DNA of 64,000 nucleotides from Halobacteria archaeon HArc-gm2 (GTDB lineage Archaea; Halobacteriota; Halobacteria; Halobacteriales; Haloarculaceae): contig JAOPKE010000005.1 in the NCBI GenBank assembly GCA_025517465.1, positions 186,001 through 250,000 on the forward strand, written 5' to 3'. This document shows, one piece after another, positions 1 through 64,000 of the stretch. Position numbers and translations under genes: made by a program. Below the pieces are notes generated by a model. It had not been told where the DNA came from, did no database searches, and saw only the letters and a program-made list of their open reading frames with translations. Within the stretch, counting starts at the first letter, position 1; the number at the start of each line of letters is the position of its first letter.

Positions 1-1
1 C

Positions 2-1513
2 TACGACGGCATCGACGACGCGGGCGGGATGCCCATCGAGTTCGGCACGATCACGATCTCCGACGCCATCTCCATGGGAACCGAGGGGATGAAGGCCTCC
101 CTGATATCCAGGGAGATCATCGCCGACTCCGTCGAACTCGTCTCCTTCGGCGAGCGCATGGACGGCCTCGTCACGATCGGTGGCTGTGACAAGAACATGC
201 CCGGGATGATGATGGCGTCGGTCCGGACGGACCTTCCGAGCGTCTTCCTCTACGGCGGGTCGATCATGCCCGGCGAGCACGATGGCCGCGAGATAACCGT
301 CCAGAACGTCTTCGAGGGCGTCGGCTCGGTCGCCACGGGCGAGATGACCGAAGACGAACTCGACGAGATGGAGCGCAACGCCTGCCCCGGCGCCGGCTCC
401 TGTGGCGGGATGTTCACCGCCAACACGATGTCCTCCATCGCGGAGGCGCTGGGCTTCTCGCCGCTCGGTGCGGCCTCGCCACCGGCCGAGCACGAGGAAC
501 GCTACGAGGAGGCCGAGCGCGCCGGACGCCTCGCCGTCGAGGTCGTCTCCGAGCGCCGGCGCCCCTCCGACTTCCTCTCGAAGGAGTCCTTCGAGAACGC
601 CATCGCGCTGCAGGTGGCCATCGGCGGATCGACCAACGCCGTGCTCCACCTGCTGGCCCTCGCCGCCGAGGCCGGTATCGACCTGGACATCGAGGAGTTC
701 AACGAGATCAGCAAGCGGACGCCGAAGATCGCGGACCTCCAGCCCGGCGGCACGCGCGTGATGAACGACCTCCACGAGGTCGGCGGCGTCCCCGTCGTCC
801 TCAAAGAGCTCCACGACGCGGGTCTGCTCCACGGCGACGCGCTCACCGTCACGGGCAACACCATCGCCGAGGAACTCGAAGCGGCCGATCCGCCGGCCAT
901 CGCGGACCTCGACGCGGACTTCCTCTACACGATCGACGAGCCCAAGAACGAGCAGGGGGCCATCCGCATCCTCTCGGGCAACCTCGCGCCCGACGGCGCG
1001 GTCATCAAGATCACCGGCCACGACCACCTCTACCACGAGGGGCCCGTCCGCGTGTTCGAACGCGAGGAGAACGCCATGCAGTACGTCCAGGAAGAAGGCG
1101 TCGAGGCCGGCGACGTCATCGTCATCCGCAACGAGGGGCCCCAGGGTGGGCCCGGGATGCGCGAGATGCTCGGCGTCACCTCCGCCGCGGCGGGCCAGGG
1201 CCACGCCGAAGACGTCGCGCTGGTCACGGACGGCCGCTTCTCCGGCGCGACCCGCGGGTTCTCGATCGGCCACGTCGCCCCCGAGGCCTTCGCCGGCGGC
1301 CCCATCGCCGCGCTCGAAGACGGCGACGTGATCACTATCGACATCGACGAACTGGAACTCTCGGTGGACCTCACCGACGCGGAAATCGAGGACCGTCTCG
1401 AGGACCACGACCCCGAACCGAACTACGAGAGCGGCGTGCTGGCGAAGTACCACCGCGACTTCGGTTCGGCGTCGAACGGCGCGGTGACGAATCCCGGCGC
1501 GAAGTGGGACTGA
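2..1513 (+). CDS. ilvD: Dihydroxy-acid dehydratase, 5' part outside window
   Basis: Cytosolic Fe-S enzyme that dehydrates 2,3-dihydroxy acids to the 2-oxo acids leading to valine, leucine and isoleucine. The frame is open from base 2 (YDGIDDAGG before the first internal Met at base 29), so the true start lies upstream; 503 residues are visible of a family usually 550-590 long. Seen: GGCDKNMPG (visible residues about 60-68), [12 protein letters not shown] with two cysteines near 128 and 134, and [10 protein letters not shown]. The first two are the cysteine-bearing motifs of the IlvD/Edd family. IlvD is preferred over Edd because of the close match to archaeal DHAD and because no sugar-acid genes are adjacent. 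It ends before a hairpin-rich gap, so it looks like the last gene of its transcript. Confidence 0.95.
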
Positions 1514-1538
1514 GCGGAGACGGAGTCTCTGCGAGGGT

Positions 1539-1651
1539 CGAAAATCGAGCGAAGCGAGATTTTCGGGATTGAGTACCGCCGCAAGGCGGTACGAAAGCCG
1601 GTAGACGAACGTAGTGAGTCTACCGGAAGTGAGCGAAATCAACGATTTCGC
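1539..1651. repeat. Cluster of four consecutive perfect hairpins
   Basis: Four perfect stem-loops follow one another downstream of ilvD. Stem 1539-1546 pairs with 1558-1565 (loop GAGCGAAGCGA). Stem 1573-1580 pairs with 1585-1592 (loop GCAA, a GNRA tetraloop). Stem 1598-1606 pairs with 1618-1626 (loop GAACGTAGTGA). Stem 1633-1640 pairs with 1644-1651 (loop AAC). Stems are 8-9 bp with no shared sequence, while two loops share the GAnCGnAGnGA pattern found again at 51.3 kb. The weak open frame across 1614-1844 has no recognisable content. A role in ilvD transcript 3'-end formation or stability is possible but is inference. Confidence 0.85.
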
Positions 1652-1754
1652 GAAGGACGAAAATCGAGTAGAAGATCCCTCTCGAGGTTCGTGTTCAGGC
1701 GCGACAGTAGCACCTGCCGAACCCTCGCCTCCCCACCACGCTAGCCAGAAGTGT

Positions 1755-1827
1755 GTACCTGGTACGTATCTGATCTCCAGTGTGCACTGTGATGGCCTGA
1801 CGTGGACGGTACAGTTTTGTAAAACTG
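1755..1827. promoter_or_regulatory. Three short palindromes upstream of the JAMM-like gene
   Basis: Within about 75 bp lie GTACCTGGTAC (1755-1765), CAGTGTGCACTG (1778-1789) and CAGTTTTGTAAAACTG (1812-1827), each a perfect inverted repeat. They stand 100-180 bp upstream of the GTG start at 1931 in otherwise gene-free DNA. They could be operator sites for dimeric regulators. No TATA element could be assigned confidently between them and the gene. Confidence 0.45.
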
Positions 1828-1930
1828 GTAGAGACGGTGTGTAGATGCCTCGAACGTGGAGACGACACGCTGACATCTCCGCACGGGCCATCGATCTGCC
1901 CGTTTCAGTTGCCAGGGAGGTGATCCGCAG

Positions 1931-2536
1931 GTGAGGCCGCTGAATCGGTGGTACGACTGGATCGAGACTCGCTACACCAAACGGACGCTGACGCGCGTCG
2001 TCGTCGTCCTGGGCGTGGCGCTCCTGGCCACGCAGCTGGTGTTCGTCTGGTACTTCGGAAGTGTCGGCCTGTCGCTTCGCGAGATGGGCTACGACGCCGA
2101 CGACCGGACGGTCGTCATCGACGGCGACGACGAGGCCGCGTTCGCACGCGAGTACGACCCCGACCACGAGGTGGGCTGGTGTCTCTACGGCTCGGTCAAC
2201 GATACCCACGTCCGCGTCGACGACGTGGTCCACGCGGAACCCCTCTCCAAGAGCGCCGACCGAATAGAGTTCACCTGCGTGGGTGAAACCGCGGACCAGG
2301 CGCTCGCCGGCGAGAACCCGCGGCTGATCGGGACGGTCCACAGCCACCCCTCGAAGGACGAGAGCGAACTCAGCCGCGTCGATACGATGACTTGGGGGCG
2401 GACGAGTCCCGTCGTGGAGGTGATGGGGATATACACTGAGGAAGGCGGCGTCCAGTTTTTCACCGTGCGCAGCATGATCAGCCCCCTGGAGAAGGACGTA
2501 CGTCGACCGAGCGCGCCGTTCCGGGCGAATCGGTGA
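1931..2536 (+). CDS. Membrane-anchored JAMM/MPN-like protein
   Basis: A 201-residue protein with one membrane segment (about residues 22-46) and a C-terminal domain resembling JAMM/MPN zinc metalloproteases, the family of SAMP/ubiquitin deconjugases. Seen: a candidate catalytic Glu80 in HEVGWCLYG, then HSHP (His137, His139), Ser148 and Asp151. The His-to-Asp spacing is HxHx11D, one residue longer than the canonical HxHx10D, so activity is not certain. The basic N-terminus (RYTKRTLTR) before the membrane segment predicts the domain outside the cell, unlike the cytosolic SAMP proteases. The GTG start is supported by GGAGGTGATC at 1916-1925, a near-perfect Shine-Dalgarno and rare in this window. 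Substrate unknown. Confidence 0.65.
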   Translation: MRPLNRWYDWIETRYTKRTLTRVVVVLGVALLATQLVFVWYFGSVGLSLREMGYDADDRTVVIDGDDEAAFAREYDPDHEVGWCLYGSVNDTHVRVDDVVHAEPLSKSADRIEFTCVGETADQALAGENPRLIGTVHSHPSKDESELSRVDTMTWGRTSPVVEVMGIYTEEGGVQFFTVRSMISPLEKDVRRPSAPFRANR

Positions 2537-2586
2537 CTGATGGGCAGAGCACAACGTTGACATAGGAGACTCACCGACCCGAACGT

Positions 2587-2832
2587 ATGCCCAAGACCGA
2601 AGTCGACCTGCCGGACCGCATCGACAGCGACATCTCCCGACTCGTCGAGCAGGGAGAGTTCCTCAACCGCGAGCAGGCCTACGAAGAGCTTCTGAAGATG
2701 GGAATCTCGGCGTACGGGCCCGCCGAGGAACCCGGCGAGGACCCCGGCGAGAACCTGTTCGACCAGCGCGTCAACGAGCAACAGGACCCCGCCGCCCGCC
2801 AGGACGAACCCGACGACGACTACGGGTTCTGA
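2587..2832 (+). CDS. Small conserved haloarchaeal protein, ribbon-helix-helix-like
   Basis: 81 residues. The N-terminal half (KTEVDLPDRI, then two predicted helices around REQAYEELLKMGI) has the pattern of a CopG/MetJ-type ribbon-helix-helix DNA-binding fold. The C-terminal half is an acidic Pro/Gly/Asp-rich tail (EEPGEDPGEN, DDDYGF) that looks disordered. It starts 50 bp after the JAMM-like gene on the same strand, so the two may share a transcript. No cognate operator or toxin partner is seen. A small DNA-binding regulator is the best guess from the fold pattern only. Confidence 0.6.
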   Translation: MPKTEVDLPDRIDSDISRLVEQGEFLNREQAYEELLKMGISAYGPAEEPGEDPGENLFDQRVNEQQDPAARQDEPDDDYGF

Positions 2833-2854
2833 CTGCGTTTCTCTCTCCGCGAAT

Positions 2855-2898
2855 CCCTACTCCTGTCGTCGCTCGACCCTACTCCTGTCGTCGCTCGA
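2855..2898. repeat. Perfect 22-bp tandem duplication at a gene end
   Basis: Bases 2855-2876 and 2877-2898 are identical and directly adjacent. The unit contains the stop codon and last codons (ERRQE) of the minus-strand arylsulfotransferase-like gene, so the outer copy repeats the tail just after the functional stop at 2879-2881. It looks like a recent slippage duplication with no effect on the protein. Confidence 0.9.
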
Positions 2899-4234
2899 TC
2901 GGGGACCGGAGGCGGAAGCCCCGCCACCGCAGTTCGGCGCCGACCCAGACCACTCCTGCGGCCGCGAGGACACCCGTCGCCACCAGTTCCCGGATCCCGA
3001 ACCAGGGCGGCAGCACGTACAGCAATCCGTTGAGAAGGATGCTCGGGACGACCCCCTCCAGCGCGCCGATCGACCCCGCCGGGACGTCGCGCGGTTCGGG
3101 GACTGACTCCCGAGCCGAGGTGTCCTGGGCCGACTCGCCAGGGAGACCGAGTTCCCTCGCCGTCTCGATACCGTCGCGGTCAGCAGGGACGCCGAAGCGC
3201 TCGACGTCGTAGGCGCCCTTCATCTCGACCTGCCAGACGATCTCACCCTCGGTGTCGAGTTCGAAGACGCGACCGCCGTTAGAGTCGACGACCATCGTGT
3301 GGCCGTTGGGCAGGCGGTCGGCGTCGCGGGGCCACCGGAGGTCCAGGTCGGACCACTCCCAGGTCTGCTCCCAGTCGCCCCCGTCGGTCCGCTCGTACTC
3401 GACGATCCGGTTGTTCTCCGAGTCCGCGACGAGCACGGCCGGGCCACCGCCCGACGCCGGGATGTAGTCGGGGTTGTGCTGTTCGTGCAGGACGGAGTGG
3501 TCGTCGTCGGCCCCGAGCGTCCAGTTCTCCTGCAGGCCGTCTTCGCGGTCGAGGAAGACGACCTGGTCGTGGTTGCGAAGACTGACCATCAGCCGGCCGT
3601 CTGGCAGGGCCTCGACGTCGTTGAGGTGCGTCCAGTCGCCCGGGTAGACGCCGCCGCTGGATAGATTGTAGTCGGTCTGTGCCTCCCACTCCCACTCGAT
3701 GACGCCGGTTTCCGTGTCGACGACGAACACCCGGTCGAACGCGATGTCGCCGACGGCGACGTGCCGGCCCTCGTCGTCCAGCAGCGCGATGGCGTGCCAC
3801 TGGTTCCGGTCCCGGGGGTTCGTCCGCTCGTGGAGCAACTCGCGTTCGCCCGTCGTGAGGTTCACCCGCTCGATCACGTTCCGGTTGCACGGCTCCGTCG
3901 CGGCGCACTGCTCGCGATTGAGCTGCTCCGTCGCCACGTAGACGACGGAGTTCATGCCAGGCACCCGCTCGACCTCGTTGTAGAAGGCGTACTCGTCGTC
4001 GTAGTAGGCGACGGTCCCGTCCGGCGCGAACGCGACGATGAAGTTGTTCCCGTGCTGGCTCGTGGTGATCACCGTCGTCGCGCCCGGCGGATCGACGGGT
4101 TGTTCGCCCTCCTCGAAGGCTGACGCGGGGTCGGACGCCGTCGCGTCGGCCATTAGCATCGCGTTTCCGAGCGTCGCGACGGCGGCGACGACGAGGAACG
4201 CGAATCCGAGTCGGAGGAGGGACCGTCGGTTCAC
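2879..4234 (-). CDS. Arylsulfotransferase (ASST)-family membrane protein
   Basis: 451 residues with an N-terminal signal/anchor (MNRRSLLRLGFAFLVVAAV) and a second membrane segment near residues 405-432 (LVATGVLAAAGVVWVGAEL). Between them lies a beta-propeller-like region with repeated motifs such as GGVYPGDWTHLNDVEALPDG, ENNRIVEYERT and DRLPNGHTMVVDSNGGRVFE, typical of the ASST family, which in bacteria moves sulfate between phenolic compounds. In archaea the substrate is unknown and the propeller may only bind ligands. The domain is predicted outside the cell between two membrane segments. Start is GTG at 4234, directly before MNRR. No sulfate-metabolism neighbours are present, so the biochemical role stays open. 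Confidence 0.8.
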   Translation of the reverse strand: MNRRSLLRLGFAFLVVAAVATLGNAMLMADATASDPASAFEEGEQPVDPPGATTVITTSQHGNNFIVAFAPDGTVAYYDDEYAFYNEVERVPGMNSVVYVATEQLNREQCAATEPCNRNVIERVNLTTGERELLHERTNPRDRNQWHAIALLDDEGRHVAVGDIAFDRVFVVDTETGVIEWEWEAQTDYNLSSGGVYPGDWTHLNDVEALPDGRLMVSLRNHDQVVFLDREDGLQENWTLGADDDHSVLHEQHNPDYIPASGGGPAVLVADSENNRIVEYERTDGGDWEQTWEWSDLDLRWPRDADRLPNGHTMVVDSNGGRVFELDTEGEIVWQVEMKGAYDVERFGVPADRDGIETARELGLPGESAQDTSARESVPEPRDVPAGSIGALEGVVPSILLNGLLYVLPPWFGIRELVATGVLAAAGVVWVGAELRWRGFRLRSPIERRQE

Positions 4235-4331
4235 GGTAAGCGAGTTTACACTTGCACATCGGTATCAATAACCGTATCGGCGTGACGGGTACCCGTCACG
4301 GTCTCTCGGTGCGTTCGAAACACGTTTGTCA

Positions 4332-4640
4332 ATGAATGACATACATTCTGGTATGGAGCGCGGTGCGACCTGGGAACGCGAGGCGGTCCGCGACAGCTGG
4401 GATGCGCTGGAATCGCGGCGTCGCGACGCGAATCAGCTCCTGCTCGGTGCCGCCGCCACGTTCGCGGGCCTGCTCTTCCTGTTGCTCGCGCTCGCTCGCG
4501 AGGCGTGTCGATTCACGCTCGGTGGAGCCGCGGGGGGATGCTCGGGCGTGATTCCACCGACTGCGATGCTCTCCTTCTGGATCTTCGGCGCTCTCGTGTT
4601 CGCGTTCGGACTCCGGCGCTGCTGGCGTGCTGCTCGGTAG
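4332..4640 (+). CDS. Small membrane protein, unknown function
   Basis: 102 residues from ATG 4332; an internal ATG at 4353 (MERGATWEREAV) or an upstream TTG at 4326 are alternatives. Hydrophilic, charged N-terminus (WEREAVRDSWDALESRRRD), then two membrane segments (about QLLLGAAATFAGLLFLLLAL and TAMLSFWIFGALVFAFGLRR) joined by a short loop with two cysteines. Nothing identifies a family. It stands alone between the divergent ASST-like gene and tRNA-Pro. Coding is supported by the acidic, haloarchaeal-style residue use before the membrane pair, but a spurious ORF cannot be excluded. Confidence 0.5.
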   Translation: MNDIHSGMERGATWEREAVRDSWDALESRRRDANQLLLGAAATFAGLLFLLLALAREACRFTLGGAAGGCSGVIPPTAMLSFWIFGALVFAFGLRRCWRAAR

Positions 4641-4763
4641 CGGGCTGGCTCACGCGCACTATCCCGAACGTAAACCGACGGGTTTAGACCACTCACAGCT
4701 TTCACTGAATTTGGACGCAGAAGCCTCAGACTGCCAGGAATATGCATCCAACAGAACGTGAAG

Positions 4764-4834
4764 TGGGACCGCTGAGAGTCGAACTCAGGTCATACGGACC
4801 CCATCCGCATAGGATACCACTACCCCACGGTCCC
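4764..4834 (-). tRNA. tRNA-Pro (anticodon GGG)
   Basis: On the minus strand the sequence folds as a full cloverleaf: acceptor GGGACCG (4828-4834) with CGGTCCC, anticodon stem TGCGG/CCGTA with loop ATGGGGT (anticodon GGG, G37), T stem CTGAG/CTCAG with loop TTCGACT, discriminator A at 4764. No intron, and no encoded CCA. It lies about 80 bp downstream of truB on the same strand. Confidence 0.93.
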
Positions 4835-4912
4835 GGCAATAGGAAAGATGGCAGTCCACGAATTAAGGGTGTCGCTTTCCGTCGGGTAGAATCGGCCGGG
4901 ATCACTCCCTCT

Positions 4913-5818
4913 TCAGACCAGCACGCGCTCCAGTTCCACTGCCACACCGGACTCCGCTTCCCAGTCGCCGACGAGATTCCCCAGGCAGACCGCGGACCCG
5001 TCGGGCGTGTAGCAGACGACGAACGCGCCGCGTTCGACGCCCTCCGGAACGTCGATGACGCCGGGGGCGTACACCTGGGCGCCTTCGGCGACCTCGGCAG
5101 CGGCGGAGGGCGCGATGGTCACCTGGAGGAACGGCTCGAAGGCTCGCTCGGCCGGCGAAATGACCTCCCGTAGCGCGTCGACGTCGTCGTCCTCCTTCCA
5201 GAACCCGACGCCATCGGCCAGGTCCTGCAGCGTCACCAGCGAGGTGTCGTCGAACGGGCCGGTCGCGGTGCGACGCAACTCGCCCATGTTCGCGCCGGTG
5301 CCAAGCGCCAGGCCGACGTCGTGGCAGAGCTTTCGGATGTAGGTCCCCGACTCACAGCGGACGCGGAGCAACACCCGTCGATCGCCCTGTTTCTCCAGTA
5401 CGTCGAGGTCGTAAATCTCGCGTGCGCGCAGTCGGCGCGACACCGCGCTCTTGCGCGGCGGTTTCTGGTAGACGGGCCCTTCGAACTCCGCGAGGACGTC
5501 GTCGAAGTCGGCGGGCGCGCGGTCGTGGAGTTCGAGGATGGTGACGTACTCCTTGACGGCGTCGTCGAACACCTGCGCGGCGCGGGCGGCGTCGCCGAGC
5601 AGGATCGGGAGACAGCCCGTCACCTTGGGATCGAGGGTGCCGCCGTGGGCGACGCGGCCGACGGCGTGGTCCGTTCCCTCCAGCGCATCGTCGAGCATGT
5701 CGCGGACCCAGCCGGCGACCTGGTGGGCCGAGGGTCCCGGCGGCTTGTCGAGGTTGACGACGCCGAACGTGAGGAGGTCGGCGGGCGTTCGGTCTTCGGG
5801 CGGGCCGCGCGTGGTCAT
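4913..5818 (-). CDS. truB: tRNA pseudouridine synthase B / Cbf5
   Basis: 301 residues. Archaeal Cbf5 is the catalytic pseudouridine synthase of H/ACA RNPs (with Nop10, Gar1, L7Ae) and can also make psi55 in tRNA alone. Seen: FGVVNLDKPPGPSAHQV near the N-terminus, the catalytic motif GGTLDPKVTGCLP with Asp63, RCESGTYIRKLCHDVG near residue 155, and a C-terminal PUA domain (about 220-300, QVYAPGVIDV then VVCYTPDG). It starts 30 bp after cmk ends on the same strand, continuing the adk-DUF106-cmk-truB order common in archaea. A tRNA gene follows directly. Confidence 0.96.
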   Translation of the reverse strand: MTTRGPPEDRTPADLLTFGVVNLDKPPGPSAHQVAGWVRDMLDDALEGTDHAVGRVAHGGTLDPKVTGCLPILLGDAARAAQVFDDAVKEYVTILELHDRAPADFDDVLAEFEGPVYQKPPRKSAVSRRLRAREIYDLDVLEKQGDRRVLLRVRCESGTYIRKLCHDVGLALGTGANMGELRRTATGPFDDTSLVTLQDLADGVGFWKEDDDVDALREVISPAERAFEPFLQVTIAPSAAAEVAEGAQVYAPGVIDVPEGVERGAFVVCYTPDGSAVCLGNLVGDWEAESGVAVELERVLV

Positions 5819-5848
5819 GGAAAGGTGTCTCGTGAGAGTGTCGGCGGT

Positions 5849-6427
5849 TCAGAACTCGTACTCGACGCCCTCGACGGGCGCTTTCCCCTCGTCGGACTCG
5901 GGGTCGTAGGCCTCGACGGCGCCCCGAACCAGGTCCTGCACCCCGTCGATGCTCCAGCGGGAGGTGTTGACGGTGAGGTCGTAGATGGCCAGGTCGTCGA
6001 TGTCGATGCCGTAGTACTCCTCGTAGCGCAGCGCTTCGCTGCCGGCGCGGGCCTGCGTCTCCTCTCTGGCTTCGTCGACGGACTTGTCCTCGCGGTCGGC
6101 GATGCGGGCGGCGCGAACGGAAAGCGGTGCGTCGAGCCACAGCTTCAGGTCGGCGTGGTCGCCGGCCATCCACCCGGCGAGACGGGATTCGACCACGAGG
6201 TCCTCGCGTTCTTCGGCGATCTGGCGGAGCCGCCGGTCGAGGTCCAGGTCGATCTGTTCGTCCTCCTCCGCGAGGCGATTGAACTCGACGAGCGAGACGC
6301 CTCGTTCGTCCGCGAGTTCCCGGAAGATGTCACCCCCGCTGACGTGGTCGTAGCCGAGCGCGTCGGCGAGCCCCTCCGCGAGGGTGCTCTTGCCGACGCC
6401 GGCCGGTCCGGAGACGGTTATCAACAT
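5849..6427 (-). CDS. cmk: Cytidylate kinase
   Basis: 192 residues from ATG at 6427, where [15 protein letters not shown] begins; longer upstream readings have no family resemblance. Phosphorylates CMP/dCMP with ATP in the cytosol. Seen: P-loop GPAGVGKST at residues 7-15, the archaeal-type GGDIFRELA, a nucleotide-binding segment [10 protein letters not shown], and lid arginines in AARIADRE. The length matches archaeal Cmk (about 180-195). It is placed between DUF106 and truB, which it probably shares a transcript with. Confidence 0.95.
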
Positions 6428-6622
6428 ATACCGATTCGGGGGTGCCCTGCTAAAGAGGTTGTCTGTTCCGGTCGGCGCCGACCGCAGGGAGGGGCCGACG
6501 AACGAGCGAACGGGGAGCGGAGCGAGCCGTGAGCCGGCCGGCGGAATTACGGACGGTACCGTCCACGTGCGACGAACGAGGGCCACGAACCGCGAAAACG
6601 AGAACTGCGACTGCCGAGCGCT

Positions 6623-7528
6623 TCAGGATCCGGTCGGCGTGGTCTGGACGTTGAGCGCCTTCCGCATGAGCTGGGTGAAGCCCAGCGAGCAGAGGAAATA
6701 CCAGAGGATCCACGCCTGGAGCGGGCCGACGACGCCCTCCTGCCAGTCGCCGACGTCACCGTACAGGGGCAGGACCATGACCGTTTCCCTCGCCGTTTCG
6801 AGGTGGCCGTCGCGGATCATCCAGTACATCCAGAGGAAGGCCGGGATGGTCAGCAGCATGATCCACACCATCGGGCGGAACTGTGCCTTGAACATGCCGA
6901 GCTGGTCGCCCATGGCCTCCATCTGTTCTTCCTGGATGCGTTCGAGCTCGGCGTCGTCGCCGCGCTCCTTGGCGTCCTTGCGCCGCTCCTGGAGGTCAGA
7001 CATCCGCTCCTGGTACTGGCCCATCACTTCGGAGTCCATCAGCTTGTCCTGAAGGATGGTCGAGTACAGCCCCGTCAGGACGGCGAGGATGAGGACGACG
7101 ACGTAGAAGGGCAGCGCCGCTTCGAGCGGGCCCAGGAAGATGTCGATGGTCGACCCGACAACGCCGCGGACGCTCTGGACCGAGTAGCCGGCGAACATCG
7201 CGATGGCGCCGACGGCGGCGATCTTGTCCCACTGGGTCCACTCGACCTCGGCGTCGTCGCCGTCGTCGCCGATGGCCGACGGGTCGCTCTCTTCGAGGGC
7301 GTCGCGGACGCCGTCCGGATCTTCGAGGACGAATCCCTCGCCGTCGGCGTCGACGAGGAGTCCTTTTTCGATGAGGCGTCCCCACTGGCCGCTCGTGAGG
7401 TCGTCGCTGACGTCGCCCCAGGTCACCGTTCCGTTCTCCTCGGCGACGTCGAGGACCGCCGCGAGGGCGTCGGTCATACTGTCGCCCTCGGCGGCGAGCG
7501 AGTCCACCTTCTGCGCGGTGCGTGCCAT
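6623..7528 (-). CDS. DUF106 (EMC3/TMCO1/YidC-Oxa1 superfamily) membrane insertase-like protein
   Basis: 301 residues. DUF106 proteins are archaeal relatives of the Oxa1/YidC insertases and are found beside secY/adk, suggesting a role in membrane-protein insertion. Seen: an acidic cytosolic N-terminal region (about 1-100), membrane segments near 103-120, 140-162 (LPFYVVVLILAVLTGLYSTIL) and 226-243 (VWIMLLTIPAFLWMYWMIRD) plus a last one near 268-285, and a charged coiled-coil hairpin (about 168-220, YQERMSDLQERRKD) typical of the family. The N-terminal extension is longer than in many homologues and resembles a degenerate winged-helix segment (DDLTSGQWGRLIEKGLL). Confidence 0.9.
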   Translation of the reverse strand: MARTAQKVDSLAAEGDSMTDALAAVLDVAEENGTVTWGDVSDDLTSGQWGRLIEKGLLVDADGEGFVLEDPDGVRDALEESDPSAIGDDGDDAEVEWTQWDKIAAVGAIAMFAGYSVQSVRGVVGSTIDIFLGPLEAALPFYVVVLILAVLTGLYSTILQDKLMDSEVMGQYQERMSDLQERRKDAKERGDDAELERIQEEQMEAMGDQLGMFKAQFRPMVWIMLLTIPAFLWMYWMIRDGHLETARETVMVLPLYGDVGDWQEGVVGPLQAWILWYFLCSLGFTQLMRKALNVQTTPTGS

Positions 7529-7618
7529 TGTTGTTAGAGTATTCAGCGACGGTCCTTTATCAACGTTTTAGTCCGCGGACGAGGTCAGATCGGGGCGACG
7601 TTCTCGGTCGGTGCGCGC

Positions 7619-8254
7619 TTAGACGCCCTCGTCGATGGCGGCCTGGATGTCCGCCCAGACGTCGTCCGGCGTCTGTTCGCCGTCGATGGCGACGAATCCG
7701 TCGTGGTCCGCGTAGTGGTCGATGACCGGCGCCGTGTTCTCCTCGAACACGTCCAGTCTGTTCTGGACGGACTCCTCGTTGTCGTCGTCGCGCTGCTCCA
7801 GTCGCTCCCGGACCTCCTCGTCCTCGGGCATGTTGAACTCGACGTGGTAGTTCTCGCCCGTCTCCGGGTCGACCCGGCGACCGGTGAGCCGGTCCACGAG
7901 CACCTCGCGGTCGACGTCCAGCGAGAGGACCACGTCGAGGTCGGTCATTCCCTCCAGCTCTTCGGCCTGCTCCAGGTTCCGCGGGTAGCCGTCGAGGACG
8001 AAACCGTCGGCCTGCGAGAGCGCCTCGTCGACGATGGCGTTGACGACCTCGTCGGGGACCAGGTCGCCGGCGTCCATGTACTCGCCCGGCGTGTCGTACT
8101 CGGTGTCCATGTCGGAGATGTCCATCTCCTTGTTCGACCGCAGGGCGTCCCCCGTCGTCACGTGCTCGACGTCGTACTCCTCGGCGATGTTGCTCGACTG
8201 GGTTCCCTTGCCGGCTCCCGGCGGGCCCAGAATGAGGATTCGTGGCGATGCCAT
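7619..8254 (-). CDS. adk: Adenylate kinase
   Basis: 211 residues from ATG at 8254 (MASPRILILGPPGAGKGTQ); an upstream in-frame Met at 8293 adds a non-homologous stretch. Interconverts AMP + ATP and 2 ADP. Seen: P-loop GPPGAGKGT (10-18), AMP-binding TTGDALRSN, DGYPRN and the lid beginning TGRRVDPETGENYH. The lid lacks the four-cysteine zinc site, so it is the non-zinc form, of bacterial-like long type as in other haloarchaea. It is first in the adk-DUF106-cmk-truB block; secY, often upstream, is not here and is replaced by repeat DNA. Confidence 0.96.
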   Translation of the reverse strand: MASPRILILGPPGAGKGTQSSNIAEEYDVEHVTTGDALRSNKEMDISDMDTEYDTPGEYMDAGDLVPDEVVNAIVDEALSQADGFVLDGYPRNLEQAEELEGMTDLDVVLSLDVDREVLVDRLTGRRVDPETGENYHVEFNMPEDEEVRERLEQRDDDNEESVQNRLDVFEENTAPVIDHYADHDGFVAIDGEQTPDDVWADIQAAIDEGV

Positions 8255-8297
8255 AGCTGAGGGTTCAGGTGGGTTCGTAAAAGGGTTGTTCAAATTG

Positions 8298-8615
8298 CCA
8301 CGTCGCTGGCGAGGATGCTGCGCCCTCGCTCCGCTCAGGCTCGACCTGTTCGCGGGTCACGATGTTCCCCGCTCGCTGAAACGTCGGCCCCTCCCTGCGG
8401 TCGGCGGCAGCCTGCTCGCGTGTCGCTCACTCCGTTCGCTCCCGCTCGCTGAACCGTCGGCCCCTCACTTCGTTCGGCGCCGGCCTGCTCACGGCTCGCT
8501 CCGCTCGCCGTTCACCATTAGCTGGGCCCTCCCTTCGGTCGGCCCCAGCCTGCTCACGGGTCACTCCGTTCCCCGCTCGCTGAAACGTCGGCCCCTCACT
8601 TCGTTCGGCGCCGAC
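8298..8615. repeat. Degenerate ~73-bp repeats with covarying hairpins
   Basis: Gene-free stretch upstream of adk. The anchor CGCTCGCTGAAACGTCGGCC recurs at 8370, 8443 and 8574 (73 and 131 bp apart), with a diverged unit from about 8520. Units carry stem-loops at the same place: GTCGGC/GCCGGC in the 8455 unit, GCTGGGCC/GGCCCCAGC at 8521-8549, GTCGGC/GCCGAC in the last unit, which runs on to about 8636 into the next gene's 3' end. The stem sequence changes on both sides together. Trailing boxes (TGCTCACGGGTCACTCCGTT) are also shared. No protein fits the stretch. Confidence 0.7.
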
Positions 8616-8616
8616 C

Positions 8617-8844
8617 TCACTCCGTTAGCGGCAACACAACACCGAACACGATAGGCGCCACAAGCGCGACGAGGACGCCGACGCCCTCGGCGCCGACAAG
8701 TAGCGTCTGTTCCCAGGCCGGTAGCGGCGCGAAGTACGTCTGGCCGACGACTTCGCCGATGGCGCCGATCAGGAACAGCGAGACGCCGATGAGAAAGGCT
8801 CGTTTGGTGACTGTCGGATAGTCGATGTTACCGTATCGTCCCAT
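8617..8844 (-). CDS. Small conserved membrane protein
   Basis: 75 residues, starting MGRYGNIDYPTVTKRAFLIG. Two membrane segments (about residues 14-33 and 48-71) with a short hydrophilic link. The soluble N-terminus with YGNIDYP is the sort of signature seen in short conserved haloarchaeal membrane proteins, but I do not recognise a function. Its last codons run into the hairpin-repeat array, so the last unit of that array overlaps the coding end. Divergent from the next small membrane gene. Confidence 0.65.
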   Translation of the reverse strand: MGRYGNIDYPTVTKRAFLIGVSLFLIGAIGEVVGQTYFAPLPAWEQTLLVGAEGVGVLVALVAPIVFGVVLPLTE

Positions 8845-8949
8845 TAGTTCGAGAAGATTCCCGATCTGTTATAAGTTTGTTCGACCGTCGCCGTCGTCGA
8901 GCGGCGACGGGGCGGAACTGTCATTACCGTCCGGTATCCAACGGAAGGT

Positions 8950-9201
8950 ATGCCCGAACTCTCACCCGAATCGCTCGTCGAACTGTTCACGGTCGCGGTC
9001 GAACTGGTCGCGATGGTGCTCCTGAGTACCCTCGGTGTCCTCGCCGAGCGGGCCGGCTTCGCCGCGCTCGCGTCCGGCTTCGAGCCCGTCTCCCTCTGGC
9101 TCGTCGGCGTCGGCGCCGTGGCGCTGTACGCCGGTGTCTACATGATCGGGTACCAGCGGCTGCTGGTTCGATTGACAGGCGTTGTCGGCGCGAACCTGTA
9201 G
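8950..9201 (+). CDS. Small membrane protein, unknown function
   Basis: 83 residues, MPELSPESLVELFTVAVELV at the start. Hydrophobic for most of its length: a first segment about residues 10-45 and a second about 50-72 (LWLVGVGAVALYAGVYMIGY). Basic residues near the C-terminus (YQRLLVRLTG) suggest a cytosolic end. No family recognised. It faces the convergent universal-stress gene and is divergent from the membrane gene at 8617-8844. Confidence 0.6.
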   Translation: MPELSPESLVELFTVAVELVAMVLLSTLGVLAERAGFAALASGFEPVSLWLVGVGAVALYAGVYMIGYQRLLVRLTGVVGANL

Positions 9202-9258
9202 GCTCTCGCAGGAGGAACCACGTGTTTTCGAAACGGACCGACTTCGACACCGTTCCGT

Positions 9259-10116
9259 TTAGAACCATCTGGACAGCCCAGATCCGGCCCCTTTCCGACG
9301 GGCCGTGAGCACCGGGCCGCGGCCGACGTTCTCCGTGACGTCGTCCGTCGTGGAACCGAACATGAACCGTCTGAGCTTACCCTTCTGCGGCGCACCCATC
9401 ACCGTCACGCTGTGGTACTCGGAGTGCTCGATGATCGCCTCGGCCGGATCGTCGGCCTCGTGGACGTGGTGGTCCACCTCGACGTCGTCGTCGAGTCGGT
9501 ACTCGTACGCTTCGAGGAGGTCGTTTGCATCGGCCTGGATCTCCGCAGAGGGGCCTTCCGGGATCACGTGGAACAGTTCGAGCCAGCAGTCGTACGCCCG
9601 GGCGATGGAATGGGCTATCTTCGTCGCGAGTCCCGAGTGGGGCCCGCTCGCTACGGGGACGAGGACGCTCGACGGCGCGTCGAACGCGTCCATTCCCGTT
9701 CCGACGAGTGTGTGACAGTTCTTCGGGCCGCCCCCCTTCGAGGAGAGTGACTCCTCGTCTTCGTCGACGACGGTAGTCGTGATGGAGTGGGCGTCGATGG
9801 TGGACTGGAGAACGCCTGGGGAGAACTCTCGAACCGTGGTCGTCACGGGAACGCCGAACGTTTCCTGGACCGACAGGTCTACGCTCGCCAGTTCGCGAGC
9901 GGCGTCGCTGCCGTCGCTCTCGTCGGAATCGACCGCGTGCAGGAGATAGAGTTCCCCCTCCGACCCGAAGGCGATGCTCGCCCCGAGTTCGCTGGTTTCG
10001 GGGAGGTTCACGGCCTCGTGAAACGGCACGAGCACACGCTGGTCGCTGGCCGGCCAGTCCAGGTCGTCGTGTGCGAGGGTCTGCGGCCATGGCTTTTCTT
10101 CCGAGTTGATGCTCAT
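9259..10116 (-). CDS. Universal stress protein family, two-domain
   Basis: 285 residues. A first UspA-like half (about 25-120, RVLVPFHEAVN then LYLLHAVDSDES) and a second (about 140-275, SSVLVPVASGPHSGLATKIA, FHVIPEGPSAEI, VTVMGAPQKGKLRRFMFGST). The second half carries a Usp-like phosphate-loop region (MGAPQKGKLRRFMFGST), close to the GxxGxxxxxxxGS pattern of ATP-binding Usp proteins but not perfect. It lies upstream of and divergent from the Trk potassium genes, a neighbourhood often used for Usp proteins that modulate transport. Role beyond stress response or nucleotide sensing is unknown. Confidence 0.85.
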   Translation of the reverse strand: MSINSEEKPWPQTLAHDDLDWPASDQRVLVPFHEAVNLPETSELGASIAFGSEGELYLLHAVDSDESDGSDAARELASVDLSVQETFGVPVTTTVREFSPGVLQSTIDAHSITTTVVDEDEESLSSKGGGPKNCHTLVGTGMDAFDAPSSVLVPVASGPHSGLATKIAHSIARAYDCWLELFHVIPEGPSAEIQADANDLLEAYEYRLDDDVEVDHHVHEADDPAEAIIEHSEYHSVTVMGAPQKGKLRRFMFGSTTDDVTENVGRGPVLTARRKGAGSGLSRWF

Positions 10117-10306
10117 CTGCGCGAAATACAGACTGCCGTTGCATAAATCGTTCCCCCTCAGCCAGTCTAATTCTCTCCCCGGGGGGCCGGCGACGCCGTG
10201 CCCATCACGTGAATCCCTTTCCGCGAAAACCGTGGGTTACAGCGCGTTACTGCGGCACAGACGAGAACGGTACACTTTCTTGGGAGGGCGGAAAAGCACA
10301 CCTCAA

Positions 10307-10990
10307 ATGTATCTCATCATCGTCGGGGCCGGCGACATCGGCACGCCGCTCATCGACATCGCGACGAAGGGCGGGGACGAGGTCGTCGCCATCGAGCGGG
10401 ACGAGGCCCGCGCCGACCGCGCGGCGATGAACTTCGACTGCCTGGTGATGAACGAGGACGCGACGCGAAAGGAGACGCTGGAGGAGGCCGGCGCCGACCG
10501 CGCCGACGCCATCATCGCGACGACGGACAAGGACGCGACGAACATCATGGTCTGTCTGCTGGCACAGGAACTGGAGATTCCCGCGATCGTCTCCGTGGTC
10601 CACGACACCGAACACATGAATCTCTACCGCCAGATTGGGGTAAACACCATCGAGAACCCCCAGGCGCTCATCGCGGAGTACCTCTACCGTGGAGTCAAGC
10701 GACCTGCTATCGTCGATTACATGCGCGTGGGCGACACGGCAGAGGTTTTCGAGATAACCGTCGACGAAGGCGCGCCGATCGCGGGGATGACGCTGCAGGA
10801 GGCGGCCGACGATGATTTGCTCGACCAGGGAGTCCTCGTCGTCGCTATCGAGCGGAACGGGGCAGGCGACCCGATCACCCCGCGCGGGAACACCGAAATC
10901 CACGCCGAGGACTTGCTGACGGTGTACTCGGCCGACGGAGCGACGCCGGACGTCACCGATCTCTTCGGTCATTACGAGGACCACGCGTAG
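10307..10990 (+). CDS. trkA: TrkA-type potassium uptake regulatory subunit (short form)
   Basis: 227 residues from ATG 10307 (MYLIIVGAGDIGTPLIDIA); an upstream reading to 10106 lacks homology. Cytosolic NAD(H)/nucleotide-binding gate of the Trk potassium channel. Seen: RCK-N Rossmann motif GAGDIG (7-12), acidic strand end VVAIERDE, then an RCK-C domain (about 145-222, VGDTAEVFEITVDEGAPIAG). One base separates it from trkH, so the two are translated from one message. It has one RCK-N/RCK-C unit, whereas the convergent gene at 12696-14033 has two. Confidence 0.93.
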   Translation: MYLIIVGAGDIGTPLIDIATKGGDEVVAIERDEARADRAAMNFDCLVMNEDATRKETLEEAGADRADAIIATTDKDATNIMVCLLAQELEIPAIVSVVHDTEHMNLYRQIGVNTIENPQALIAEYLYRGVKRPAIVDYMRVGDTAEVFEITVDEGAPIAGMTLQEAADDDLLDQGVLVVAIERNGAGDPITPRGNTEIHAEDLLTVYSADGATPDVTDLFGHYEDHA

Positions 10991-10991
10991 C

Positions 10992-12653
10992 ATGGCACGG
11001 TTCCGAGTCGGGAGTCAGGACGTCGCGACAATCGCCAGGGACGTCGGCGCGCTCCTGGCGATGCAGGCGGTGATGATGGCCATCACCGCGGTCATCGCCG
11101 TCGCATTCCGGGAGTTCTACGTGGCCCTCGGATTCGTCCTCGCTGCCGGGTTCACAGGCGGCATCGGCGGATTCCTCCGCTGGGAACTGGCCGACGCCCG
11201 ACCGCCGAAGATGAAACACGGGATGATCATCGCCGCGGCCGGCTGGTTCACCACAGCGTTCTTCGGCGCGCTCCCATTCTTCTTCTCGGCACACCTCGTC
11301 CCCGCGGAGCTATACGCCTCGTTCGTCCCCGCCGGAGCGACCTGGGACGCCGCTTCAGTTCTCGGGGTCTCCTCGCAGTCGAGCCTCGTGTACTTCCGGA
11401 ACCCGCTGCATGCGATGTTCGAGTCGATGTCCGGGTGGACCGGGAGCGGCCTGACGATGGCTTCCCACGAACCGTCGCTCCCGCGTGCCATCCAGTGGTG
11501 GCGCTCGTTCATCCAGTACGTGGGGGGCGTCGGTGTCATCGTCCTTACCGTCTCCATCCTCGCCCGTCCCGGCAGCGGGAGTTACGCACTCTACCGGAGC
11601 GAGGCCCGCGAGGAGAAGATCCACCCGAGCATCATCTCGACGGTTCGCACGGTCTGGCGCATCCTGCTCATCTACACGTTCGTCTCGATCGTCCTGCTGT
11701 TCGGCGCGATCCGAATGAGCGACTATGGGTCACAGCTCCCCCTCTGGGAGGCGGGCTGGCAGGCCGTCAACCACGCGATGACGGGGCTGACGACGGGCGG
11801 GTTCAGCGTGACGGACAACTCCATCGGGACGTACAACTCCCCGCTGATAGAGTTCGTCCTCCTCCCGATAATGACCGCCGGTGCCATCGCGTTCCCCATC
11901 CACTACGTACTCCTATACGACCGAGACTACAGCCAGCTCTGGGACGACGTCCAGACGCGCTGGCTGTTCCTCCTGCTCGGGGGCGGTATCGTCGTCCTGT
12001 CGCTTCAGAACCTGACCGTGATGACCGACGCCTTCCAGGCCGACTGGGTCGGCGTCCCGGTGCTCGCGCTCGCCCCGACGGAGGTCGACGCGATCCGGGA
12101 CTCCACCTTCCAGTTCGTCAGCGCGCTCAGCTGTACGGGCTTCCAGTCCGCGCCCATCGGCGACTGGGGTCCCGGCGCCAAGGTCATCCTTTCCGGGACG
12201 ATGACGCTGGGCGGCGCGGCCGGGTCGACGGTCGGCGGCATCAAGATCATCCGCGGCTACCTCATCTCCCGTGGCATCCAGTGGGAGTTCTCGCGCGTGT
12301 TCCTCCCCGCCTCGGCGGTCGTCACCGCCACCATCGGCGACAAGCGCCTGAACCGCGATCAGATGACACAGGAGTTCAGCGAGGCCGCCATCGTGAGCAT
12401 GCTCTGGCTGCTCATCCTCCTGACCTCCACTGTCGTCCTCGTGAACCTCGTCGGCCCGTCCTACGACTACACCGACGTCCTGTTCGAGGTCGCCAGCGCC
12501 CAGGGCAACGTCGGGCTCTCTTCAGGTATCACCGGCCCGACGATGCCGCCGCTGGCCGAGACGATGTTCCTCTTCAACATGTGGATCGGCCGACTGGAGA
12601 TCATCCCGGTGCTGGTGTTCGCCCGGTCGCTGATCTACGGGCTCCGACCCTGA
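10992..12653 (+). CDS. trkH: TrkH-family potassium uptake channel subunit
   Basis: 553 residues, the usual size or slightly larger. Membrane pore of the Trk K+ uptake system, needed for the molar internal potassium of haloarchaea. Seen: about ten hydrophobic segments and four pore-type P-loops with Gly: FESMSGWTGSGLTM, NHAMTGLTTGGFSV, VSALSCTGFQSA and SAQGNVGLSSGI. WWRSFIQYVGGVGVIVL is a classic TrkH signature. Translationally close-coupled to the upstream trkA. Confidence 0.95.
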   Translation: MARFRVGSQDVATIARDVGALLAMQAVMMAITAVIAVAFREFYVALGFVLAAGFTGGIGGFLRWELADARPPKMKHGMIIAAAGWFTTAFFGALPFFFSAHLVPAELYASFVPAGATWDAASVLGVSSQSSLVYFRNPLHAMFESMSGWTGSGLTMASHEPSLPRAIQWWRSFIQYVGGVGVIVLTVSILARPGSGSYALYRSEAREEKIHPSIISTVRTVWRILLIYTFVSIVLLFGAIRMSDYGSQLPLWEAGWQAVNHAMTGLTTGGFSVTDNSIGTYNSPLIEFVLLPIMTAGAIAFPIHYVLLYDRDYSQLWDDVQTRWLFLLLGGGIVVLSLQNLTVMTDAFQADWVGVPVLALAPTEVDAIRDSTFQFVSALSCTGFQSAPIGDWGPGAKVILSGTMTLGGAAGSTVGGIKIIRGYLISRGIQWEFSRVFLPASAVVTATIGDKRLNRDQMTQEFSEAAIVSMLWLLILLTSTVVLVNLVGPSYDYTDVLFEVASAQGNVGLSSGITGPTMPPLAETMFLFNMWIGRLEIIPVLVFARSLIYGLRP

Positions 12654-12695
12654 CGAGATCCGTAGTTGGCGGAAGCCGTCCCGGGTATCGACGGT

Positions 12696-14033
12696 TTACA
12701 CCTTCTCGGCGACCTCGGCGACGAGGCCCTCTGCGACGAACAACACCACGTGGTCTCCCGGGACGATGACCGTCTCCCCACGTGGGATGACGTAATCACC
12801 GCCGCGAGTGATCGCGCCGATGACGACGCCGTCCGGGAGGTCCCTGGCGGAGTCCTGGATCGGTCGACCTGCCAGAATGCTCTCCTCGTCGACCTCGAAC
12901 TCGAGAACTTCCGCCTGCCGCCCCTCGATGAGCGAGAGGTTCTCGATCTGGCCGGCCTGCGTGTGGCGGATTATCTCCTCGGCGGTGGTATCGCGCGGGT
13001 TGATGGCGACGTCGACGCCGACTCGCTCGAACAGGTCGGTGTAGTCGCCGTTCTCGACGATGGCGATGGACCGGTCGACACCGAGCGTCTTCGCCAGCAG
13101 CGAGACGAGCAGGTTCTTCTCGTCGCTGTCGAGGGCGGCGACCGCGACGTCGGCTCGGTCAACGTGTTCGGCGGTCAGGAACTCCGCATCGGTTGCGTCG
13201 TGCTCGATGACGGTCGTCTTCGGCAGGGCTTCGGCCAACTCCCACGCTCGTGTCGCATCGTGCTCGATGAGCCGAGGCCGAAGTCCTCGTTCTTCGAGGA
13301 TCTTGGCCGTCTGGTAGCCGATGGCACTGCCACCGATGATGACGACGTCGTCCGGGTCGGGCGTTTCCGCGGGCGCGACGCTCTCCGCGAACGAGTGTAC
13401 GCTGTCGGGTCGACCGATGACGATGGCCCTGTCGTCGACCTGAATAACGGTCTCTCCGTCCGGAACGATCACCTCGCCGTCACGGATCAACGCGGCAACC
13501 GTGAGCGCTTCCCACTCGTCGGCCTCTGCGACCGTCTTTTCGGCGACGGGGCTCCCTTCGCCGATGCCGAACTCTGCCATCTGGACCGCCCCGCCCGCGA
13601 ACGGATCGACGTCGAGGGCGGCCGGGAGACCGATGACGCGGACGACGTCCTCCGCAGCCAGCAGGTCCGTAGACACCATGTAGTCGACGCCGAAGGCGTC
13701 GTTCGAGTGTGTCCACGTTTCGAGAAAGTCGACGTTGCGTACGCGAGCGATCGTGAACACGTCGTCGTCGACCGACCTGGCCGTCGAACAGATGACGAGG
13801 TTCGTCTCGTCGTTGTCGGTAGAAGCGATCAGCATGTCTGCTTCGTCGATCCCGGCCTCTCGAAGCGTCGCGAGCGAGGCGCCGTCGCCCTCTATCGCGA
13901 GGACGTCGATCGAGTACGTGAGGTCGTCGACGACCGGCCCGTTCCTGTCGACGACGACGACGTCGTGTTCGGCAGCGAGACTGGCCGCGATGTTCGATCC
14001 GACCTGGCCGGCGCCGACGATGATGATGTGCAT
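12696..14033 (-). CDS. trkA: TrkA, two-unit potassium uptake regulator
   Basis: 445 residues, starting MHIIIVGAGQVGSNIAASLA. Two RCK-N/RCK-C units: a first Rossmann GAGQVG (7-12) with VVVVDRNG, RCK-C about 135-220; a second Rossmann VVIIGGSAIGYQTA near 232 and a second RCK-C about 365-445 (EVLEFEVDEESILAGRPI). This is the bacterial TrkA layout. It converges on trkH with only about 40 bp between stops. Two regulator genes of different size beside one channel suggest alternative gating partners, which is inference. Confidence 0.93.
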   Translation of the reverse strand: MHIIIVGAGQVGSNIAASLAAEHDVVVVDRNGPVVDDLTYSIDVLAIEGDGASLATLREAGIDEADMLIASTDNDETNLVICSTARSVDDDVFTIARVRNVDFLETWTHSNDAFGVDYMVSTDLLAAEDVVRVIGLPAALDVDPFAGGAVQMAEFGIGEGSPVAEKTVAEADEWEALTVAALIRDGEVIVPDGETVIQVDDRAIVIGRPDSVHSFAESVAPAETPDPDDVVIIGGSAIGYQTAKILEERGLRPRLIEHDATRAWELAEALPKTTVIEHDATDAEFLTAEHVDRADVAVAALDSDEKNLLVSLLAKTLGVDRSIAIVENGDYTDLFERVGVDVAINPRDTTAEEIIRHTQAGQIENLSLIEGRQAEVLEFEVDEESILAGRPIQDSARDLPDGVVIGAITRGGDYVIPRGETVIVPGDHVVLFVAEGLVAEVAEKV

Positions 14034-14228
14034 TGCTGGTCTCCGGAGTGATTAGTTACTGGAGATACAGGTCGAGGCCGGTAAAGCGTATGGCTTCGGA
14101 GGCCAGCCCGTCGGCGTTTCGAACGGGTGAACACCTCGCCTGCTGGGATCCGACCGCTCCAGTGTGTCAATCGATAACGAGATATCGGGGGTCGAAAGTA
14201 CTATCCCCGGCGCTGTGTACGGGGAGAT

Positions 14229-14819
14229 ATGAGCACTCCGCCGGGGGAGTATTACACAGAGGAACGGTGGCAAAACTGGATAGACCGAATCGAGGAGGAG
14301 GAGGTGGATCCGGAAAACGAGGACTCGGCGCGCCTATTGCTGAATTTACAGGACGACGCCGCGATCGCGATCGCGAAGATCATCACCGACTTCGAGGACG
14401 ACGTCGTCGACGAGGAGACCGCGCTCGAGGAGGTCGAGGGCGTGCGCGAGATCGTCCTGGACGAGGTCGACATCGACGACGAGGAGAAGGTGATGCTCAT
14501 CGACGGCGTCCAGACCTCGCTGGTCTGCGTCTTCTACGCCGCCGAGGAGTTCGTCGTCGAAGGTCCCGCCGCCGAGGGGACTGTCGTCGAGTACGTCCAG
14601 GCCGCGGCCGACGCCGAGGCCGAGGAGGACCTCGACGCCGCGCTGGGCTACTGCGTCCAGGCCGGCACGCTCGTCATCGACGGCGCCGAACTCGACATGG
14701 AATCGATCGGCGAACTGGAGTACGGGCTGGTCTCCGAGTGGGTGAACGGCCTCGACAGCCTCCAGACCGCCATGAGCGACCCGGAACTCGTCGAAGAAGA
14801 CGAAGACGCCGAGGACTGA
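14229..14819 (+). CDS. DUF2150 family protein
   Basis: 196 residues, very acidic (EEEEVDPENED, LVEEDEDAED), mostly helical, no membrane segment. WQNWIDRIEEEEVDPE, ARLLLNLQDDAAIAIAKII and TSLVCVFYAAEEFV match the archaeal DUF2150 family, whose function is unknown. Start ATG at 14229 gives a nearly leaderless message from the TACTAT-like element near 14200. Divergent from the long trkA; the composite repeat follows downstream. Confidence 0.85.
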   Translation: MSTPPGEYYTEERWQNWIDRIEEEEVDPENEDSARLLLNLQDDAAIAIAKIITDFEDDVVDEETALEEVEGVREIVLDEVDIDDEEKVMLIDGVQTSLVCVFYAAEEFVVEGPAAEGTVVEYVQAAADAEAEEDLDAALGYCVQAGTLVIDGAELDMESIGELEYGLVSEWVNGLDSLQTAMSDPELVEEDEDAED

Positions 14820-14981
14820 GCCGAGACGCGGTTTTTCGAGGGTAACGTGAGTGGCTGGGAAGTGTCCTCCATGTGCGCGTCGTTCGGTGTGATCCGTGTC
14901 GATTCGACTGCTGAGTAGCTGTGTGAAGTGAACGGGTGTTTTGGTGGGATAGTGCTGAAAGAAAGGAGATCGCTAACAACC

Positions 14982-15434
14982 AGAAAGCCCTCGGCGGGCT
15001 CCGGTCCCGGGGCTCGCTGCGCGCGCTCGTTCCTCGCGTGCTTACGTCGCCCGGGTTCCCGGAGCCCACCTCGCCCTTTCAGTCCTCCAGGCACCGCAGC
15101 CCTGCCCTTCCCCTGGTCGCGAGAGCCTCGCTTTCGCTCGGCTACTCGCTCCCGGCCGGGCGGTTGCCGAGCGGTCAGGAAGCGTGATTCGGCGCGGACG
15201 CGCCGAATTCGGGGAGGGGTGGTGGAGTCAATCGCGAGCGCGTTTTATCGCGCGAGCGATGCTGTTCCTGGTGGACTGAAAGGGCGAGGCGCGGTCGACG
15301 TAGCACGGCGACGCTAGCACCGCAGCGGAGCGAGGAGCGCAGCGAGCCGCGCGAGTCGAGCGCGCCGAGGGCTTTCGAAGCGGAGCGAGGAGCGCAGCGA
15401 GCCGCGCGAGTCGAGCGCGCCGAGGGCTTTCGAG
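14982..15434. repeat. Composite structured repeat, copy 1
   Basis: Two inverted arms around a conserved core. The left arm (about 14984-15090, read on minus) runs from CCTGGAGGACTGAAAG to GGGCTTTC; the right arm (15268-15378, plus) from CCTGGTGGACTGAAAG to GGGCTTTCGA, and its last ~53 bp are duplicated at 15381-15434. Each arm has boxes CTGAAAG-GGCGA and GAGGG-CTTTCGA enclosing a private stem: GGTGGGCTCC/GGAGCCCGCC on the left, GGCGCGGTCGAC with GTCGAGCGCGCC on the right. The core shares CACCGCAGCCCTGCCCTTCC and GGTCGCGAGAGCCTCGC with copy 2 at 20.6 kb. It also has a 10-bp perfect hairpin, ATTCGGCGCG/CGCGCCGAAT. No ORF. Confidence 0.85.
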
Positions 15435-15619
15435 GTGTTGTCATTCACGGTCGCGTCGTCAACTCGCACACCCAAAATCGCGCTCTAAACACACTGTATC
15501 GACCACCGAAGACAAATCACTGGATGGTCACACGGACTACCAGAACGAGCCCGCAGAACGGCTGACCGCTCGACGCCAGTCGCGAGCCACTATCAAAAGC
15601 TGTAGTCGGGGAGGGAGAC

Positions 15620-15626
15620 TTTTATC
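15620..15626 (+). promoter_or_regulatory. TATA-like element of the pilin-like gene pair
   Basis: TTTTATC is centred about 27 nt upstream of ATG 15650, the spacing expected for a leaderless or nearly leaderless haloarchaeal transcript. Confidence 0.6.
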
Positions 15627-15649
15627 CGCCTTCGAAAAACCTCTCAGCG

Positions 15650-17662
15650 ATGCGATTCCGGGACGACGAGCGTGGCCAGTCGGTGCAGATAGGCGCCGTC
15701 TTGTTGTTCGCGACGCTCATCATCGCCTTCTCGTCGTACCAGGCCTTCGTCGTCCCACAGCAGAACCAGGCCGTCGAGTTCAGTCACAACCAGCAGGTCC
15801 AGGGGGAACTGCAGGACCTGCGCAACGCCATCGTCTCGATGCCCGGCGGCGGGAGCACGACGGCGACGTCGGTGACGCTCGGCACCACGTATCCGAGTCG
15901 CGCGCTGGCGCAGAATCCGGGCCCGCCCAGCGGGTCGCTGCGGACGGAGGGCACCGGCGACGAGCGGGTCGCTTTCTCCATCCGCAACGCGACGGCGACC
16001 GGTGAGACAGGCGACGTGTGGGACGGGTCGCTGCGCAGCTACGACACCGGCGTCGTCAGTTACGACCCCTCGTACAACGTCTACGACGGCGCGCCGCTGT
16101 CCGTCTACGACCACTCCGTCCTCTACAACGAGTTCCGTTCGGGGACCATCGTCACGGCGGGCCAGACCGTCGTCGACGGACGGACCATCTCGCTCGTGGC
16201 CGTCAACGGCTCGCTCGAACGGACCTCGACCGGAGCGACCAGCGTCGACGTCCGGCCTGTCAGTAGCTCCGAGGAGACCGTTCTCGTCGAGGCGCCGAAC
16301 GACGACTCGCCGGTGACGGTCAATCTTACCTCGCGATTGCCGGCCTCTCGCTGGCAGACCCTTCTCGACGGTGAGGCGCACGTCCGCGACGTGACTGAAC
16401 CGCCCTCGGACGCTCCCGGCGAGTTCCGGACCGTCAGAATCACGCTCGACCCCGGCGTCACCTACCGGCTCCAGCTCACCAAAGTCGGCATCGGCACGCG
16501 CGTGAGGAGCGAACCGCCCGCGTACCTGACTCGCGAGGGCGGCCCAGTCGAACCGGTGACGAAAGGGCAGTCCCGAGACGTCACCGTCGAGGTCCGCGAC
16601 GCCTACAACAACCCCGTCGCCGGCGTTTCGGTCAACGCCAGCGTCGGCGGCGTTAACACGGGCTCACTCGTCCAGAACACGGTCTACACCGACGCGGACG
16701 GCCACGCGACGTTCACCTACGAGACCACCGGGAGTACGAGCGCCGACACCCACCAGATCAACGCGACCACGAACGCCAGCGCGGCCCTCGACGCCCGCCC
16801 GTTCGACGGGAGTCGACCGAAGAACGTCACCGTCGACGTCAGGGTCCAGGGCGCCGGTGGCGGTGGTGGTGGTGGCGCCGGCGCCTACGACGTCTCGTGG
16901 ACGAACCCACAGAACACGGACGGGAACAGTGGCGCTGCCCTCTCGGACTGCTCGCCGTCCGCCTGCACCTGGGACGTCGGTGCCAGCGACGACGACGGCC
17001 TCGCACTGGAATCGGTTATCGGCCCGACTTACGAGGGCGTCGACGTCGACTACGCCGTCTCCGACTCGTCGGTCGGAACCGTCTCGCCCGGCGATGGGTC
17101 GACGGATGGTGACGGGACGAATGTGACGACGCTCACAGCGCAGGCAGACGGCGCCGTCGACGTGCTGGCCTCGACCAGCGAGGGGAGCGCCGTCGTCGAA
17201 ATCACGGTGGAGAACATGGAAGAGGCGTCCTCTTCTGAACAGGTCGGCTACGTGGATGGCACTGGGACTGCGAGAGTCGGTGACGAGAGCCGCATCGACT
17301 TCGACGTGCAAAATACGGGAAGCGAGAGCGCGACCATCACGGGAATCCGCGTCGAATCGGCCGGGTCGAACCACGTTAGCATCGCCGAGTACAATGGCGG
17401 ATCCGGTGCTGGCCAGCACGAGGTGTACATAGCCGCCTCCACGCCTGGACGATTGGAGGTGAACAGCTACCCGCTCGGGACGACGACCTCCCTGACTGCC
17501 TCAGCGACGCTAGCCCCCGGGGAGCAGGCGCAAGTGACGATGCTGAACTTCCGGAACAACGGCGGTAATACCGTCAGCGCCGCAGATGACGAACTTACTG
17601 TCACCCTGTTCTTCCAGGACGGCTCGTCGACGACCTTCTCGTTCGTCCCACCGGGTTACTGA
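15650..17662 (+). CDS. Secreted protein with type IV pilin-like N-terminus and Big-1-like domain
   Basis: 670 residues. The N-terminus RFRDDERGQSVQIGAVLLFA followed by TLIIAFSSYQAF has the charged-then-hydrophobic layout of archaeal type IV pilin-like (prepilin peptidase or Tat/Sec) signal segments, with a single membrane helix about 14-36. The extracellular part includes an invasin/Big-1-like domain (about 300-385: VTVEVRDAYNNPVAGVSV, DADGHATFTYETTG), a Gly-run linker near 402 (GGGGGGG), and late beta-rich domains. Many N-x-S/T sequons suggest glycosylation. Its stop overlaps the next start (TGATG), so the two are co-translated. Likely a minor pilin-like or surface adhesin; unproven. Confidence 0.75.
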   Translation: MRFRDDERGQSVQIGAVLLFATLIIAFSSYQAFVVPQQNQAVEFSHNQQVQGELQDLRNAIVSMPGGGSTTATSVTLGTTYPSRALAQNPGPPSGSLRTEGTGDERVAFSIRNATATGETGDVWDGSLRSYDTGVVSYDPSYNVYDGAPLSVYDHSVLYNEFRSGTIVTAGQTVVDGRTISLVAVNGSLERTSTGATSVDVRPVSSSEETVLVEAPNDDSPVTVNLTSRLPASRWQTLLDGEAHVRDVTEPPSDAPGEFRTVRITLDPGVTYRLQLTKVGIGTRVRSEPPAYLTREGGPVEPVTKGQSRDVTVEVRDAYNNPVAGVSVNASVGGVNTGSLVQNTVYTDADGHATFTYETTGSTSADTHQINATTNASAALDARPFDGSRPKNVTVDVRVQGAGGGGGGGAGAYDVSWTNPQNTDGNSGAALSDCSPSACTWDVGASDDDGLALESVIGPTYEGVDVDYAVSDSSVGTVSPGDGSTDGDGTNVTTLTAQADGAVDVLASTSEGSAVVEITVENMEEASSSEQVGYVDGTGTARVGDESRIDFDVQNTGSESATITGIRVESAGSNHVSIAEYNGGSGAGQHEVYIAASTPGRLEVNSYPLGTTTSLTASATLAPGEQAQVTMLNFRNNGGNTVSAADDELTVTLFFQDGSSTTFSFVPPGY

Positions 17663-19047
17663 TGACTTCTCTCTCCTCATCTCCGGGAAAGGAATCACAG
17701 TCGAGAAGCCGCGCCCAGTCGAGCACCGTCGGCATCGTCCTCCTGACAGCAGTCGTCGTCATCTCCGTCGGGGCCGGGAGCGTTCTCTACCTCGGGAGTT
17801 CGGGAGTTTCAGAGACGGCTTCCCCCCTCGTCGACGCCGACGTGGAACTCACGCCGTCGGACGTCGTCGTCACCCACGCTGGGGGCGACCCCCTGGCGAT
17901 GGCCGACCTGATAGTGGCCGTTCGAGGCGGTGGCTCCTCCAATCGGTACGCCGTCGCGCCCGGCGCCGTAGACGGAAACGGCGACGACCGATTCGAACCA
18001 GCGGAGGTGTGGCAGACGGGCCACGGACTCGCCGAACGGACCGACGTCGTCGTGCTCCTGGTCGACGATTCGGCGAACGCGGTCCTCGTACGCGAGCACG
18101 GGACCGTACCGCGGGGGTCGACCAATCAGGGACCGTTCGCCAGCCTCTCGGTCGCGCCAGGGGCGCCGGAATCCGACGCCTCTGCCGTCTTCGACGCGAG
18201 CCCGTCAGTCGACGACGAGGGCATCGTCGAGTACCGGTGGGACTGGGACGCAGACGGCACCGTCGACGAGACCACGACAGATCCCAGGGTGACTCACACG
18301 TTCCCGGGGAGAGACGACTACTCGGTCACGCTGACCGTCGTCGACGCCGAAGGAGCGACCGACAGCGTGACCAGAACGGTGTCCGTCGGCGGCACGGTCG
18401 AACTCGGCGACGTCGCGCTCACCGCCGCCGACGGCGACGAACTCGTCGCTCCTGGCGACGAGGTGACCGTTACGGCCGACATCGCCGAGGCCGGTCCGGG
18501 CGTCGACTCGGTCACGGCCGACGCAGGTGCGTTCGACGCGAGAACGGTGGCGCTGAGCGACGGTGACGACGACGGCACCTACGAGGGGTCGTTCACGGTC
18601 GGCGACGCGCCGGCGGAGAGCGACCAGGCCGTCTTCGTTACCGCGACGGATGGGGCTGGGAACACGGACTCGGCGACGACGAGTTCCCTGACCGTCGACG
18701 CCACAGCACCGAGCATCGAGACGTTCGACGTCTCGGACCAGAGTGAGGGGGGCTTCTACTGGATCTACTGGGAGTACGTCGAATCGTTCCGGGTCCAGTG
18801 GACCGTGACCGACGACCGACTGGTCGAGACGACGGTGTGGGTCAATCGCTCCGGGACGGTTCAGGGGTCCTATACCGGCCCATCAGGTGACGAAACGTAC
18901 GAGAACGTTCGTGCGTACCAGGCCTCAGGCCGTGATCACACGATTACGATCGCTGCCACCGACGCTGCCGGGAACCGTGCCTGTCGCACCGTCACGGACA
19001 CCGCCGACGGGGACGACCCACCCGAGTCGGCGTACGAATCGTGCTGA
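17662..19047 (+). CDS. Secreted PKD-domain protein with type IV pilin-like N-terminus
   Basis: 461 residues. Basic start (SRSRAQSSTVGIVLLTAVVV) then one membrane helix (about 22-46), the pattern of archaeal pilin-like proteins. Next comes an N-terminal beta domain (ADVELTPSDVVVTHAGGDPL) common after such segments, a PKD domain (about 165-245: AVFDASPSVDDEGIVEYRWD, then HTFPGRDDYSVTLTVVDAEG), and two Ig-like stretches including DGAGNTDSATTSSLTVDATA. Start codon shares bases with the upstream stop. The pair probably assembles on the cell surface together; partner proteins are not in the window. Confidence 0.75.
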   Translation: MTSLSSSPGKESQSRSRAQSSTVGIVLLTAVVVISVGAGSVLYLGSSGVSETASPLVDADVELTPSDVVVTHAGGDPLAMADLIVAVRGGGSSNRYAVAPGAVDGNGDDRFEPAEVWQTGHGLAERTDVVVLLVDDSANAVLVREHGTVPRGSTNQGPFASLSVAPGAPESDASAVFDASPSVDDEGIVEYRWDWDADGTVDETTTDPRVTHTFPGRDDYSVTLTVVDAEGATDSVTRTVSVGGTVELGDVALTAADGDELVAPGDEVTVTADIAEAGPGVDSVTADAGAFDARTVALSDGDDDGTYEGSFTVGDAPAESDQAVFVTATDGAGNTDSATTSSLTVDATAPSIETFDVSDQSEGGFYWIYWEYVESFRVQWTVTDDRLVETTVWVNRSGTVQGSYTGPSGDETYENVRAYQASGRDHTITIAATDAAGNRACRTVTDTADGDDPPESAYESC

Positions 19048-19093
19048 CGACGCTCCCGGATTCGACACCCGTCGAAATCCCAGTCGACAGTAA

Positions 19094-19099
19094 CTTATA
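19094..19099 (+). promoter_or_regulatory. TATA-like element of hmgB
   Basis: CTTATA lies 23-28 nt before ATG 19122, consistent with a haloarchaeal leaderless promoter. Confidence 0.55.
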
Positions 19100-19121
19100 G
19101 CGCCGCGGTGAGTGGCCTGGT

Positions 19122-20459
19122 ATGACAGCAGTCGGTATCGACGCCATCGAAATCTGGACGGGCAACCTGCGACTCGACCTCGCCGAGACGTTCGCGCCGG
19201 CACAGGGCGAGGATCCGGGCAAGTACACGAAGGGCCTGGGTCTCAACGCGTCGTCGTTCCCCGACGTCTACGAGGACATCGTGACGATGGGGGCCAATGC
19301 CGCCCACCGGCTCATGGAGCGCAAGGGGCTGACGCCCGACGACATCGGCCGCATCGACGTCGCCACGGAGTCGGCCTTCGACAACTCCAAGCCGGTCTCC
19401 ACCTACGTCGCCGGGTGCCTCGAATCGGTGTACGACGAGGACTTCCACCACGCGAACAAGGGCGAGCGGAAGTTCGCCTGCATCGCCGGCACCCAGAGCC
19501 TCGACGACGCCTACAACTGGATCCGCGCGGGCCGCCACCGCGGGAAGAAGGCCATCGTCATCGCCACAGACACCGCGCTGTACGCCCGTGACGACCCCGG
19601 CGAGGCGACCCAGGGCGCCGGCGCCGTGGCGATGCTCGTCGACGAGGACCCCAGCCTGGTCGAACTCTCGACCGAGCAGGGCTTCGGCAGCGCCGACGAG
19701 ACGGACTTCCTCAAGCCCAACCAGCAGTTCCCCTCCGTCGACGGCAAGCGCTCGATGAAGGTATACCTCGCTCGCCTGCGTGAGGCCCTCGAAGACTACG
19801 AGAGCCAGGTCGGCGGCGTCCACCCCGAGGACTTCGAACTCATCCCCTTCCACACGCCGTTCCCCGGCATGGTCCGCAAGGCCGCGGCGCTGGGCTACCG
19901 GCACATCATCCGCGACACCGACGTCGAACTCACCGTCGCCGAGGAGATCGGCCGCCAGCCCCGCCCGGAGGAGTTCAAGACCCAGGAGCAGTACTTCGAC
20001 GCCGTCACCGAGTACACCGACGCGCTCACCGAGACCGAGCGCTACCAGGCCTGGTACGCCGAGACCATCGAGCCGACCCTGGAGATCGCCCGCGAGGTCG
20101 GCAACTGGTACACCGGCTCGGTCCACGTCGCCCGCGCCGCCGGCCTCCGCCACGCCAGCCGGAACGACCGCGACCTCGACGACGCCAAATTGCTGCTCGC
20201 CTCCTACGGCTCCGGCGCCCAGGCGGAGATCCACCACGAGACCGTCGTCCCGGGCTGGGAGGACGAGATCGCCGAACTCAATGTCGACGAACAACTCGCC
20301 GACCGCTACGAGATCACCTTCGAGGAGTACGAGCGGATCCACGACGCCCACAACCACGACTCCGAGACCGACGTCGAGGAACTCACCACCCCCAGCGAAG
20401 AGTTCGTCTTCGACGGCTGGGGCCGCATGGGCGAGCGGAAGTACCGGTACGTTCGATAA
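19122..20459 (+). CDS. hmgB: Hydroxymethylglutaryl-CoA synthase
   Basis: 445 residues, the usual haloarchaeal size. Condenses acetyl-CoA with acetoacetyl-CoA to HMG-CoA, the entry to mevalonate and the isoprenoid chains of archaeal lipids. Seen: catalytic Glu83 (VATESAFDNSK), nucleophile Cys120 (KFACIAGTQ), His244 (IPFHTPFPGM) and the late GSGAQAE loop. It is of the eukaryotic/bacterial-like HMGS type that haloarchaea carry. Single gene under its own TATA-like element; the second composite repeat begins about 110 bp after its stop. Confidence 0.96.
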   Translation: MTAVGIDAIEIWTGNLRLDLAETFAPAQGEDPGKYTKGLGLNASSFPDVYEDIVTMGANAAHRLMERKGLTPDDIGRIDVATESAFDNSKPVSTYVAGCLESVYDEDFHHANKGERKFACIAGTQSLDDAYNWIRAGRHRGKKAIVIATDTALYARDDPGEATQGAGAVAMLVDEDPSLVELSTEQGFGSADETDFLKPNQQFPSVDGKRSMKVYLARLREALEDYESQVGGVHPEDFELIPFHTPFPGMVRKAAALGYRHIIRDTDVELTVAEEIGRQPRPEEFKTQEQYFDAVTEYTDALTETERYQAWYAETIEPTLEIAREVGNWYTGSVHVARAAGLRHASRNDRDLDDAKLLLASYGSGAQAEIHHETVVPGWEDEIAELNVDEQLADRYEITFEEYERIHDAHNHDSETDVEELTTPSEEFVFDGWGRMGERKYRYVR

Positions 20460-21445
20460 CGGAACTCTCGGTTAGTACGTCTCTGCGGGCTTTTGAGTGG
20501 TGGATTGTGCGTGTGTAGTGAGTGGGCGATTCTCGTTTGAACTAGTGAAACGAATACCGACAGCAACACCTCGAAAGCCCTCGGCGTGCTCCGGTCCCGC
20601 GGCCCACCTGCGCTCCTCGCTGCGTTGCGGTGCCCTCAGCGGAGCTGAGGACTACGCGAGAGCTCCGCTCTCGCGGTCGCTTGGTGGCCCGGGGCTCCCG
20701 GACCCCGCCTCGCCCTTTCAGTCCTCCAGGCACGGCACAGCACCGCAGCCCTGCCCTTCCCCTGGTCGCGAGAGCCTCGCGGCTCGCGTGTCGCTTCGCT
20801 CCCGCTCGCCCGTCCGGCGGCCCTCGCTGCACTCGGCCCGCCCGTCGCTCGGCTACTCGCTCCCGGCCGACCGCCGCGCGGTTGCGGAAGGACGCGTGAT
20901 TCGCGCCGGGAGGGTGGCGCGTAGCGCCACCTCAACGCGAACGGCGCCAGCCGTGAGCGAGGCGCGAATCCGGGGAGGTGTGGTGGTTCCAATCGCGAGC
21001 GGCTCCGTGCGCGAGCAGCGCGGACCCTGGTGGACTGAAAGGGCGAGGCGGGCTCGACGAAGCACGGCGACGTAAGCACCGACCGGAGGGAGGCGCGCAA
21101 CGAGCCGCGCGAGTCGAGCGCGCCGAGGGCTTTCGAGCTATTGCTGGCGGTCTCGTTTGCGACTCCCGAGAGCGCGCCGAGGGCTTTCTAACTGTCGTCG
21201 TCAGTTCCGGTTCCGGCTCTTGAGAGCGCGCCGGGGCTTTCGACGTGTTGTCGAGATCGACTACTCCGATTCTTCGAGCGGGTCAAACGAGTCCCCGCAA
21301 AGACTAGTCGACCACTCATACAGTCACCAACCCAATCGACCAGAGCATGACCAACGACAGCGACCAGAACGACGAGTGACCGGCCAGATATCTGCCCGTC
21401 CTGTCGACGAAATCCACTTTACCCACCGCGTCCTCCTGTCTGACC
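20460..21445. other. 986-bp gene-free region holding composite repeat copy 2
   Basis: No gene is visible between hmgB and the PHP gene. The repeat occupies 20570-21242. The remaining flanks (20460-20569 and 21243-21445) show no conserved structure; the ATG-led ORFs here fall inside the palindromic arms and have no recognisable content. Confidence 0.7.
20570..21242. repeat. Composite structured repeat, copy 2, with truncated 3' copies
   Basis: Same plan as copy 1. The left arm 20570-20730 (read on minus) is enlarged by an internal insertion; its stem GGCGGGGTCC/GGAGCACGCC has two mismatches. The right arm is 21027-21137 with stem GGCGGGCTCGAC/GTCGAGCGCGCC (one mismatch). The core 20731-21026 shares many blocks with copy 1, e.g. 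the CACCGCAGCCC block, CGGCTACTCGCTCCCGGCCG and CAATCGCGAGCG. After the right arm the tail GCGCGCCGAGGGCTTTC returns twice, at about 21167-21188 and 21222-21242, as truncated copies about 50 bp apart. Confidence 0.85.
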
Positions 21446-22225
21446 GTGAGAGACTATCACGTCCACTCGAACTACTCGGACGGGCGGTTCCTCTTCCAGA
21501 TGGCCAGGGCCGCCGACGAGGCGGGGCTGGACGGCGTGGGCTTCGCCGACCACTGCACCGTCACCGAGCGCGAGGACCGCCGGGGCGAGCGGGCCGAGTA
21601 CGCGTTCAACCTGGACATGACCTACGAGCGCCGGCGGCGGGGGATCGAACGGCTCCGCGAGGAGTTCGACCTGGTCGTCTACGACGCGGTCGAGATGGAC
21701 TACGACCCACGGGACGAGGGCGCCATCGGGTCGTTCCTCGACGAGGCCGGCTTCGACTACGCCGTCGGGAGCGTCCACGAACTCGACGGCGTCAACGTCC
21801 AGGTGCCGTCGTACTTCGCCGACCGGTCCGACGACGCGCTGGACGCGCTCGTCGACGAGTACTTCGACCGCCTCGTGGCGCTCGCCGAGTCGGAGCTGTT
21901 CGACGTCGCCGCCCACCCGGACCTGATCGAGCGGACCGAACCGCTGCGCGGACGAGCCACCGAGGCCCAGTACGACAGGGTCGCCGAGGCCTTCGCCGAG
22001 TCGCGGACCGTGCCGGAGATCAACGCCGGGCGGGCACTGACGGACCTGGACCTGGTCCATCCGAGCGAGGGGCTCCTCGACGCGTTCCGGGAGTACGACG
22101 TGGGCGTGACGCTGGGGACGGACTCGCACTACCCCGACGAGATCGGATCACGGGCGGAGTTCCTGGCCGACTTCGTCGTGGAACGGGACCTCGACCCGGT
22201 CGAACCGGCCGGACTGGACAGCTAA
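21446..22225 (+). CDS. PHP-domain phosphatase, histidinol-phosphatase-like
   Basis: 259 residues from GTG 21446. Metal-dependent PHP phosphoesterase; several homologues of this size are histidinol-phosphatases in histidine synthesis. Seen: metal ligands in RDYHVHSNYSDG (His5, His7), GFADHCT near residue 35, a Glu/Asp in VYDAVEMDY, VGSVHELDG, FDVAAHPDLIER and the last TLGTDSHYPDEIG. These cover the ordered metal-binding motifs of the family. No other his gene is adjacent, so the substrate is inferred only; nucleotide or sugar phosphates are alternatives. Confidence 0.8.
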   Translation: MRDYHVHSNYSDGRFLFQMARAADEAGLDGVGFADHCTVTEREDRRGERAEYAFNLDMTYERRRRGIERLREEFDLVVYDAVEMDYDPRDEGAIGSFLDEAGFDYAVGSVHELDGVNVQVPSYFADRSDDALDALVDEYFDRLVALAESELFDVAAHPDLIERTEPLRGRATEAQYDRVAEAFAESRTVPEINAGRALTDLDLVHPSEGLLDAFREYDVGVTLGTDSHYPDEIGSRAEFLADFVVERDLDPVEPAGLDS

Positions 22226-22251
22226 AGAGACGACTCGCGACTGGCCGCCGG

Positions 22252-22959
22252 TCAGGGCAGCTCTCGCATCCCGGAGAGCATGTCGTCGATGTCGCCGTCG
22301 GCGATGGCGAGCGAGAACCCCTCGATGCGGGCGAGGTCGACGGCGTGGTCCCACAGGTCTTCTTCGTCGAGGCCGTGGAGGACGACGGCGTTGGGCGTCG
22401 GCGTCACGACCCGGAGGGCGACGAGTGGCGATTCCCCGCGGGTGACGTTGGTGAACACGAGCGCCCGGTTGGTCGACTGGCCGTAGAGCTGGTAGAACTC
22501 GTCGGAAGAGAGGCGCGTGATGACCTCGATGGAGTTGATGACCGTGTGGCCCGCGACGGTGTCCCTGTCGCCGGCGACCAGTTCGGTCGCACCGATGGCG
22601 TCGTAGTAGCGTTCGAGGGGGATGTTCGCCGAGTACTCCCGCAGGTCCTGGACGACTTCGGAGTCGAACCCCGAGGAGAGCACGCGGGCGTGCTGGTGGA
22701 TGAACTCGCCGCCGCGGTCCTCGTCGATGTCGAGCAGGGCGTCGACGACCCGGCGGACGACGCCGATGCCGGGGTTGTCCCGGCGCCCGCTCTCGTAGTC
22801 GGAGACGACCGAGGGGGAGACGTCGAGGTTGCTCGCCAGTTCGGTCTGGGACACCTCGAAGTCGGTGCGCCACTTGCGGATGGTCTCGCCGGGGTCGTTC
22901 GAGAGAGCCACCTCGCCAGCCATCTTCTCTGCGAGTTCCTCGCGAGGGCCGCGCGTCAT
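22252..22959 (-). CDS. XRE-type transcriptional regulator
   Basis: 235 residues. An N-terminal helix-turn-helix (about residues 24-80: IRKWRTDFEVSQTELASNLD, SPSVVSDYESGRR) of the Cro/XRE type, followed by a longer alpha/beta domain (about 95-230) with AIGATELVAGDRDTVAGHTV and VVLHGLDEEDLWDHA that resembles a ligand-sensing region of conserved archaeal regulators. Stop-to-stop convergent with the PHP gene (26 bp apart). Its targets are not visible; autoregulation is possible but I saw no clear operator at its own start. Confidence 0.85.
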   Translation of the reverse strand: MTRGPREELAEKMAGEVALSNDPGETIRKWRTDFEVSQTELASNLDVSPSVVSDYESGRRDNPGIGVVRRVVDALLDIDEDRGGEFIHQHARVLSSGFDSEVVQDLREYSANIPLERYYDAIGATELVAGDRDTVAGHTVINSIEVITRLSSDEFYQLYGQSTNRALVFTNVTRGESPLVALRVVTPTPNAVVLHGLDEEDLWDHAVDLARIEGFSLAIADGDIDDMLSGMRELP

Positions 22960-23010
22960 TGAACTACTGGTGTAGTTATCCGACGCGGCAAAAAGGGTAT
23001 CGAACGTCGG

Positions 23011-23604
23011 TCACGCCGCCGCTTCGCGTCGACTCTCTCCCGATGCGAGGACCGTTCCGACGGCCGCGCCGATAGTTCCGAAGACGGCGGGGTAGACGAC
23101 GCCGGCCAGACCGATCGCGGTCACGAGCGTGGGCTCACCCGTCGACCCTTCGACGCTGATGGTAAAGAGGACAGCACCGATCAGCGCGAGCGGGAGGTAG
23201 CCCGCGAGGACCGCCGGCCCGATGCGGAGCGCGTCGCCGAGTTCGGTGGCGCCGGCCATCCGCGCGGCGGCCAGTCCGGCGATCAGGAGCAGCGCCGGTG
23301 GAATCCCGTACAGGACGGTCGAGAAGGCCTCGGACTCGGCGATGAAGTTCACGGCCGACGTGCCGCCGAAGATGGGGACGTTGACGTTCAGCGTCGTCGT
23401 GGCGCCGTGGGCGTTGAAGAACACCCAGCCGACCATCTTCCAGGCCGCGCCGCCGTCGCCGAACGCCTCGGCGAGTTGCGCGATGGAGGAGTCGCGGACC
23501 GTGGAGATGGTCAGCGCGTACGTGAGGAGGTAGCCGAGTCCGAACGCGGCGACGCCACCGCCGATGCCGCCGAGCAGTCCGGTTCGCGATTCACTTGTGG
23601 GCAT
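23011..23604 (-). CDS. Conserved haloarchaeal transmembrane protein
   Basis: 197 residues with about five membrane segments (near 10-33, 92-112, 125-145, 150-170, 172-190) separated by short loops; one large external loop around residues 45-90 (WVFFNAHGATTTLNVNVPIF). Of the type of haloarchaeal membrane proteins known only by DUF numbers; no function recognised. It lies upstream of the XRE gene on the same strand with about 50 bp between, so they may share a transcript. Confidence 0.7.
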   Translation of the reverse strand: MPTSESRTGLLGGIGGGVAAFGLGYLLTYALTISTVRDSSIAQLAEAFGDGGAAWKMVGWVFFNAHGATTTLNVNVPIFGGTSAVNFIAESEAFSTVLYGIPPALLLIAGLAAARMAGATELGDALRIGPAVLAGYLPLALIGAVLFTISVEGSTGEPTLVTAIGLAGVVYPAVFGTIGAAVGTVLASGESRREAAA

Positions 23605-23673
23605 ATCGGGTCGAACGGCGCGTGGTGTCGGTATATGTTTTGGGGGAACCTGCCGCGTGAACAGAAAGACCGA

Positions 23674-23780
23674 CAGTGTCGGTCGTCATTCGTCTCCAGC
23701 GTTCCCCGGTCACCAGTTCGTTCAGCCCCAGTTCACCTTCGGTGGCGTGTCCCCGCTGAAAATCGGTACAACCGACACTA
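23674..23780. mobile_element. MITE-like element, copy 1 (107 bp)
   Basis: Ends are imperfect inverted repeats: the left end begins CAGTGTCGGTCGTCATT, the right end TACAACCGACACTA reads TAGTGTCGGTTGTA on the opposite strand. The interior shares CAGTTCGTTCAGCCCCAGTT, GGTGGCGTGT and GCTGAAAAT with the copy at 52871-52976 in the same order and spacing. No transposase is encoded. No convincing target-site duplication is visible. Confidence 0.75.
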
Positions 23781-23835
23781 CGAGACGGTTCCGGGACGCC
23801 GGACTCACTCGACATGGTCTGTCGTCCGCGTCGTG

Positions 23836-24708
23836 TCAGTCGTCCGTGCCCCGGACGGTCAGCACCGGCACCGGCGCAGTCCGCACGGTGCCCTCGGTGA
23901 CGCTTCCCATGAGGAACCGGTCGACGCCGCTTCGCCCGTGGGTCCCCATGGCGACGAGGTCGACCGCCTCCTCGCCAGCGTACCGACCGATCGTCCGCCG
24001 TGGATTCCCGAACTCCGTCGCCCGGACGACGTCCGTGGCGCCGGCGTCTTCCGCTCGCGCGACCGCTCGGTCCAGGATCGACTCCGCCCGTTCTTCGAAG
24101 ACGTCGGTCGGCATCACCGCGTAGTCGTCGCCACCGAACACCGAGGGATCGATCACCGTGAGCAGGTGGAGCGTGGCGTCCCGCTCGGCGGCGAGTGCGG
24201 CCCCTTCGTCGACGGCCCGCTTCGAGACGGCGCTGCCGTCCGTCGGCACGAGCACCGACTCCGGTGGATACCGCCGGGGGACGTCGTCGTCGGGCCTGAC
24301 GGTGAGCACCGGCCGCCCCGCCTTCCGGGCGACGCGTTCGGTGACGCTCCCGAGGAGCATCCGGTCCAGCCCTCGCCGGCCGTGGGTCGACATCACTATC
24401 AGGTCGACGTCGCGGTGGTCCGCGTACGCCAGTATCGTCCCGGAGGGGTCCCCCTGTTCGACCGTGGAGCGGACGTCCACGCCGCGGTCGGCCGCCCGGT
24501 CCTCGACGTCGGCCACGACCTCCTCGCCGTGTTGCTCCAGCGCGTCGACCACTTCGCCACCGACCCGGGTGACGCTGTTCTCGTTCGAGTTCGCGACGTA
24601 GAGAACCTCCAGCGTGGCGTCCTCGGCCGCTGCGAGGTCGAGCACGTAGTCGCGCACCGCGTTCGCGGCGTCGCTACCGTCGGTCGGGAACAGAATCCGG
24701 TCGTACAT
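23836..24708 (-). CDS. Tandem universal stress protein
   Basis: 290 residues from ATG at 24708 (MYDRILFPTDGSDAANAVRD); the longer upstream reading is not Usp-like. Two complete UspA domains: residues 1-145 with MSTHGRRGLDRMLLGSVTER and 150-290 with MGTHGRSGVDRFLMGSVTEG. Both keep the GxxGxxxxxxxGSVT ATP-binding loop, so both halves probably bind ATP. Typical stress/energy sensors; partner unknown. Divergent from the toxin-antitoxin pair. Confidence 0.93.
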   Translation of the reverse strand: MYDRILFPTDGSDAANAVRDYVLDLAAAEDATLEVLYVANSNENSVTRVGGEVVDALEQHGEEVVADVEDRAADRGVDVRSTVEQGDPSGTILAYADHRDVDLIVMSTHGRRGLDRMLLGSVTERVARKAGRPVLTVRPDDDVPRRYPPESVLVPTDGSAVSKRAVDEGAALAAERDATLHLLTVIDPSVFGGDDYAVMPTDVFEERAESILDRAVARAEDAGATDVVRATEFGNPRRTIGRYAGEEAVDLVAMGTHGRSGVDRFLMGSVTEGTVRTAPVPVLTVRGTDD

Positions 24709-24838
24709 GCCCGAGTATTTACCCCGGACCGGGAAAAACGCGGGGGGCACCAGCCTGGGGCCTCACCCGCCCTCGTTTTGATGGGTATTATTCTCCTTTC
24801 GGGGAATGTTTTTACATTCGCCCACCGTACTACGGAAT

Positions 24839-25069
24839 ATGTCTGATGCATCGCTGGACGACCGCGGTCGTCTCACACTTCCGAAGGAGGTACGCGAGCG
24901 ATACGGTAACCGGTATCACGTCGTTCAGCTTCCCGACGGGATCAAATTAGTTCCCATCGCCGACGACCCGCTCGACGCGCTCAGAGACGAGTTTTCGGAC
25001 GTCGACAGGTCGGTAGACGAACTTCGTAGAGACGGACGAGAAGCAGCCCTCGACGAGGCCGGGCGATAG
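24839..25069 (+). CDS. vapB: AbrB-type antitoxin (VapB-like)
   Basis: 76 residues from ATG 24839 (MSDASLDDRGRLTLPKEVRE); an upstream ATG at 24806 is in frame but the AbrB swapped-hairpin fold begins here. DDRGRLTLPKEVRERYG matches the SpoVT/AbrB DNA-binding motif, and the acidic C-terminal helix (VDRSVDELRRDGREAALDEA) would wrap the toxin. Its stop abuts the start of the PIN gene with no gap. As in other VapBC pairs it should neutralise the toxin and repress the operon. Confidence 0.85.
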   Translation: MSDASLDDRGRLTLPKEVRERYGNRYHVVQLPDGIKLVPIADDPLDALRDEFSDVDRSVDELRRDGREAALDEAGR

Positions 25070-25444
25070 ATGTACGCTGAGACCGACTTTCTGCTCGCGC
25101 TGATCAAGGACGAAGACTGGCTTGGAGATGCGGCCGAGACCGTGTACCGAGAACATCGAGACGAGTTGTGGACGTCCCAGTTCTCCCTCATCGAACTGCT
25201 GATGGTCGCCTATCGAGAGGAACGGAACACGGAACGGGTCGTGGCGAACGCCGCCAATCTCGTCGACGTCCGCGGTGACGTCGACACCGTCGTCGCCGCG
25301 GCGACGTACGTCGAGAACCACGGATTCACACCGTTCGACGCGCTCCACCTGGTCGAGTCGGACGGTGACACGGTCGTCTCTAGCGACGAGTCGTACGAGT
25401 CGTTCGCCCCCCGCCTGGATCTCCGAACCGTGGACGAAGAATAG
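25070..25444 (+). CDS. vapC: PIN-domain toxin (VapC-like ribonuclease)
   Basis: 124 residues. The four PIN acidic positions are visible: Asp6 (MYAETDFLLALI), Glu42 (SLIELLM), Asp90 (FTPFDALHL) and Asp106 (VVSSDESY). These bind Mg2+/Mn2+ in an RNase active site that in VapC toxins usually cuts tRNA or rRNA. Begins at the base after the antitoxin stop. The next gene, rfcL, starts 42 bp later under its own AT-rich element, so the pair is probably independent of it. Confidence 0.87.
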   Translation: MYAETDFLLALIKDEDWLGDAAETVYREHRDELWTSQFSLIELLMVAYREERNTERVVANAANLVDVRGDVDTVVAAATYVENHGFTPFDALHLVESDGDTVVSSDESYESFAPRLDLRTVDEE

Positions 25445-25486
25445 CGCTCCGCAACGAATAAACGCGCTTGCCGCCTGCTCCCTGTA

Positions 25487-27007
25487 ATGACCGACTGGAC
25501 GGAGAAGTATCGTCCGAGCACCCTCGCCGAGGTTCGCGGCAACGACAAGGCCCGGGACAAACTGAAGGAGTGGGCCGACTCGTGGGAAAACCACCGCAAA
25601 GCTGTCATCGTCCACGGCGCACCGGGCATCGGGAAGACCTCCGCCGCCCACGCGCTGGCCAACGACATGGGGTGGCCGACCATCGAACTCAACGCCAGCG
25701 ACTCGCGGACGAAGGACGTCATCGAGCGGGTCGCCGGCGAAGCGGCAAAGAGCGGTACGCTCACCGAGGGCGGTGCGGGCCGTCGACTCGTCGTCATGGA
25801 CGAGGCGGACAACATCCACGGCAACGCCGACCGCGGCGGGTCGCGAGCGGTCACCTCGCTCGTCAAGGAGGCGGGCCAGCCGATGATCCTCATCGCCAAC
25901 GAGTTCTACGACATGGGCAACGGGCTCCGCAACTCGTGCGAGGACATCGAGTTCCGCGACGTGGGGAAACGCTCCATCGTCCCCGTGCTCCGCGACATCC
26001 TCCGCCAGGAGGACGTCACCTTCGACGACGACGCGCTGACCCAGATCGCCGAGATGAACGACGGCGACCTCCGGGGCGCCGTCAAGGACCTCCAGGCGCT
26101 GGCCGACGGGAAAGAGCACCTCGCGGCCGACGACGTCGTCACGAGCGAGCGCGACAAGAGCGAGGGCATCTTCGACTACCTCGACGAGGTCATCAAGACC
26201 GCTGGCGCGGAGGAGGCGCTGAAGTCCTCCTACGACGTCGACGAGACGCCCGACGACCTCATCAACTGGATCGAGGACAACATGCCCAAGGACTACGAGG
26301 GCGCTGAACTCGCGAAGGCTTACGGGTTCCTCGCGAACGCGGACCGCTGGCTCGGCCGCGTTCGCGCCACCCAGAACTACACGTTCTGGAAGTACGCGGG
26401 CGACAACATGACCGCCGGCGTCGCGGCCTCGCGCGACGGCAAGAAGAGCGGCTGGACGCGCTACGGCCCACCGAGTTACTGGTCGAAACTCGGCCGCTCG
26501 AAGGGGACGCGCAACACGCGCGACCACATCGCCCAGCAGATCGCCGCGGTCAACGGCGTCTCGATGCGCACCGCCCGCCGCGACGTGATGCCGTTCCTCG
26601 CGACGATGACCCACCACTGCAAGAACCGGGAACTCACCGTCGCGATGGCGGCCCAGTACGACATGGAGGCCTCCCACGTCTCCTTCGTCACCGGCAGCGG
26701 CAAGGACACCAACAAGGTCCAGTCCATCGTCGAGGACGCCGAGGAACTGAAAGAAGCGCAGGCGGTCGAACACTCCGACGGCGCCTTCGAGGGCGCGATG
26801 GCCGGCCAGACCGACGCCGGTGAGGCCGGAGATGGGGACGAGACCGACGACGCCACCGGCGCCGCTGACGACGAGGACGCTGACCAGGTGACACTCGACG
26901 ACGGTGCAGGCGACGACGAGGAGGCCGAGGACGAAGACGACGATTCTATCGATTCGCAGGAAGCCGAGGATGACCAGAGCCAGTCCGGGCTCTCGGACTT
27001 TATGTGA
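25487..27007 (+). CDS. rfcL: Replication factor C large subunit
   Basis: 506 residues. Large subunit of the archaeal clamp loader that places PCNA on primed DNA. Seen: Walker A GAPGIGKTS (44-52), Walker B MDEADN (104-109), the AAA+ lid, and a very acidic, low-complexity tail (about 430-498). The last residues QSGLSDFM (499-506) fit a PCNA-interacting PIP box, Qxx(L)xxF. No intein interrupts the P-loop, although some haloarchaeal clamp-loader genes carry one. The small subunit is not in the window. Confidence 0.96.
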   Translation: MTDWTEKYRPSTLAEVRGNDKARDKLKEWADSWENHRKAVIVHGAPGIGKTSAAHALANDMGWPTIELNASDSRTKDVIERVAGEAAKSGTLTEGGAGRRLVVMDEADNIHGNADRGGSRAVTSLVKEAGQPMILIANEFYDMGNGLRNSCEDIEFRDVGKRSIVPVLRDILRQEDVTFDDDALTQIAEMNDGDLRGAVKDLQALADGKEHLAADDVVTSERDKSEGIFDYLDEVIKTAGAEEALKSSYDVDETPDDLINWIEDNMPKDYEGAELAKAYGFLANADRWLGRVRATQNYTFWKYAGDNMTAGVAASRDGKKSGWTRYGPPSYWSKLGRSKGTRNTRDHIAQQIAAVNGVSMRTARRDVMPFLATMTHHCKNRELTVAMAAQYDMEASHVSFVTGSGKDTNKVQSIVEDAEELKEAQAVEHSDGAFEGAMAGQTDAGEAGDGDETDDATGAADDEDADQVTLDDGAGDDEEAEDEDDDSIDSQEAEDDQSQSGLSDFM

Positions 27008-27289
27008 CCGGTGGGTCGCGGTTGTCGTCGATGACGCTTCAGGGACGGAGTTCAGTCGGAGTGAGATACGGCGGCGAGGTCACCGTTACCTTCGCCCGCC
27101 GACCGTCTCTTCAGTACCGTGGAAGGACGGCAGTCTCGGTCGGCGTCGAAGTCCCAGGCGTTCACGGTTCCGTCGAGCGGCTGTGACGGCCACGTCACAG
27201 GAATGGAGTACTGGCCAGCGTCGCACATTCAGGGGCCATCATGGTGCCCGTCCAGCGAGCGGGGATTCGGTCTCCACGTCCGAGTCGCC

Positions 27290-27592
27290 TCATCCCTCCG
27301 CGACCGGATCCGTTTCCCAGCCGATCCGCCAGCCGCGATAGAGGGCGTAGACGCTCGCCAGAGCGGCCAGGAGTGAGAGAGCGTCGACGACGTGGTTGAC
27401 CGTCGTTCCCGACGCTATCGGGCCACCGATCGAGAGTCCGTTGAGCATTGCCGAAACGCCGGCGAGCAAGAGGCCCGCGCTGAACATCGCCCGTCCGGTG
27501 GAGACCGCGTCTCGCCGGTACCGGATGCCGACGATGAGAGCCACGAGGACGGTCAGTAGAAGCGCGAGCACTGCACCGATGACTGGGGCCAT
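27290..27592 (-). CDS. Small membrane protein, unknown function
   Basis: 100 residues with three hydrophobic segments (about 4-24, 35-55 and 68-86) and a short acidic end (WETDPVAEG). Consistent with the numerous uncharacterised haloarchaeal membrane proteins. It lies alone between rfcL and the giant surface gene; the 282 bp between it and rfcL hold no recognisable gene. Confidence 0.6.
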   Translation of the reverse strand: MAPVIGAVLALLLTVLVALIVGIRYRRDAVSTGRAMFSAGLLLAGVSAMLNGLSIGGPIASGTTVNHVVDALSLLAALASVYALYRGWRIGWETDPVAEG

Positions 27593-27719
27593 AGCTCCGT
27601 TATCGCCGCACGGCCGGAAAGGAATTTCCGATCCACAGGAGGTCTCGCGTGGTTTCGCGCTGTTGCGTCCCTGTATCGCTCGGCGTGACCACGTTTCGAT
27701 GTGTCCGGAGCGGGCTGTC

Positions 27720-30700
27720 TCAGCTTTCGTCCCCCGTGGCGGTAGTCGGCGTCGTGGACGGTGTCGTCGGTTCCTCGGTCGACGTCTCCGTCTCCTCCGG
27801 CGTCGGCGTCGGCGTGTCCTCAGGGGTCGGCGTCTCGGTCGCTTCTGGCGTCGCAGTTTCCGTCGGCGTCGGGCTGTCCGTCTCGGTCGCCGTTTCCGTC
27901 TCCGTCGGCGTTTCGGTCTCCGCGGGCGGTTCGAGCAGGCCCGGGACGTCGGCGGCGGTCGGCCCGGCCGACGAGACGTTCAGCAGGTCGAAGTTCGAGA
28001 GGTTCAGCGTCCAGGTGACCGACTCCGCCGTGGACACGGGCGTCCACTCGACGACGACGAAGTTCGGGCCGGCGTCGAGCACTGCGGGCGGTTCGCCGGC
28101 GACGGCACCGCTGGTGAACTGACTCTCGGCCGGTTCCATCGGTGCGTCGTTGGGGTTCTCGTAGCTGAAGTTGACCAGCGCCGTCTCGTTGTCGACGACC
28201 TCGACTTCCTCACTGGCGAGGGTCGGCAGTTCGGGACGGACGTCCTCGCGGCACTGCTGGGCGTTCGGCTGTGCGACCGAGAGGTCCTCCTGGCCGGTCG
28301 GACTCGCCGAGGTGTTCACGTTCGCGACGAAGCTCCGGTTCTCGTCGCCGAACGCGCCGGGGTCCGAAAGCTGGATCACCAGCGTGCCATCCCCGGTCAC
28401 CGTCGTCTCGTTCTGCTCGCCGACGGTGACGACCGTCTGGCCGTCGACCGGGCGGTCGGTCGGGACGTCGACGGGCGTCCAGACGTATTCGCTCGTCGCG
28501 TTCCCGTCCTCGGCGTAATAGCCGAGCGTGACGCTGAGGCGGTCGTAGCTCCCGTCGACCTGTGCAGTGGTGCAGTTCAGGAACTCCACGCCGGGTTCGG
28601 CCTCGGCTTCGACCGTGAGCGTCCCCGTCGCGTTGTCCGCTGGCGTGAACACGCCGTGTTCGTACTCGCCGGGTGCGAGGCCGCTCGTGTCGACGTCCTC
28701 GAAGGTGACGTTCGACGAGTTACCGGCGTCGAGTTCGAGTTCCTGGTCGGCCACTGTCGTCCCGTCGATCCGGAGTTCAACGGCCTGGGTGGCGGACTCG
28801 CCGCCGACGTTTTCGACCGTCGCGGAGACGTTGATCGCCTCGCCCTGGCTGACGTTCGCTTCGGCGGGGGCCAGGTCAGAGACGGAGAACGAGGCCGGTG
28901 CCTCCTCGGACTGTGCCAGGACGTACACTCCGTCCGCTGTCAGGGTGGTCTCGACGCTTCCGTTGGCGTCGCCGGCGTCGAACGTCTCCACCTGGGTCCA
29001 CTCACTCCCGTCGTGGCGCCACAGTTCGACCTCGGCGTCGGGGTCCGCACCCTGGTACGCCAGCGTCGCGTCGGTGCTGTTCTCGAGTTCGGTGACGTTG
29101 AGCCCGTCCTGAATCGCCGTCGCGTTCTCGGGGAGCGACGGGAGTTCGTCGCGGTCGACGACGTCGAGCGTCACGGCCTCCTCGTCGAACGCCAGCGAGC
29201 CGACGGGGGCCAGTCGCAGGTCGGTGGCCGTGAACGGTCCGGGCTCGAAGCCGGTGTCACGCGGGTTGAGCTCGGCGTCGGTGTGGTTCCGGACGGTGAC
29301 GTTGTCGAGCGTCTGGGTACTGATGAAGTTCGAGCTGATCCCGGCGCCGTCGTTGTCCGCGACCAGCGAGTCGCGCACGACGTTCTCGGCGCTGTCCGAG
29401 AAGTGGATCCCGGTCTCGCCGTTGTCGGCGACGACGAATCCGGAGAGCGTGTTGCCCGACGCGCCGACGCCGACGAAGACGCCCTCCAGCCCGTTCCCGC
29501 TCGCGTTCACCTGGCTGAACTCGCTATCCTGGACCAGATCCCAGAGGTGGAGCCCGTACCCGTCGTTGGCGGAGGCGTCGATCCGCTCGAACGTCACGTT
29601 CTCCGTCTCCCAGAGGCGGATCCCGGCACCGTTCCGGGTGGACGAGACGTTCTCGAACTCTGTCCCGCTGGCGCTGACGAGGAACGCACCGTTGCCGTCG
29701 TTCTCGGTTATCGTGACGTTCTCCAGTCGGGCCTGTGCCGGCACGTCGTCGCTGAAGTTGCCGATTTCGACACCGTTGTTCCAGTTCCGGACTTCGAGGT
29801 TCCGGACCGTGACGTTCTCGACGTCGTTCCCGTCGGGATCGTACGTCTGGATCCCGGTGTTGTTCTCCCCGCCGTCGCCGACGAGGGTGCTGTCGTTCCC
29901 GTCTATCACTACGTCGCTGGCTTCGATCCTGAGACAGACGCCGTCGATGTCTCCCTCGACGTCGCCCGCCAGTTCGTACTGGCCGGCCTCGTCGACGACG
30001 GTACAGGAGTCGATGGTTCGCTCACCGTCCTCGGGTGGTTCCGCACCCTCGACGGTGATTTCGTGTTCCGTCTCGCCGTTCACCGGGACGGTCGTGCCGT
30101 CGTCGGCCACCGCGGTCAGCGTGTAGTTCCCGGGCTCGAACGCCGCCGTGACGTTCGTCTCGGGACCGACGTCGACGGTCCGGTTCGCCGCCTCGCTCGC
30201 GTTCGCGTCCGTCGCGTTCGCGGTGACCGTCACGGCCACGTCGTTCGGGTTGTCGACGGTGACGTTCTCACCTTCGACTGTGACGTTCAGGCTGTCGACG
30301 TCCTCGTCGGGTTCCGCGACCTGTACGTCCAGGGCCGACTCGTTCTCGAGGAGCACCTCGCGCTCGTCGTCGCTCTCACCCGTCAGCGTGTAGTTTCCGG
30401 GCTCGAACTGCTCGGTGACGTTCGCACCGGCGCTGACGTTCAGGGTTCGCTCGCCGTCTGACTCGTTCGTCGCGGTGACCGTGACGTTGGTCCCGCTCGG
30501 ATTCTCGACGGAGACGTTCTGCCCGCTCACCGAGACGTTTAGATCGATGGGTTCGTCCGGTTCTGGCAGTGGTGCTTCTGAGACGTTCACCGTCAACTCC
30601 GCCTGGCCGTCAAGGGTCACGGTGCGGTTGTCGGCGGCCGAACCAGTGAGTTCGTAGGTTCCGGGATCGAACGCTTCCGTGACGTTCTCGCCGCCGGGCA

Positions 30701-32969
30701 CGTCGACGGTCTGCTCCGAATCGTTCTCGTCGGTCGCCGTGACCGTCACGGTCGTCTGGCTCGGGTTGTCGAACGAGATGTTGCCACTACTGACGGTGAC
30801 GTTCACGTCGACGGGTTCAGGAGGTTCCGGGGGCGTGTCGGGGGGGTCCGCGGACTCGATACTGAACTCGAAGGCGTCCTGATCGTTTATCTGGACGGCC
30901 GTGCCATCGGTGGTCTCCGCCGTCGCCGTGTAGTTCCCGGGGCCGAACGCTCGGGTCAGGTCCCAGTCGGCGGGCACCTGGAACGACGTCTCCTCGTCGC
31001 CGGTGACCTCGACGGTGACGCGCTCGTCGTTCGGGTTCGCGACCGAAAGGCTCCCGTTCTCGACGCTCGCGGTCAGGGACTGCAGCGCGTCCCCGACGGA
31101 GACGGTCAGTTCCGCCCGGCCCGCGAGCTCCACGTCCTGGCCGTCGGCGGTCTCGGCGGTGAGGGTGTAGGTTCCCCGGTCGCGCTGGAGGTTCGTCGAC
31201 TCGCCGGGTGCCAGCGTCACCGTCTCCACGTCGCCGTCGTCACTCGTTATCGTCACCGTCACGGCGACGTCGTTGGGGTTCGCGAGGAAGATGGTCTCGC
31301 CCTCCGCCGAGGCGAAGAGGCTCCGGAGCTGCTCGTCGCCGTCGTCCGCGCCGTCCTGCCCGTCGTCGGGGTCCTGGGCCGATCCCTTCGCGTAGTTGTA
31401 TATCGTCACGTCCACGTCGACGTTCAGCTGCGCGGCGGTCCCCGCGGTGTCGGAGGCAGCCCGCCGGGTGACGATCTGCGTCTGCTCGACGGTGACTTCC
31501 TGGCGCTGGGTCAGCGCGAGCGACCCTTCGGAGGCCCCGCGGGCGGCCGACTGGATCTGGACGACGTTGGCCGTCTGGTGTTGCGACAGCGCTCCGCCGG
31601 CGGCGCTCTCGCTGATGATCTGGATCTGGACGATGTTGATCTCCTGGATCTGGATGACTGTGCCCTGGCCGGCGCCCGCTGCGGCGGCCTGGATCTGTTC
31701 GACGTTCACGACCTGGCTCTGGGCGGCCGAGCTGGCGGCGCCCTTCGCGGCGCCGGTTGCGGCGTACTGTATCTGGGTGATACTGACTGACTGGGACTGG
31801 ACGAGCACGCCCTTCGCCGCGCCGGTCGCCGCGTGCTGGATCTGGGTGACGCTCGCCGTCTGGGACTGGCTGATGGCGCCCTTCGCCGCGCCGTATGCGG
31901 CCGACTGGATCTGGCTGACCGACACCGACTGGCTCTGTTCGAGCGTGCCCTTGCAGGCCCCGCGTGCGGCGGCCTGCACCTGCTCGACGGTGACTGCCTG
32001 TTGCTGGGTGACCGATAGCGCACCCTCGGCGGCGCCCATCGCAGCCACCTGGATCTGCTTGACAGACGCGGTCTGGCGCTGCTCGACCGCGACGGACTGG
32101 TTCTGGCTGAGCGCGCCCTCCGCGGCGCCGACCGCCGCGGACTGGCGCTGCTCGACGGAGACGTTCTGCGTCTGGGTCAGCGCGCCGAAGGCCGCGCCCT
32201 GGGCCGCTTCACGGATGGCGCCCGGGTGAGCTTTCTCCCGCGACTCGTTCTCGTCGCGCTTGCCCGCCTCGTGGGCCGCGCCCGCCGCCGCGCCCTGGGC
32301 GACGACCTGGACCTGTTCTATCGTCGCGTTCTGCCGCTGGGCGACGGCGCCGTGGGTCGCACCGAAGGCGGCGTGCTGGAGCTGGGTCGCGCTCGCGTTC
32401 TGGTACTGGGAGAGCGCGCCGCCGGCCCCGCCGGCCGTCGCGTTCTGGACCTGCTCGACGCTGACGTTCTGGCTCTGGAGGAAAGCCCCGGTGACCGCGC
32501 CGTAGGAGGCGTTCTGGACCTGTTCGACCGAGGCGTTCTGGTGCTGGGCCACCGCGTCGACGGTCCCGTTGACCGCCGCCGCGCGCTGGGTCTGGTTCAC
32601 CGAGACGCCTTGCCGCTGGAGCGCCGCGACGGCCTCGTCGACGCCCTCCTCCGCGGCCTCGCGTTTCTCCCCGTCGACCGTCTCGTTAGCTTCTGTCTGG
32701 CCGACCTGCGCCGGAGGGGTGGTCCACTGCTCGTCCGTCGGGGGGCCGTCCGTTGGCGGACCGTCCGTCTGCTGGGCGGGCCCGTCCCCGACGTTCGCCG
32801 GCGGTGCGTCGGCGACACTTTCCACGGGTGCTGCCCCCACTCCCCCGATCGCCATCGGGGCCGAGACGCTGAGGACCATCACCAGCGTCACGGCGACGAC
32901 TGGCCACCTGCGTGCGACCCGGTGGGCGCGTGTTCGCGGCTCTGTCGCTCCGTCGTCGTGCGATTCCAT
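27720..32969 (-). CDS. Giant secreted protein: glutamine-ladder repeats, Ig-like repeats, beta-helix
   Basis: 1749 residues. N-terminal Sec-type signal (RRWPVVAVTLVMVLS, then APMAIGGVGAAP). Residues about 118-500 are about 15 copies of a 23-residue repeat: a beta-like half (QSQSVSVSQIQ) and a small-residue half (SAAYGAAKGAIS), with Gln at fixed positions 1, 3, 9 and 11. Residues about 549-960 hold five Ig-like repeats sharing NPNDVAVTVT and FEPGNYTLT. About 965-1215 is a NosD-like right-handed beta-helix (IDGNDSTLVGDG, ENVTITENDGNGAFLVSA). A CARDB-like domain (AEANVSQGEAINVSATVENV) follows, then a Thr/Glu/Pro-rich tail ending TTPTTATGDES. There is no PGF-CTERM anchor. Sequons are very frequent. 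Probably a surface or extracellular-matrix protein; no function proven. Confidence 0.85.
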   Translation of the reverse strand: MESHDDGATEPRTRAHRVARRWPVVAVTLVMVLSVSAPMAIGGVGAAPVESVADAPPANVGDGPAQQTDGPPTDGPPTDEQWTTPPAQVGQTEANETVDGEKREAAEEGVDEAVAALQRQGVSVNQTQRAAAVNGTVDAVAQHQNASVEQVQNASYGAVTGAFLQSQNVSVEQVQNATAGGAGGALSQYQNASATQLQHAAFGATHGAVAQRQNATIEQVQVVAQGAAAGAAHEAGKRDENESREKAHPGAIREAAQGAAFGALTQTQNVSVEQRQSAAVGAAEGALSQNQSVAVEQRQTASVKQIQVAAMGAAEGALSVTQQQAVTVEQVQAAARGACKGTLEQSQSVSVSQIQSAAYGAAKGAISQSQTASVTQIQHAATGAAKGVLVQSQSVSITQIQYAATGAAKGAASSAAQSQVVNVEQIQAAAAGAGQGTVIQIQEINIVQIQIISESAAGGALSQHQTANVVQIQSAARGASEGSLALTQRQEVTVEQTQIVTRRAASDTAGTAAQLNVDVDVTIYNYAKGSAQDPDDGQDGADDGDEQLRSLFASAEGETIFLANPNDVAVTVTITSDDGDVETVTLAPGESTNLQRDRGTYTLTAETADGQDVELAGRAELTVSVGDALQSLTASVENGSLSVANPNDERVTVEVTGDEETSFQVPADWDLTRAFGPGNYTATAETTDGTAVQINDQDAFEFSIESADPPDTPPEPPEPVDVNVTVSSGNISFDNPSQTTVTVTATDENDSEQTVDVPGGENVTEAFDPGTYELTGSAADNRTVTLDGQAELTVNVSEAPLPEPDEPIDLNVSVSGQNVSVENPSGTNVTVTATNESDGERTLNVSAGANVTEQFEPGNYTLTGESDDEREVLLENESALDVQVAEPDEDVDSLNVTVEGENVTVDNPNDVAVTVTANATDANASEAANRTVDVGPETNVTAAFEPGNYTLTAVADDGTTVPVNGETEHEITVEGAEPPEDGERTIDSCTVVDEAGQYELAGDVEGDIDGVCLRIEASDVVIDGNDSTLVGDGGENNTGIQTYDPDGNDVENVTVRNLEVRNWNNGVEIGNFSDDVPAQARLENVTITENDGNGAFLVSASGTEFENVSSTRNGAGIRLWETENVTFERIDASANDGYGLHLWDLVQDSEFSQVNASGNGLEGVFVGVGASGNTLSGFVVADNGETGIHFSDSAENVVRDSLVADNDGAGISSNFISTQTLDNVTVRNHTDAELNPRDTGFEPGPFTATDLRLAPVGSLAFDEEAVTLDVVDRDELPSLPENATAIQDGLNVTELENSTDATLAYQGADPDAEVELWRHDGSEWTQVETFDAGDANGSVETTLTADGVYVLAQSEEAPASFSVSDLAPAEANVSQGEAINVSATVENVGGESATQAVELRIDGTTVADQELELDAGNSSNVTFEDVDTSGLAPGEYEHGVFTPADNATGTLTVEAEAEPGVEFLNCTTAQVDGSYDRLSVTLGYYAEDGNATSEYVWTPVDVPTDRPVDGQTVVTVGEQNETTVTGDGTLVIQLSDPGAFGDENRSFVANVNTSASPTGQEDLSVAQPNAQQCREDVRPELPTLASEEVEVVDNETALVNFSYENPNDAPMEPAESQFTSGAVAGEPPAVLDAGPNFVVVEWTPVSTAESVTWTLNLSNFDLLNVSSAGPTAADVPGLLEPPAETETPTETETATETDSPTPTETATPEATETPTPEDTPTPTPEETETSTEEPTTPSTTPTTATGDES

Positions 32970-33319
32970 GCCACGAGACTACCGACAAGACGCGCATAAA
33001 CCGCGCCTATCGTTTCCCACAGTTGGATCCGATTGCCAGCGGTAACGTCGGGCAAACCGCGGCACTCTCCCCGTTCAAACGGCCGTCGCGGTCCCTTCCG
33101 GGCGTCGGCCGTGATTCCGTGCCGTAGGAGGTGTCAAATTCGATCCCGTGTGACGTTCGTCAGTGGCGAGTATCTGGAAACGGGGGCGTCGCTGCTGTTC
33201 CGGGGAGATTCAGACTATTCGACGTGTGCGTCCGAAATCGTCCCGTGGCCTGTGCGACGTCGGCCGTCGCAGGTCAATTCTCACACGGGTCCGCGTTCAC
33301 GACCCCCCAATTGCTCGTT
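32970..33319. other. 350-bp gene-free stretch
   Basis: It lies between the start of the giant surface gene and the end of ctaA. ORFs here give no protein-like content. The part next to 32969 should hold the promoter of the giant gene (TTATGCGCG-like AT elements in the minus reading near 32990-33005), but I cannot assign a TATA box with confidence. Confidence 0.5.
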
Positions 33320-34126
33320 TCAGTCGGCTCGAACGCCGGCGAGAGCGCTGCCCGTCGAGCGCTTCGAGAGCGTCCAGACCACGGCGAGGAGCGCCAGCAG
33401 GACGACGATAGCGCCGACGTCCGTCAGCGCCTGATCGAGGCCGAACTTCCGGCGCGCGACGAGCATATCGAACCACGTGACGACGCTCCCGACGGCGAGG
33501 AGCGACCGGGTCCGACCGAGGCCGTGCGCGTGCGCCCACAGCGCCCCCGCTGCGAGCCCGCACGAGAGCAGGAACGAGACGGCGTAGAAGCCGACAAGCG
33601 CCCAGAGGGGCATCACGACGAGGGACCCGTCGAGGACGAGGTGGAGCGGGACGAGCGCTATCGCAGCGATCACCAGTGTCCGGAGTGTCTCGACCGAGGG
33701 CGTTTCGACGGTCCAGGCACACGCGGCAGCCAGACACAGGATGATCAGCGACGCGGTGACGAAGTGGGCGGCGGTGATGACCGCGGTGAACTCGGTGACG
33801 GTGAGTGCGCCGAGGATGATCTGGGACGGTAACAGTCCGACGGCGGCGGTGACGGCCCACTTCACGCGGCGGTCGTCCTGCTCGCGCCAGGCCAGGTACA
33901 GCGTCGCCAGCAGCGCGAATCCGACGAGCATCGCCAGCAGGCGGTGGGACCACTCGACGAAGCTCGTCCAGTTGGCGGGAAACAGCCCGAGCCAGCCGTC
34001 ACAGAACGGCCAGCGGCGTTCGCAGGTCAGTCCCGCCCCCACGAAGGCGGTGTAGAGCCCGACCAGCATCAGGACGAGCGTCGCCGCGGTCGACCCGAAC
34101 AGGAGGTTCCGAAACCGGCGATCCAT
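33320..34126 (-). CDS. ctaA: Heme A synthase (CtaA/Cox15-like)
   Basis: 268 residues, about seven to eight membrane segments. Converts heme O to heme A for terminal oxidases. Seen: conserved WPFCDGWLGLFP after the first segment with Cys pair C..C (CERRWPFCDG), WSHRLLAMLVGFALL and AAHFVTASLIILCL with heme-ligand-type His residues, and the typical turn LLPSQIILGALTVTEF. Length is close to archaeal one-unit CtaA. No ctaB or oxidase gene is adjacent. Confidence 0.9.
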   Translation of the reverse strand: MDRRFRNLLFGSTAATLVLMLVGLYTAFVGAGLTCERRWPFCDGWLGLFPANWTSFVEWSHRLLAMLVGFALLATLYLAWREQDDRRVKWAVTAAVGLLPSQIILGALTVTEFTAVITAAHFVTASLIILCLAAACAWTVETPSVETLRTLVIAAIALVPLHLVLDGSLVVMPLWALVGFYAVSFLLSCGLAAGALWAHAHGLGRTRSLLAVGSVVTWFDMLVARRKFGLDQALTDVGAIVVLLALLAVVWTLSKRSTGSALAGVRAD

Positions 34127-34231
34127 GGCGCCGGCTTGGGTCCTGAGGTATATAGGTCCCCCTCTTCGATCCCGGTTTCTGAAACGGGGCGTGTTCGCTC
34201 GCCTCCCGTCACATTTGGGCGCAACACGAGC

Positions 34232-34237
34232 TTTATA
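34232..34237 (+). promoter_or_regulatory. TATA-like element of the malic enzyme gene
   Basis: TTTATA lies 24-29 nt upstream of ATG 34261, within ACGAGCTTTATACTCG, matching the position of haloarchaeal leaderless promoters. Confidence 0.6.
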
Positions 34238-34260
34238 CTCGTTCCTGCTGGCGTTGACCC

Positions 34261-36513
34261 ATGGGACTCGACGAGGACGCCCTCGACTACCACAGTAGCG
34301 ACCCGCCCGGCAAGATCGCCATCTCGACGACGAAGCCGACGAGCACCCAGCGGGACCTCTCGCTGGCGTACTCTCCGGGGGTCGCCGCCCCCTGCCGGGC
34401 CATCGACGAGAACCCCGACGACGTCTTCACCTACACTGCCCGGGGGAACCTCGTCGCCGTCGTCTCGGACGGTTCCGCGACGCTGGGGCTGGGAGACATC
34501 GGTCCAGCGGCAAGCAAGCCCGTCATGGAGGGCAAGGGCGTCCTGTTCAAGCGCTTCGCCGACATCGACGTCTTCGACGTGGAACTGGACGTCGACGGCG
34601 TCGACGAGATGGTGAACACCGTCCGGCCGATGGAACCCACCTTCGGCGGTATCAACGTCGAGGACGTCGCCGCCCCGGAGTGTTTCGAGATCGAGCGGCG
34701 GCTGAGCGAGCAGATGGACGTGCCGGTGTTCCACGACGACCAGCACGGGACCGCCATCATCTCTGGCGCGGCGCTGCTGAACGCGGTGGACATCGCCGGC
34801 AAGGAACTCGCTGACATCGACGTCACGTTCGCTGGCGCGGGCGCCGCGGCGCTGGCCTCGGCCCGGTTCTACGTCTCTCTCGGCGTCGACCCCGAGAACG
34901 TCACCATGGCCGACGAGGGCGGGATCATCACCGAGGCCCGCGTCGAGGAAGAGGGCCTCCACGAGTACGTCGAACCCTTCGCCACCGAGGGCGAAGGCGG
35001 GACGCTGGCCGACGCGATGGAGGGTGCGGACGTGTTCGTCGGCCTCGCGGTCGGCGACATCGTCGACCAGGAGATGGTCCGGTCGATGGCCGACACGCCC
35101 ATCCTGTTCGCGATGGCGAACCCCGACCCGGAGATCGGCTACGTGGACGCGAAGAACGCCCGCGAGGACACCGTCATCATGGCGACTGGGCGCTCCGATT
35201 ACCCGAACCAGGTCAACAACGTCCTGGGATTCCCGTTCATCTTCCGCGGCGCGCTGGACGTTCGCGCGACGGACATCAACGAGGAGATGAAAGTCGCCGC
35301 TGCGGAGGCGCTCGCCGACCTGGCCCGCGAGGACGTCCCGGACGCCGTCGTCAAAGCGTACGGCGACGACCCGTTGCAGTTCGGCCCCGACTACATCATT
35401 CCGAAACCCCTCGACTCTCGGGTCCTGTTCGAGGTGACCCCCGCGGTTGCCGAGGCCGCCATGGAGACCGGCGTGGCCCGCACCGACGTCGACCTGACCA
35501 CGTACGTCGAGGAACTGGAGGCCCGTCTCGGGAAGTCCCGCGAGATGATGCGCGTCGTCCTCAACAAGGCCAAGAACGACCCCAAGCGCGTGGTGCTGGC
35601 CGAGGGCGACGACGAGAAGATGATCCGCGCCGCCGCCCAGCTCGTCGACCAGGGCATCGCCGAACCGGTCCTCATCGGCGACCGTGACCGGATCGGCGCC
35701 ATCGTCGAGACGCTCGGCCTCGACTTCGCCCCCGATATCGTCGACCCGGCGGAGGGCGACCTGGCGGCCTACGCCGACCGATTGTACGAACTTCGGAAGC
35801 GCAAGGGGGTCACGCGCCACGAGGCCGGCAACCTCGTCGAGGACGGCAACTACCTCGGCAGCGTGATGGTCGAGATGGGGGACGCCGACGCGATGCTGAC
35901 CGGCCTGACCAACCACTACCCGTCGGCGCTGCGCGCACCGCTGCAGGTCGTCGGCACCGCGCCGGAGGCAGAGTACGCCGCCGGCGTCTACATGCTGACG
36001 TTCAAGAATCGCGTCGTCTTCTGTGCCGACGCGACCGTCAACACCGACCCCGACGCGGAGGTCCTGGCCGAGATCACCCGTCACACCGCCGACCTGGCCC
36101 GCCGGTTCAACGTTGAACCGCGCGCGGCGATGCTGTCGTACTCCGACTTCGGGAGCGTCGACAGCCCGGGCTCACGAAAACCCCGTCGCGCCGCGGAGCG
36201 ACTTCGGAACGACCCCGCGGTCGACTTCCAGGTCGACGGCGAGATGCAGGCCGACACGGCCGTCGTCGAGGACATCCTCGCCGACACCTACGAGTTCTCG
36301 GACCTGGACGGGCCGGCGAACGTCCTCGTCTTCCCCAACCTCGAAGCGGGCAACATCGCGTACAAACTGCTCCAGCGTCTGGGCGGTGCCGAGGCTATCG
36401 GTCCGATGCTCGTCGGCATGGACGAACCCGTCCACGTGCTCCAGCGCGGCGACGAAGTGAAAGACATCGTCAACCTCGCGGGCGTGGCGGTAGTCGACGC
36501 ACAGAACGAGTAA
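34261..36513 (+). CDS. maeB: NADP-dependent malic enzyme with phosphotransacetylase-like C-terminus
   Basis: 750 residues, the size of MaeB-type fusions. N-terminal about 420 residues are malic enzyme, decarboxylating malate to pyruvate: [55 protein letters not shown] and the Rossmann [12 protein letters not shown]. The C-terminal about 320 residues resemble phosphotransacetylase ([60 protein letters not shown]); in characterised MaeB proteins this part is regulatory, binding acetyl-CoA, rather than catalytic. It stands alone with its own promoter. Confidence 0.95.
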
Positions 36514-36547
36514 TCGCTCCGACTTTAGGCAGTGTTTAGACTGCCGT

Positions 36548-37171
36548 TCAGTCGCTCGCTCCGCCCCGGTTGGCCCGTGACGGCGGCGGGACGCGCTCGT
36601 CGACGCCCGGGGACTCGGGCAGGACGCAGCGAGCGGGTTCGTCGTTGACGTGGGCGTACTGGTCGGGCGCGTTGGCCAGCGCGTGGGCCGGATTGACGTC
36701 GCTCGGGATGCGCGCGGCCCGAATCTCCTCGAAGCCGTTGATCCGGGCGCGGATGCCGCGCCAGTGGAGTCCCGTCGCGACGGGGACGGAGACGTCGTGG
36801 TGGGACACCGACGCGGGGTCGTCGGCCGCGAGCATCGCGGCGTTGACGTTCGCAGCCAGGTCGTCGTGGTCGATGAGGAGTCCGACGCTGGCGCTGGCTG
36901 GCGCACGAGACGCGAGTACGTCGAGGCCCAGGTGTAACGCCCGATACTCCGCGACGTTGTTGTCCGGCGCGTTGTCCGGGAGGGAGAGCCGAGCGACGCG
37001 CTCGCCGTCTCGCGTTTCGATGACGGCACCGAGCCCACCGCTCGCGTCCGTGTAGGATCCGTCGGTAGCGATGTAGAAGTCGCGGTGGTGTGTGCGCGGC
37101 GGATGCGCGATGTGCGGCGTCGGTGACTCGTCGAACAGGTCTCTCAGTGACGGCCGGCCGTAAGCGGCCAT
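36548..37171 (-). CDS. rnhA: Ribonuclease HI, haloarchaeal type
   Basis: 207 residues from ATG at 37171 (MAAYGRPSLRDLF). Cleaves RNA in RNA/DNA hybrids. Seen: first catalytic Asp in FYIATDGSYTDASGGLG, Glu in NNVAEYRALHLGLD and Asp in VGLLIDHDDLA. The fourth position, usually Asp in NxxADxLA, reads NPAHALAN here, i.e. His. An N-terminal ~55-residue extension and an acidic tail flank the fold. Upstream on the minus strand is an AT-rich promoter (TATATTTAT about 25 nt from the start). Confidence 0.85.
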   Translation of the reverse strand: MAAYGRPSLRDLFDESPTPHIAHPPRTHHRDFYIATDGSYTDASGGLGAVIETRDGERVARLSLPDNAPDNNVAEYRALHLGLDVLASRAPASASVGLLIDHDDLAANVNAAMLAADDPASVSHHDVSVPVATGLHWRGIRARINGFEEIRAARIPSDVNPAHALANAPDQYAHVNDEPARCVLPESPGVDERVPPPSRANRGGASD

Positions 37172-37267
37172 GAAATACGTTTCACGGTGCAGGCTGATAA
37201 ATATACTGCCAGTGGTAACGTTTGGCACTGGGGTGGAAAATCGACCGTCTCCACCGTCGAGCGAGTG

Positions 37268-37516
37268 TCATTCCCGACGGTGGGGGTGGCCGACGAAGAG
37301 CGTCACGGCGTTCGCCGCGAGGAGGGCGAGGAACGCGATGGTGACGGAGCTACTGCCGAGGCCGCTCGCCAACAGCGGGAGGTAGAGGAACGGGAGGGCG
37401 ACCGCGACCCAGAACGAGAGGATACGTACTGGTCCGAGGACGTTCTCGCCGGGGCGGACGACCGTTCCTGCTGCCTGGAGGGCGGTGCGAAGGTCGTTTG
37501 CGGAGGAGTTGGACAT
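37268..37516 (-). CDS. Small membrane protein, unknown function
   Basis: 82 residues from ATG at 37516 (MSNSSANDLRTALQAAGTVV). Two hydrophobic segments (about 33-53 and 58-76) joined by a short Gly-Leu-Gly turn, ending GHPHRRE. Two in-frame Mets lie upstream (37594), but the stretch before MSNSS is not conserved-looking. It lies upstream of rnhA on the same strand. No family recognised. Confidence 0.55.
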   Translation of the reverse strand: MSNSSANDLRTALQAAGTVVRPGENVLGPVRILSFWVAVALPFLYLPLLASGLGSSSVTIAFLALLAANAVTLFVGHPHRRE

Positions 37517-37590
37517 CGGGGACACCCACCAGATGCCACCAGTGCCGACCCCATATAACCGGCCGAGCGTTCGGGTCGTTTCACACCGTT

Positions 37591-37642
37591 TCAACGTGGC
37601 AAACGTTGACTAGCACGTTTCACGACCGACTCACATCGGTCG
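37591..37642. promoter_or_regulatory. Two adjacent inverted repeats in an intergenic promoter region
   Basis: TCAACGTGGCAAACGTTGA (37591-37609; 7-bp arms) is followed by CGACCGA-CTCACA-TCGGTCG (37623-37642). The second is followed by ATATTTTTC. They lie 75-125 bp upstream of the minus-strand membrane gene's start. Either operator sites or, for the second, a plus-strand terminator-like hairpin without an obvious plus-strand gene to end. I favour operators. Confidence 0.4.
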
Positions 37643-37727
37643 ATATTTTTCATTCCCCACGCTCAGGCCGTCTCGCGATTTCTGGACGTTCGATCACGGC
37701 TCGGCGACGCCCGGTTTCGGCGCCGTC

Positions 37728-38168
37728 TCACTCGTCCGGGACGGTCCCGAGTAGAGAGATGGTAATCGTCTCGTCCGTCCCTGGCAACTGGGTTTCCGTG
37801 CGCACGTACTCTGGGACCGACGACCGCCACTGCTGGAGCGCGACCCGATAGCGTTCCCGATGGCGTTCGACGCTGTACGTTTCGGTCGGGTCGGCGCGAA
37901 GGGCGTCCTCGACCCCGTCAGGGTCGGGCGGTGCCGGACAGCGGTCGTTCACGAACGCCTCCGCCGGAAGTACAACGGGTGCCTGGTCCTCGGTCTCGCG
38001 TCCCTGACGGACGTGGAGGCGCGCTCGCATCCGACCGCTGAACGGCGGCGTCATCCGGAGCACCGTGTCCGCGTTCCCGGTCCGGCGGCTCGCCTCGAGC
38101 GCAGTGACGAGATCCGCCGCCGTGACGACGACGGTGTCGACCACGGTCGGGTCGTTCGATCGTGTCAT
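37728..38168 (-). CDS. Conserved haloarchaeal protein, unknown function
   Basis: 146 residues, soluble, acidic, no membrane segment. A first part with alpha/beta character (VVTAADLVTALEASRRTGNA, VLRMTPPFSGRMRARLHVRQ) and a second part with HRERYRVALQQWRSSVPEYV. The layout (short beta domain, then a helix with conserved W and Arg) is that of small uncharacterised haloarchaeal families; I do not know its role. Divergent from the response regulator, separated by about 210 bp with a TCGATATCGA palindrome (38313-38322). Confidence 0.65.
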   Translation of the reverse strand: MTRSNDPTVVDTVVVTAADLVTALEASRRTGNADTVLRMTPPFSGRMRARLHVRQGRETEDQAPVVLPAEAFVNDRCPAPPDPDGVEDALRADPTETYSVERHRERYRVALQQWRSSVPEYVRTETQLPGTDETITISLLGTVPDE

Positions 38169-38382
38169 CGTGGTGCCGTCGCCTCCTGTCGAGTCGAGGT
38201 TCGGATGCCTCGCGGAAACGTCCGTCGCCCACGAGACTGGAATGCACGAGTCGTGCGGTGGCCGACTTCTGATATGGATCCACAGGTGATAATCGACGGG
38301 GTGGTTTTATGGTCGATATCGATCAACGACTGAGGCGTATGATTCGGGGGACGCTGATACCACGGAGGGACGTGTTGAGGTG

Positions 38383-38955
38383 ATGACACCAACGAACCGG
38401 TCCGGACGGGTGCTCGTCGTCGACGACGAGCGCGCCGTCGCCGACCTCTATGCGAACTGGCTCGACGCGGACCACGACGTCCAGGTCGCCTACGACGGGA
38501 GCCAGGCCCTCGAACTCGCCGACGACGACGTGGACGTCCTCTTCCTCGACAGACAGATGCCGGGCCGGTCGGGCGACGAGGTGCTCGAAGTCCTGGACGA
38601 ACGCGGCCTCGACTGTCGAATCGTCATGGTGACCGCCGTCGACCCCGGGTTCGACATCGTCGAGATGCCGTTCGACGACTACCTGATCAAGCCCGTCACC
38701 CGGGAGGCACTGACCGAATCGGTCGAGGAGATGCTCACGCGCGATACCTACGACGACCAGATGCAGGAGTACTTCGCCCTCGTCTCGAAGAAGGCGACGC
38801 TCGACGCCCAGAAGAGCCGAGCGGAACTGGCAGAGAGCGACGCCTACGCCGAGATAACGACTCGCGTCGAGGAGTTCCGTAACCGAGTCGACGAGACCGC
38901 TGCCCGGGTGACGTCCTTCGAGGGGCTCTTCTACGAACTCCCCGGCGGAAACTGA
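38383..38955 (+). CDS. HalX-type response regulator
   Basis: 190 residues from ATG 38383 (a GTG at 38380 is in frame and adjacent). Receiver domain with RVLVVDDERAVADLYANWLD and phosphoacceptor Asp56 (VLFLDRQMPGRSGDEV), conserved Lys in YLIKPVT, then the helical HalX domain (about 125-185) found in haloarchaeal single-response regulators. It has no HTH output, so it probably works through protein contacts. ACGGAGGGA near 38361 may be its ribosome-binding site. A 14-codon frame (38339-38383) ends overlapping this start (TGATG) and could couple translation. Confidence 0.87.
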   Translation: MTPTNRSGRVLVVDDERAVADLYANWLDADHDVQVAYDGSQALELADDDVDVLFLDRQMPGRSGDEVLEVLDERGLDCRIVMVTAVDPGFDIVEMPFDDYLIKPVTREALTESVEEMLTRDTYDDQMQEYFALVSKKATLDAQKSRAELAESDAYAEITTRVEEFRNRVDETAARVTSFEGLFYELPGGN

Positions 38956-38998
38956 CGCTTCTCCGACGCCCGGTTCAGCGACCCTGTCTGGTGGCCGC

Positions 38999-41230
38999 CT
39001 AGAGGTACGTCCCGTCCACGGAGACGCTGACGGTCTCGTCGGCGACGGTTAGCTCGTAGGTGTCACGTTCGAGGACGTGGCCCCGGCCCGGGCGATAGTA
39101 GCCCATCTCCGCGGCCGGGATGGACAGTTCGACCGTCTTCGTCTCGCCGGCGTCGAGCGAGACGCGCTCGAAGGCGAGCAACTCACTGTTGGGTCGCACT
39201 AGCTGTGGCGAGCGCTGGGACCCGTAGGCCTGGACGACCTCGGTACCGGACCGGTCGCCGACGTTCGAGAGCGTCACTTCGAGTTCGACGGCCTCGCCGG
39301 GACCGATTTCCCGGGACAGCACGTCGAGGTCCCCGTACTCGAACTCGGTGTAGCTCAGCCCGTGACCGAAGGGATAGAGCGGGTCGTACGTGTCGGGGTG
39401 CTCGTCGTCGCCGATGGGTCGCGGCTGGCGCTGGTAGTCGTGGTGCTGGGGGAGGTCGCCCTCGTCGGACGGCATCGTGACCGGCAGGCGACCGGACGGC
39501 TCGTTGTCCCCGAAGAGCGTCTCGGCGATGGCGTGCCCCCCTTCGGAACCGGGGTAGTAGGCCATGAGAATCGCCGGGACGTGCTCGGCCATCCAGTCGA
39601 CTATCAGCGGCCGACCGGTGATCAGGACGCCGACGGTGGGCGTCCCGGTCTCGTGGATCGCCTGGACCAGTTCGCGCTGGGCGTCGGCCAGGCGGAGGTT
39701 CGACCGGTGGGGCCACTCGCCCGTCTCCACGCCGGCCTGGTCCTGGGGGCCGAACTCGTGGATGTACCAGCCTTCGCCGAGCGCGACGACGGCGACGTCC
39801 GCCTCGGCAGCCTTCGCCGCAGCGGCCTCGACGTCGCGTGCCTCGTTGACCGTCGCGCCCTGTTCGTAGGTGACGGCGCCGTCCGCGTGGTGTTCGATGG
39901 CGTCGAGCAGGCTGTCGCCGGCGACGTGTTCCTCGGCGTCGACACTCCAGCCGCCGACCTGGCTCACTTTGTCGTCGGCGTTGGGCCCGGCGACGAAGAC
40001 GTCCTCGGCGCCGTCGAGGGGGAGCAGGTCGTCGTTCTTCAGGAGCGTCATCGAGTCCCTCGCCGCCTCGCGGGCCACTTCGCGGTGGTCCTCGTGCCCG
40101 ACGGTCTCGAGTGCCTCGTCCCTGTCGACGAAGGGGTCCTCGAACAGTCCCATGCGGAACTTCAGTGCGAGGACGCGGCGGACCTTCCCGTCGAGGGTGG
40201 ACTCGTCGAGGTCGCCGGCTGCGACCAGGTCGACGAGGTGGTCGACGTGCCCGGTCGTCCCGACAGAGGCGACGGTCAGGCCGGCCTCCCGCGAGCGGTA
40301 GACCGATTCGCGCCAGTCCTCGGTGACGCGGTGGTCCTCGTGGAGGTGCCGGACGCCGCCCCAGTCAGAGACGGTGTGGCCGTCGAACCCGAGTTCGCCC
40401 CGCAGGAGGTCGGTGAGGAACCAGTGGGAGCCGTGCATCGGCTCGCCGTTCGTCGAGTTGTACGACGGCATCACGGAGGTGACGCCGTCGTCGACGACCG
40501 ACTCGAACGGGCGGAGGAACGTGTTCCAGAGCCGGTACTCTGATATCTCGGCCGGCGCGGCGTCCTCGCCACGCTCCGGGCCGCTGTAGGCCGGGAAGTG
40601 CTTCGCCGTCGCGACGACGTTCTCTTCGCCCTCGATCCCGTCGCCCTGGTACCCACGGACTTTCGCGGCGGCCATCTCGCCGACCAGCCGCGGGCTCTCG
40701 CCGAACGTCTCGAAGACGCGACCCCACCGGGGTTCACGGCCCACGTCGCAGGTGGGCGAGTAGTTCTGGTGGGCCCCCGTCGCACGGACCTCGGTCGCAC
40801 AGATATCGGCCGCTCTCTCCGCCAGGTCTGGATCCCAGGTCGCCCCGGTCCCCAGCCCGTTCGGGAAGATGGCCGACCCGGCCACGTACGCGTGCCCGTG
40901 GACGGCGTCGACGTTGAACAGCACGGGGATCCCCAGACGGGTCTCCTCGCGTGCCAGCTGTTGTATCTCGTTGACGGTGTCGACGATTTCGCCGGGCTCC
41001 GTCCCGATGGACCCGCCCCATCCGAACGTCGCTACCGCCCCGAGCGTGTGCTCGGTAACCGCGTCTTTCACGTCGTCGAGACTGTTGAACTCGCCCATCT
41101 TGCCGCCCCACGTCCCGACCAGCTGTCCGGCCTTCTCCTGGACAGTCATCCGGTCGAGGAGGTCCTCGACGCGGCGGTCGACGGCGGCGTCGGGCCGCTG
41201 ATAGAGGTGGTCGTCACCGTTGGTCTGCAT
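38999..41230 (-). CDS. Glycoside hydrolase family 3 enzyme (beta-glucosidase-like)
   Basis: 743 residues. Family 3 enzymes remove beta-linked glucose, xylose or related residues from oligosaccharide ends by a retaining mechanism. Seen: substrate-contact Asp in IPVLFNVDAVHGH, KHF (210-212, AKHFPAYSGPERG), nucleophile Asp289 in HTVSDWGG, the second alpha/beta sandwich (about 385-590) and a C-terminal fibronectin III-like domain (about 645-740). No signal peptide, so it is probably cytosolic and acts on imported oligosaccharides. Start MQTNGDD. Divergent from the ABC ATPase pair, which suggests a joint role in uptake and breakdown; this is inference. Confidence 0.92.
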   Translation of the reverse strand: MQTNGDDHLYQRPDAAVDRRVEDLLDRMTVQEKAGQLVGTWGGKMGEFNSLDDVKDAVTEHTLGAVATFGWGGSIGTEPGEIVDTVNEIQQLAREETRLGIPVLFNVDAVHGHAYVAGSAIFPNGLGTGATWDPDLAERAADICATEVRATGAHQNYSPTCDVGREPRWGRVFETFGESPRLVGEMAAAKVRGYQGDGIEGEENVVATAKHFPAYSGPERGEDAAPAEISEYRLWNTFLRPFESVVDDGVTSVMPSYNSTNGEPMHGSHWFLTDLLRGELGFDGHTVSDWGGVRHLHEDHRVTEDWRESVYRSREAGLTVASVGTTGHVDHLVDLVAAGDLDESTLDGKVRRVLALKFRMGLFEDPFVDRDEALETVGHEDHREVAREAARDSMTLLKNDDLLPLDGAEDVFVAGPNADDKVSQVGGWSVDAEEHVAGDSLLDAIEHHADGAVTYEQGATVNEARDVEAAAAKAAEADVAVVALGEGWYIHEFGPQDQAGVETGEWPHRSNLRLADAQRELVQAIHETGTPTVGVLITGRPLIVDWMAEHVPAILMAYYPGSEGGHAIAETLFGDNEPSGRLPVTMPSDEGDLPQHHDYQRQPRPIGDDEHPDTYDPLYPFGHGLSYTEFEYGDLDVLSREIGPGEAVELEVTLSNVGDRSGTEVVQAYGSQRSPQLVRPNSELLAFERVSLDAGETKTVELSIPAAEMGYYRPGRGHVLERDTYELTVADETVSVSVDGTYL

Positions 41231-41276
41231 CGTTCACAAACGTCCCGCCATCCCGTTAAATAAGTTTGCAAATCCG
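41231..41276 (-). promoter_or_regulatory. Promoter/operator region of the GH3 gene
   Basis: On the minus strand, GATTTGCAAACTTATTTAAC places TATTTAA about 25 nt before the start of the GH3 gene. TTTGCAAA (a perfect 8-bp palindrome) adjoins it, and CGTTTGTGAACG lies between it and ATG. This resembles a sugar-regulator operator, but no regulator gene is adjacent. Confidence 0.5.
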
Positions 41277-41437
41277 GAACCGGGCGTCCGCCACGGAGAC
41301 GCCCGTTCACAGGCGTCTCCGACGACTCGACCACGTCGCCGGATGGCCATTAGTCCGCCGGGAACCCGACGGGCGTTTCCCCGCGCCTGGTGGGATAAAC
41401 CACAATTACTATAGCTATGAAGCGAAAGTAATCGGGT

Positions 41438-41701
41438 GTGAGATTCTGTCTCGAACGGACTGCGCGGGCCGTTCTTGCAACATTGGCAGCCGATGGAATC
41501 GCGCTCGGGGCGATTCCGTTTCTGCCGCTCGGATCTGCCGGTCTGGTCGACCGGACCGTCGCGTTTCTCGGCGTCGATACGTTCAGACGCACCCGGGGAC
41601 GCAACCGCGCATTTACCCCCCGAGTTCGGACTCGACTCTCCGGCGAGTCCGAAACGACTACACAAGAAGATGATGACACTCAACTCATGGTGGGAGTCTA
41701 A
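41438..41701 (+). CDS. Short ORF coupled to the ABC ATPase pair, origin uncertain
   Basis: 87 codons from GTG 41438, ending TAA at 41699-41701 so that its last base is the first base of the next ATG (TAATG). A TATA-like ACTATAGC lies about 28 nt upstream, placing the start at a predicted leaderless transcript end. The product (FCLERTARAVLATLAADGI, hydrophobic to about residue 48, then a hydrophilic tail) has no recognised family. Permease genes normally precede these ATPases; this could be a remnant left after their deletion, a small membrane peptide, or chance. I cannot decide between these. Confidence 0.4.
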   Translation: MRFCLERTARAVLATLAADGIALGAIPFLPLGSAGLVDRTVAFLGVDTFRRTRGRNRAFTPRVRTRLSGESETTTQEDDDTQLMVGV

Positions 41702-42777
41702 TGGCGACGCAGAATAGCAACCCTCGCTCCGAGCGCGGAGTCGAGGATCCAATCATCCAGATGCGTGGCGCCTCGGTGACCTACGACGAGGGCGAATCCT
41801 ACGTCCTCGACGACGTCTCGCTGGACATCGGCCGCGGCGAAATCGTCGGTATCATCGGCGAGAGCGGTTCGGGCAAGTCGATGCTCGCTTCGTCGATGCT
41901 CGACGCCATCCCCGACCCCGGTCTCCTCACTGGGGGGATCCGGTACAACCCGCCGGACGACGAACCGATAGAGATCCTCGACCTCGACAAGGAAGGGATC
42001 CGGAGCCTGCGCTGGGAGCACGTCTCGATGGTCTTCCAGGGCGCGATGAGTTCGTTCAACCCGACGATGAAAGTCGGCGACCACTTCGTGGAGACGCTGA
42101 AGGCCCACGACGCGAACGTCGAGGAGGGGATGGCCCTGGCCCACGAACTGCTCGAGGACCTCTACCTCGAACCCGAACGCATCCTCGAGTCCTACGCCCA
42201 CGAGCTCTCGGGCGGGATGCAACAGCGCGCCCTCATCGCGCTCAGCCTCGTGCTCGAACCCGAGATGCTCGTGATGGACGAGCCGACCGCCGCGCTCGAC
42301 CTGCTGATGCAGCGCTCTATCCTCCGTCTGCTCGAGGACCTCCAGGAGAAGTACGACCTCACGATGGTGTTCATCACGCACGACCTGCCGCTGGTCGCCG
42401 CGCTGGCCGACCGGATGGCCATCATGTACGCCTTCAAGCTGGTCGAGGTCGGCCCCACGCGGGAGCTGATCGAACACGCCGCCCACCCGTACACGCGCAA
42501 ACTGCTCAACTCGACGCCGAACCTCGACGCGCCGCTGGACGAGATGGAGGCCATCGAGGGCGACCAGCCCGCGCCGATCAACGTCCCGACGGGCTGTGCG
42601 TTCCACCCGCGGTGTCCGCTCGCCGACGAGCAGTGTCGGTCGACGGTGCCGGAGTTCTTCGACGCCGGCGAGGACCACGAGGTCGCCTGCTATCACTGGG
42701 AAGAGGCGATCGACCAGATCTCGCTGAACTACGCGGACTCACTTGGTGACCGCGCGGCCAGCGGAGGTGACGACTGA
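41701..42777 (+). CDS. Oligopeptide/oligosaccharide ABC transporter ATPase (DppD/OppD-like)
   Basis: 358 residues. Energises a peptide/nickel-type (PepT) ABC importer, a class haloarchaea also use for sugars. Seen: Walker A GESGSGKS (53-60), signature HELSGGMQQRALIALSL, Walker B MLVMDEPTAALD, and the C-terminal oligo_HPY region with FHPRCPLADEQC, whose cysteines can hold an Fe-S cluster in DppD proteins. Its stop overlaps the next start by one base (TGATG). The two permeases and the binding protein that should complete the importer are absent from both sides. Confidence 0.92.
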   Translation: MATQNSNPRSERGVEDPIIQMRGASVTYDEGESYVLDDVSLDIGRGEIVGIIGESGSGKSMLASSMLDAIPDPGLLTGGIRYNPPDDEPIEILDLDKEGIRSLRWEHVSMVFQGAMSSFNPTMKVGDHFVETLKAHDANVEEGMALAHELLEDLYLEPERILESYAHELSGGMQQRALIALSLVLEPEMLVMDEPTAALDLLMQRSILRLLEDLQEKYDLTMVFITHDLPLVAALADRMAIMYAFKLVEVGPTRELIEHAAHPYTRKLLNSTPNLDAPLDEMEAIEGDQPAPINVPTGCAFHPRCPLADEQCRSTVPEFFDAGEDHEVACYHWEEAIDQISLNYADSLGDRAASGGDD

Positions 42778-43892
42778 TGAGTAGCGAACCACCGCTGCTG
42801 GAACTCGAGAACGTCGAGGTCCACTTCGAGGACAAACCCGGCCTGCTCGACTTCGGTGGCGAGACGAAGACGGTTCGTGCCGTCGACGGCGTCAACCTCA
42901 CGCTCGAGGAACGCGACGTCCTCTCGCTGGTCGGCGAGTCCGGCTGTGGCAAGACGACGCTCGGCAAGACCGCAATCGGCCTCCAGCGGCCGACCGGCGG
43001 GAGCGTCAAGTTCCGCGGCCACGACATCTGGGAGGTCCGCGACGGGAAATCGGACGCCGACATCACCTGGAAGGAGATCCGCACGTCGCTGCAGATCATC
43101 CACCAGGACCCGGGTGCCTCGCTCAACCCCAACCGGCGTATCCTCTCTATCCTCTCCGAGCCGCTCAACCAGGTCAACGCGGAACTCAGCCGGAGCGAGA
43201 AGCGCGAGCGGATCTACGCGCTGCTCGAACGCGTCGGGATGAACCCGGCGGCCGACTTCGCCGAACGCTACCCCCACCAGCTCTCTGGCGGCGAGAAACA
43301 GCGCGTCGCGCTGAGCCGCGCACTGTTGATGAACCCGGACGTCATCCTGGCCGACGAGGCCATCAGCGCGCTGGACGTCTCCCTGCGCGTCGAGATGATG
43401 GACCTGATGCACGAACTCCAGAACGAGTTCAACACGTCTTTCGTCTTCATCTCACACGACCTCTCGAACGCCCGGTACTTCACCGCCCACGCCGGCGGAA
43501 AGATCGGCGTCATGTACCTGGGCGAACTCGCGGAGATCGGTCCGGCCGAGGACATGATCGGCGACCCGCGTCACCCCTACACCAACGTGTTGCGCTGGGC
43601 GACGCCGGACCTCTCGCTCAGGGAGACCGGCGACCCGCCGATGCGGAAGATCGACATCCCGGACCCGGTCAACCCGCCGAGCGGCTGCCGGTTCCACACG
43701 CGATGTCCGGAGGCCAGAGAAGTGTGTAAGCAGGAGACCCCGCCGGACTACCAGGCCGGCGAACAGCGCGTCGCCTGCTTCCGCGAGGACGAGGACCACT
43801 CGTACTGGAACAGTCCCGAACTGAGCGACGGCAACCTCGCAGACACCGGGACGAACACCGACGTGGGCGAGGAGTCCGGCTTCTCGGACTAG
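42777..43892 (+). CDS. Oligopeptide/oligosaccharide ABC transporter ATPase (DppF/OppF-like)
   Basis: 371 residues. The second ATPase of the pair. Seen: Walker A GESGCGKTT, the Q-loop region IHQDPGASLNPNRRI, signature HQLSGGEKQRVALSRALLMN, Walker B DVILADEAISALD, and the C-terminal GCRFHTRCPEAREVC Cys cluster of the oligo_HPY extension. Note ADEA where most relatives have DEPT or DEAV; the catalytic Glu is kept. Translationally overlaps dppD. No permease follows; the next gene is on the opposite strand. Confidence 0.92.
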   Translation: MSSEPPLLELENVEVHFEDKPGLLDFGGETKTVRAVDGVNLTLEERDVLSLVGESGCGKTTLGKTAIGLQRPTGGSVKFRGHDIWEVRDGKSDADITWKEIRTSLQIIHQDPGASLNPNRRILSILSEPLNQVNAELSRSEKRERIYALLERVGMNPAADFAERYPHQLSGGEKQRVALSRALLMNPDVILADEAISALDVSLRVEMMDLMHELQNEFNTSFVFISHDLSNARYFTAHAGGKIGVMYLGELAEIGPAEDMIGDPRHPYTNVLRWATPDLSLRETGDPPMRKIDIPDPVNPPSGCRFHTRCPEAREVCKQETPPDYQAGEQRVACFREDEDHSYWNSPELSDGNLADTGTNTDVGEESGFSD

Positions 43893-44052
43893 CCGTTCTC
43901 GACGCCTTTTGCGATACCGTTCTGCACTCGATCCAGTTAGCTCTGCGTCCCGTCGCCCGGTGACCTATCGGTAGCGGTCTCGCGTCTCCACTGACGGGGC
44001 CGGTCACTGTCGCTCGTGGGGCGTCAGATCGTCGAAAAAAGTCGACCCGGAG

Positions 44053-45390
44053 CTACAGCGAGCAGGACGTGGCGGGTTCCTCTTCGCAGGTCGGCACGAC
44101 GCCATCGCGGTGGTCGAGTAGCTCGAAGTAGTTCCCGCCGGAGTCCTGACTGGACCTGCCGCGAACGACCGGGACGGCACGGCTGGCCTGGTGGTTACAC
44201 GCCTGGAGGCGCTGGTCTCCGCCGCCGGCGTCGTATTCGTAGCCTTCCAGCGCCGACTGGATGGCGCCGGGCTCGAACGACTCGGCGCGCGCTGCCGCGG
44301 CGGCGAACTGGAGCGTCTGGGTGTAGGTGACGTGCGCCGTGCCGGACCCGGTCGCGGCGTCGCCACCGGCGATCGTCCCGTAGTTGCTCACGTACGCCGA
44401 ATCGTACGCCTCGGCGTACTCACCGTCGAGGCCGGCTTCCCACGGCATCGTTCCGAGGACGTCGGCGACCTCGGAGCCGACGACGTAGCCCAGCGAGTCG
44501 TCGATGAAGGGGACGACGACCTGTGTCTCCTCGGGGACGACGTCCTGGGCGGCCGTCAGCGCGTTGATGGCGTCGATTCCGAACAGGTTCAGGAAGAGGG
44601 CGTCAGGTCGACCGCGTGTGATCTGGGTGAGGTCGTCCTCGTAGCCCGTCGAGCCGGGCTGGATGGCCTCGTTCCCCCGCGGTTCCCAGCGGGGCGTGCC
44701 CGAGTCGGCGAAGTACCGGTCGACCGCGTTCTGCAGGTCCTTCCCTTCCGGGGAATCGGCGTACAACTGGACGTAGGTGGCCCGTTCGCCGGTCCTGGTG
44801 GCGAGCGTCGGTCCGAGGGCGCGCACGAGCGCACGCGAGGAGTACATCTCCCGGTACATCGTCGCGGCGCACTCCTCCCCGCTGAGCGCGTCGAGCAGAC
44901 ACGTCCCAGCCATGAAGGGCACCTCGTGTTCGATAGCGATATCGCGGTGGGCCCTGGCGGTGCTCGCCCTGGCTCCGCCACAGATCATCGTCACCTCGTT
45001 TTCGGTCACGTGGGGGAGGACGTTCGACCGCGCCGTCTCTCCGCTTCCCTCGTTGTCGACGATCGTCGACTCTACCTGGTGCCCGAGGAGACCGTCACCG
45101 GCCAGCTCGTCGAACGCGCCGGCCTCGACGAGTCCGCCGCCCTCGTTGATGTGCTTGACCGCCAGTTCGAATCCGTTCCGCTCCTTGTCACCGAGACGCG
45201 AGTACGGGCCGGACTGTACCGTCGACAGAAGGAAGGTCGGCGCCGAATCCGGCGTCGGCGTGCCGCCGCTCCCGTCGGAGATACAGCCGGCCAGCCCACC
45301 GAGTCCGGCGACGCTCCCTGCCGCAATCGTCTCGAGCAGCCGTCGTCGAGACGTCGTCCCACCTGTCGCGTGGCGCTCCTCCCGTTCCAT
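44053..45390 (-). CDS. ABC-type branched-chain amino-acid-like substrate-binding lipoprotein
   Basis: 445 residues. Tat-type signal RRRLLETIAAGSV with a lipobox (LAGCISDG), so it is exported folded and lipid-anchored outside the cell. The body matches the LivK/Peripla_BP_6 fold: LLSTVQSGPYSRLG, DKERNGFELAVKHINE, TMICGGARASTARA, ATYVQLYADSPEGKDL. Cys pairs near residue 159 (TCLLDALSGEEC) and the C-terminus may form disulfides. It stands alone; the partner LivHMGF genes are not near, so its transporter or signalling partner is elsewhere. Upstream on the minus strand an AT-rich AATATATGGTATAATT could be its promoter. Confidence 0.88.
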   Translation of the reverse strand: MEREERHATGGTTSRRRLLETIAAGSVAGLGGLAGCISDGSGGTPTPDSAPTFLLSTVQSGPYSRLGDKERNGFELAVKHINEGGGLVEAGAFDELAGDGLLGHQVESTIVDNEGSGETARSNVLPHVTENEVTMICGGARASTARAHRDIAIEHEVPFMAGTCLLDALSGEECAATMYREMYSSRALVRALGPTLATRTGERATYVQLYADSPEGKDLQNAVDRYFADSGTPRWEPRGNEAIQPGSTGYEDDLTQITRGRPDALFLNLFGIDAINALTAAQDVVPEETQVVVPFIDDSLGYVVGSEVADVLGTMPWEAGLDGEYAEAYDSAYVSNYGTIAGGDAATGSGTAHVTYTQTLQFAAAAARAESFEPGAIQSALEGYEYDAGGGDQRLQACNHQASRAVPVVRGRSSQDSGGNYFELLDHRDGVVPTCEEEPATSCSL

Positions 45391-45629
45391 GGGCTTGATT
45401 GGATAATTATACCATATATTCCTTTGGGTACCCGGTCACAAATTGGCAGCCACCGGGCTCGTCAGCGGAAACCGAGTTGGGTCGCAGGTCGTCGGCGAAC
45501 CGGGCCCCGCAGCGGGGGCGAACGTCGCCCAGATCGTAGCGGTATCCAGGACTGGTTGCCGGCCGATCCGGCCGCCTTCAGACGCCCAGCGGCCGACGCG
45601 AAAGATATTTGAGCGGTGATTGGGAATGG

Positions 45630-46937
45630 ATGGCAATGCCTTCGGGTGATTCTCGCGGCATCTCTCGACGAGACTTCGTCGCGTCTGCAGTGGCGATCGG
45701 TGGGTCGGCGGCGCTGTCTGCCTGTCTCGGTCGGGAAGCCCCGATGGTGTCGGAGGACACCGAGCGCGAATCCCAGTTTCCCACCGGGTCCGACCCCGCG
45801 TCGCTTCCCGACGGCCAGCACAACTGGAACGAGTACCTGGTCACGGACGCCCACGGGAACACGGCGATTCCGCAACACCAGGTCGTCCTCGGCCTCGAAT
45901 ACGTGGGATCGGTGCCGCCGACCGACGAAGAACGGAGCGAGGTGGAGGCCGCGTTACAGTCCCTGGAGCGAGCACACCAGTGGGGGACCGGTGGGGCGAC
46001 GTCGGCGTCGCTCAACGAGGGGCTCCTGACGTTACTCGGCTACTCGCCGCGGTACTTCGACCGGATGGACGCCAGCGTCGAGGGGCTCACCCCGCCGGAA
46101 GACGTCCTCGAGGCCGTCGGCGAGGACCCGTCGATGGCCGACCCACACGACGCTTTCCTCGTGCTCAACAGCGATTACGGTTCCATCCTGCTGGCCTGTG
46201 AGGAGGCGCTGTTCGGCGAACGCGACCGGATCAACGGCCAGGCCGTCGAGGGTACCTTCGAGGATATCTTTGAACGGCGCGAACGCCGGGCCGGCGTCGT
46301 CGGTCGCGGGAACGTCGCCGACGAGGTCGACAACGACTCGATACCGCCGTCGGCGCCGCTGTCGATGGGCTTTCGCTCGGGGTTCCGCGACACGCAGCCC
46401 TCGGAGGAGGCGGTCACCATCGACGACGGTCCGATGGCCGGCGGTACCATGCTCGCGGCCTCCCGCCTGCACATCGACCTGGACCGGTGGTACGAACAGG
46501 ACGACGAGGAACGCTTCGCCGAGATGTTCTCGCCAACGCAGGACCCGGCCGACGTCGGACCGGTCGGTGACCGCCTCGGTTCCACCAGCGAGATAACGGA
46601 GGAGATGACCGAGAACGTCGAGGAAATCGCCGAGGAACACGGTCGGCTCGGTCACTCCCAGAAAGTGGCGCGTGCACGCGACGAGGACTTTCGGCCACAG
46701 ATCCTCCGCCGGACGGAGGGCGTGGCCACGGACGTCGCCGAGGGCGTCGGCTTCAACTTCCACTCGATCCAGGCCACGATGGACGCGTTCGTCGAGACGC
46801 GCACGGCGATGAACGTCGACGAGTACGACGTCGACGTCGCCGACGACGACCACGGCATCGTCGACTACCTCGAGACGAGAGCGCGCGGCAGCTACGTCGT
46901 CCCGCCGCGAGACCAGCGGGCACTCCCGACTATCTAA
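45630..46937 (+). CDS. Tat-exported DyP-peroxidase-like protein
   Basis: 435 residues from ATG 45630 (ATG 45636 also possible). Tat signal ISRRDFVASAVAIGG and lipobox LSACLG. The body resembles dye-decolourising peroxidases: MGFRSGFRDTQPSEE, GPMAGGTMLAASRLHIDLDR with RWYEQDDEERFAEMF, and a region with GHSQKVARARDEDFRPQI (candidate proximal His) then GVGFNFHSIQATMDAFVE. The family motif GxxDG reads FRDT here, so the distal Asp is kept but the Gly is lost; heme binding or peroxidase activity is not assured. Two bases separate it from the FG-GAP partner. Confidence 0.7.
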   Translation: MAMPSGDSRGISRRDFVASAVAIGGSAALSACLGREAPMVSEDTERESQFPTGSDPASLPDGQHNWNEYLVTDAHGNTAIPQHQVVLGLEYVGSVPPTDEERSEVEAALQSLERAHQWGTGGATSASLNEGLLTLLGYSPRYFDRMDASVEGLTPPEDVLEAVGEDPSMADPHDAFLVLNSDYGSILLACEEALFGERDRINGQAVEGTFEDIFERRERRAGVVGRGNVADEVDNDSIPPSAPLSMGFRSGFRDTQPSEEAVTIDDGPMAGGTMLAASRLHIDLDRWYEQDDEERFAEMFSPTQDPADVGPVGDRLGSTSEITEEMTENVEEIAEEHGRLGHSQKVARARDEDFRPQILRRTEGVATDVAEGVGFNFHSIQATMDAFVETRTAMNVDEYDVDVADDDHGIVDYLETRARGSYVVPPRDQRALPTI

Positions 46938-46938
46938 C

Positions 46939-48591
46939 GTGACCCAGAACACACAGCGGGCGCGAATCGCGCTCGTCACCTGTTGCGTCGCGCTCCTGGC
47001 CGTCACGGCCGGCTGCTCGGCGCTCGGCGAATCGCCACCCGAGATACAGTTCCGCAACGCCACCGCGGAGAGCGGACTGTCGTACTCCGACAGCATCGAC
47101 ACCGGCTTCGGCAACGGGAACGCCGGCATCTACGCGACTGACTTCGACGACGACGGCTGGACCGACCTGCTCGCCATCGGCGACGAGCGGCCGGCGCTGT
47201 TCCGCAACGACGGCGGGGCCTACGAGGAAAGCGACGCGCTCCCACCCCTGAATCGCACGTTCAAGAGCGCGGCGATCGTCGACTACGACGGCGACGGCTG
47301 GGAGGACATTCTCCTGTTGCCGACCAACGGGTCGGTCGTCACGCTCCACAACGACGAGGGCTCCTTCGAGCGCGTCGACACCGGCCTCGGAAACGTGACC
47401 TACCCGCTCGGCGCAGCGGCCGCCGACTACGACGGCGACGGCGACCGCGATATCTTCCTCTACCAGGCGGGCAACTGGCGCGTGGGCAAGCCAGCCGGCT
47501 ACTTCACGCCCAACGGGACCGTCCAGGACGACAACGGCAACCCCAACGTCCTCTACGAGAACGTGGACGGTGAGTTCGAGCGCGTCGACGACGCCGGCAT
47601 CGACGGCGACCGGTGGAGCCTCGCGGCGAGTTTCACGGACCTCACCGGCGACGGGCACCCCGATATCCACGTCGCGAACGACTACAACAGCGACGTGCTG
47701 TACGTCAACCAGGGCGACGGGACGTTCGACAAACGCAACCTGCGTGGGTCGACCGAACGGAACGGGATGGCCTCGGAAGTCGCCGACGTGACCGGTGACG
47801 GCCGCCAGGACGTCTTCGTCACGAACATCTATCTCCCCATCTCGCCCCAGACGATGGGCCACGAGCGTTACGAGCGCGTCGAGTACTTTCTCTCGTACGT
47901 CATTCACTCGGGCCGGACGAAGGGGAACACGCTCATGGTCAACCAGGGAGACGGCGAGTTCGCGGACCAGGCCGACGAGTTCGGCGTCCGGCAGGGCGGC
48001 TGGGGGTGGGCGGCGAGCCTCTCCGACTTCAACAACGACGGTCGGCCCGACCTGATCCACACGACCCAGAACGTCGTCACCATCGACCAGGAGGACCCCC
48101 ACTACCCCTATCCGATGGTGTGGCAGAACAACGGGAGCGGCTACACCTCGCTCGACGCCTCCGACCGCGGCTTCGACAAACACGACGGCCGCGGGATGGT
48201 GACGCTCGACTACGACCGCGACGGCGACCAGGACGTCGTGACGGCCAACTACAACCAGCCCTACGTCGTCTACGAGAACACGGTCAACGAGAGCAATAGC
48301 GTCCAGTTCCGTGCCGTCGGCGACGACGGCGAACTCGCCCTCGGGGCGACCGTCGAGGTGGACGCCGGCGGCGACACGACGACAGTCGTCCAGAACGGGC
48401 GGACGGACTACCTCTCGCAGGACAGCCGCGTCAGCCACGTCGGTCTCGGCTCGGCCGAAAGCGTCGACATCGCTGTCTCCTGGCCGGACGGCACCGAGCA
48501 GACCTTCGAGGACGTCGCCGCGAACCAGCGACTGCAGATTACGAGGGACGGCCTGGAGACGGTCACCGCGTTCGACGGCGGTGGGGATTAA
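46939..48591 (+). CDS. FG-GAP/VCBS repeat lipoprotein with ASPIC/UnbV domain (CRTAC1-like)
   Basis: 550 residues from GTG 46939. Sec-type signal ending at a lipobox (VTAGCSALG). Seen: many FG-GAP/VCBS calcium-binding repeats of the form DFDDDGWTDLLAIGDERP, DYDGDGDRDIFLY and DYDRDGDQDVVTANYNQPYV making a beta-propeller, and a C-terminal ASPIC/UnbV domain (LGLGSAESVDIAVSWPDGT-type, about 455-520). Such proteins bind ligands or partners outside the cell. Close coupling with the DyP-like gene suggests that the two products act together on the surface. Confidence 0.88.
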   Translation: MTQNTQRARIALVTCCVALLAVTAGCSALGESPPEIQFRNATAESGLSYSDSIDTGFGNGNAGIYATDFDDDGWTDLLAIGDERPALFRNDGGAYEESDALPPLNRTFKSAAIVDYDGDGWEDILLLPTNGSVVTLHNDEGSFERVDTGLGNVTYPLGAAAADYDGDGDRDIFLYQAGNWRVGKPAGYFTPNGTVQDDNGNPNVLYENVDGEFERVDDAGIDGDRWSLAASFTDLTGDGHPDIHVANDYNSDVLYVNQGDGTFDKRNLRGSTERNGMASEVADVTGDGRQDVFVTNIYLPISPQTMGHERYERVEYFLSYVIHSGRTKGNTLMVNQGDGEFADQADEFGVRQGGWGWAASLSDFNNDGRPDLIHTTQNVVTIDQEDPHYPYPMVWQNNGSGYTSLDASDRGFDKHDGRGMVTLDYDRDGDQDVVTANYNQPYVVYENTVNESNSVQFRAVGDDGELALGATVEVDAGGDTTTVVQNGRTDYLSQDSRVSHVGLGSAESVDIAVSWPDGTEQTFEDVAANQRLQITRDGLETVTAFDGGGD

Positions 48592-48616
48592 GCCACCAGA
48601 GTCCCTCACCCCTGCT

Positions 48617-49354
48617 ATGAGCACTTTGGCGGAGACGAGCGCACTGATCACCGGCGCGAGTTCGGGCATCGGCCGCGCCACTGCACACGCACTCGCCAGC
48701 CGCGGCGCCGACGTGGCCATCTCGGCCCGCCGCGAGGAACGACTCCAGGAACTGGCCGAGACGCTGCGCGAGGAGTACGGGGTGGACGTCCTCGTCCACA
48801 CCGCCGACGTCACCGACGACGAGCAGGTGGCCGACCTGGTGGAAGCAGCGGCCGCCGAGTTCGGCCGCCTCGACACCGTCGTCGCCAACGCCGGCCTCGC
48901 CCGCGAGGGCTCGGTCGAGGAGATGGAGACGGACGCCTTCCGACAGATGATGGACGTCAACTGCGAGGGGCTGTTCTTCACCGCCCGGGAGTCGATTCCG
49001 CACCTCCGGGAGACGGACGGCATCCTCGTCGTCCTCGCCAGCATGGCCGGTCAGTACCCCCGCCCGGGCAACCCGGTGTACGCCGCCACCAAGTGGTGGG
49101 CCCGCGGGTTCGCCAAGTCGCTGGCCGGCAGCGTCGGTTCCGACGGCGTCGGCGTCACGGTCGTCAACCCGACGGAGGTTCGAACGGAGTTCGGATCCGA
49201 GGACGACCAGGCCTCGGAAGACGTCCTCTCGCCCGACGAGGCCGCCGAACCGGAGGACGTCGCCGAGGCCATCGCCTTCGCCGCCGAGCAGGAGCCCCCG
49301 AACGTCGTCCAGGAACTGGACTTCTACCGCCGGGACAAGTTCGAGGGCTGGTGA
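48617..49354 (+). CDS. Short-chain dehydrogenase/reductase
   Basis: 245 residues from ATG 48617; the longer upstream frame overlaps the FG-GAP gene and lacks homology. Classical SDR: cofactor loop TGASSGIG (12-19), ISARREERLQE favouring NADP, NAG (VVANAGLAREG), Ser in VVLASMAGQYPR and the YAATK motif (about 155-159, Tyr and Lys catalytic). Likely an NADP-dependent oxidoreductase of the YdfG type; substrate unknown. It begins only 25 bp after the UnbV gene, possibly in the same transcript but with no functional link visible. Confidence 0.92.
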   Translation: MSTLAETSALITGASSGIGRATAHALASRGADVAISARREERLQELAETLREEYGVDVLVHTADVTDDEQVADLVEAAAAEFGRLDTVVANAGLAREGSVEEMETDAFRQMMDVNCEGLFFTARESIPHLRETDGILVVLASMAGQYPRPGNPVYAATKWWARGFAKSLAGSVGSDGVGVTVVNPTEVRTEFGSEDDQASEDVLSPDEAAEPEDVAEAIAFAAEQEPPNVVQELDFYRRDKFEGW

Positions 49355-49433
49355 GGCGCGCCCGGCGATAGCGCCGGTTGTTTGCGACGCTACTGTTAAC
49401 CGTCGGTGACTGGTACTGTCCCTGTTAGAACCG

Positions 49434-50366
49434 ATGACGCGAAAAGTCCTGTTCGACACCGACCCGGGCTGTGACGACGCGGTGATGCTCGCCGTGGCGC
49501 TGGGCCACGACGCCGTCGACGTCGTCGGCCTCTCGACGGTCTGTGGCAACTCGACGGTCGCCAACACGACCCGGAACGCCCTCGCGATCCTCGACCACGG
49601 CGACTTCGACGTCCCGGTCGCGCGCGGTTGCGAGCGGCCGCTCGTCGACGACCTCACGACGGCGGAGTGGATCCACGGGGACGCGGGCCTCCGCGGCGAC
49701 CTCCCGGACCCGACGTCCGAGCCCATCGACGAGCACGGCGCGAACTTCGTCGTCGAACAGGCCCGCGAACACGGCGACGACCTGACTATCGCCGCCGTCG
49801 GTCCGCAGACGAACCTCGCGCTTGCGCTCGCGATGGAGCCAGCCCTCCCCGAGATGGTCGACGATATCTACCTGATGGGCGGCGCGGCCTTCCAGAGCGG
49901 CAACGTCACGCCCGCCGCGGAGGCCAACTTCCACAACGACCCGGCGGCGGCCAGCCGGGTGGTCCAGGACGCCGACCCGAGGATGGTCGGCCTCGACGTC
50001 ACCAACGGCGCCTCGCCCGCGCCCGAGACGATCGATACGTACGAAGAGCGGGGCGGCGGGTTCGCCGCCGTCGCGGACTGGATCGGCTACCCCGAGGCGG
50101 CCCAGGGCGTCGGGCAGGACCGACTGGCCGTTCACGACGCGGCCGTCGCGGCAGCCCTCGTCGACCCCGACGTCGTCACCTTCGAGGAGTACTTCTGCGA
50201 GGTCGACACCACCGGCGGCCCCTCCCACGGCGCAGTCGTCTGCGACCGGTACGGCGTCCGCGACGCCGAACCCAACACGTCGGTCGCGGTCGACCTCGAC
50301 GTCGAGCGCTTCCGGTCGGTCTTCCAGGCCGGTGTCGAGGGGTACGCGGCCGCCGTGGACGGCTGA
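49434..50366 (+). CDS. Nucleoside hydrolase (IUNH family)
   Basis: 310 residues. Hydrolyses ribonucleosides to base and ribose. Seen: Ca2+-binding signature LFDTDPGCDDA (Asp8, Asp10, Asp14/15), CGNSTVANTTRNAL, VGPQTNLALAL, LMGGA, EANFHNDPAAA and VHDAAVAAALVDPDV, the last with the conserved His-Asp. Length fits the family (about 310-330). Which base is preferred cannot be read from the sequence. A TTAAC element upstream near 49396 may be its promoter. Confidence 0.94.
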   Translation: MTRKVLFDTDPGCDDAVMLAVALGHDAVDVVGLSTVCGNSTVANTTRNALAILDHGDFDVPVARGCERPLVDDLTTAEWIHGDAGLRGDLPDPTSEPIDEHGANFVVEQAREHGDDLTIAAVGPQTNLALALAMEPALPEMVDDIYLMGGAAFQSGNVTPAAEANFHNDPAAASRVVQDADPRMVGLDVTNGASPAPETIDTYEERGGGFAAVADWIGYPEAAQGVGQDRLAVHDAAVAAALVDPDVVTFEEYFCEVDTTGGPSHGAVVCDRYGVRDAEPNTSVAVDLDVERFRSVFQAGVEGYAAAVDG

Positions 50367-50409
50367 TGGGGCCGGAATCGAGGATGCGACGAGAGACGGG
50401 CGAATAATT

Positions 50410-50423
50410 GTTACCTCAGTAAC
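50410..50423. promoter_or_regulatory. GTTAC-N4-GTAAC palindrome beside a TATA-like element
   Basis: GTTACCTCAGTAAC is a perfect inverted repeat with a 4-base centre. It abuts ATTAAAC, a plausible TATA element, downstream of the nucleoside hydrolase and upstream of the 26-codon ORF and GAP-family gene. It looks like an operator overlapping a promoter. Confidence 0.5.
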
Positions 50424-50513
50424 ATTAAACGGTACCGCCGGTGTAGGTAGCACGTGGAACGCTCCCCGGGCGGCATTCGGAGGCCGGTCCGGACGAACAC
50501 GTGACTCCAAACA

Positions 50514-50594
50514 ATGACACACGACAGATCGTTCGCCCGTGTCGCTCAGCCGACCGGTGGTGACGGATCGAACTCCGGTGAGAACGACCCGTGA
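50514..50594 (+). CDS. Possible 26-residue peptide coupled to the GAP-family gene
   Basis: ATG 50514 opens a 26-residue frame (MTHDRSFARVAQPTGG, then DGSNSGENDP) whose TGA overlaps the GTG start of the next gene in GTGA. This is the arrangement of translationally coupled genes. The peptide is polar and not recognised. It may simply be a leader whose translation delivers ribosomes to the GTG start. Confidence 0.35.
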   Translation: MTHDRSFARVAQPTGGDGSNSGENDP

Positions 50595-51223
50595 GCCTCG
50601 TCGAAGTGCTTCCCCTGTCTATCGTGATGATCGCGGGACCACAGATACTCTCTTCCATCTTCCTCGCGACGAGTGAGCGATGGCGGACCAACTCGGCGGC
50701 CTACGTCTTCGGTGCGTCCCTCTCTATCAGTCTCGTCGTCTCCCTCGCCTACCTACTCGGGAGTAGTTTCGGTGGCGGTGGCGGTCTGCTTGGTGCGAGC
50801 GCACGACAACTGCTCTACTTCGTCGTCCTGGTGCTCCTCCTCTACGCCGCGGTCGACACCTACCGAAAGCGGGAGGTATCGGAGCCGCCTACGTGGATGG
50901 GGAAGCTGACGAACGCGACACCCGGGTTCTCGTTCAAGCTGGGATTCCTCCTGCTGGGCGTCTTCCCGACCAACGTCGTCACCTCGATCAGCGTCGGAAC
51001 GTTCCTCGCGGCGAACGCCGACCCGGTCACGGACGCGGCCGGATTCGTCTCGCTCACGCTCTTCATTCTCGCACTTCCTTCGCTCGGTGTGCTCCTCATC
51101 GGTGGGCGGGCGGAAGCAGTACTCCCGGAGATCCGTGACTGGATGAACGACAACACGTGGATCATCTCCGAGGCGGTCATCGCTCTCTTCGTCGTCCTGA
51201 CGCTCCAGAACCTCCTCGGATGA
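50591..51223 (+). CDS. GAP-family (Sap/GPL-addressing-like) integral membrane protein
   Basis: 210 residues from GTG 50591. About six membrane segments: LVEVLPLSIVMIAGPQILSS, AAYVFGASLSISLVVSLAYL, LLYFVVLVLLLYAAVDTY, then, after KLTNATPGFSFKLGFLLLGV, two more and a C-terminal VIALFVVLTLQNLLG. The layout with a charged central loop matches the GAP/LysE-like small exporter group. Substrate unknown. An independent promoter with a GTTAC-GTAAC palindrome lies upstream. Confidence 0.78.
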   Translation: MSLVEVLPLSIVMIAGPQILSSIFLATSERWRTNSAAYVFGASLSISLVVSLAYLLGSSFGGGGGLLGASARQLLYFVVLVLLLYAAVDTYRKREVSEPPTWMGKLTNATPGFSFKLGFLLLGVFPTNVVTSISVGTFLAANADPVTDAAGFVSLTLFILALPSLGVLLIGGRAEAVLPEIRDWMNDNTWIISEAVIALFVVLTLQNLLG

Positions 51224-51288
51224 ATTCTCCCGTGAGAGAGGGACCCGTTTCACGTCCGTCGCCCCACGAGCCCGGTCGAACGGTATCG

Positions 51289-51431
51289 TGCCCGCGAGGG
51301 CTCCGAACTCCCGAGAGACTCACTTCGTTCGTCTCTCGTACCCTCGCTCACGTGCGTTCGCGAGGACCTACGGGTTCTCCGCGTCTCCCCGGCCATTTTC
51401 CGGCGCAGTCGCTCACTGGCGTTCGCGACTG
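51289..51431. repeat. tRNA 3'-end-like fragment followed by three hairpins with a shared loop
   Basis: Bases 51289-51315 repeat the 3' end of the neighbouring tRNA-Met (AGGGCTCCGAAC identical, flanks similar) in the same orientation. Then come three perfect hairpins: stem 51312-51319 with 51331-51338, stem 51342-51347 with 51360-51365, and stem 51406-51412 with 51425-51431. Read on minus, their loops are GAACGAAGTGA, GAACGCACGTGA and GAACGCCAGTGA. The last is extended outward by CATTTTCC/GGAAAATG with an internal mismatch. No gene here. Confidence 0.75.
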
Positions 51432-51438
51432 TGGAAAA

Positions 51439-51583
51439 TGCCCGGGGAGGGCTCCGAACCCTCGATCTCCGCATGCCCCAGGTCACAGGCTCGACGAAAG
51501 CCCACCGAGACATGCCGGAATGGTGCCGCGCGAGTCTGACGACCCTATGAGTGCGGCGCTATGTCCAGCTAAGCCACCCGGGC
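51439..51583 (-). tRNA. tRNA-Met (elongator, anticodon CAT) with a 71-nt intron
   Basis: Exon 1 is 51546-51583 and exon 2 is 51439-51474; the intron 51475-51545 lies between positions 37 and 38. Mature cloverleaf: acceptor GCCCGGG/CCCGGGC, anticodon stem CCGCA/TGCGG, loop CTCATAA, T arm GAGGG-TTCGGAG-CCCTC, discriminator A. The exon-intron joins form a canonical bulge-helix-bulge: CTCA pairs with TGGG (4 bp), bulges TA^G and GC^A, and the intron helix GGTC/GACC. The elongator tRNA-Met of other haloarchaea also carries an intron at this place. Confidence 0.95.
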
Positions 51584-51805
51584 GCGGGTGCAATCAGTGG
51601 TTGGCCGGAGGTCGTCTTTAACGTTCTCATTGAGCGGCGCTCCGTCAGTCGGTCTCGTGCCTTGCCGTCCCGTCGATCGTCGAACCCGATGAAGTCACAA
51701 ACCGCCGGCATTCGAGGGGTCTGTCGGCCGTCACGTTCGACCGTCGAGACCGGGCTTCGGTCGTGGTGTTTCACCCGCGGATTTAAGCCACCGGACGAGT
51801 ACGTC
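51584..51805. other. Gene-free promoter stretch between tRNA-Met and the next gene
   Basis: The long open frame from 51551 runs through the tRNA and is not coding here. ATTTAAGCC at about 51781 is 22-25 nt from the chosen ATG 51806 and is a plausible TATA element for that gene; the tRNA promoter would be on the other strand near 51610. Confidence 0.5.
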
Positions 51806-52855
51806 ATGAGCATGGACGTACCAGACCTCGTCCGGCAGTCGCTCGGGGACGAGGAGATTCAGGCTGGGGTGTCGCTCGGTGACGATGACGCGATCTGTTT
51901 CACCCCGACGCGATCGCTCGTCTACCGGAGTGAGGGACTCCTGAGTGACGAAGGCGTCTCGGAGTACGCACACGACTTCGAACGGCTCGCCGTCTCCGAA
52001 GGCCGACGCAAGACCAAGTACACGATGACCTACGTCGACCGGGAGGAGAAGTTCACCGTCCCGGGCAACCGGACCGACCCGGTGCTCGAACGCCTCGTCG
52101 AGAGTAACCTCCGCATCGAGGGCGTGCTCGACGACGACGAGTCCGTGACTGGCGTCTTCCGCTTCAGCGAACTCACGCTCGTCGTCGCCCAGCAGCGCGT
52201 ACTCAAACACGTCGGCAGCTACACCTGGGACGGCGACTTCGAGGTGTACGACTACGACGACGTGACGGGCCTGCACTTCGAGGACGGTAGCGTCGCGACG
52301 GCCGTCGTCATCGAGGCCGACGGGCGCCCCGAACGCATCAAGGCGCCCAACGAGCAGGCCGGCGTCGTCCGCCGGACGCTCCAGGAGGCGCTGTTCGACT
52401 ACCACGACGTCGACTCGCTCGACGCGCTCAACCGGAAAATCGCCGTCGAGACGGCGGATCCCAACGCCGACGAGAGCGACGACCACTCCAGCGGCCTCGG
52501 CCTCGATTCGGGCATCGACCCGCTCGTCAGCGACTCGGACGACGAGGAATCCGCCGCCGAACCGGAACCATCGTCCGAGCAGGCCAGCACCGGCACTGCT
52601 TCGACGGCGACGCGGGAGCGCGACTCCTCGACCGGCCAGTCCGCCCAGACCGCCGCCTCGACCGTCGATCTGGAGTCGGCCGCCGACGCCGCGAGCACCG
52701 CCGCGGAGTCCACGGCCGCCAGCAGCGACGATCTCGAAGCCGTCACCGACCAGCTCGAAGACCTGACGGCCGCGGTCGAACAGCAGAACGAGCTCCTCGA
52801 GCAGCAACAGCGCACCGTCAAGCAGCTCATCGAGGAACTCCGCCGCGGTCGCTGA
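51806..52855 (+). CDS. Conserved haloarchaeal protein with C-terminal coiled coil
   Basis: 349 residues from ATG 51806 (MSMDVPDLVRQSLGDEEIQ), which fits the TATA element. The first about 210 residues form a PH/GRAM-like beta domain in two repeats (SLVYRSEGLLSDEG, LTLVVAQQRVLKHVGSYTWD, VYDYDDVTGLHFEDGSV). Next is a long Ser/Asp/Glu/Ala-rich linker (about 225-300), then a coiled coil (about 305-349, VTDQLEDLTAAVEQQNELLE, ending LIEELRRGR). A conserved haloarchaeal family of unknown function; the fold suggests a membrane- or protein-binding adaptor. Inference only. Confidence 0.75.
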   Translation: MSMDVPDLVRQSLGDEEIQAGVSLGDDDAICFTPTRSLVYRSEGLLSDEGVSEYAHDFERLAVSEGRRKTKYTMTYVDREEKFTVPGNRTDPVLERLVESNLRIEGVLDDDESVTGVFRFSELTLVVAQQRVLKHVGSYTWDGDFEVYDYDDVTGLHFEDGSVATAVVIEADGRPERIKAPNEQAGVVRRTLQEALFDYHDVDSLDALNRKIAVETADPNADESDDHSSGLGLDSGIDPLVSDSDDEESAAEPEPSSEQASTGTASTATRERDSSTGQSAQTAASTVDLESAADAASTAAESTAASSDDLEAVTDQLEDLTAAVEQQNELLEQQQRTVKQLIEELRRGR

Positions 52856-52870
52856 GCGGCCACCACCTCG

Positions 52871-52976
52871 TACTGTCGGTTGTAATTCGTTTCCGGTGTT
52901 TTGCGTCGTCAGTTCGTTCAGCCCCAGTTCACCCTGGGTGGCGTGTGCCTGCTGAAAATTGGTACAACCGACAGTA
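52871..52976. mobile_element. MITE-like element, copy 2 (106 bp)
   Basis: Perfect 14-bp terminal inverted repeats: TACTGTCGGTTGTA at 52871-52884 and TACAACCGACAGTA at 52963-52976. The interior resembles copy 1 at 23674-23780 (about three quarters identical by eye). It fills the gap between two converging genes; its last base touches the stop codon (52977-52979) of the minus-strand gene. No ORF, no target duplication seen. Confidence 0.85.
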
Positions 52977-53339
52977 TCACTCCCGACCGAGCACCTTTCT
53001 GATACACGTCGACCCGAACGGCCCCATCTCGTCGGCGTCGAACTGGACGAAGTGGCCCTCCGAGATGCCGGCGCCGCAGCGCTGACACGAGAACTCGCCT
53101 TCCTTGACGACGACGTCGCTCTCGAAACTCACGTACGTCCCGTCCGCGACCGGTCGGACCGTCCCGCCCTCGCGCTCGACCACGCCGCGACGGGCCGCCT
53201 CGTCGAGAATGTCACGCTGCAACTGTGGACTCGTCGTGACGATTTCGATGCGGTCCATCGCCTCCTTGACCGAGAGCTCGCCGTGTTCGAGGTGGGCGAG
53301 CAGTTCGAGGCCGAGTTCGATGCGGTCGTCGTCCGTCAC
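52977..53339 (-). CDS. Small conserved haloarchaeal protein with zinc-ribbon-like tail (DUF5830-like)
   Basis: 120 residues. A first winged-helix-like part (IELGLELLAHLEHGELSVKE, TSPQLQRDILDEAARRGVVE) and a C-terminal part with CQRCGAGISEGHFVQFD and a further Cys in GSTCIRKV, a possible zinc site with three cysteines plus a histidine. This matches the conserved haloarchaeal DUF5830 type. Perhaps a DNA- or RNA-binding regulator. The copy-2 MITE abuts its stop codon. Confidence 0.75.
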   Translation of the reverse strand: MTDDDRIELGLELLAHLEHGELSVKEAMDRIEIVTTSPQLQRDILDEAARRGVVEREGGTVRPVADGTYVSFESDVVVKEGEFSCQRCGAGISEGHFVQFDADEMGPFGSTCIRKVLGRE

Positions 53340-53436
53340 GACCGGGAGCGACGCCGCCGCCGGGATTAAGCGTTTGGGACGGCTCGGACCCGGGAGACCA
53401 CAAGAGGTTTGACGATTCGAACGCGGTGTTCACTCG

Positions 53437-54108
53437 ATGAACTGGCTGTCGCGGCGCCAGGTTGCGGGGTCGGTCCTGCTCGTCGGCGTCGCGCTCGTGG
53501 CGACGATTCTCCTCTCGCCGGCGCGCCTGCTCGCCGAACTGGCCGGGCTCTCGACGCGTCCCGTCCTCTTCGGCGGCGCGCTCGTCGTCCTCTACCTGGT
53601 CCGCCCGCTGTTCGCCTGGCCGATCAGCCCCATCTCCGCGCTGGTCGGCTACGTCCTCGGTGTCAGGTACGGCGTCCCGGTCGCCCTCGTCGGCGCGACC
53701 TTGACGTGTGTCCCGCCGTTCCTCTTCGCTCGCTACGTCGGCGTGGACGACTCGGAAGACTCCCCAGAGACGATCGTCGATCGGCTCGGTGCCGCCGGCC
53801 GCCGAGTCGTCGAGGTCACCGGTGCGACGCGGGGCGTCCTCGCGGCCCGTCTCTCGCCGATTCCCGCCGACCCGGTCTCCTACGGCGCGGGCGTCTCCGG
53901 CGTGTCCACGCGTGCGTTCGTCGTCGGGACGTTCGTCGGCGAAGTTCCGTGGGTGGTCCTGGAGGTCCTCGCCGGCGCGTCGATGCGTCAGCTCTCGATG
54001 CAGGGACTGGGCGCCGGTCTCCACGTGGTCGTCGGCTCCGCCGCGGTCGCGTTGCTCGTCCTGGCCGGGCCGACGTATCGGCACGTCTGGCGGGACCAGC
54101 CTTCCTAA
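53437..54108 (+). CDS. VTT (TVP38/TMEM64, DedA-like) family membrane protein
   Basis: 223 residues, five or so membrane segments. Seen: the VTT core from LFAWPISPISALVGYVLGVR through ALVGATLTCVPPFLFARYVG, and the conserved AARLSPIPADPVSYGAGVSG followed by VVGTFVGEVPWVVLEVLAGA, as in the family implicated in lipid scrambling and membrane homeostasis. The F/Y-x-R-L-x-P pattern appears here as AARLSPIPAD. Its stop overlaps the convergent kinase stop by four bases. Confidence 0.87.
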   Translation: MNWLSRRQVAGSVLLVGVALVATILLSPARLLAELAGLSTRPVLFGGALVVLYLVRPLFAWPISPISALVGYVLGVRYGVPVALVGATLTCVPPFLFARYVGVDDSEDSPETIVDRLGAAGRRVVEVTGATRGVLAARLSPIPADPVSYGAGVSGVSTRAFVVGTFVGEVPWVVLEVLAGASMRQLSMQGLGAGLHVVVGSAAVALLVLAGPTYRHVWRDQPS

Positions 54109-55880
54109 ACGGCTATCTCGAAGCGAACGCCTTCCTCGCTCTCGGCGACCGTGACGGTCCAGCCGTGGGCAGCGGCGATGCGTTCGACGAGCGGCAGGCC
54201 GAGCCCCGTGCCGTCCGTGCTGGTCGTGTACCCCTCCTCGAACACGTCATGGCGGCGGTCGGGGTCGATACCGACCCCGTCGTCGGCGACGAAGAATCCC
54301 TCGTCGGTGTCGCCGACCCGGACGGCGACCGGCTCGTCGTCGTCCGAACCGTGTCGGACCGCGTTCTGGAAGAGCTCAGCGAGGAGTTCGCGGAAGCGGT
54401 CGGGATTCGCCTCGACGGTCCGGACCGTCTCCACCGTCAGTGACGACCCGTCTGCTTCGAACTGGTCCCACGCGTCGGTCGCGACGTCGGCCACCTCGAC
54501 GGGCTCGACGTCTCCGACTTCGTGGTTCTGCCGCGTCAGTCGAACGACGTCGTCGATGAGCCGTTCCATCCGGTCGGCGGCGTCGCGGGCGGCCGCCAGG
54601 TTCTCGACGGAGCCGCTCTCCAGTGCGAGCTGGACGCGCCCCTGGACGACGTTGAGCGGGTTGCGGAGGTCGTGACTCACGAGGCTGGCGAAGGCTTCGA
54701 GTTCCCGCTCCTGGGCCTTCCGCTCCGAGACGTCCCGACCGACGCCGCTGACGCCGATGACCTCGCCGTCGCTGTCCGTCACCGGCCTCCCGCGACACTC
54801 CAGGCGGATCCGCTCGCCGTCTTTCGCCTCGAGCTCGGCCTCGAACTCGGCCACGTCGTCTTCGACGAGCGCGTGCCTCGTCTCCTCGGTTATCTCCTGG
54901 TGGTACTCCGACGGGAAGAAGTCGAAGACGTTCATCGAGGCGATCTCCTCGTCTGCGTACCCAGTGAGTTCGGCGAAGCGCTCGTTCCAGCGGCGGAACG
55001 ATCCGGCGGGTGTGACGAGGTAGAACACGTCGTCCAGGGAATCGAGAACCGTCTCCGTGAACTCCCGCTCCTCCCTGAGTTCCCGCTCGCGCTCTTTCCT
55101 GGTCGTGATGTCCGTGATGAACCCCTCGATGACCTCCGTCTCGGCCGTCGTCTCGACCGCGCGACCGCGCTCCCACACCCAGCGTTCCTCGCCGTCGGCG
55201 GTCTCGATGCGGTAGGTCACCTCGAACGGTTCGTCCGCGCCGACGGCGCTCTGGACCTGCTCCCACATCGCTTCGCGGTCGGCCTCGTGGAGGACGTCCT
55301 CGTTCCAGCTCACGTCGCCGGACTCGATGGCGTCGGCCGAGTACCCGGTGAGCGCCGCCGCCCCGTCGCTCACGAACGTCATCGGCCATCCGCGCTCGTT
55401 CCGGCACCGGTAGACCATCCCCGGCAGGTTCGAGATGAGCGTCGAGAGCCGTCGCTCGGACTCCTCGAGCGCGCGCTTGGCCCGGTCGGACGAGACGGCC
55501 TGTTCGATGCGGTTCGCCAGCACCGCGTACTGGTCGGTCCCCGTCTCCTTCTGGAGGTACTCCGTGACGCCCGCGGAGATGGCTTCGCTGGCTATCTCTT
55601 CGCTCCCCTTCCCGGTGAAGAGGACGAACGGCAACTCCGGATAGGCCTCGCGCACCGCTCTGAGGAACGCGAGCCCGTCCTTCCCGGGCATGTCGTGGTC
55701 GCTGACGACGCAGTCGACGTCCTCGGTCTGGAGGCGCGCCAGGCCGTCGTCGACGCTCGTTTCGGTGACGACCGAGATCTCCTCGTTCTGGCGTCGTAAC
55801 TGCATCCCTACCATCTCGGCGAAGTCGGCGTCGTCGTCCACGTGGAGGACGCAAATCTCGCCTCCATCCGCATCGGTCAT
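54105..55880 (-). CDS. Hybrid sensor histidine kinase: receiver-PAS-PAS-HisKA-HATPase
   Basis: 591 residues, soluble. Domains in order: receiver (about 8-125, phosphoacceptor Asp61 in VVSDHDMPGKDG); PAS 1 (about 145-270, NLPGMVYRCRNERGWPMTFV); PAS 2 (about 275-390, SLDDVFYLVTPAGSFRRWNE); HisKA with FASLVSHDLRNPLNVV (His near residue 402); HATPase with LFQNAVRHGSDDDEP, DDGVGIDPDRRHDVFEEGYT and GTGLGLPLVERIA. The typical haloarchaeal cytosolic sensor layout. No cognate output gene is adjacent, so the signal and target are unknown. Confidence 0.92.
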   Translation of the reverse strand: MTDADGGEICVLHVDDDADFAEMVGMQLRRQNEEISVVTETSVDDGLARLQTEDVDCVVSDHDMPGKDGLAFLRAVREAYPELPFVLFTGKGSEEIASEAISAGVTEYLQKETGTDQYAVLANRIEQAVSSDRAKRALEESERRLSTLISNLPGMVYRCRNERGWPMTFVSDGAAALTGYSADAIESGDVSWNEDVLHEADREAMWEQVQSAVGADEPFEVTYRIETADGEERWVWERGRAVETTAETEVIEGFITDITTRKERERELREEREFTETVLDSLDDVFYLVTPAGSFRRWNERFAELTGYADEEIASMNVFDFFPSEYHQEITEETRHALVEDDVAEFEAELEAKDGERIRLECRGRPVTDSDGEVIGVSGVGRDVSERKAQERELEAFASLVSHDLRNPLNVVQGRVQLALESGSVENLAAARDAADRMERLIDDVVRLTRQNHEVGDVEPVEVADVATDAWDQFEADGSSLTVETVRTVEANPDRFRELLAELFQNAVRHGSDDDEPVAVRVGDTDEGFFVADDGVGIDPDRRHDVFEEGYTTSTDGTGLGLPLVERIAAAHGWTVTVAESEEGVRFEIAV

Positions 55881-55949
55881 TGTAGGAGAGTCGCCGCTCG
55901 ACCACTATAAACTCGGGTCGTGAGTTCCCAGATTTGATAGCTGGGCCCG

Positions 55950-56069
55950 TCAGTAGAACGTGTCGGCGCAGTCGTAGACGACGCCGTGGACGGGACAGAC
56001 GTACTTGCAGTGGCGGTGGTACATGGGTGTCTCGCACATCGGGCACGGCCGACCACCACTGTCGGTCAT
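55950..56069 (-). CDS. 39-residue zinc-finger micro-protein
   Basis: A minus-strand frame from ATG at 56069 to TGA at 55950-55952 encodes a 39-residue protein with CPMCETPMYHRHCKYVC, then HGVVYDCADTFY: four cysteines in CPxC...C...C form plus histidines, a small zinc-finger. Very similar short one-domain zinc-finger proteins are conserved in haloarchaea (the HVO_2523-like group, named from memory). It lies between the kinase start and the sulfite-oxidase-like start. An alternative is a decayed fragment, but the intact Cys spacing argues against it. Confidence 0.7.
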   Translation of the reverse strand: MTDSGGRPCPMCETPMYHRHCKYVCPVHGVVYDCADTFY

Positions 56070-56167
56070 ACTCGTCGCGTCGACCCGCGGCGGCTTGGCT
56101 CTTGCGGGGTGGAATTCGGTACGGAATCCGAAGAACCGTTAAGTCGCTCACACCCTTCGATCCGGCC

Positions 56168-57649
56168 ATGACCGAGGCCACGCGTTTCCCCGCGGTCGCG
56201 GACGCTCTCGTGGCCGTGCTCGCCGGCGTGGGTGCCGTCGCCGGCTCTTACGCAGCGGTCGGGCTCGCGCCCGCGTTCCTGGGCTCGCCGCTGGAACGCG
56301 TCCTTTCCCGTGCGATGCCGGGCCCGGTCGTCGCCGTGGCGATCGAACGTCTCGGTAGCGTCGGCCAGCAGCTGAACCTGCTGCTCGCGTCACTGTTGAC
56401 CGCACTCGCCGTGGCCGTGCTGGTCTGGCTGGCGATTCGCGTCGGTGACCAGCTCCGGAACCGGGCCGTCCCCGTGGTGCTGGGGGCCGCGTTCGTCTGG
56501 GCCGCCACCGCCCTGGTGACGGTCAACTTCGCCTCGGCCACAGGCGCGGCCGCCGGTGCGGCATTCGTCGTCTCCACGGCCGGCTTCCTGCCGGTGGCGA
56601 CGGCGAGCATCGGCGGCAGCCCGGACCCCGTGCGGCGTCGCGTCGTCGGTGGTGTCGCCGCCGCGCTCGGACTGGGGACCGTCGCCCTCACGCGGTCGTC
56701 GCCGTCGCCCCGTCCCGATCAGCCGCTCTCGGCGGACGTTCCCGAATCGGTCCGCGAGAGCCTCGAACTGGCGTCCGAGCGCTCCCTCGACGTCTCCGGC
56801 ATCGAACCCCTCGTGAGCCGCGATTTCTACCAGGTCGACATCAACGCCGCCGACCCGCGGGTCGACCCCGACGACTGGTCGCTCGCCGTCACGGGCGCAG
56901 TCGAGTCCGTGGCGACGTACTCACTCGACGACCTCCGTTCGATGGACGAGCGGACCGAGTTCTCGACCCTGCGCTGTGTCGGCGACTCGCTCAACGGCCA
57001 GAAACTCGACAACGCGCTCTGGACCGGCGTCCCCACTGAGGAACTGATCGATGCGGCCGACCCCGGCGGCGAGTGCGACTGCGTCAAACTCCACGCCGCC
57101 GACGGCTACTTCCAGGTGTTTCCCACCGAGGCGCTCCGCGGCGGACTCCTGGCCTACGAGATGAACGGCCGCGACCTGCCCCGCGGCCACGGCTACCCCC
57201 TCCGCGCGCTCGTCCCCGGCCACTGGGGCGAGGTCCAGGTCAAGTGGCTCACCGAGATCGAGTTCCTCGAACGCGACGCCGAGGGGTACTGGGAGCAACG
57301 CGGCTGGCACGGCACCGGCCCGGTGTCGACGGTCGCCAAGCTCTGGGCCGTCGACGACCTCGCCGACGGCCGCAAACAGGTCGCCGGCCACGCCTACGCC
57401 GGGACGCGCGGAATCTCGAAAGTCGAGGTGTCGACCGACGGCGGGGACTCCTGGAATGAAGCCACGCTGTCGGAGGCGTTGCCGGGCGAGGACGTCTGGC
57501 GACAGTGGGTCTACGAGTACGACCCACCAGGTGGAAGCCACGAAGTCGTCGTCCGCGCCGTGGAGAGCGACGGCACGCTCCAGTCCGGTACCCGGAGGGA
57601 GGCCTTCCCCAACGGCGCGACCGGGTGGGTGTCGAAGACGGTGCAGTGA
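56168..57649 (+). CDS. Membrane-anchored sulfite-oxidase-fold molybdopterin oxidoreductase
   Basis: 493 residues from ATG 56168 (the longer frame to 55934 overlaps the zinc-finger gene). N-terminal about 195 residues hold four to five membrane segments. Then the SUOX fold: molybdenum ligand Cys in FSTLRCVGDSLNGQ, VKLHAADGYFQVFPTEALRG, MNGRDLPRGHGYPLRALVPG and VKWLTEIEFLERD, and a C-terminal Mo-co dimerisation domain (ISKVEVSTDGGDSWNEA, WRQWVYEYDPPGGSHEVVVR). The catalytic part should face outside. Substrate could be sulfite or another oxyanion; no cytochrome partner is adjacent. Confidence 0.88.
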   Translation: MTEATRFPAVADALVAVLAGVGAVAGSYAAVGLAPAFLGSPLERVLSRAMPGPVVAVAIERLGSVGQQLNLLLASLLTALAVAVLVWLAIRVGDQLRNRAVPVVLGAAFVWAATALVTVNFASATGAAAGAAFVVSTAGFLPVATASIGGSPDPVRRRVVGGVAAALGLGTVALTRSSPSPRPDQPLSADVPESVRESLELASERSLDVSGIEPLVSRDFYQVDINAADPRVDPDDWSLAVTGAVESVATYSLDDLRSMDERTEFSTLRCVGDSLNGQKLDNALWTGVPTEELIDAADPGGECDCVKLHAADGYFQVFPTEALRGGLLAYEMNGRDLPRGHGYPLRALVPGHWGEVQVKWLTEIEFLERDAEGYWEQRGWHGTGPVSTVAKLWAVDDLADGRKQVAGHAYAGTRGISKVEVSTDGGDSWNEATLSEALPGEDVWRQWVYEYDPPGGSHEVVVRAVESDGTLQSGTRREAFPNGATGWVSKTVQ

Positions 57650-57692
57650 TTCGCCATCCACGTTCCTGTTGCTCTGTGCCACAACCAGTCGG

Positions 57693-57800
57693 GTGGGACT
57701 GAAAGGGGCCGGTCGCTCGTCGAGCGAGACGAAGTAAGCACACGAACGCAGTGAGTGCGCGCAGCGAGTCGTAGCCGACGAGCGACCGGGGGCTTTCGAG
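57693..57800 (+). repeat. Composite-element arm, single copy 3
   Basis: One arm of the family, in plus orientation: GGTGGGACTGAAAG then GGG, stem CCGGTCGCTCGTCG with CGACGAGCGACCGG (14 bp, perfect), then GGG and CTTTCGAG. Between the stem strands lie GAAGTAAGCAC and GCGCAGCGAG, as in the other arms. The 3' boundary GGCTTTCGAGGTGTT is shared with copies 1 and 2. It lies between the sulfite-oxidase-like gene and nrdJ. Confidence 0.85.
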
Positions 57801-57889
57801 GTGTTCGACGTCTCTGCAGTTGCATCGTCGACTCGGTCGACAATCCGAAATAGAGCCGCAGAAAGGACCGAACTAAGACGTAACTGCTC

Positions 57890-60800
57890 CTAGCACTCCG
57901 ACCAGCCACAGGACTCGCAGGTCTTGCAGCCTTCGGAGTAGTAGAGGCTCATCGCGCCGCAGTCGGGGCACTCGGGGCTCTCGCCCGCGTCGATGATGGA
58001 CTGCTGGTCGGCGTCGTTCGCCCCGGCGTCGTTCGGGCCAGCCTCGGATCCACCGCTCTCTGCGGCGACGCCACCGCCGTCAGTCTCGGGCGAGGGCGCG
58101 TCGCGGTTCGGGTCGTCGGCCGACTCGCCGTCGGCGTCGTCGGCGGTCTCCTCGAGCGTGGTCTGTTGCGGGTAGGCCTTGTCGACCTCGCCGTCGAGGT
58201 ACCGGCGCATCGCGGTGCCGATGGCGTCCGGGATGGACTGGATCTGTTCGCCCTTGTCCCAGGCGACCTTCGGCGAGCGGATGCCCTGGAGTTCGTCGGC
58301 GATCTCGCGGGGGTCGACGCCCGAACGCAGCGCCGTCGAGATGGTCTTGGCCAGCGCCTCGGTGAAGGAGGCGGTGAACCCGCCGGAGTTCCCGATGTTG
58401 GCGAACAGCTCGAACGGTCGCTCCTGCTCGGGGTCCTCGTTGATGTTGACGTAGAGCTTCCCGTAGCCCGTGTCGATGCGCTGGGTGACGCCGTGGAGGA
58501 CGTCCGGGCGGGTCTGCTTCTCGGCGAAGACGGTCTTCTCGCCGTCGGCGACCTCCAGCAGGTCGGCGACGGAGTCGTCGATGGCGGCCTGGACGGCCTC
58601 GTTCTCGAGGAACCCTTCGATGCCGCCGAAGACCTCCTCGATCTGTGCGACGATCTCGCCCTCGTCCATGTCCGCGAACTCCGTGTTGTCCGCGCGCGTG
58701 GTGAGCACCTGCTTCGAGCGGGTGCCGTCGCGGTAGTAGGTGACGCCCTTGCCGCCGTGTTCGTAGATGTACTCGAACACTTCCTTGGCGTCCTCGACGG
58801 TGGAGTCGTTGGGCGCGTTGACGGTCTTCGAGATGGCGGAGTCGACGCCCTGCTGGCAGGCACACTGGATGCCCGCGTGTTGCTTCGGGGTCAGTTGACC
58901 GGTCGTCACGAACAGCTCACCGACGGCGTCCGGGACGGTGGTGAGGCCGTCGACGCCGTCGAACTCGTTGTTGGCCATCTGCTCCTGGGCCTCTTCTTTC
59001 ACGGCGTCGATGTCGATGTCGTTGTCCTCCAGCACGCGGAGGAAGTAGTCGTCGAACTCGACGAGCATCTCGTCGCCCTGGACGTCGTCGGAGACGTTCT
59101 TGTAGTAGGCGACGTTGTAGATGGGCTCACAGCCGCCGGTGGTGTTGCCGACCATCGACGTCGTGCCGGTGGGTGCGATGGTCGTCGTGTTGTGGTTCCG
59201 GACGGGGAAGCCGTCTTCCCAGTCGTCGGCGTCGAGACCGGTCTGCCCCTCGAACCAGTCGCGGTACTCGGTGGGGTTCGCGTACTTCGAGTCCTCCCAG
59301 TCGGCGAACGGCCCGCGCTGCTGGGCGAGTTCGTGGCTGGTCCACTTGGACTCGTGGTTGATCTGGGTCATGATCTGGCGGGCGATCTCGTCGGCTTCGT
59401 CGGAGCCGTACTTGACGCCGAGCTGGATGTACAGCTGTGCCAGGCCCATGATGCCGAGGCCGATCTTTCGCATCTCCCGGACCTTCTGTTCGATCTTGTC
59501 GACCGGGAAGTCGGACATCGTGACGACGTTCTCGAGGAACCGGGTGCCGAGCTGGATGCGACGGTCGAGTTCCGCCTCGTCGAGTGCGTCCGCGAGGAAG
59601 GCGTCGACGGCGTCTTCCAGCGAGTCGTACTCGTCGCGGTGCTGCTCGGACCAGATGCGCCAGTCGGGCGCTTCCATGTCCGCGAGCGTCGAGAGGTTGA
59701 TGTGGCCGAGGTTGCAGGCCTCGTACTCTTCGAGGGGCTGCTCACCGCAGGGGTTCGTCGCGAGAATGCGGTGGTCGGGGTGTTCCTCGACGTCGAAGGA
59801 GTGGCGCTTGTTGACGCGTTCGAGGTAGATGACGCCCGGTTCGCCGTTTTCGTGGGCGCCGTCGACGATGCGTTCCCAGAGTTCCTCGGCGGGAACGGAC
59901 AGTTCTTCCCCGACCTCGACGTACTCGCCGAGGTCGAACATCTCGTACAGTTCCTTCGTCTCTTCGGTGGCGACGTGTGCCTCGCCGGTGCGGGGGTTGG
60001 TGAACGTGAACTCCTCGTCTGCCTTCACCGCCTCCATGAAGTCGTCGGTGATGCCGACGGAGATGTTGAAGTTAGAGAGGTGGCCTTCGACGGCGTTCCG
60101 GAGGTGCTTGGGGACCTGGCCGTCGTCGGTGATGAGTTCGCGGGACTCCTCCAGGGCCTCGGCGAAGCTGTTGTGCGTGAAGTCGTCGGGGTCGTTGAGT
60201 CGGAGGGTCTCGGCGAGCGAGACGTCCTTGTTCTTGGCGTGGATGAACTGGATGACGTCCGGGTGGGAGACGCGCATGACGCCCATCTGGGCGCCACGAC
60301 GGGCGCCGCCCTGCGCGATGGTCTCGCACATCTGGTCGTACGTCCGCATGAAGGTGATCGGACCGCTGGCGATGCCGCCGGTCGACCCGACGGGGTCGCC
60401 GTAGGGGCGCAGGCGCCAGAAGGCGTAGCCCATGCCGCCGCCGGACTGGAACACCTGAGCGGCCTCCTTGGCCGTCTGGTGGATGTCGTCGATGTCGTCG
60501 TCGGGCGAGTCGACGAAGCAGGCCGAGAGCTGCTGGAGTTCGTCGCCGGCGTTCATCAGGGTCGGCGAGTTGGGCATGAACGAGAGCTTCTCCATGGCCT
60601 CCTGGAACTCGGCGGCGGTCGTCTCGACGTGCTCGCGGATCTCATCTGGCAGTTCGGGGACGACGGTCTCGTAGGCGAACTTGTTGACGTTGTACACCGA
60701 GAGGTCGGTCTCGACGTCGTCCTCGGTGGTCGTCCCGGCGCCGAACACTTCCGCGGCGAGTTCGTCGCGGCGCGGGTGGTCGGGCTTGAGCTGGTCGGGC

Positions 60801-61048
60801 GTGACGGTGACCGTGGTGTCCCGTCGGCGAGCCTCGAAGACGGCCTCGGCGAGGGCGACGTTGCGGCCGACGCGGACGAACAGGTCCTCCTGGGACTCGA
60901 TCAGTTCGCCGTCCGAGTCCTTGCGGAGGTATCGGGCGGGCAGGATGTTGTGATACGCGTTGCCGGTGAGGCGTTCCTCGAGCGTGTCACCGGTGGTGCG
61001 TTTGATCGGTAGGTCTATTTCGTCGGCGGAAACGTCGGCGTCGCTCAT
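57890..61048 (-). CDS. nrdJ: Adenosylcobalamin-dependent (class II) ribonucleotide reductase
   Basis: 1052 residues. Reduces ribonucleotides to deoxyribonucleotides using coenzyme B12 as radical source; no small subunit needed. Seen: ATP-cone-like acidic start, LSACFVDSPDDDIDDI, FWRLRPYGDPVG, CGEQPLEEYEACNLGHINLS with the active-site Cys pair, NTTTIAPTGTTSMVGNTTGG, GVDSAISKTVNAPNDSTVED, and a C-terminal zinc ribbon CPDCGAMSLYYSEGCKTCES of the class II family. No intein splits the gene, although such genes often carry them. Long promoter region upstream. Confidence 0.95.
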   Translation of the reverse strand: MSDADVSADEIDLPIKRTTGDTLEERLTGNAYHNILPARYLRKDSDGELIESQEDLFVRVGRNVALAEAVFEARRRDTTVTVTPDQLKPDHPRRDELAAEVFGAGTTTEDDVETDLSVYNVNKFAYETVVPELPDEIREHVETTAAEFQEAMEKLSFMPNSPTLMNAGDELQQLSACFVDSPDDDIDDIHQTAKEAAQVFQSGGGMGYAFWRLRPYGDPVGSTGGIASGPITFMRTYDQMCETIAQGGARRGAQMGVMRVSHPDVIQFIHAKNKDVSLAETLRLNDPDDFTHNSFAEALEESRELITDDGQVPKHLRNAVEGHLSNFNISVGITDDFMEAVKADEEFTFTNPRTGEAHVATEETKELYEMFDLGEYVEVGEELSVPAEELWERIVDGAHENGEPGVIYLERVNKRHSFDVEEHPDHRILATNPCGEQPLEEYEACNLGHINLSTLADMEAPDWRIWSEQHRDEYDSLEDAVDAFLADALDEAELDRRIQLGTRFLENVVTMSDFPVDKIEQKVREMRKIGLGIMGLAQLYIQLGVKYGSDEADEIARQIMTQINHESKWTSHELAQQRGPFADWEDSKYANPTEYRDWFEGQTGLDADDWEDGFPVRNHNTTTIAPTGTTSMVGNTTGGCEPIYNVAYYKNVSDDVQGDEMLVEFDDYFLRVLEDNDIDIDAVKEEAQEQMANNEFDGVDGLTTVPDAVGELFVTTGQLTPKQHAGIQCACQQGVDSAISKTVNAPNDSTVEDAKEVFEYIYEHGGKGVTYYRDGTRSKQVLTTRADNTEFADMDEGEIVAQIEEVFGGIEGFLENEAVQAAIDDSVADLLEVADGEKTVFAEKQTRPDVLHGVTQRIDTGYGKLYVNINEDPEQERPFELFANIGNSGGFTASFTEALAKTISTALRSGVDPREIADELQGIRSPKVAWDKGEQIQSIPDAIGTAMRRYLDGEVDKAYPQQTTLEETADDADGESADDPNRDAPSPETDGGGVAAESGGSEAGPNDAGANDADQQSIIDAGESPECPDCGAMSLYYSEGCKTCESCGWSEC

Positions 61049-61512
61049 TCGTCAGTCCTCCTGCCGACAGCGACTGTCTGTCGGGCTATTCCCCTCTCGG
61101 CGTCTGTCCGATATCCTCTCATTTGTGACGGAAACCGTGTTCTGCTGGATGACCCAATAACCCTTCGGTCGGTGGGTGTTCGCTCACTATTCGAATATAT
61201 CACTGGTGGGTTATATCAGCCGCGGCCCAGTGGCCATCGCGCGTGATTCGCGTCCGTACAGTACAATTTAGCGGTGGCATAATAATGGTGTTTAGACCGC
61301 AGTGAAAGTGACACTGGATCTCTGTGAGGTGGGTGTCGTCTCCCGGTTCGCAGTGGAAATCCGAGAACGAATCGGTGCCCGCTATGCGTCGGGACCCACC
61401 CGGTGAACGGTCGAGTCAGTGACTCGGCGTCCGCTCGCCACGTTTTACATATTGATTCTTATAGGTCTTGGGTAGACGGGACTCGATCGCGACGCCCGTT
61501 CCCTGCCTCGGC
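61049..61512. other. 464-bp gene-free region upstream of nrdJ
   Basis: AT-richer than its surroundings with no ORF of interest. It holds a 10-bp palindrome TATTCGAATA (61188-61197) beside ATATATCAC, and AT-rich steps near 61281-61300 and 61445-61462. These could be promoter elements for nrdJ (minus strand) or for the small membrane gene at 61550 (plus). I saw no cobalamin riboswitch or NrdR-type box I would defend. Confidence 0.5.
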
Positions 61513-61527
61513 GACAAGATACTTGTC
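61513..61527. promoter_or_regulatory. GACAAG-ATA-CTTGTC palindrome upstream of a small membrane gene
   Basis: A perfect 6-bp inverted repeat with 3-base centre, 23-37 nt upstream of ATG 61550, i.e. over the expected TATA/BRE position. A second repeat AGATACT...AGTATCT (61517-61523 and 61540-61546) overlaps it. Suggests a repressor or activator site. Confidence 0.45.
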
Positions 61528-61549
61528 TCGCGAGTGGATAGTATCTGGC

Positions 61550-61741
61550 ATGCTACAGACGCTGGGTCCCCTCGGCTCCGTTCCCTCGATCCTTCTCGGC
61601 TTGCTCGCCCTCGCGGCGGTCATCCTGGTCGGCCGGTTCGTCCTCCAGATCGCCTGGAAACTCGTCCTCGTCGCACTCGTCGTCGTCGGCGTGCTGTGGC
61701 TGCTCGGGATGGTCGGCGCCCCGCTGGCCGTCGCGGTCTAA
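61550..61741 (+). CDS. Small membrane protein, unknown function
   Basis: 63 residues from ATG 61550 (MLQTLGPLGSVPSILLGLLA). Almost entirely hydrophobic with two segments (about 11-33 and 36-58) and one basic turn (WK). Codon use and the promoter-placed palindrome support it being real. It converges on trpG with only 37 bp between stops. No family recognised. Confidence 0.6.
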   Translation: MLQTLGPLGSVPSILLGLLALAAVILVGRFVLQIAWKLVLVALVVVGVLWLLGMVGAPLAVAV

Positions 61742-61778
61742 GCAACAGAACTGGGCGTGGGTATCGCCTGTGCTGCCC

Positions 61779-62393
61779 TCACACGCCGTCCAGGAAGTTC
61801 CGGATGACGTCGTGGCCGACAGCGGTCAGCACGGACTCGGGGTGGAACTGCACCGCCTCGATGGGGTACTCGCGGTGGCGGACGCCCATCACGAGTTCGA
61901 CCGTCTCGCCGTCGTCCGTTTCGGCCTCGGTCGTCGCCGTCACCTCGAAGCAGTCGGGCACCTCGGTCGCGACGAGCGAGTGATAGCGCCCGCCCTGGAA
62001 CCCCTGGTCGAGGCCGGCGAAGACGCCGCGGCCGTCGTGGTCGACCGGGAACGCCTTGCCGTGGATGGGTTCCGGGGCCCGTCCGACGGTGCCGCCGTAC
62101 TCGTAGACCGCCGCTTCCAGGCCGAGGCAGACGCCGAGCGTCGGCACCTCCGGGCTCACTTCCCGCAGGACGTCCATCGTGACGCCGACGTCGCGGTCGT
62201 TCTTCGGGTGGCCCGGCCCGGGCGAGATGATTATCGCGTCCGGGTCGACCGCCCGGATCTCGTCGAGCGACGTGGTGTTCTTCAGCACCTCGGTCTCGGC
62301 GTGTTCGGACGTGTACTCCACGAGGTTGTACGTGAACGAGTCGAAGTTGTCGACGAAGAGAACCCGCTTCGCGTCCACGGCCGTGGCGCTCAT
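61779..62393 (-). CDS. trpG: Anthranilate synthase component II (glutamine amidotransferase)
   Basis: 204 residues. Supplies ammonia from glutamine to TrpE for tryptophan synthesis. Seen: FVDNFDSFTYNLVEY, oxyanion region SPGPGHP, nucleophile Cys89 (TLGVCLGLEAAV), and His184/Glu186 (VQFHPESV), i.e. the complete class I triad. In many relatives the nucleophile motif is GVCLGHQ; here it is GVCLGLEA. Its start overlaps the trpE stop (ATGA), so the two are translated from one message. Confidence 0.95.
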   Translation of the reverse strand: MSATAVDAKRVLFVDNFDSFTYNLVEYTSEHAETEVLKNTTSLDEIRAVDPDAIIISPGPGHPKNDRDVGVTMDVLREVSPEVPTLGVCLGLEAAVYEYGGTVGRAPEPIHGKAFPVDHDGRGVFAGLDQGFQGGRYHSLVATEVPDCFEVTATTEAETDDGETVELVMGVRHREYPIEAVQFHPESVLTAVGHDVIRNFLDGV

Positions 62394-64000
62394 CGGGTCA
62401 CCTCCCCGGGCGCGGTGTCACCCGCTGACTCGGCCCTCGCCGGCTCCTCGATGGCCTCGACGGCGTCGAGGACGCCGCCCATCTTCTTCTCGGTCTCCTC
62501 GTACTCGCTCGCGGGGACGGAGTCGGCGACGATGCCGGCGCCGGCCTGAACGGTCGTTCGTTGCCGGCCGTCTCCCGTCTCTTCGACGGTGGCCGACCGG
62601 ATCACGATGGCGAAGTCCGTGTCGCCGGTCCACGAGACGTAGCCGACGCCGCCGCCGTACAGGCCCCGCGGTTCGCGTTCCAGGTCGTCGATTATCTCCA
62701 TCGCGCGGATCTTCGGCGCCCCAGACAGGGTCCCCGCGGGGAAGGTGCCCCGCACCGCGTCGAAAGCATCACAGTCCTCGGCCAGCGTCCCCGTCACGGT
62801 GGACTCGATGTGCTGGACGTGGCTGTACTTGAGGACGTTCATGAACTCTTCGACGCGAACCGAACCCGGTTCACTGACCCGCCGGACGTCGTTGCGGGCC
62901 AGATCGACCAGCATCGTGTGCTCGGCCCGCTCCTTGTCGTCGGCGAGCATCTCGCCGGCCAGCCGGCGGTCCTCGACGGGGCTGGTCCCGCGCGAGCACG
63001 TGCCCGCGATGGGGTTCGAGGTGATCAGGTCGCCCGCGACGGAGACGAGCGTCTCGGGGCTCGCGCCGACGACGCTCAGGCCGTCGAAGTCGAGCAGGTA
63101 CATGTACGGCGAAGGGTTGATATCGCGGAGCGACTCGTACAGCCCGATGGGGTCCATCTCGCCGTAGAGCTCACGCTTGCGCGAGATGACGCCCTGGTAG
63201 ATGTCACCCGAGAGCACCGACTCCTTGGCTTTCTCGACGGCGGCCTCGTACTCGTCGCGCGGGCCAGCGTCCTCGTGTTCCCGCGTGAACCCGCCGGTCT
63301 CCAGGTCGTCGGCGGTCGTCAGGGCCGCCTCGACGCGCTCGGCCTCGGCGACGAGTTCGTCGTAGCGTTCGCCGGCGTCGTCACCGTCGGCGACCTCATC
63401 GTCACCATCGTGACCGTCCGCACCGTCACTGAGGAGGGGGGTGAACACCAGCGACACCGAATCCTCGGCGTGGTCGAACCGGAGCGTCGCCGTGCTCAGG
63501 ACGAACTGGGCGTCCGGAAACCGGGAGTCGGGCCGCTCGACGCCGACCTCCTCGAGCCAGAGGTCGTAGACGGCGTCGTAGGCGAGGAAGCCGACGAGAC
63601 CGCCGTCGAGTAGCTGGCGGTCGTGGTGGGGGAACCCGCGCAGGTCGACGTCGGGCATGGTGGCCCGCAGGTCGTCGAGCACGTCGCCGCCGTTGGTCGT
63701 GATCAGTCCGTCCAGTCGGTCGTCGAGCGTTTCGACGGCAGTGTCGTCGGCGTCGACGGTGACGACGGCGTCCGGGTCGTAGCCGACGAATGAGTAGCGG
63801 GCGTGCCGGTCGTCCGTCGTCGCGGCGAAGGCGCCGTCGGGGTCGCTGGAGGCGACCTTCTCGGCGCTCTCCAGCAGGAAGGCGTAGTCGCTGTCGCCGG
63901 CCCCCTCCGCGTTAGAGGTGCGGCCGGTAAGCGCGGCGTAGGAAGCCAGCGGTTCGACGTCGACGTCGAGCTCTGCGACGGCACGGACGACCGTCGGGCC
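62390..64000 (-). CDS. trpE: Anthranilate synthase component I, 5' end outside window
   Basis: The frame is open to the last base of the window (536 residues visible), so the start lies beyond it; the Met-led reading from 63682 is internal. Visible N-terminal domain begins VVRAVAELDVDVEPLASYAA with the ELDVDVEP/LLES region near the Trp-binding site. The chorismate-binding catalytic domain has DIYQGVISRKREL, PSPYMYLLDFDG, SPETLVSVAGDLITSNPIAG, TCSRG, EHTMLVDLARNDVRRVS, HVQHIESTVTGTL, FPAGTLSGAPKIRAMEIID and the GVGYVSWTGDTDFAIVIRSA end. Makes anthranilate from chorismate with TrpG. Confidence 0.95.
   Translation of the reverse strand, partial: GPTVVRAVAELDVDVEPLASYAALTGRTSNAEGAGDSDYAFLLESAEKVASSDPDGAFAATTDDRHARYSFVGYDPDAVVTVDADDTAVETLDDRLDGLITTNGGDVLDDLRATMPDVDLRGFPHHDRQLLDGGLVGFLAYDAVYDLWLEEVGVERPDSRFPDAQFVLSTATLRFDHAEDSVSLVFTPLLSDGADGHDGDDEVADGDDAGERYDELVAEAERVEAALTTADDLETGGFTREHEDAGPRDEYEAAVEKAKESVLSGDIYQGVISRKRELYGEMDPIGLYESLRDINPSPYMYLLDFDGLSVVGASPETLVSVAGDLITSNPIAGTCSRGTSPVEDRRLAGEMLADDKERAEHTMLVDLARNDVRRVSEPGSVRVEEFMNVLKYSHVQHIESTVTGTLAEDCDAFDAVRGTFPAGTLSGAPKIRAMEIIDDLEREPRGLYGGGVGYVSWTGDTDFAIVIRSATVEETGDGRQRTTVQAGAGIVADSVPASEYEETEKKMGGVLDAVEAIEEPARAESAGDTAPGEVTR

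Follow-up and report, generated by a model that had tools for sequence, protein, structure and literature searches.

Alpha/beta solenoids such as the leucine-rich repeats are built from strand-helix units of 20-29 residues and carry a conserved amide ladder. In curlin, a repeat is on average 23 +/- 5 residues long, and an arc links its two N-$-Psi-$-Psi-$-Q kernels (PMC10192328). Among archaea, the sheath protein SH of Methanospirillum hungatei is amyloid-like, with two six-stranded sheets and six beta-arches of differing side-chain composition (PMC10593813), and a 2012 survey mentions one archaeal protein with regularly spaced curli-like repeats (PMC3521004). Both Congo red and ThT are reported to stain H. 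volcanii biofilms, and HVO_1403 is mentioned there only as a candidate gene (PMC4180959). Here we compare these systems with a glutamine-rich repeat encoded in a stretch of 64,000 nucleotides from Halobacteria archaeon HArc-gm2, which we refer to as the window.

The protein and its repeat array

The repeat lies in an ORF (27720-32969, minus strand, ATG start) whose product of 1749 aa consists, in order, of a signal-like N-terminus, a linker, the array, an Ig-like region, a beta-helix and a Thr/Pro-rich tail (Table 1). The signal region has a basic n-region with RR, the hydrophobic stretch VVAVTLVMVLSV and small residues followed by AP. Relatives also begin with a hydrophobic segment, and nearly all family members carry an N-terminal hydrophobic or Tat-like signal as judged by sequence and hydropathy; with such export-signal-like N-termini the repeat proteins are probably exported. 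The acidic cap before the first unit is kept in relatives as DAVExGVxEGIxL, and the charged insertion with its degenerate unit (HEAGKRDENES...EAAQGAAFGALT) has counterparts at the equivalent location in relatives. In the Ig-like region the C-terminal domain of PF05506 scored 25.6 bits (cut-off 24.4) and the remaining Ig-like models fell under their cut-offs, while the beta-helix domain was recognized by PF13229 (E 3.9e-14) and by TIGR03804 above its cut-off. Neither a membrane segment nor a PGF motif was found in the C-terminal tail. The C-terminal parts differ between members, which carry DUF7282, CARDB or beta-helix domains and in a few cases a C-terminal membrane segment.

Table 1. Features of the repeat-bearing protein, in window coordinates
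Feature	Residues	Position	Strand	Basis
N-terminal signal region	1-47	32829..32969	-	sequence; hydropathy 2.26
Acidic helix-like cap preceding unit 1, EKREAAEEGVDEAVAAL	101-117	32619..32669	-	alignment A1
Repeat array, ~15 units x 23 aa	118-510	31440..32618	-	motif counts; kept in relatives
Charged insertion and degenerate unit	234-265	32175..32270	-	alignment A1
Extra 8-aa half-unit QNQSVAVE	289-296	32082..32105	-	unit spacing 8
Ig-like segments rich in Asn-X-Ser/Thr	560-973	30051..31292	-	PF05506 C-terminal domain
Right-handed parallel beta-helix domain	1050-1218	29316..29822	-	PF13229, TIGR03804
Thr/Pro/Glu-rich C-terminal tail		27723..27926	-	sequence; hydropathy -1.04

The initial annotation had described units with Gln at positions 1, 3, 9 and 11, a Val/Ser half and an Ala/Gly half, and this description proved accurate. 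It had also placed the array at about residues 118-500; the approximately 15 units of 23 residues are present there, with the end of the array slightly beyond, at about residue 510. The motif QxQ.....QxQ occurs 16 times within residues 118-500; 2000 shuffles gave 0.3 on average and never more than 4. The identity at lag 23 is 0.364, whereas the top value over lags 5-79 in any shuffle is 0.195. In the remaining 1249 residues of the protein QxQ is not found at all. Exact motifs start at residues 118, 142, 165, 188, 211, 266, 289, 297, 322, 345, 368, 391, 417, 440, 463 and 488, the close pair 289/297 resulting from a doubled half-unit of 8 residues (QNQSVAVE preceding QRQTASVK). Such 8-residue doublings of the QxQxVxVx half were seen in 18 cases, with the spacing of 8 found in the window as well as in the relatives L002 and L003. 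The commonest unit spacing is 23 (221 cases), and spacings of 24, 25 and 26 result from additions within the Ala/Gly half. Asn-X-Ser/Thr sequons recur in the repeat region of the window and lie mostly at unit position 6 in relatives; some of them may be glycosylated.

The array has the consensus QxQx[VA]x[VI]xQ[IVL]QxAAxGAAxGA[LV]x. A set of 1481 distinct units (Neff about 300) gives the pattern Q1 x Q3 x V/A5 x V/I7 x Q9 I/V10 Q11 x A13 A14 x G16 A17 A18 x G20 A21 L22 x, with conservation biased upward at the ten positions used for unit calling (1, 3, 5, 7, 9, 10, 11, 13, 16 and 20). Independently of single-unit calling, a whole-domain alignment of 20 relatives showed the Gln and Gly columns to be mostly invariant or nearly so.

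Two long plus-strand open frames, 31396-32229 (277 aa) and 27396-30461 (1021 aa), lie opposite the gene of the repeat protein. We rejected the first, which faces the array, as a gene and regard it as a shadow of the coding frame; counterparts of it face relatives of the gene elsewhere too, in other genomes, as is expected for shadow frames in GC-rich coding DNA. Elsewhere in the window we noted a perfect tandem duplication of 55 bp at 15324-15433 (AGCGGAGCGAGGAGCGCAGCGAGC...), an imperfect tandem repeat of 65 bp in 3.6 copies at 8367-8612, and a phosphate acetyl/butyryl transferase domain fused to malic enzyme at 34261-36513.

Distribution, selection and family status

A search for homologues showed that the repeat domain is no one-off: of the Halobacteria genomes sampled, 109 of 391 carry it, as do 35 of 86 genera. 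Among genomes sampled from the order it is present in 119 of 392, and in a phylum-wide draw all 20 matches fell within that same order. Its presence is near-universal in one family (103 of 125 genomes, 26 of 29 genera), which we take to be the Natrialbaceae since named Natronorubrum loci nest in it; the window's own family has it in 14 of 146 genomes. The tree built from 43 repeat domains agrees with the families for the most part, with some exceptions. One copy is located on a Halobaculum plasmid and annotated as a hypothetical protein. We noted a fragment-like copy of 269 aa, apparently truncated, on the plasmid-sized Halobaculum contig (L057:8679-9485 on G223:C3). At L052 and L060 there are shorter, divergent paralogues that have fewer repeats and Tat-like signal sequences. 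Viral contigs and phage records held no copy of the repeat domain, and we rejected a viral origin on this basis.

The repeat domain is under purifying selection, with dN/dS of 0.14 within the genus and 0.32-0.33 at greater distance. Together with the shuffles and the conservation in relatives, these values rule out a chance or low-complexity artefact. Sequence searches of Pfam, NCBIfam and the PDB retrieved no relatives of the repeat, and neither a known repeat family in Pfam nor a solved structure in the PDB matched it in sequence, leucine-rich repeats included. The domain is kept in most Natrialbaceae genomes and scattered through other haloarchaeal families, and has no name, family model or structure.

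The array could be a largely disordered Gln/Ala/Gly spacer or stalk, as its low-complexity composition and the low confidence of both structure models described below would allow. Such a spacer is nevertheless very unlikely, as it would sit poorly with near-invariant Gln and Gly positions, with an array architecture kept across genera and families under purifying selection, and with a very low charge in spite of exposure to brine.

Comparison with curlin and the fold of the unit

The resemblance to curlin noted in the initial annotation held for the period of 23 and proved closer than had been recognized there, since it includes the kernel layout of positions 3-9. Of 1940 units, 82% read Q-$-Psi-$-Psi-$-Q at these positions, a figure that is partly by construction since the core positions 3, 5, 7 and 9 were used in unit calling. 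Both systems share the mean period, outward positions that are polar, and a strand kernel in which a polar amide is followed by two hydrophobics, small or branched, and by a Gln that closes it; they also share secretion, which for the repeat is predicted. The resemblance did not extend further. The second kernel, which makes the curlin unit a beta-arch, was found in only 2% of units, and this absence is unaffected by the choice of unit-calling positions; the unit has an Ala/Gly half with AAxGAAxG. The kernel is opened by Gln where curlin (CsgA/CsgB) has Asn or Ser, additional Gln residues stand at positions 1 and 11, and the proteins carry large extra domains. Profile comparison with CsgA of E. 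coli K-12 gave hhalign probabilities of 0.04% with A1 and 0.17% with A3. The curlin repeat family PF07012 gave no match at E<=1 in the protein or 20 relatives and none in its own genome and 19 relatives, with a positive E. coli control.

We also looked for a curli-like export partner. CsgG was found in none of 20 genomes (its own and 19 relatives), with controls positive in 4, and no neighbour gene was common to most relatives. Haloarchaea have no outer membrane, so the absence of CsgG is expected and has little bearing on fibre formation. At nine Natrialbaceae loci (L002, L039 and L061 among them) the relative adjoins genes resembling a BioY/ECF transporter, with ATPase and permease, as judged by eye; this is not an export system and we rejected it as a partner.

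Within the unit, the two halves differ in their periodicity. Variability over positions 1-11 alternates strictly by two residues (entropy power 0.89 at 180 degrees vs 0.09 at 100 degrees), while positions 12-23 show a periodicity of 3-4 residues (0.54 at 95-100 degrees). Applied to 938 unit triples of 127 proteins (Neff 206) and bootstrapped over proteins, direct-coupling analysis gave a corresponding picture: at positions 1-9 couplings at separation 2 reached 1.69 [1.27,1.92] vs 0.24 at separation 3, and at positions 12-23 those at separation 4 reached 0.83 [0.60,1.15] vs 0.28 at separation 2. The strict alternation would place Gln1, Gln3, Val5, Val7 and Gln9 on the inward face of an extended strand formed by positions 1-9. 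From their periodicity and i+4 couplings, positions 12-23 would be a short helix that has a wide face of Ala and Gly as well as a single variable polar face at positions 12, 15, 19 and 23. Periodicity and couplings support a unit that is strand in its first half and helix in its second, although the AlphaFold2 models described below are contradictory and of low confidence.

Couplings between units suggest how these halves may pack. Helices of units n and n+1 gave 0.24 [0.11,0.35] on the antidiagonal vs -0.12 [-0.24,-0.02] on the diagonal; the strongest inter-unit pair was 21-14' (bootstrap 3.9-5.8), with 13-22', 13-20' and 16-18' close to its antidiagonal. Strands of units n and n+2 were coupled in register at 0.82 [0.27,1.13] vs 0.10 for n and n+1, a value not clearly over the phylogeny null; the in-register n/n+2 pairs were 3-3, 1-1, 4-4, 19-19 and 22-22. 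Parallel in-register packing of adjacent units was weakly disfavoured. Two of the pairs make physical sense: D6-K8, which is exposed, and G21 with C/T/S14', in which size is compensated. In a null simulating phylogeny, imperfectly matched with an Neff of 61 vs 188 in the data, only 21-14' (z 5.5), 16-18' (z 3.1) and the n+2 pair 16-20'' (z 4.6) clearly exceeded expectation. As few pairs survive this stricter null, whose Neff was lower, we offer the packing as a suggestion: strands may stack in register at a period of 46 residues, with two units per structural period and Gln ladders along the stack, and adjacent helices may pack antiparallel through Ala/Gly contacts.

The same couplings, antiparallel for n/n+1 and parallel for n/n+2, can be accommodated by an all-alpha solenoid with one helix of about 17 residues per unit (positions 7-23), alternating antiparallel helices in two layers, and a cap at position 6, where T, S, N or D, typical of helix caps, is found in about 79% of units. 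An AlphaFold2 model from 4 orthologues was indeed all-helix, with 18 helices or about one per unit (pLDDT 49.9, pTM 0.40), and block pLDDT rose above 70 over model residues 21-80. Its mean confidence is low, though, and it is contradicted by a second model from 13 rows of internal repeats, which was nearly all-strand (pLDDT 37.6, pTM 0.22). Being of low confidence and contradictory, both models were set aside as evidence for the fold. A loop would not be expected to alternate by two residues, as positions 1-11 do, and to conserve Gln1, Gln3, Val5, Val7 and Gln9. We consider an all-alpha solenoid unlikely.

Alternatively, the array could be a functional amyloid of the curli type or a cross-beta solenoid, in which strands with the Q-$-Psi-$-Psi-$-Q layout are stacked amyloid kernels, the Ala/Gly half serves as a second strand or long arc, and matrix fibres arise by polymerization. 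The period, the Gln ladder, the curlin-like kernel with Gln replacing Asn and the in-register n/n+2 coupling agree with this; a small inward face could also arise from the even-numbered positions in the Ala/Gly half, and the 13-row model drew strands, at worthless confidence. There is archaeal precedent in the dye-stained biofilms (PMC4180959) and the sheath protein (PMC10593813). SH, which we compared by description and PDB sequence search, is likewise archaeal and extracellular with stacked strands proposed, but it does not have the 23-residue Gln repeat. Against an amyloid stand the scarcity of a second kernel, i+4 rather than i+2 couplings at positions 12-23, the absence of CsgA profile similarity and of CsgG and curlin families from 20 genomes, and the large C-terminal parts of most members as opposed to curlin subunits. 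We judge this reading unlikely overall, though the array may yet be a true cross-beta amyloid.

Low charge and the proposed rod

A strongly acidic composition is usual among the secreted proteins of haloarchaea. In the repeats, however, Asp and Glu make up 1-11% of residues, vs mostly 14-42% after the repeats (4.8-9% after the repeats in Haladaptatus-type relatives). For a predicted secreted haloarchaeal protein, such a low charge suggests a compact or assembled structure.

Our preferred reading, held tentatively, is that the strand-helix repeat forms a stiff, charge-poor, Gln-ruled extracellular rod that acts as a surface or matrix scaffold for the C-terminal parts. Lying close to the N-terminus of a secreted protein, the rod would hold and space large acidic, Ig-like or beta-helix parts outside the cell, a location and role that we infer from the architecture. 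A formal parallel would be the alpha/beta solenoids, with which the repeat would share a short strand-helix unit and a conserved amide ladder. It differs from leucine-rich repeats in its Gln/Val/Ala/Gly pattern, where they have Leu/Asn, and in couplings that suggest two units per structural period. One difficulty is that a single straight solenoid does not easily accommodate strands spaced at 4.8 A together with helices separated by about 7.5 A or more.

The repeat protein may also polymerize. It is conceivable, if unlikely, that the repeat represents a new fold, nearly universal in Natrialbaceae, in which half-curlin strands and Ala/Gly helices alternate and two 23-residue units make up one rung, giving a Gln-ladder rod that possibly polymerizes into an amyloid-like matrix fibre and keeps its fold in brine with few acidic residues. 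An acidic content of 1-11% raises the direct question of how the array remains in solution, or whether assembly is its purpose, and in the species that carry it the repeat is a testable matrix candidate.
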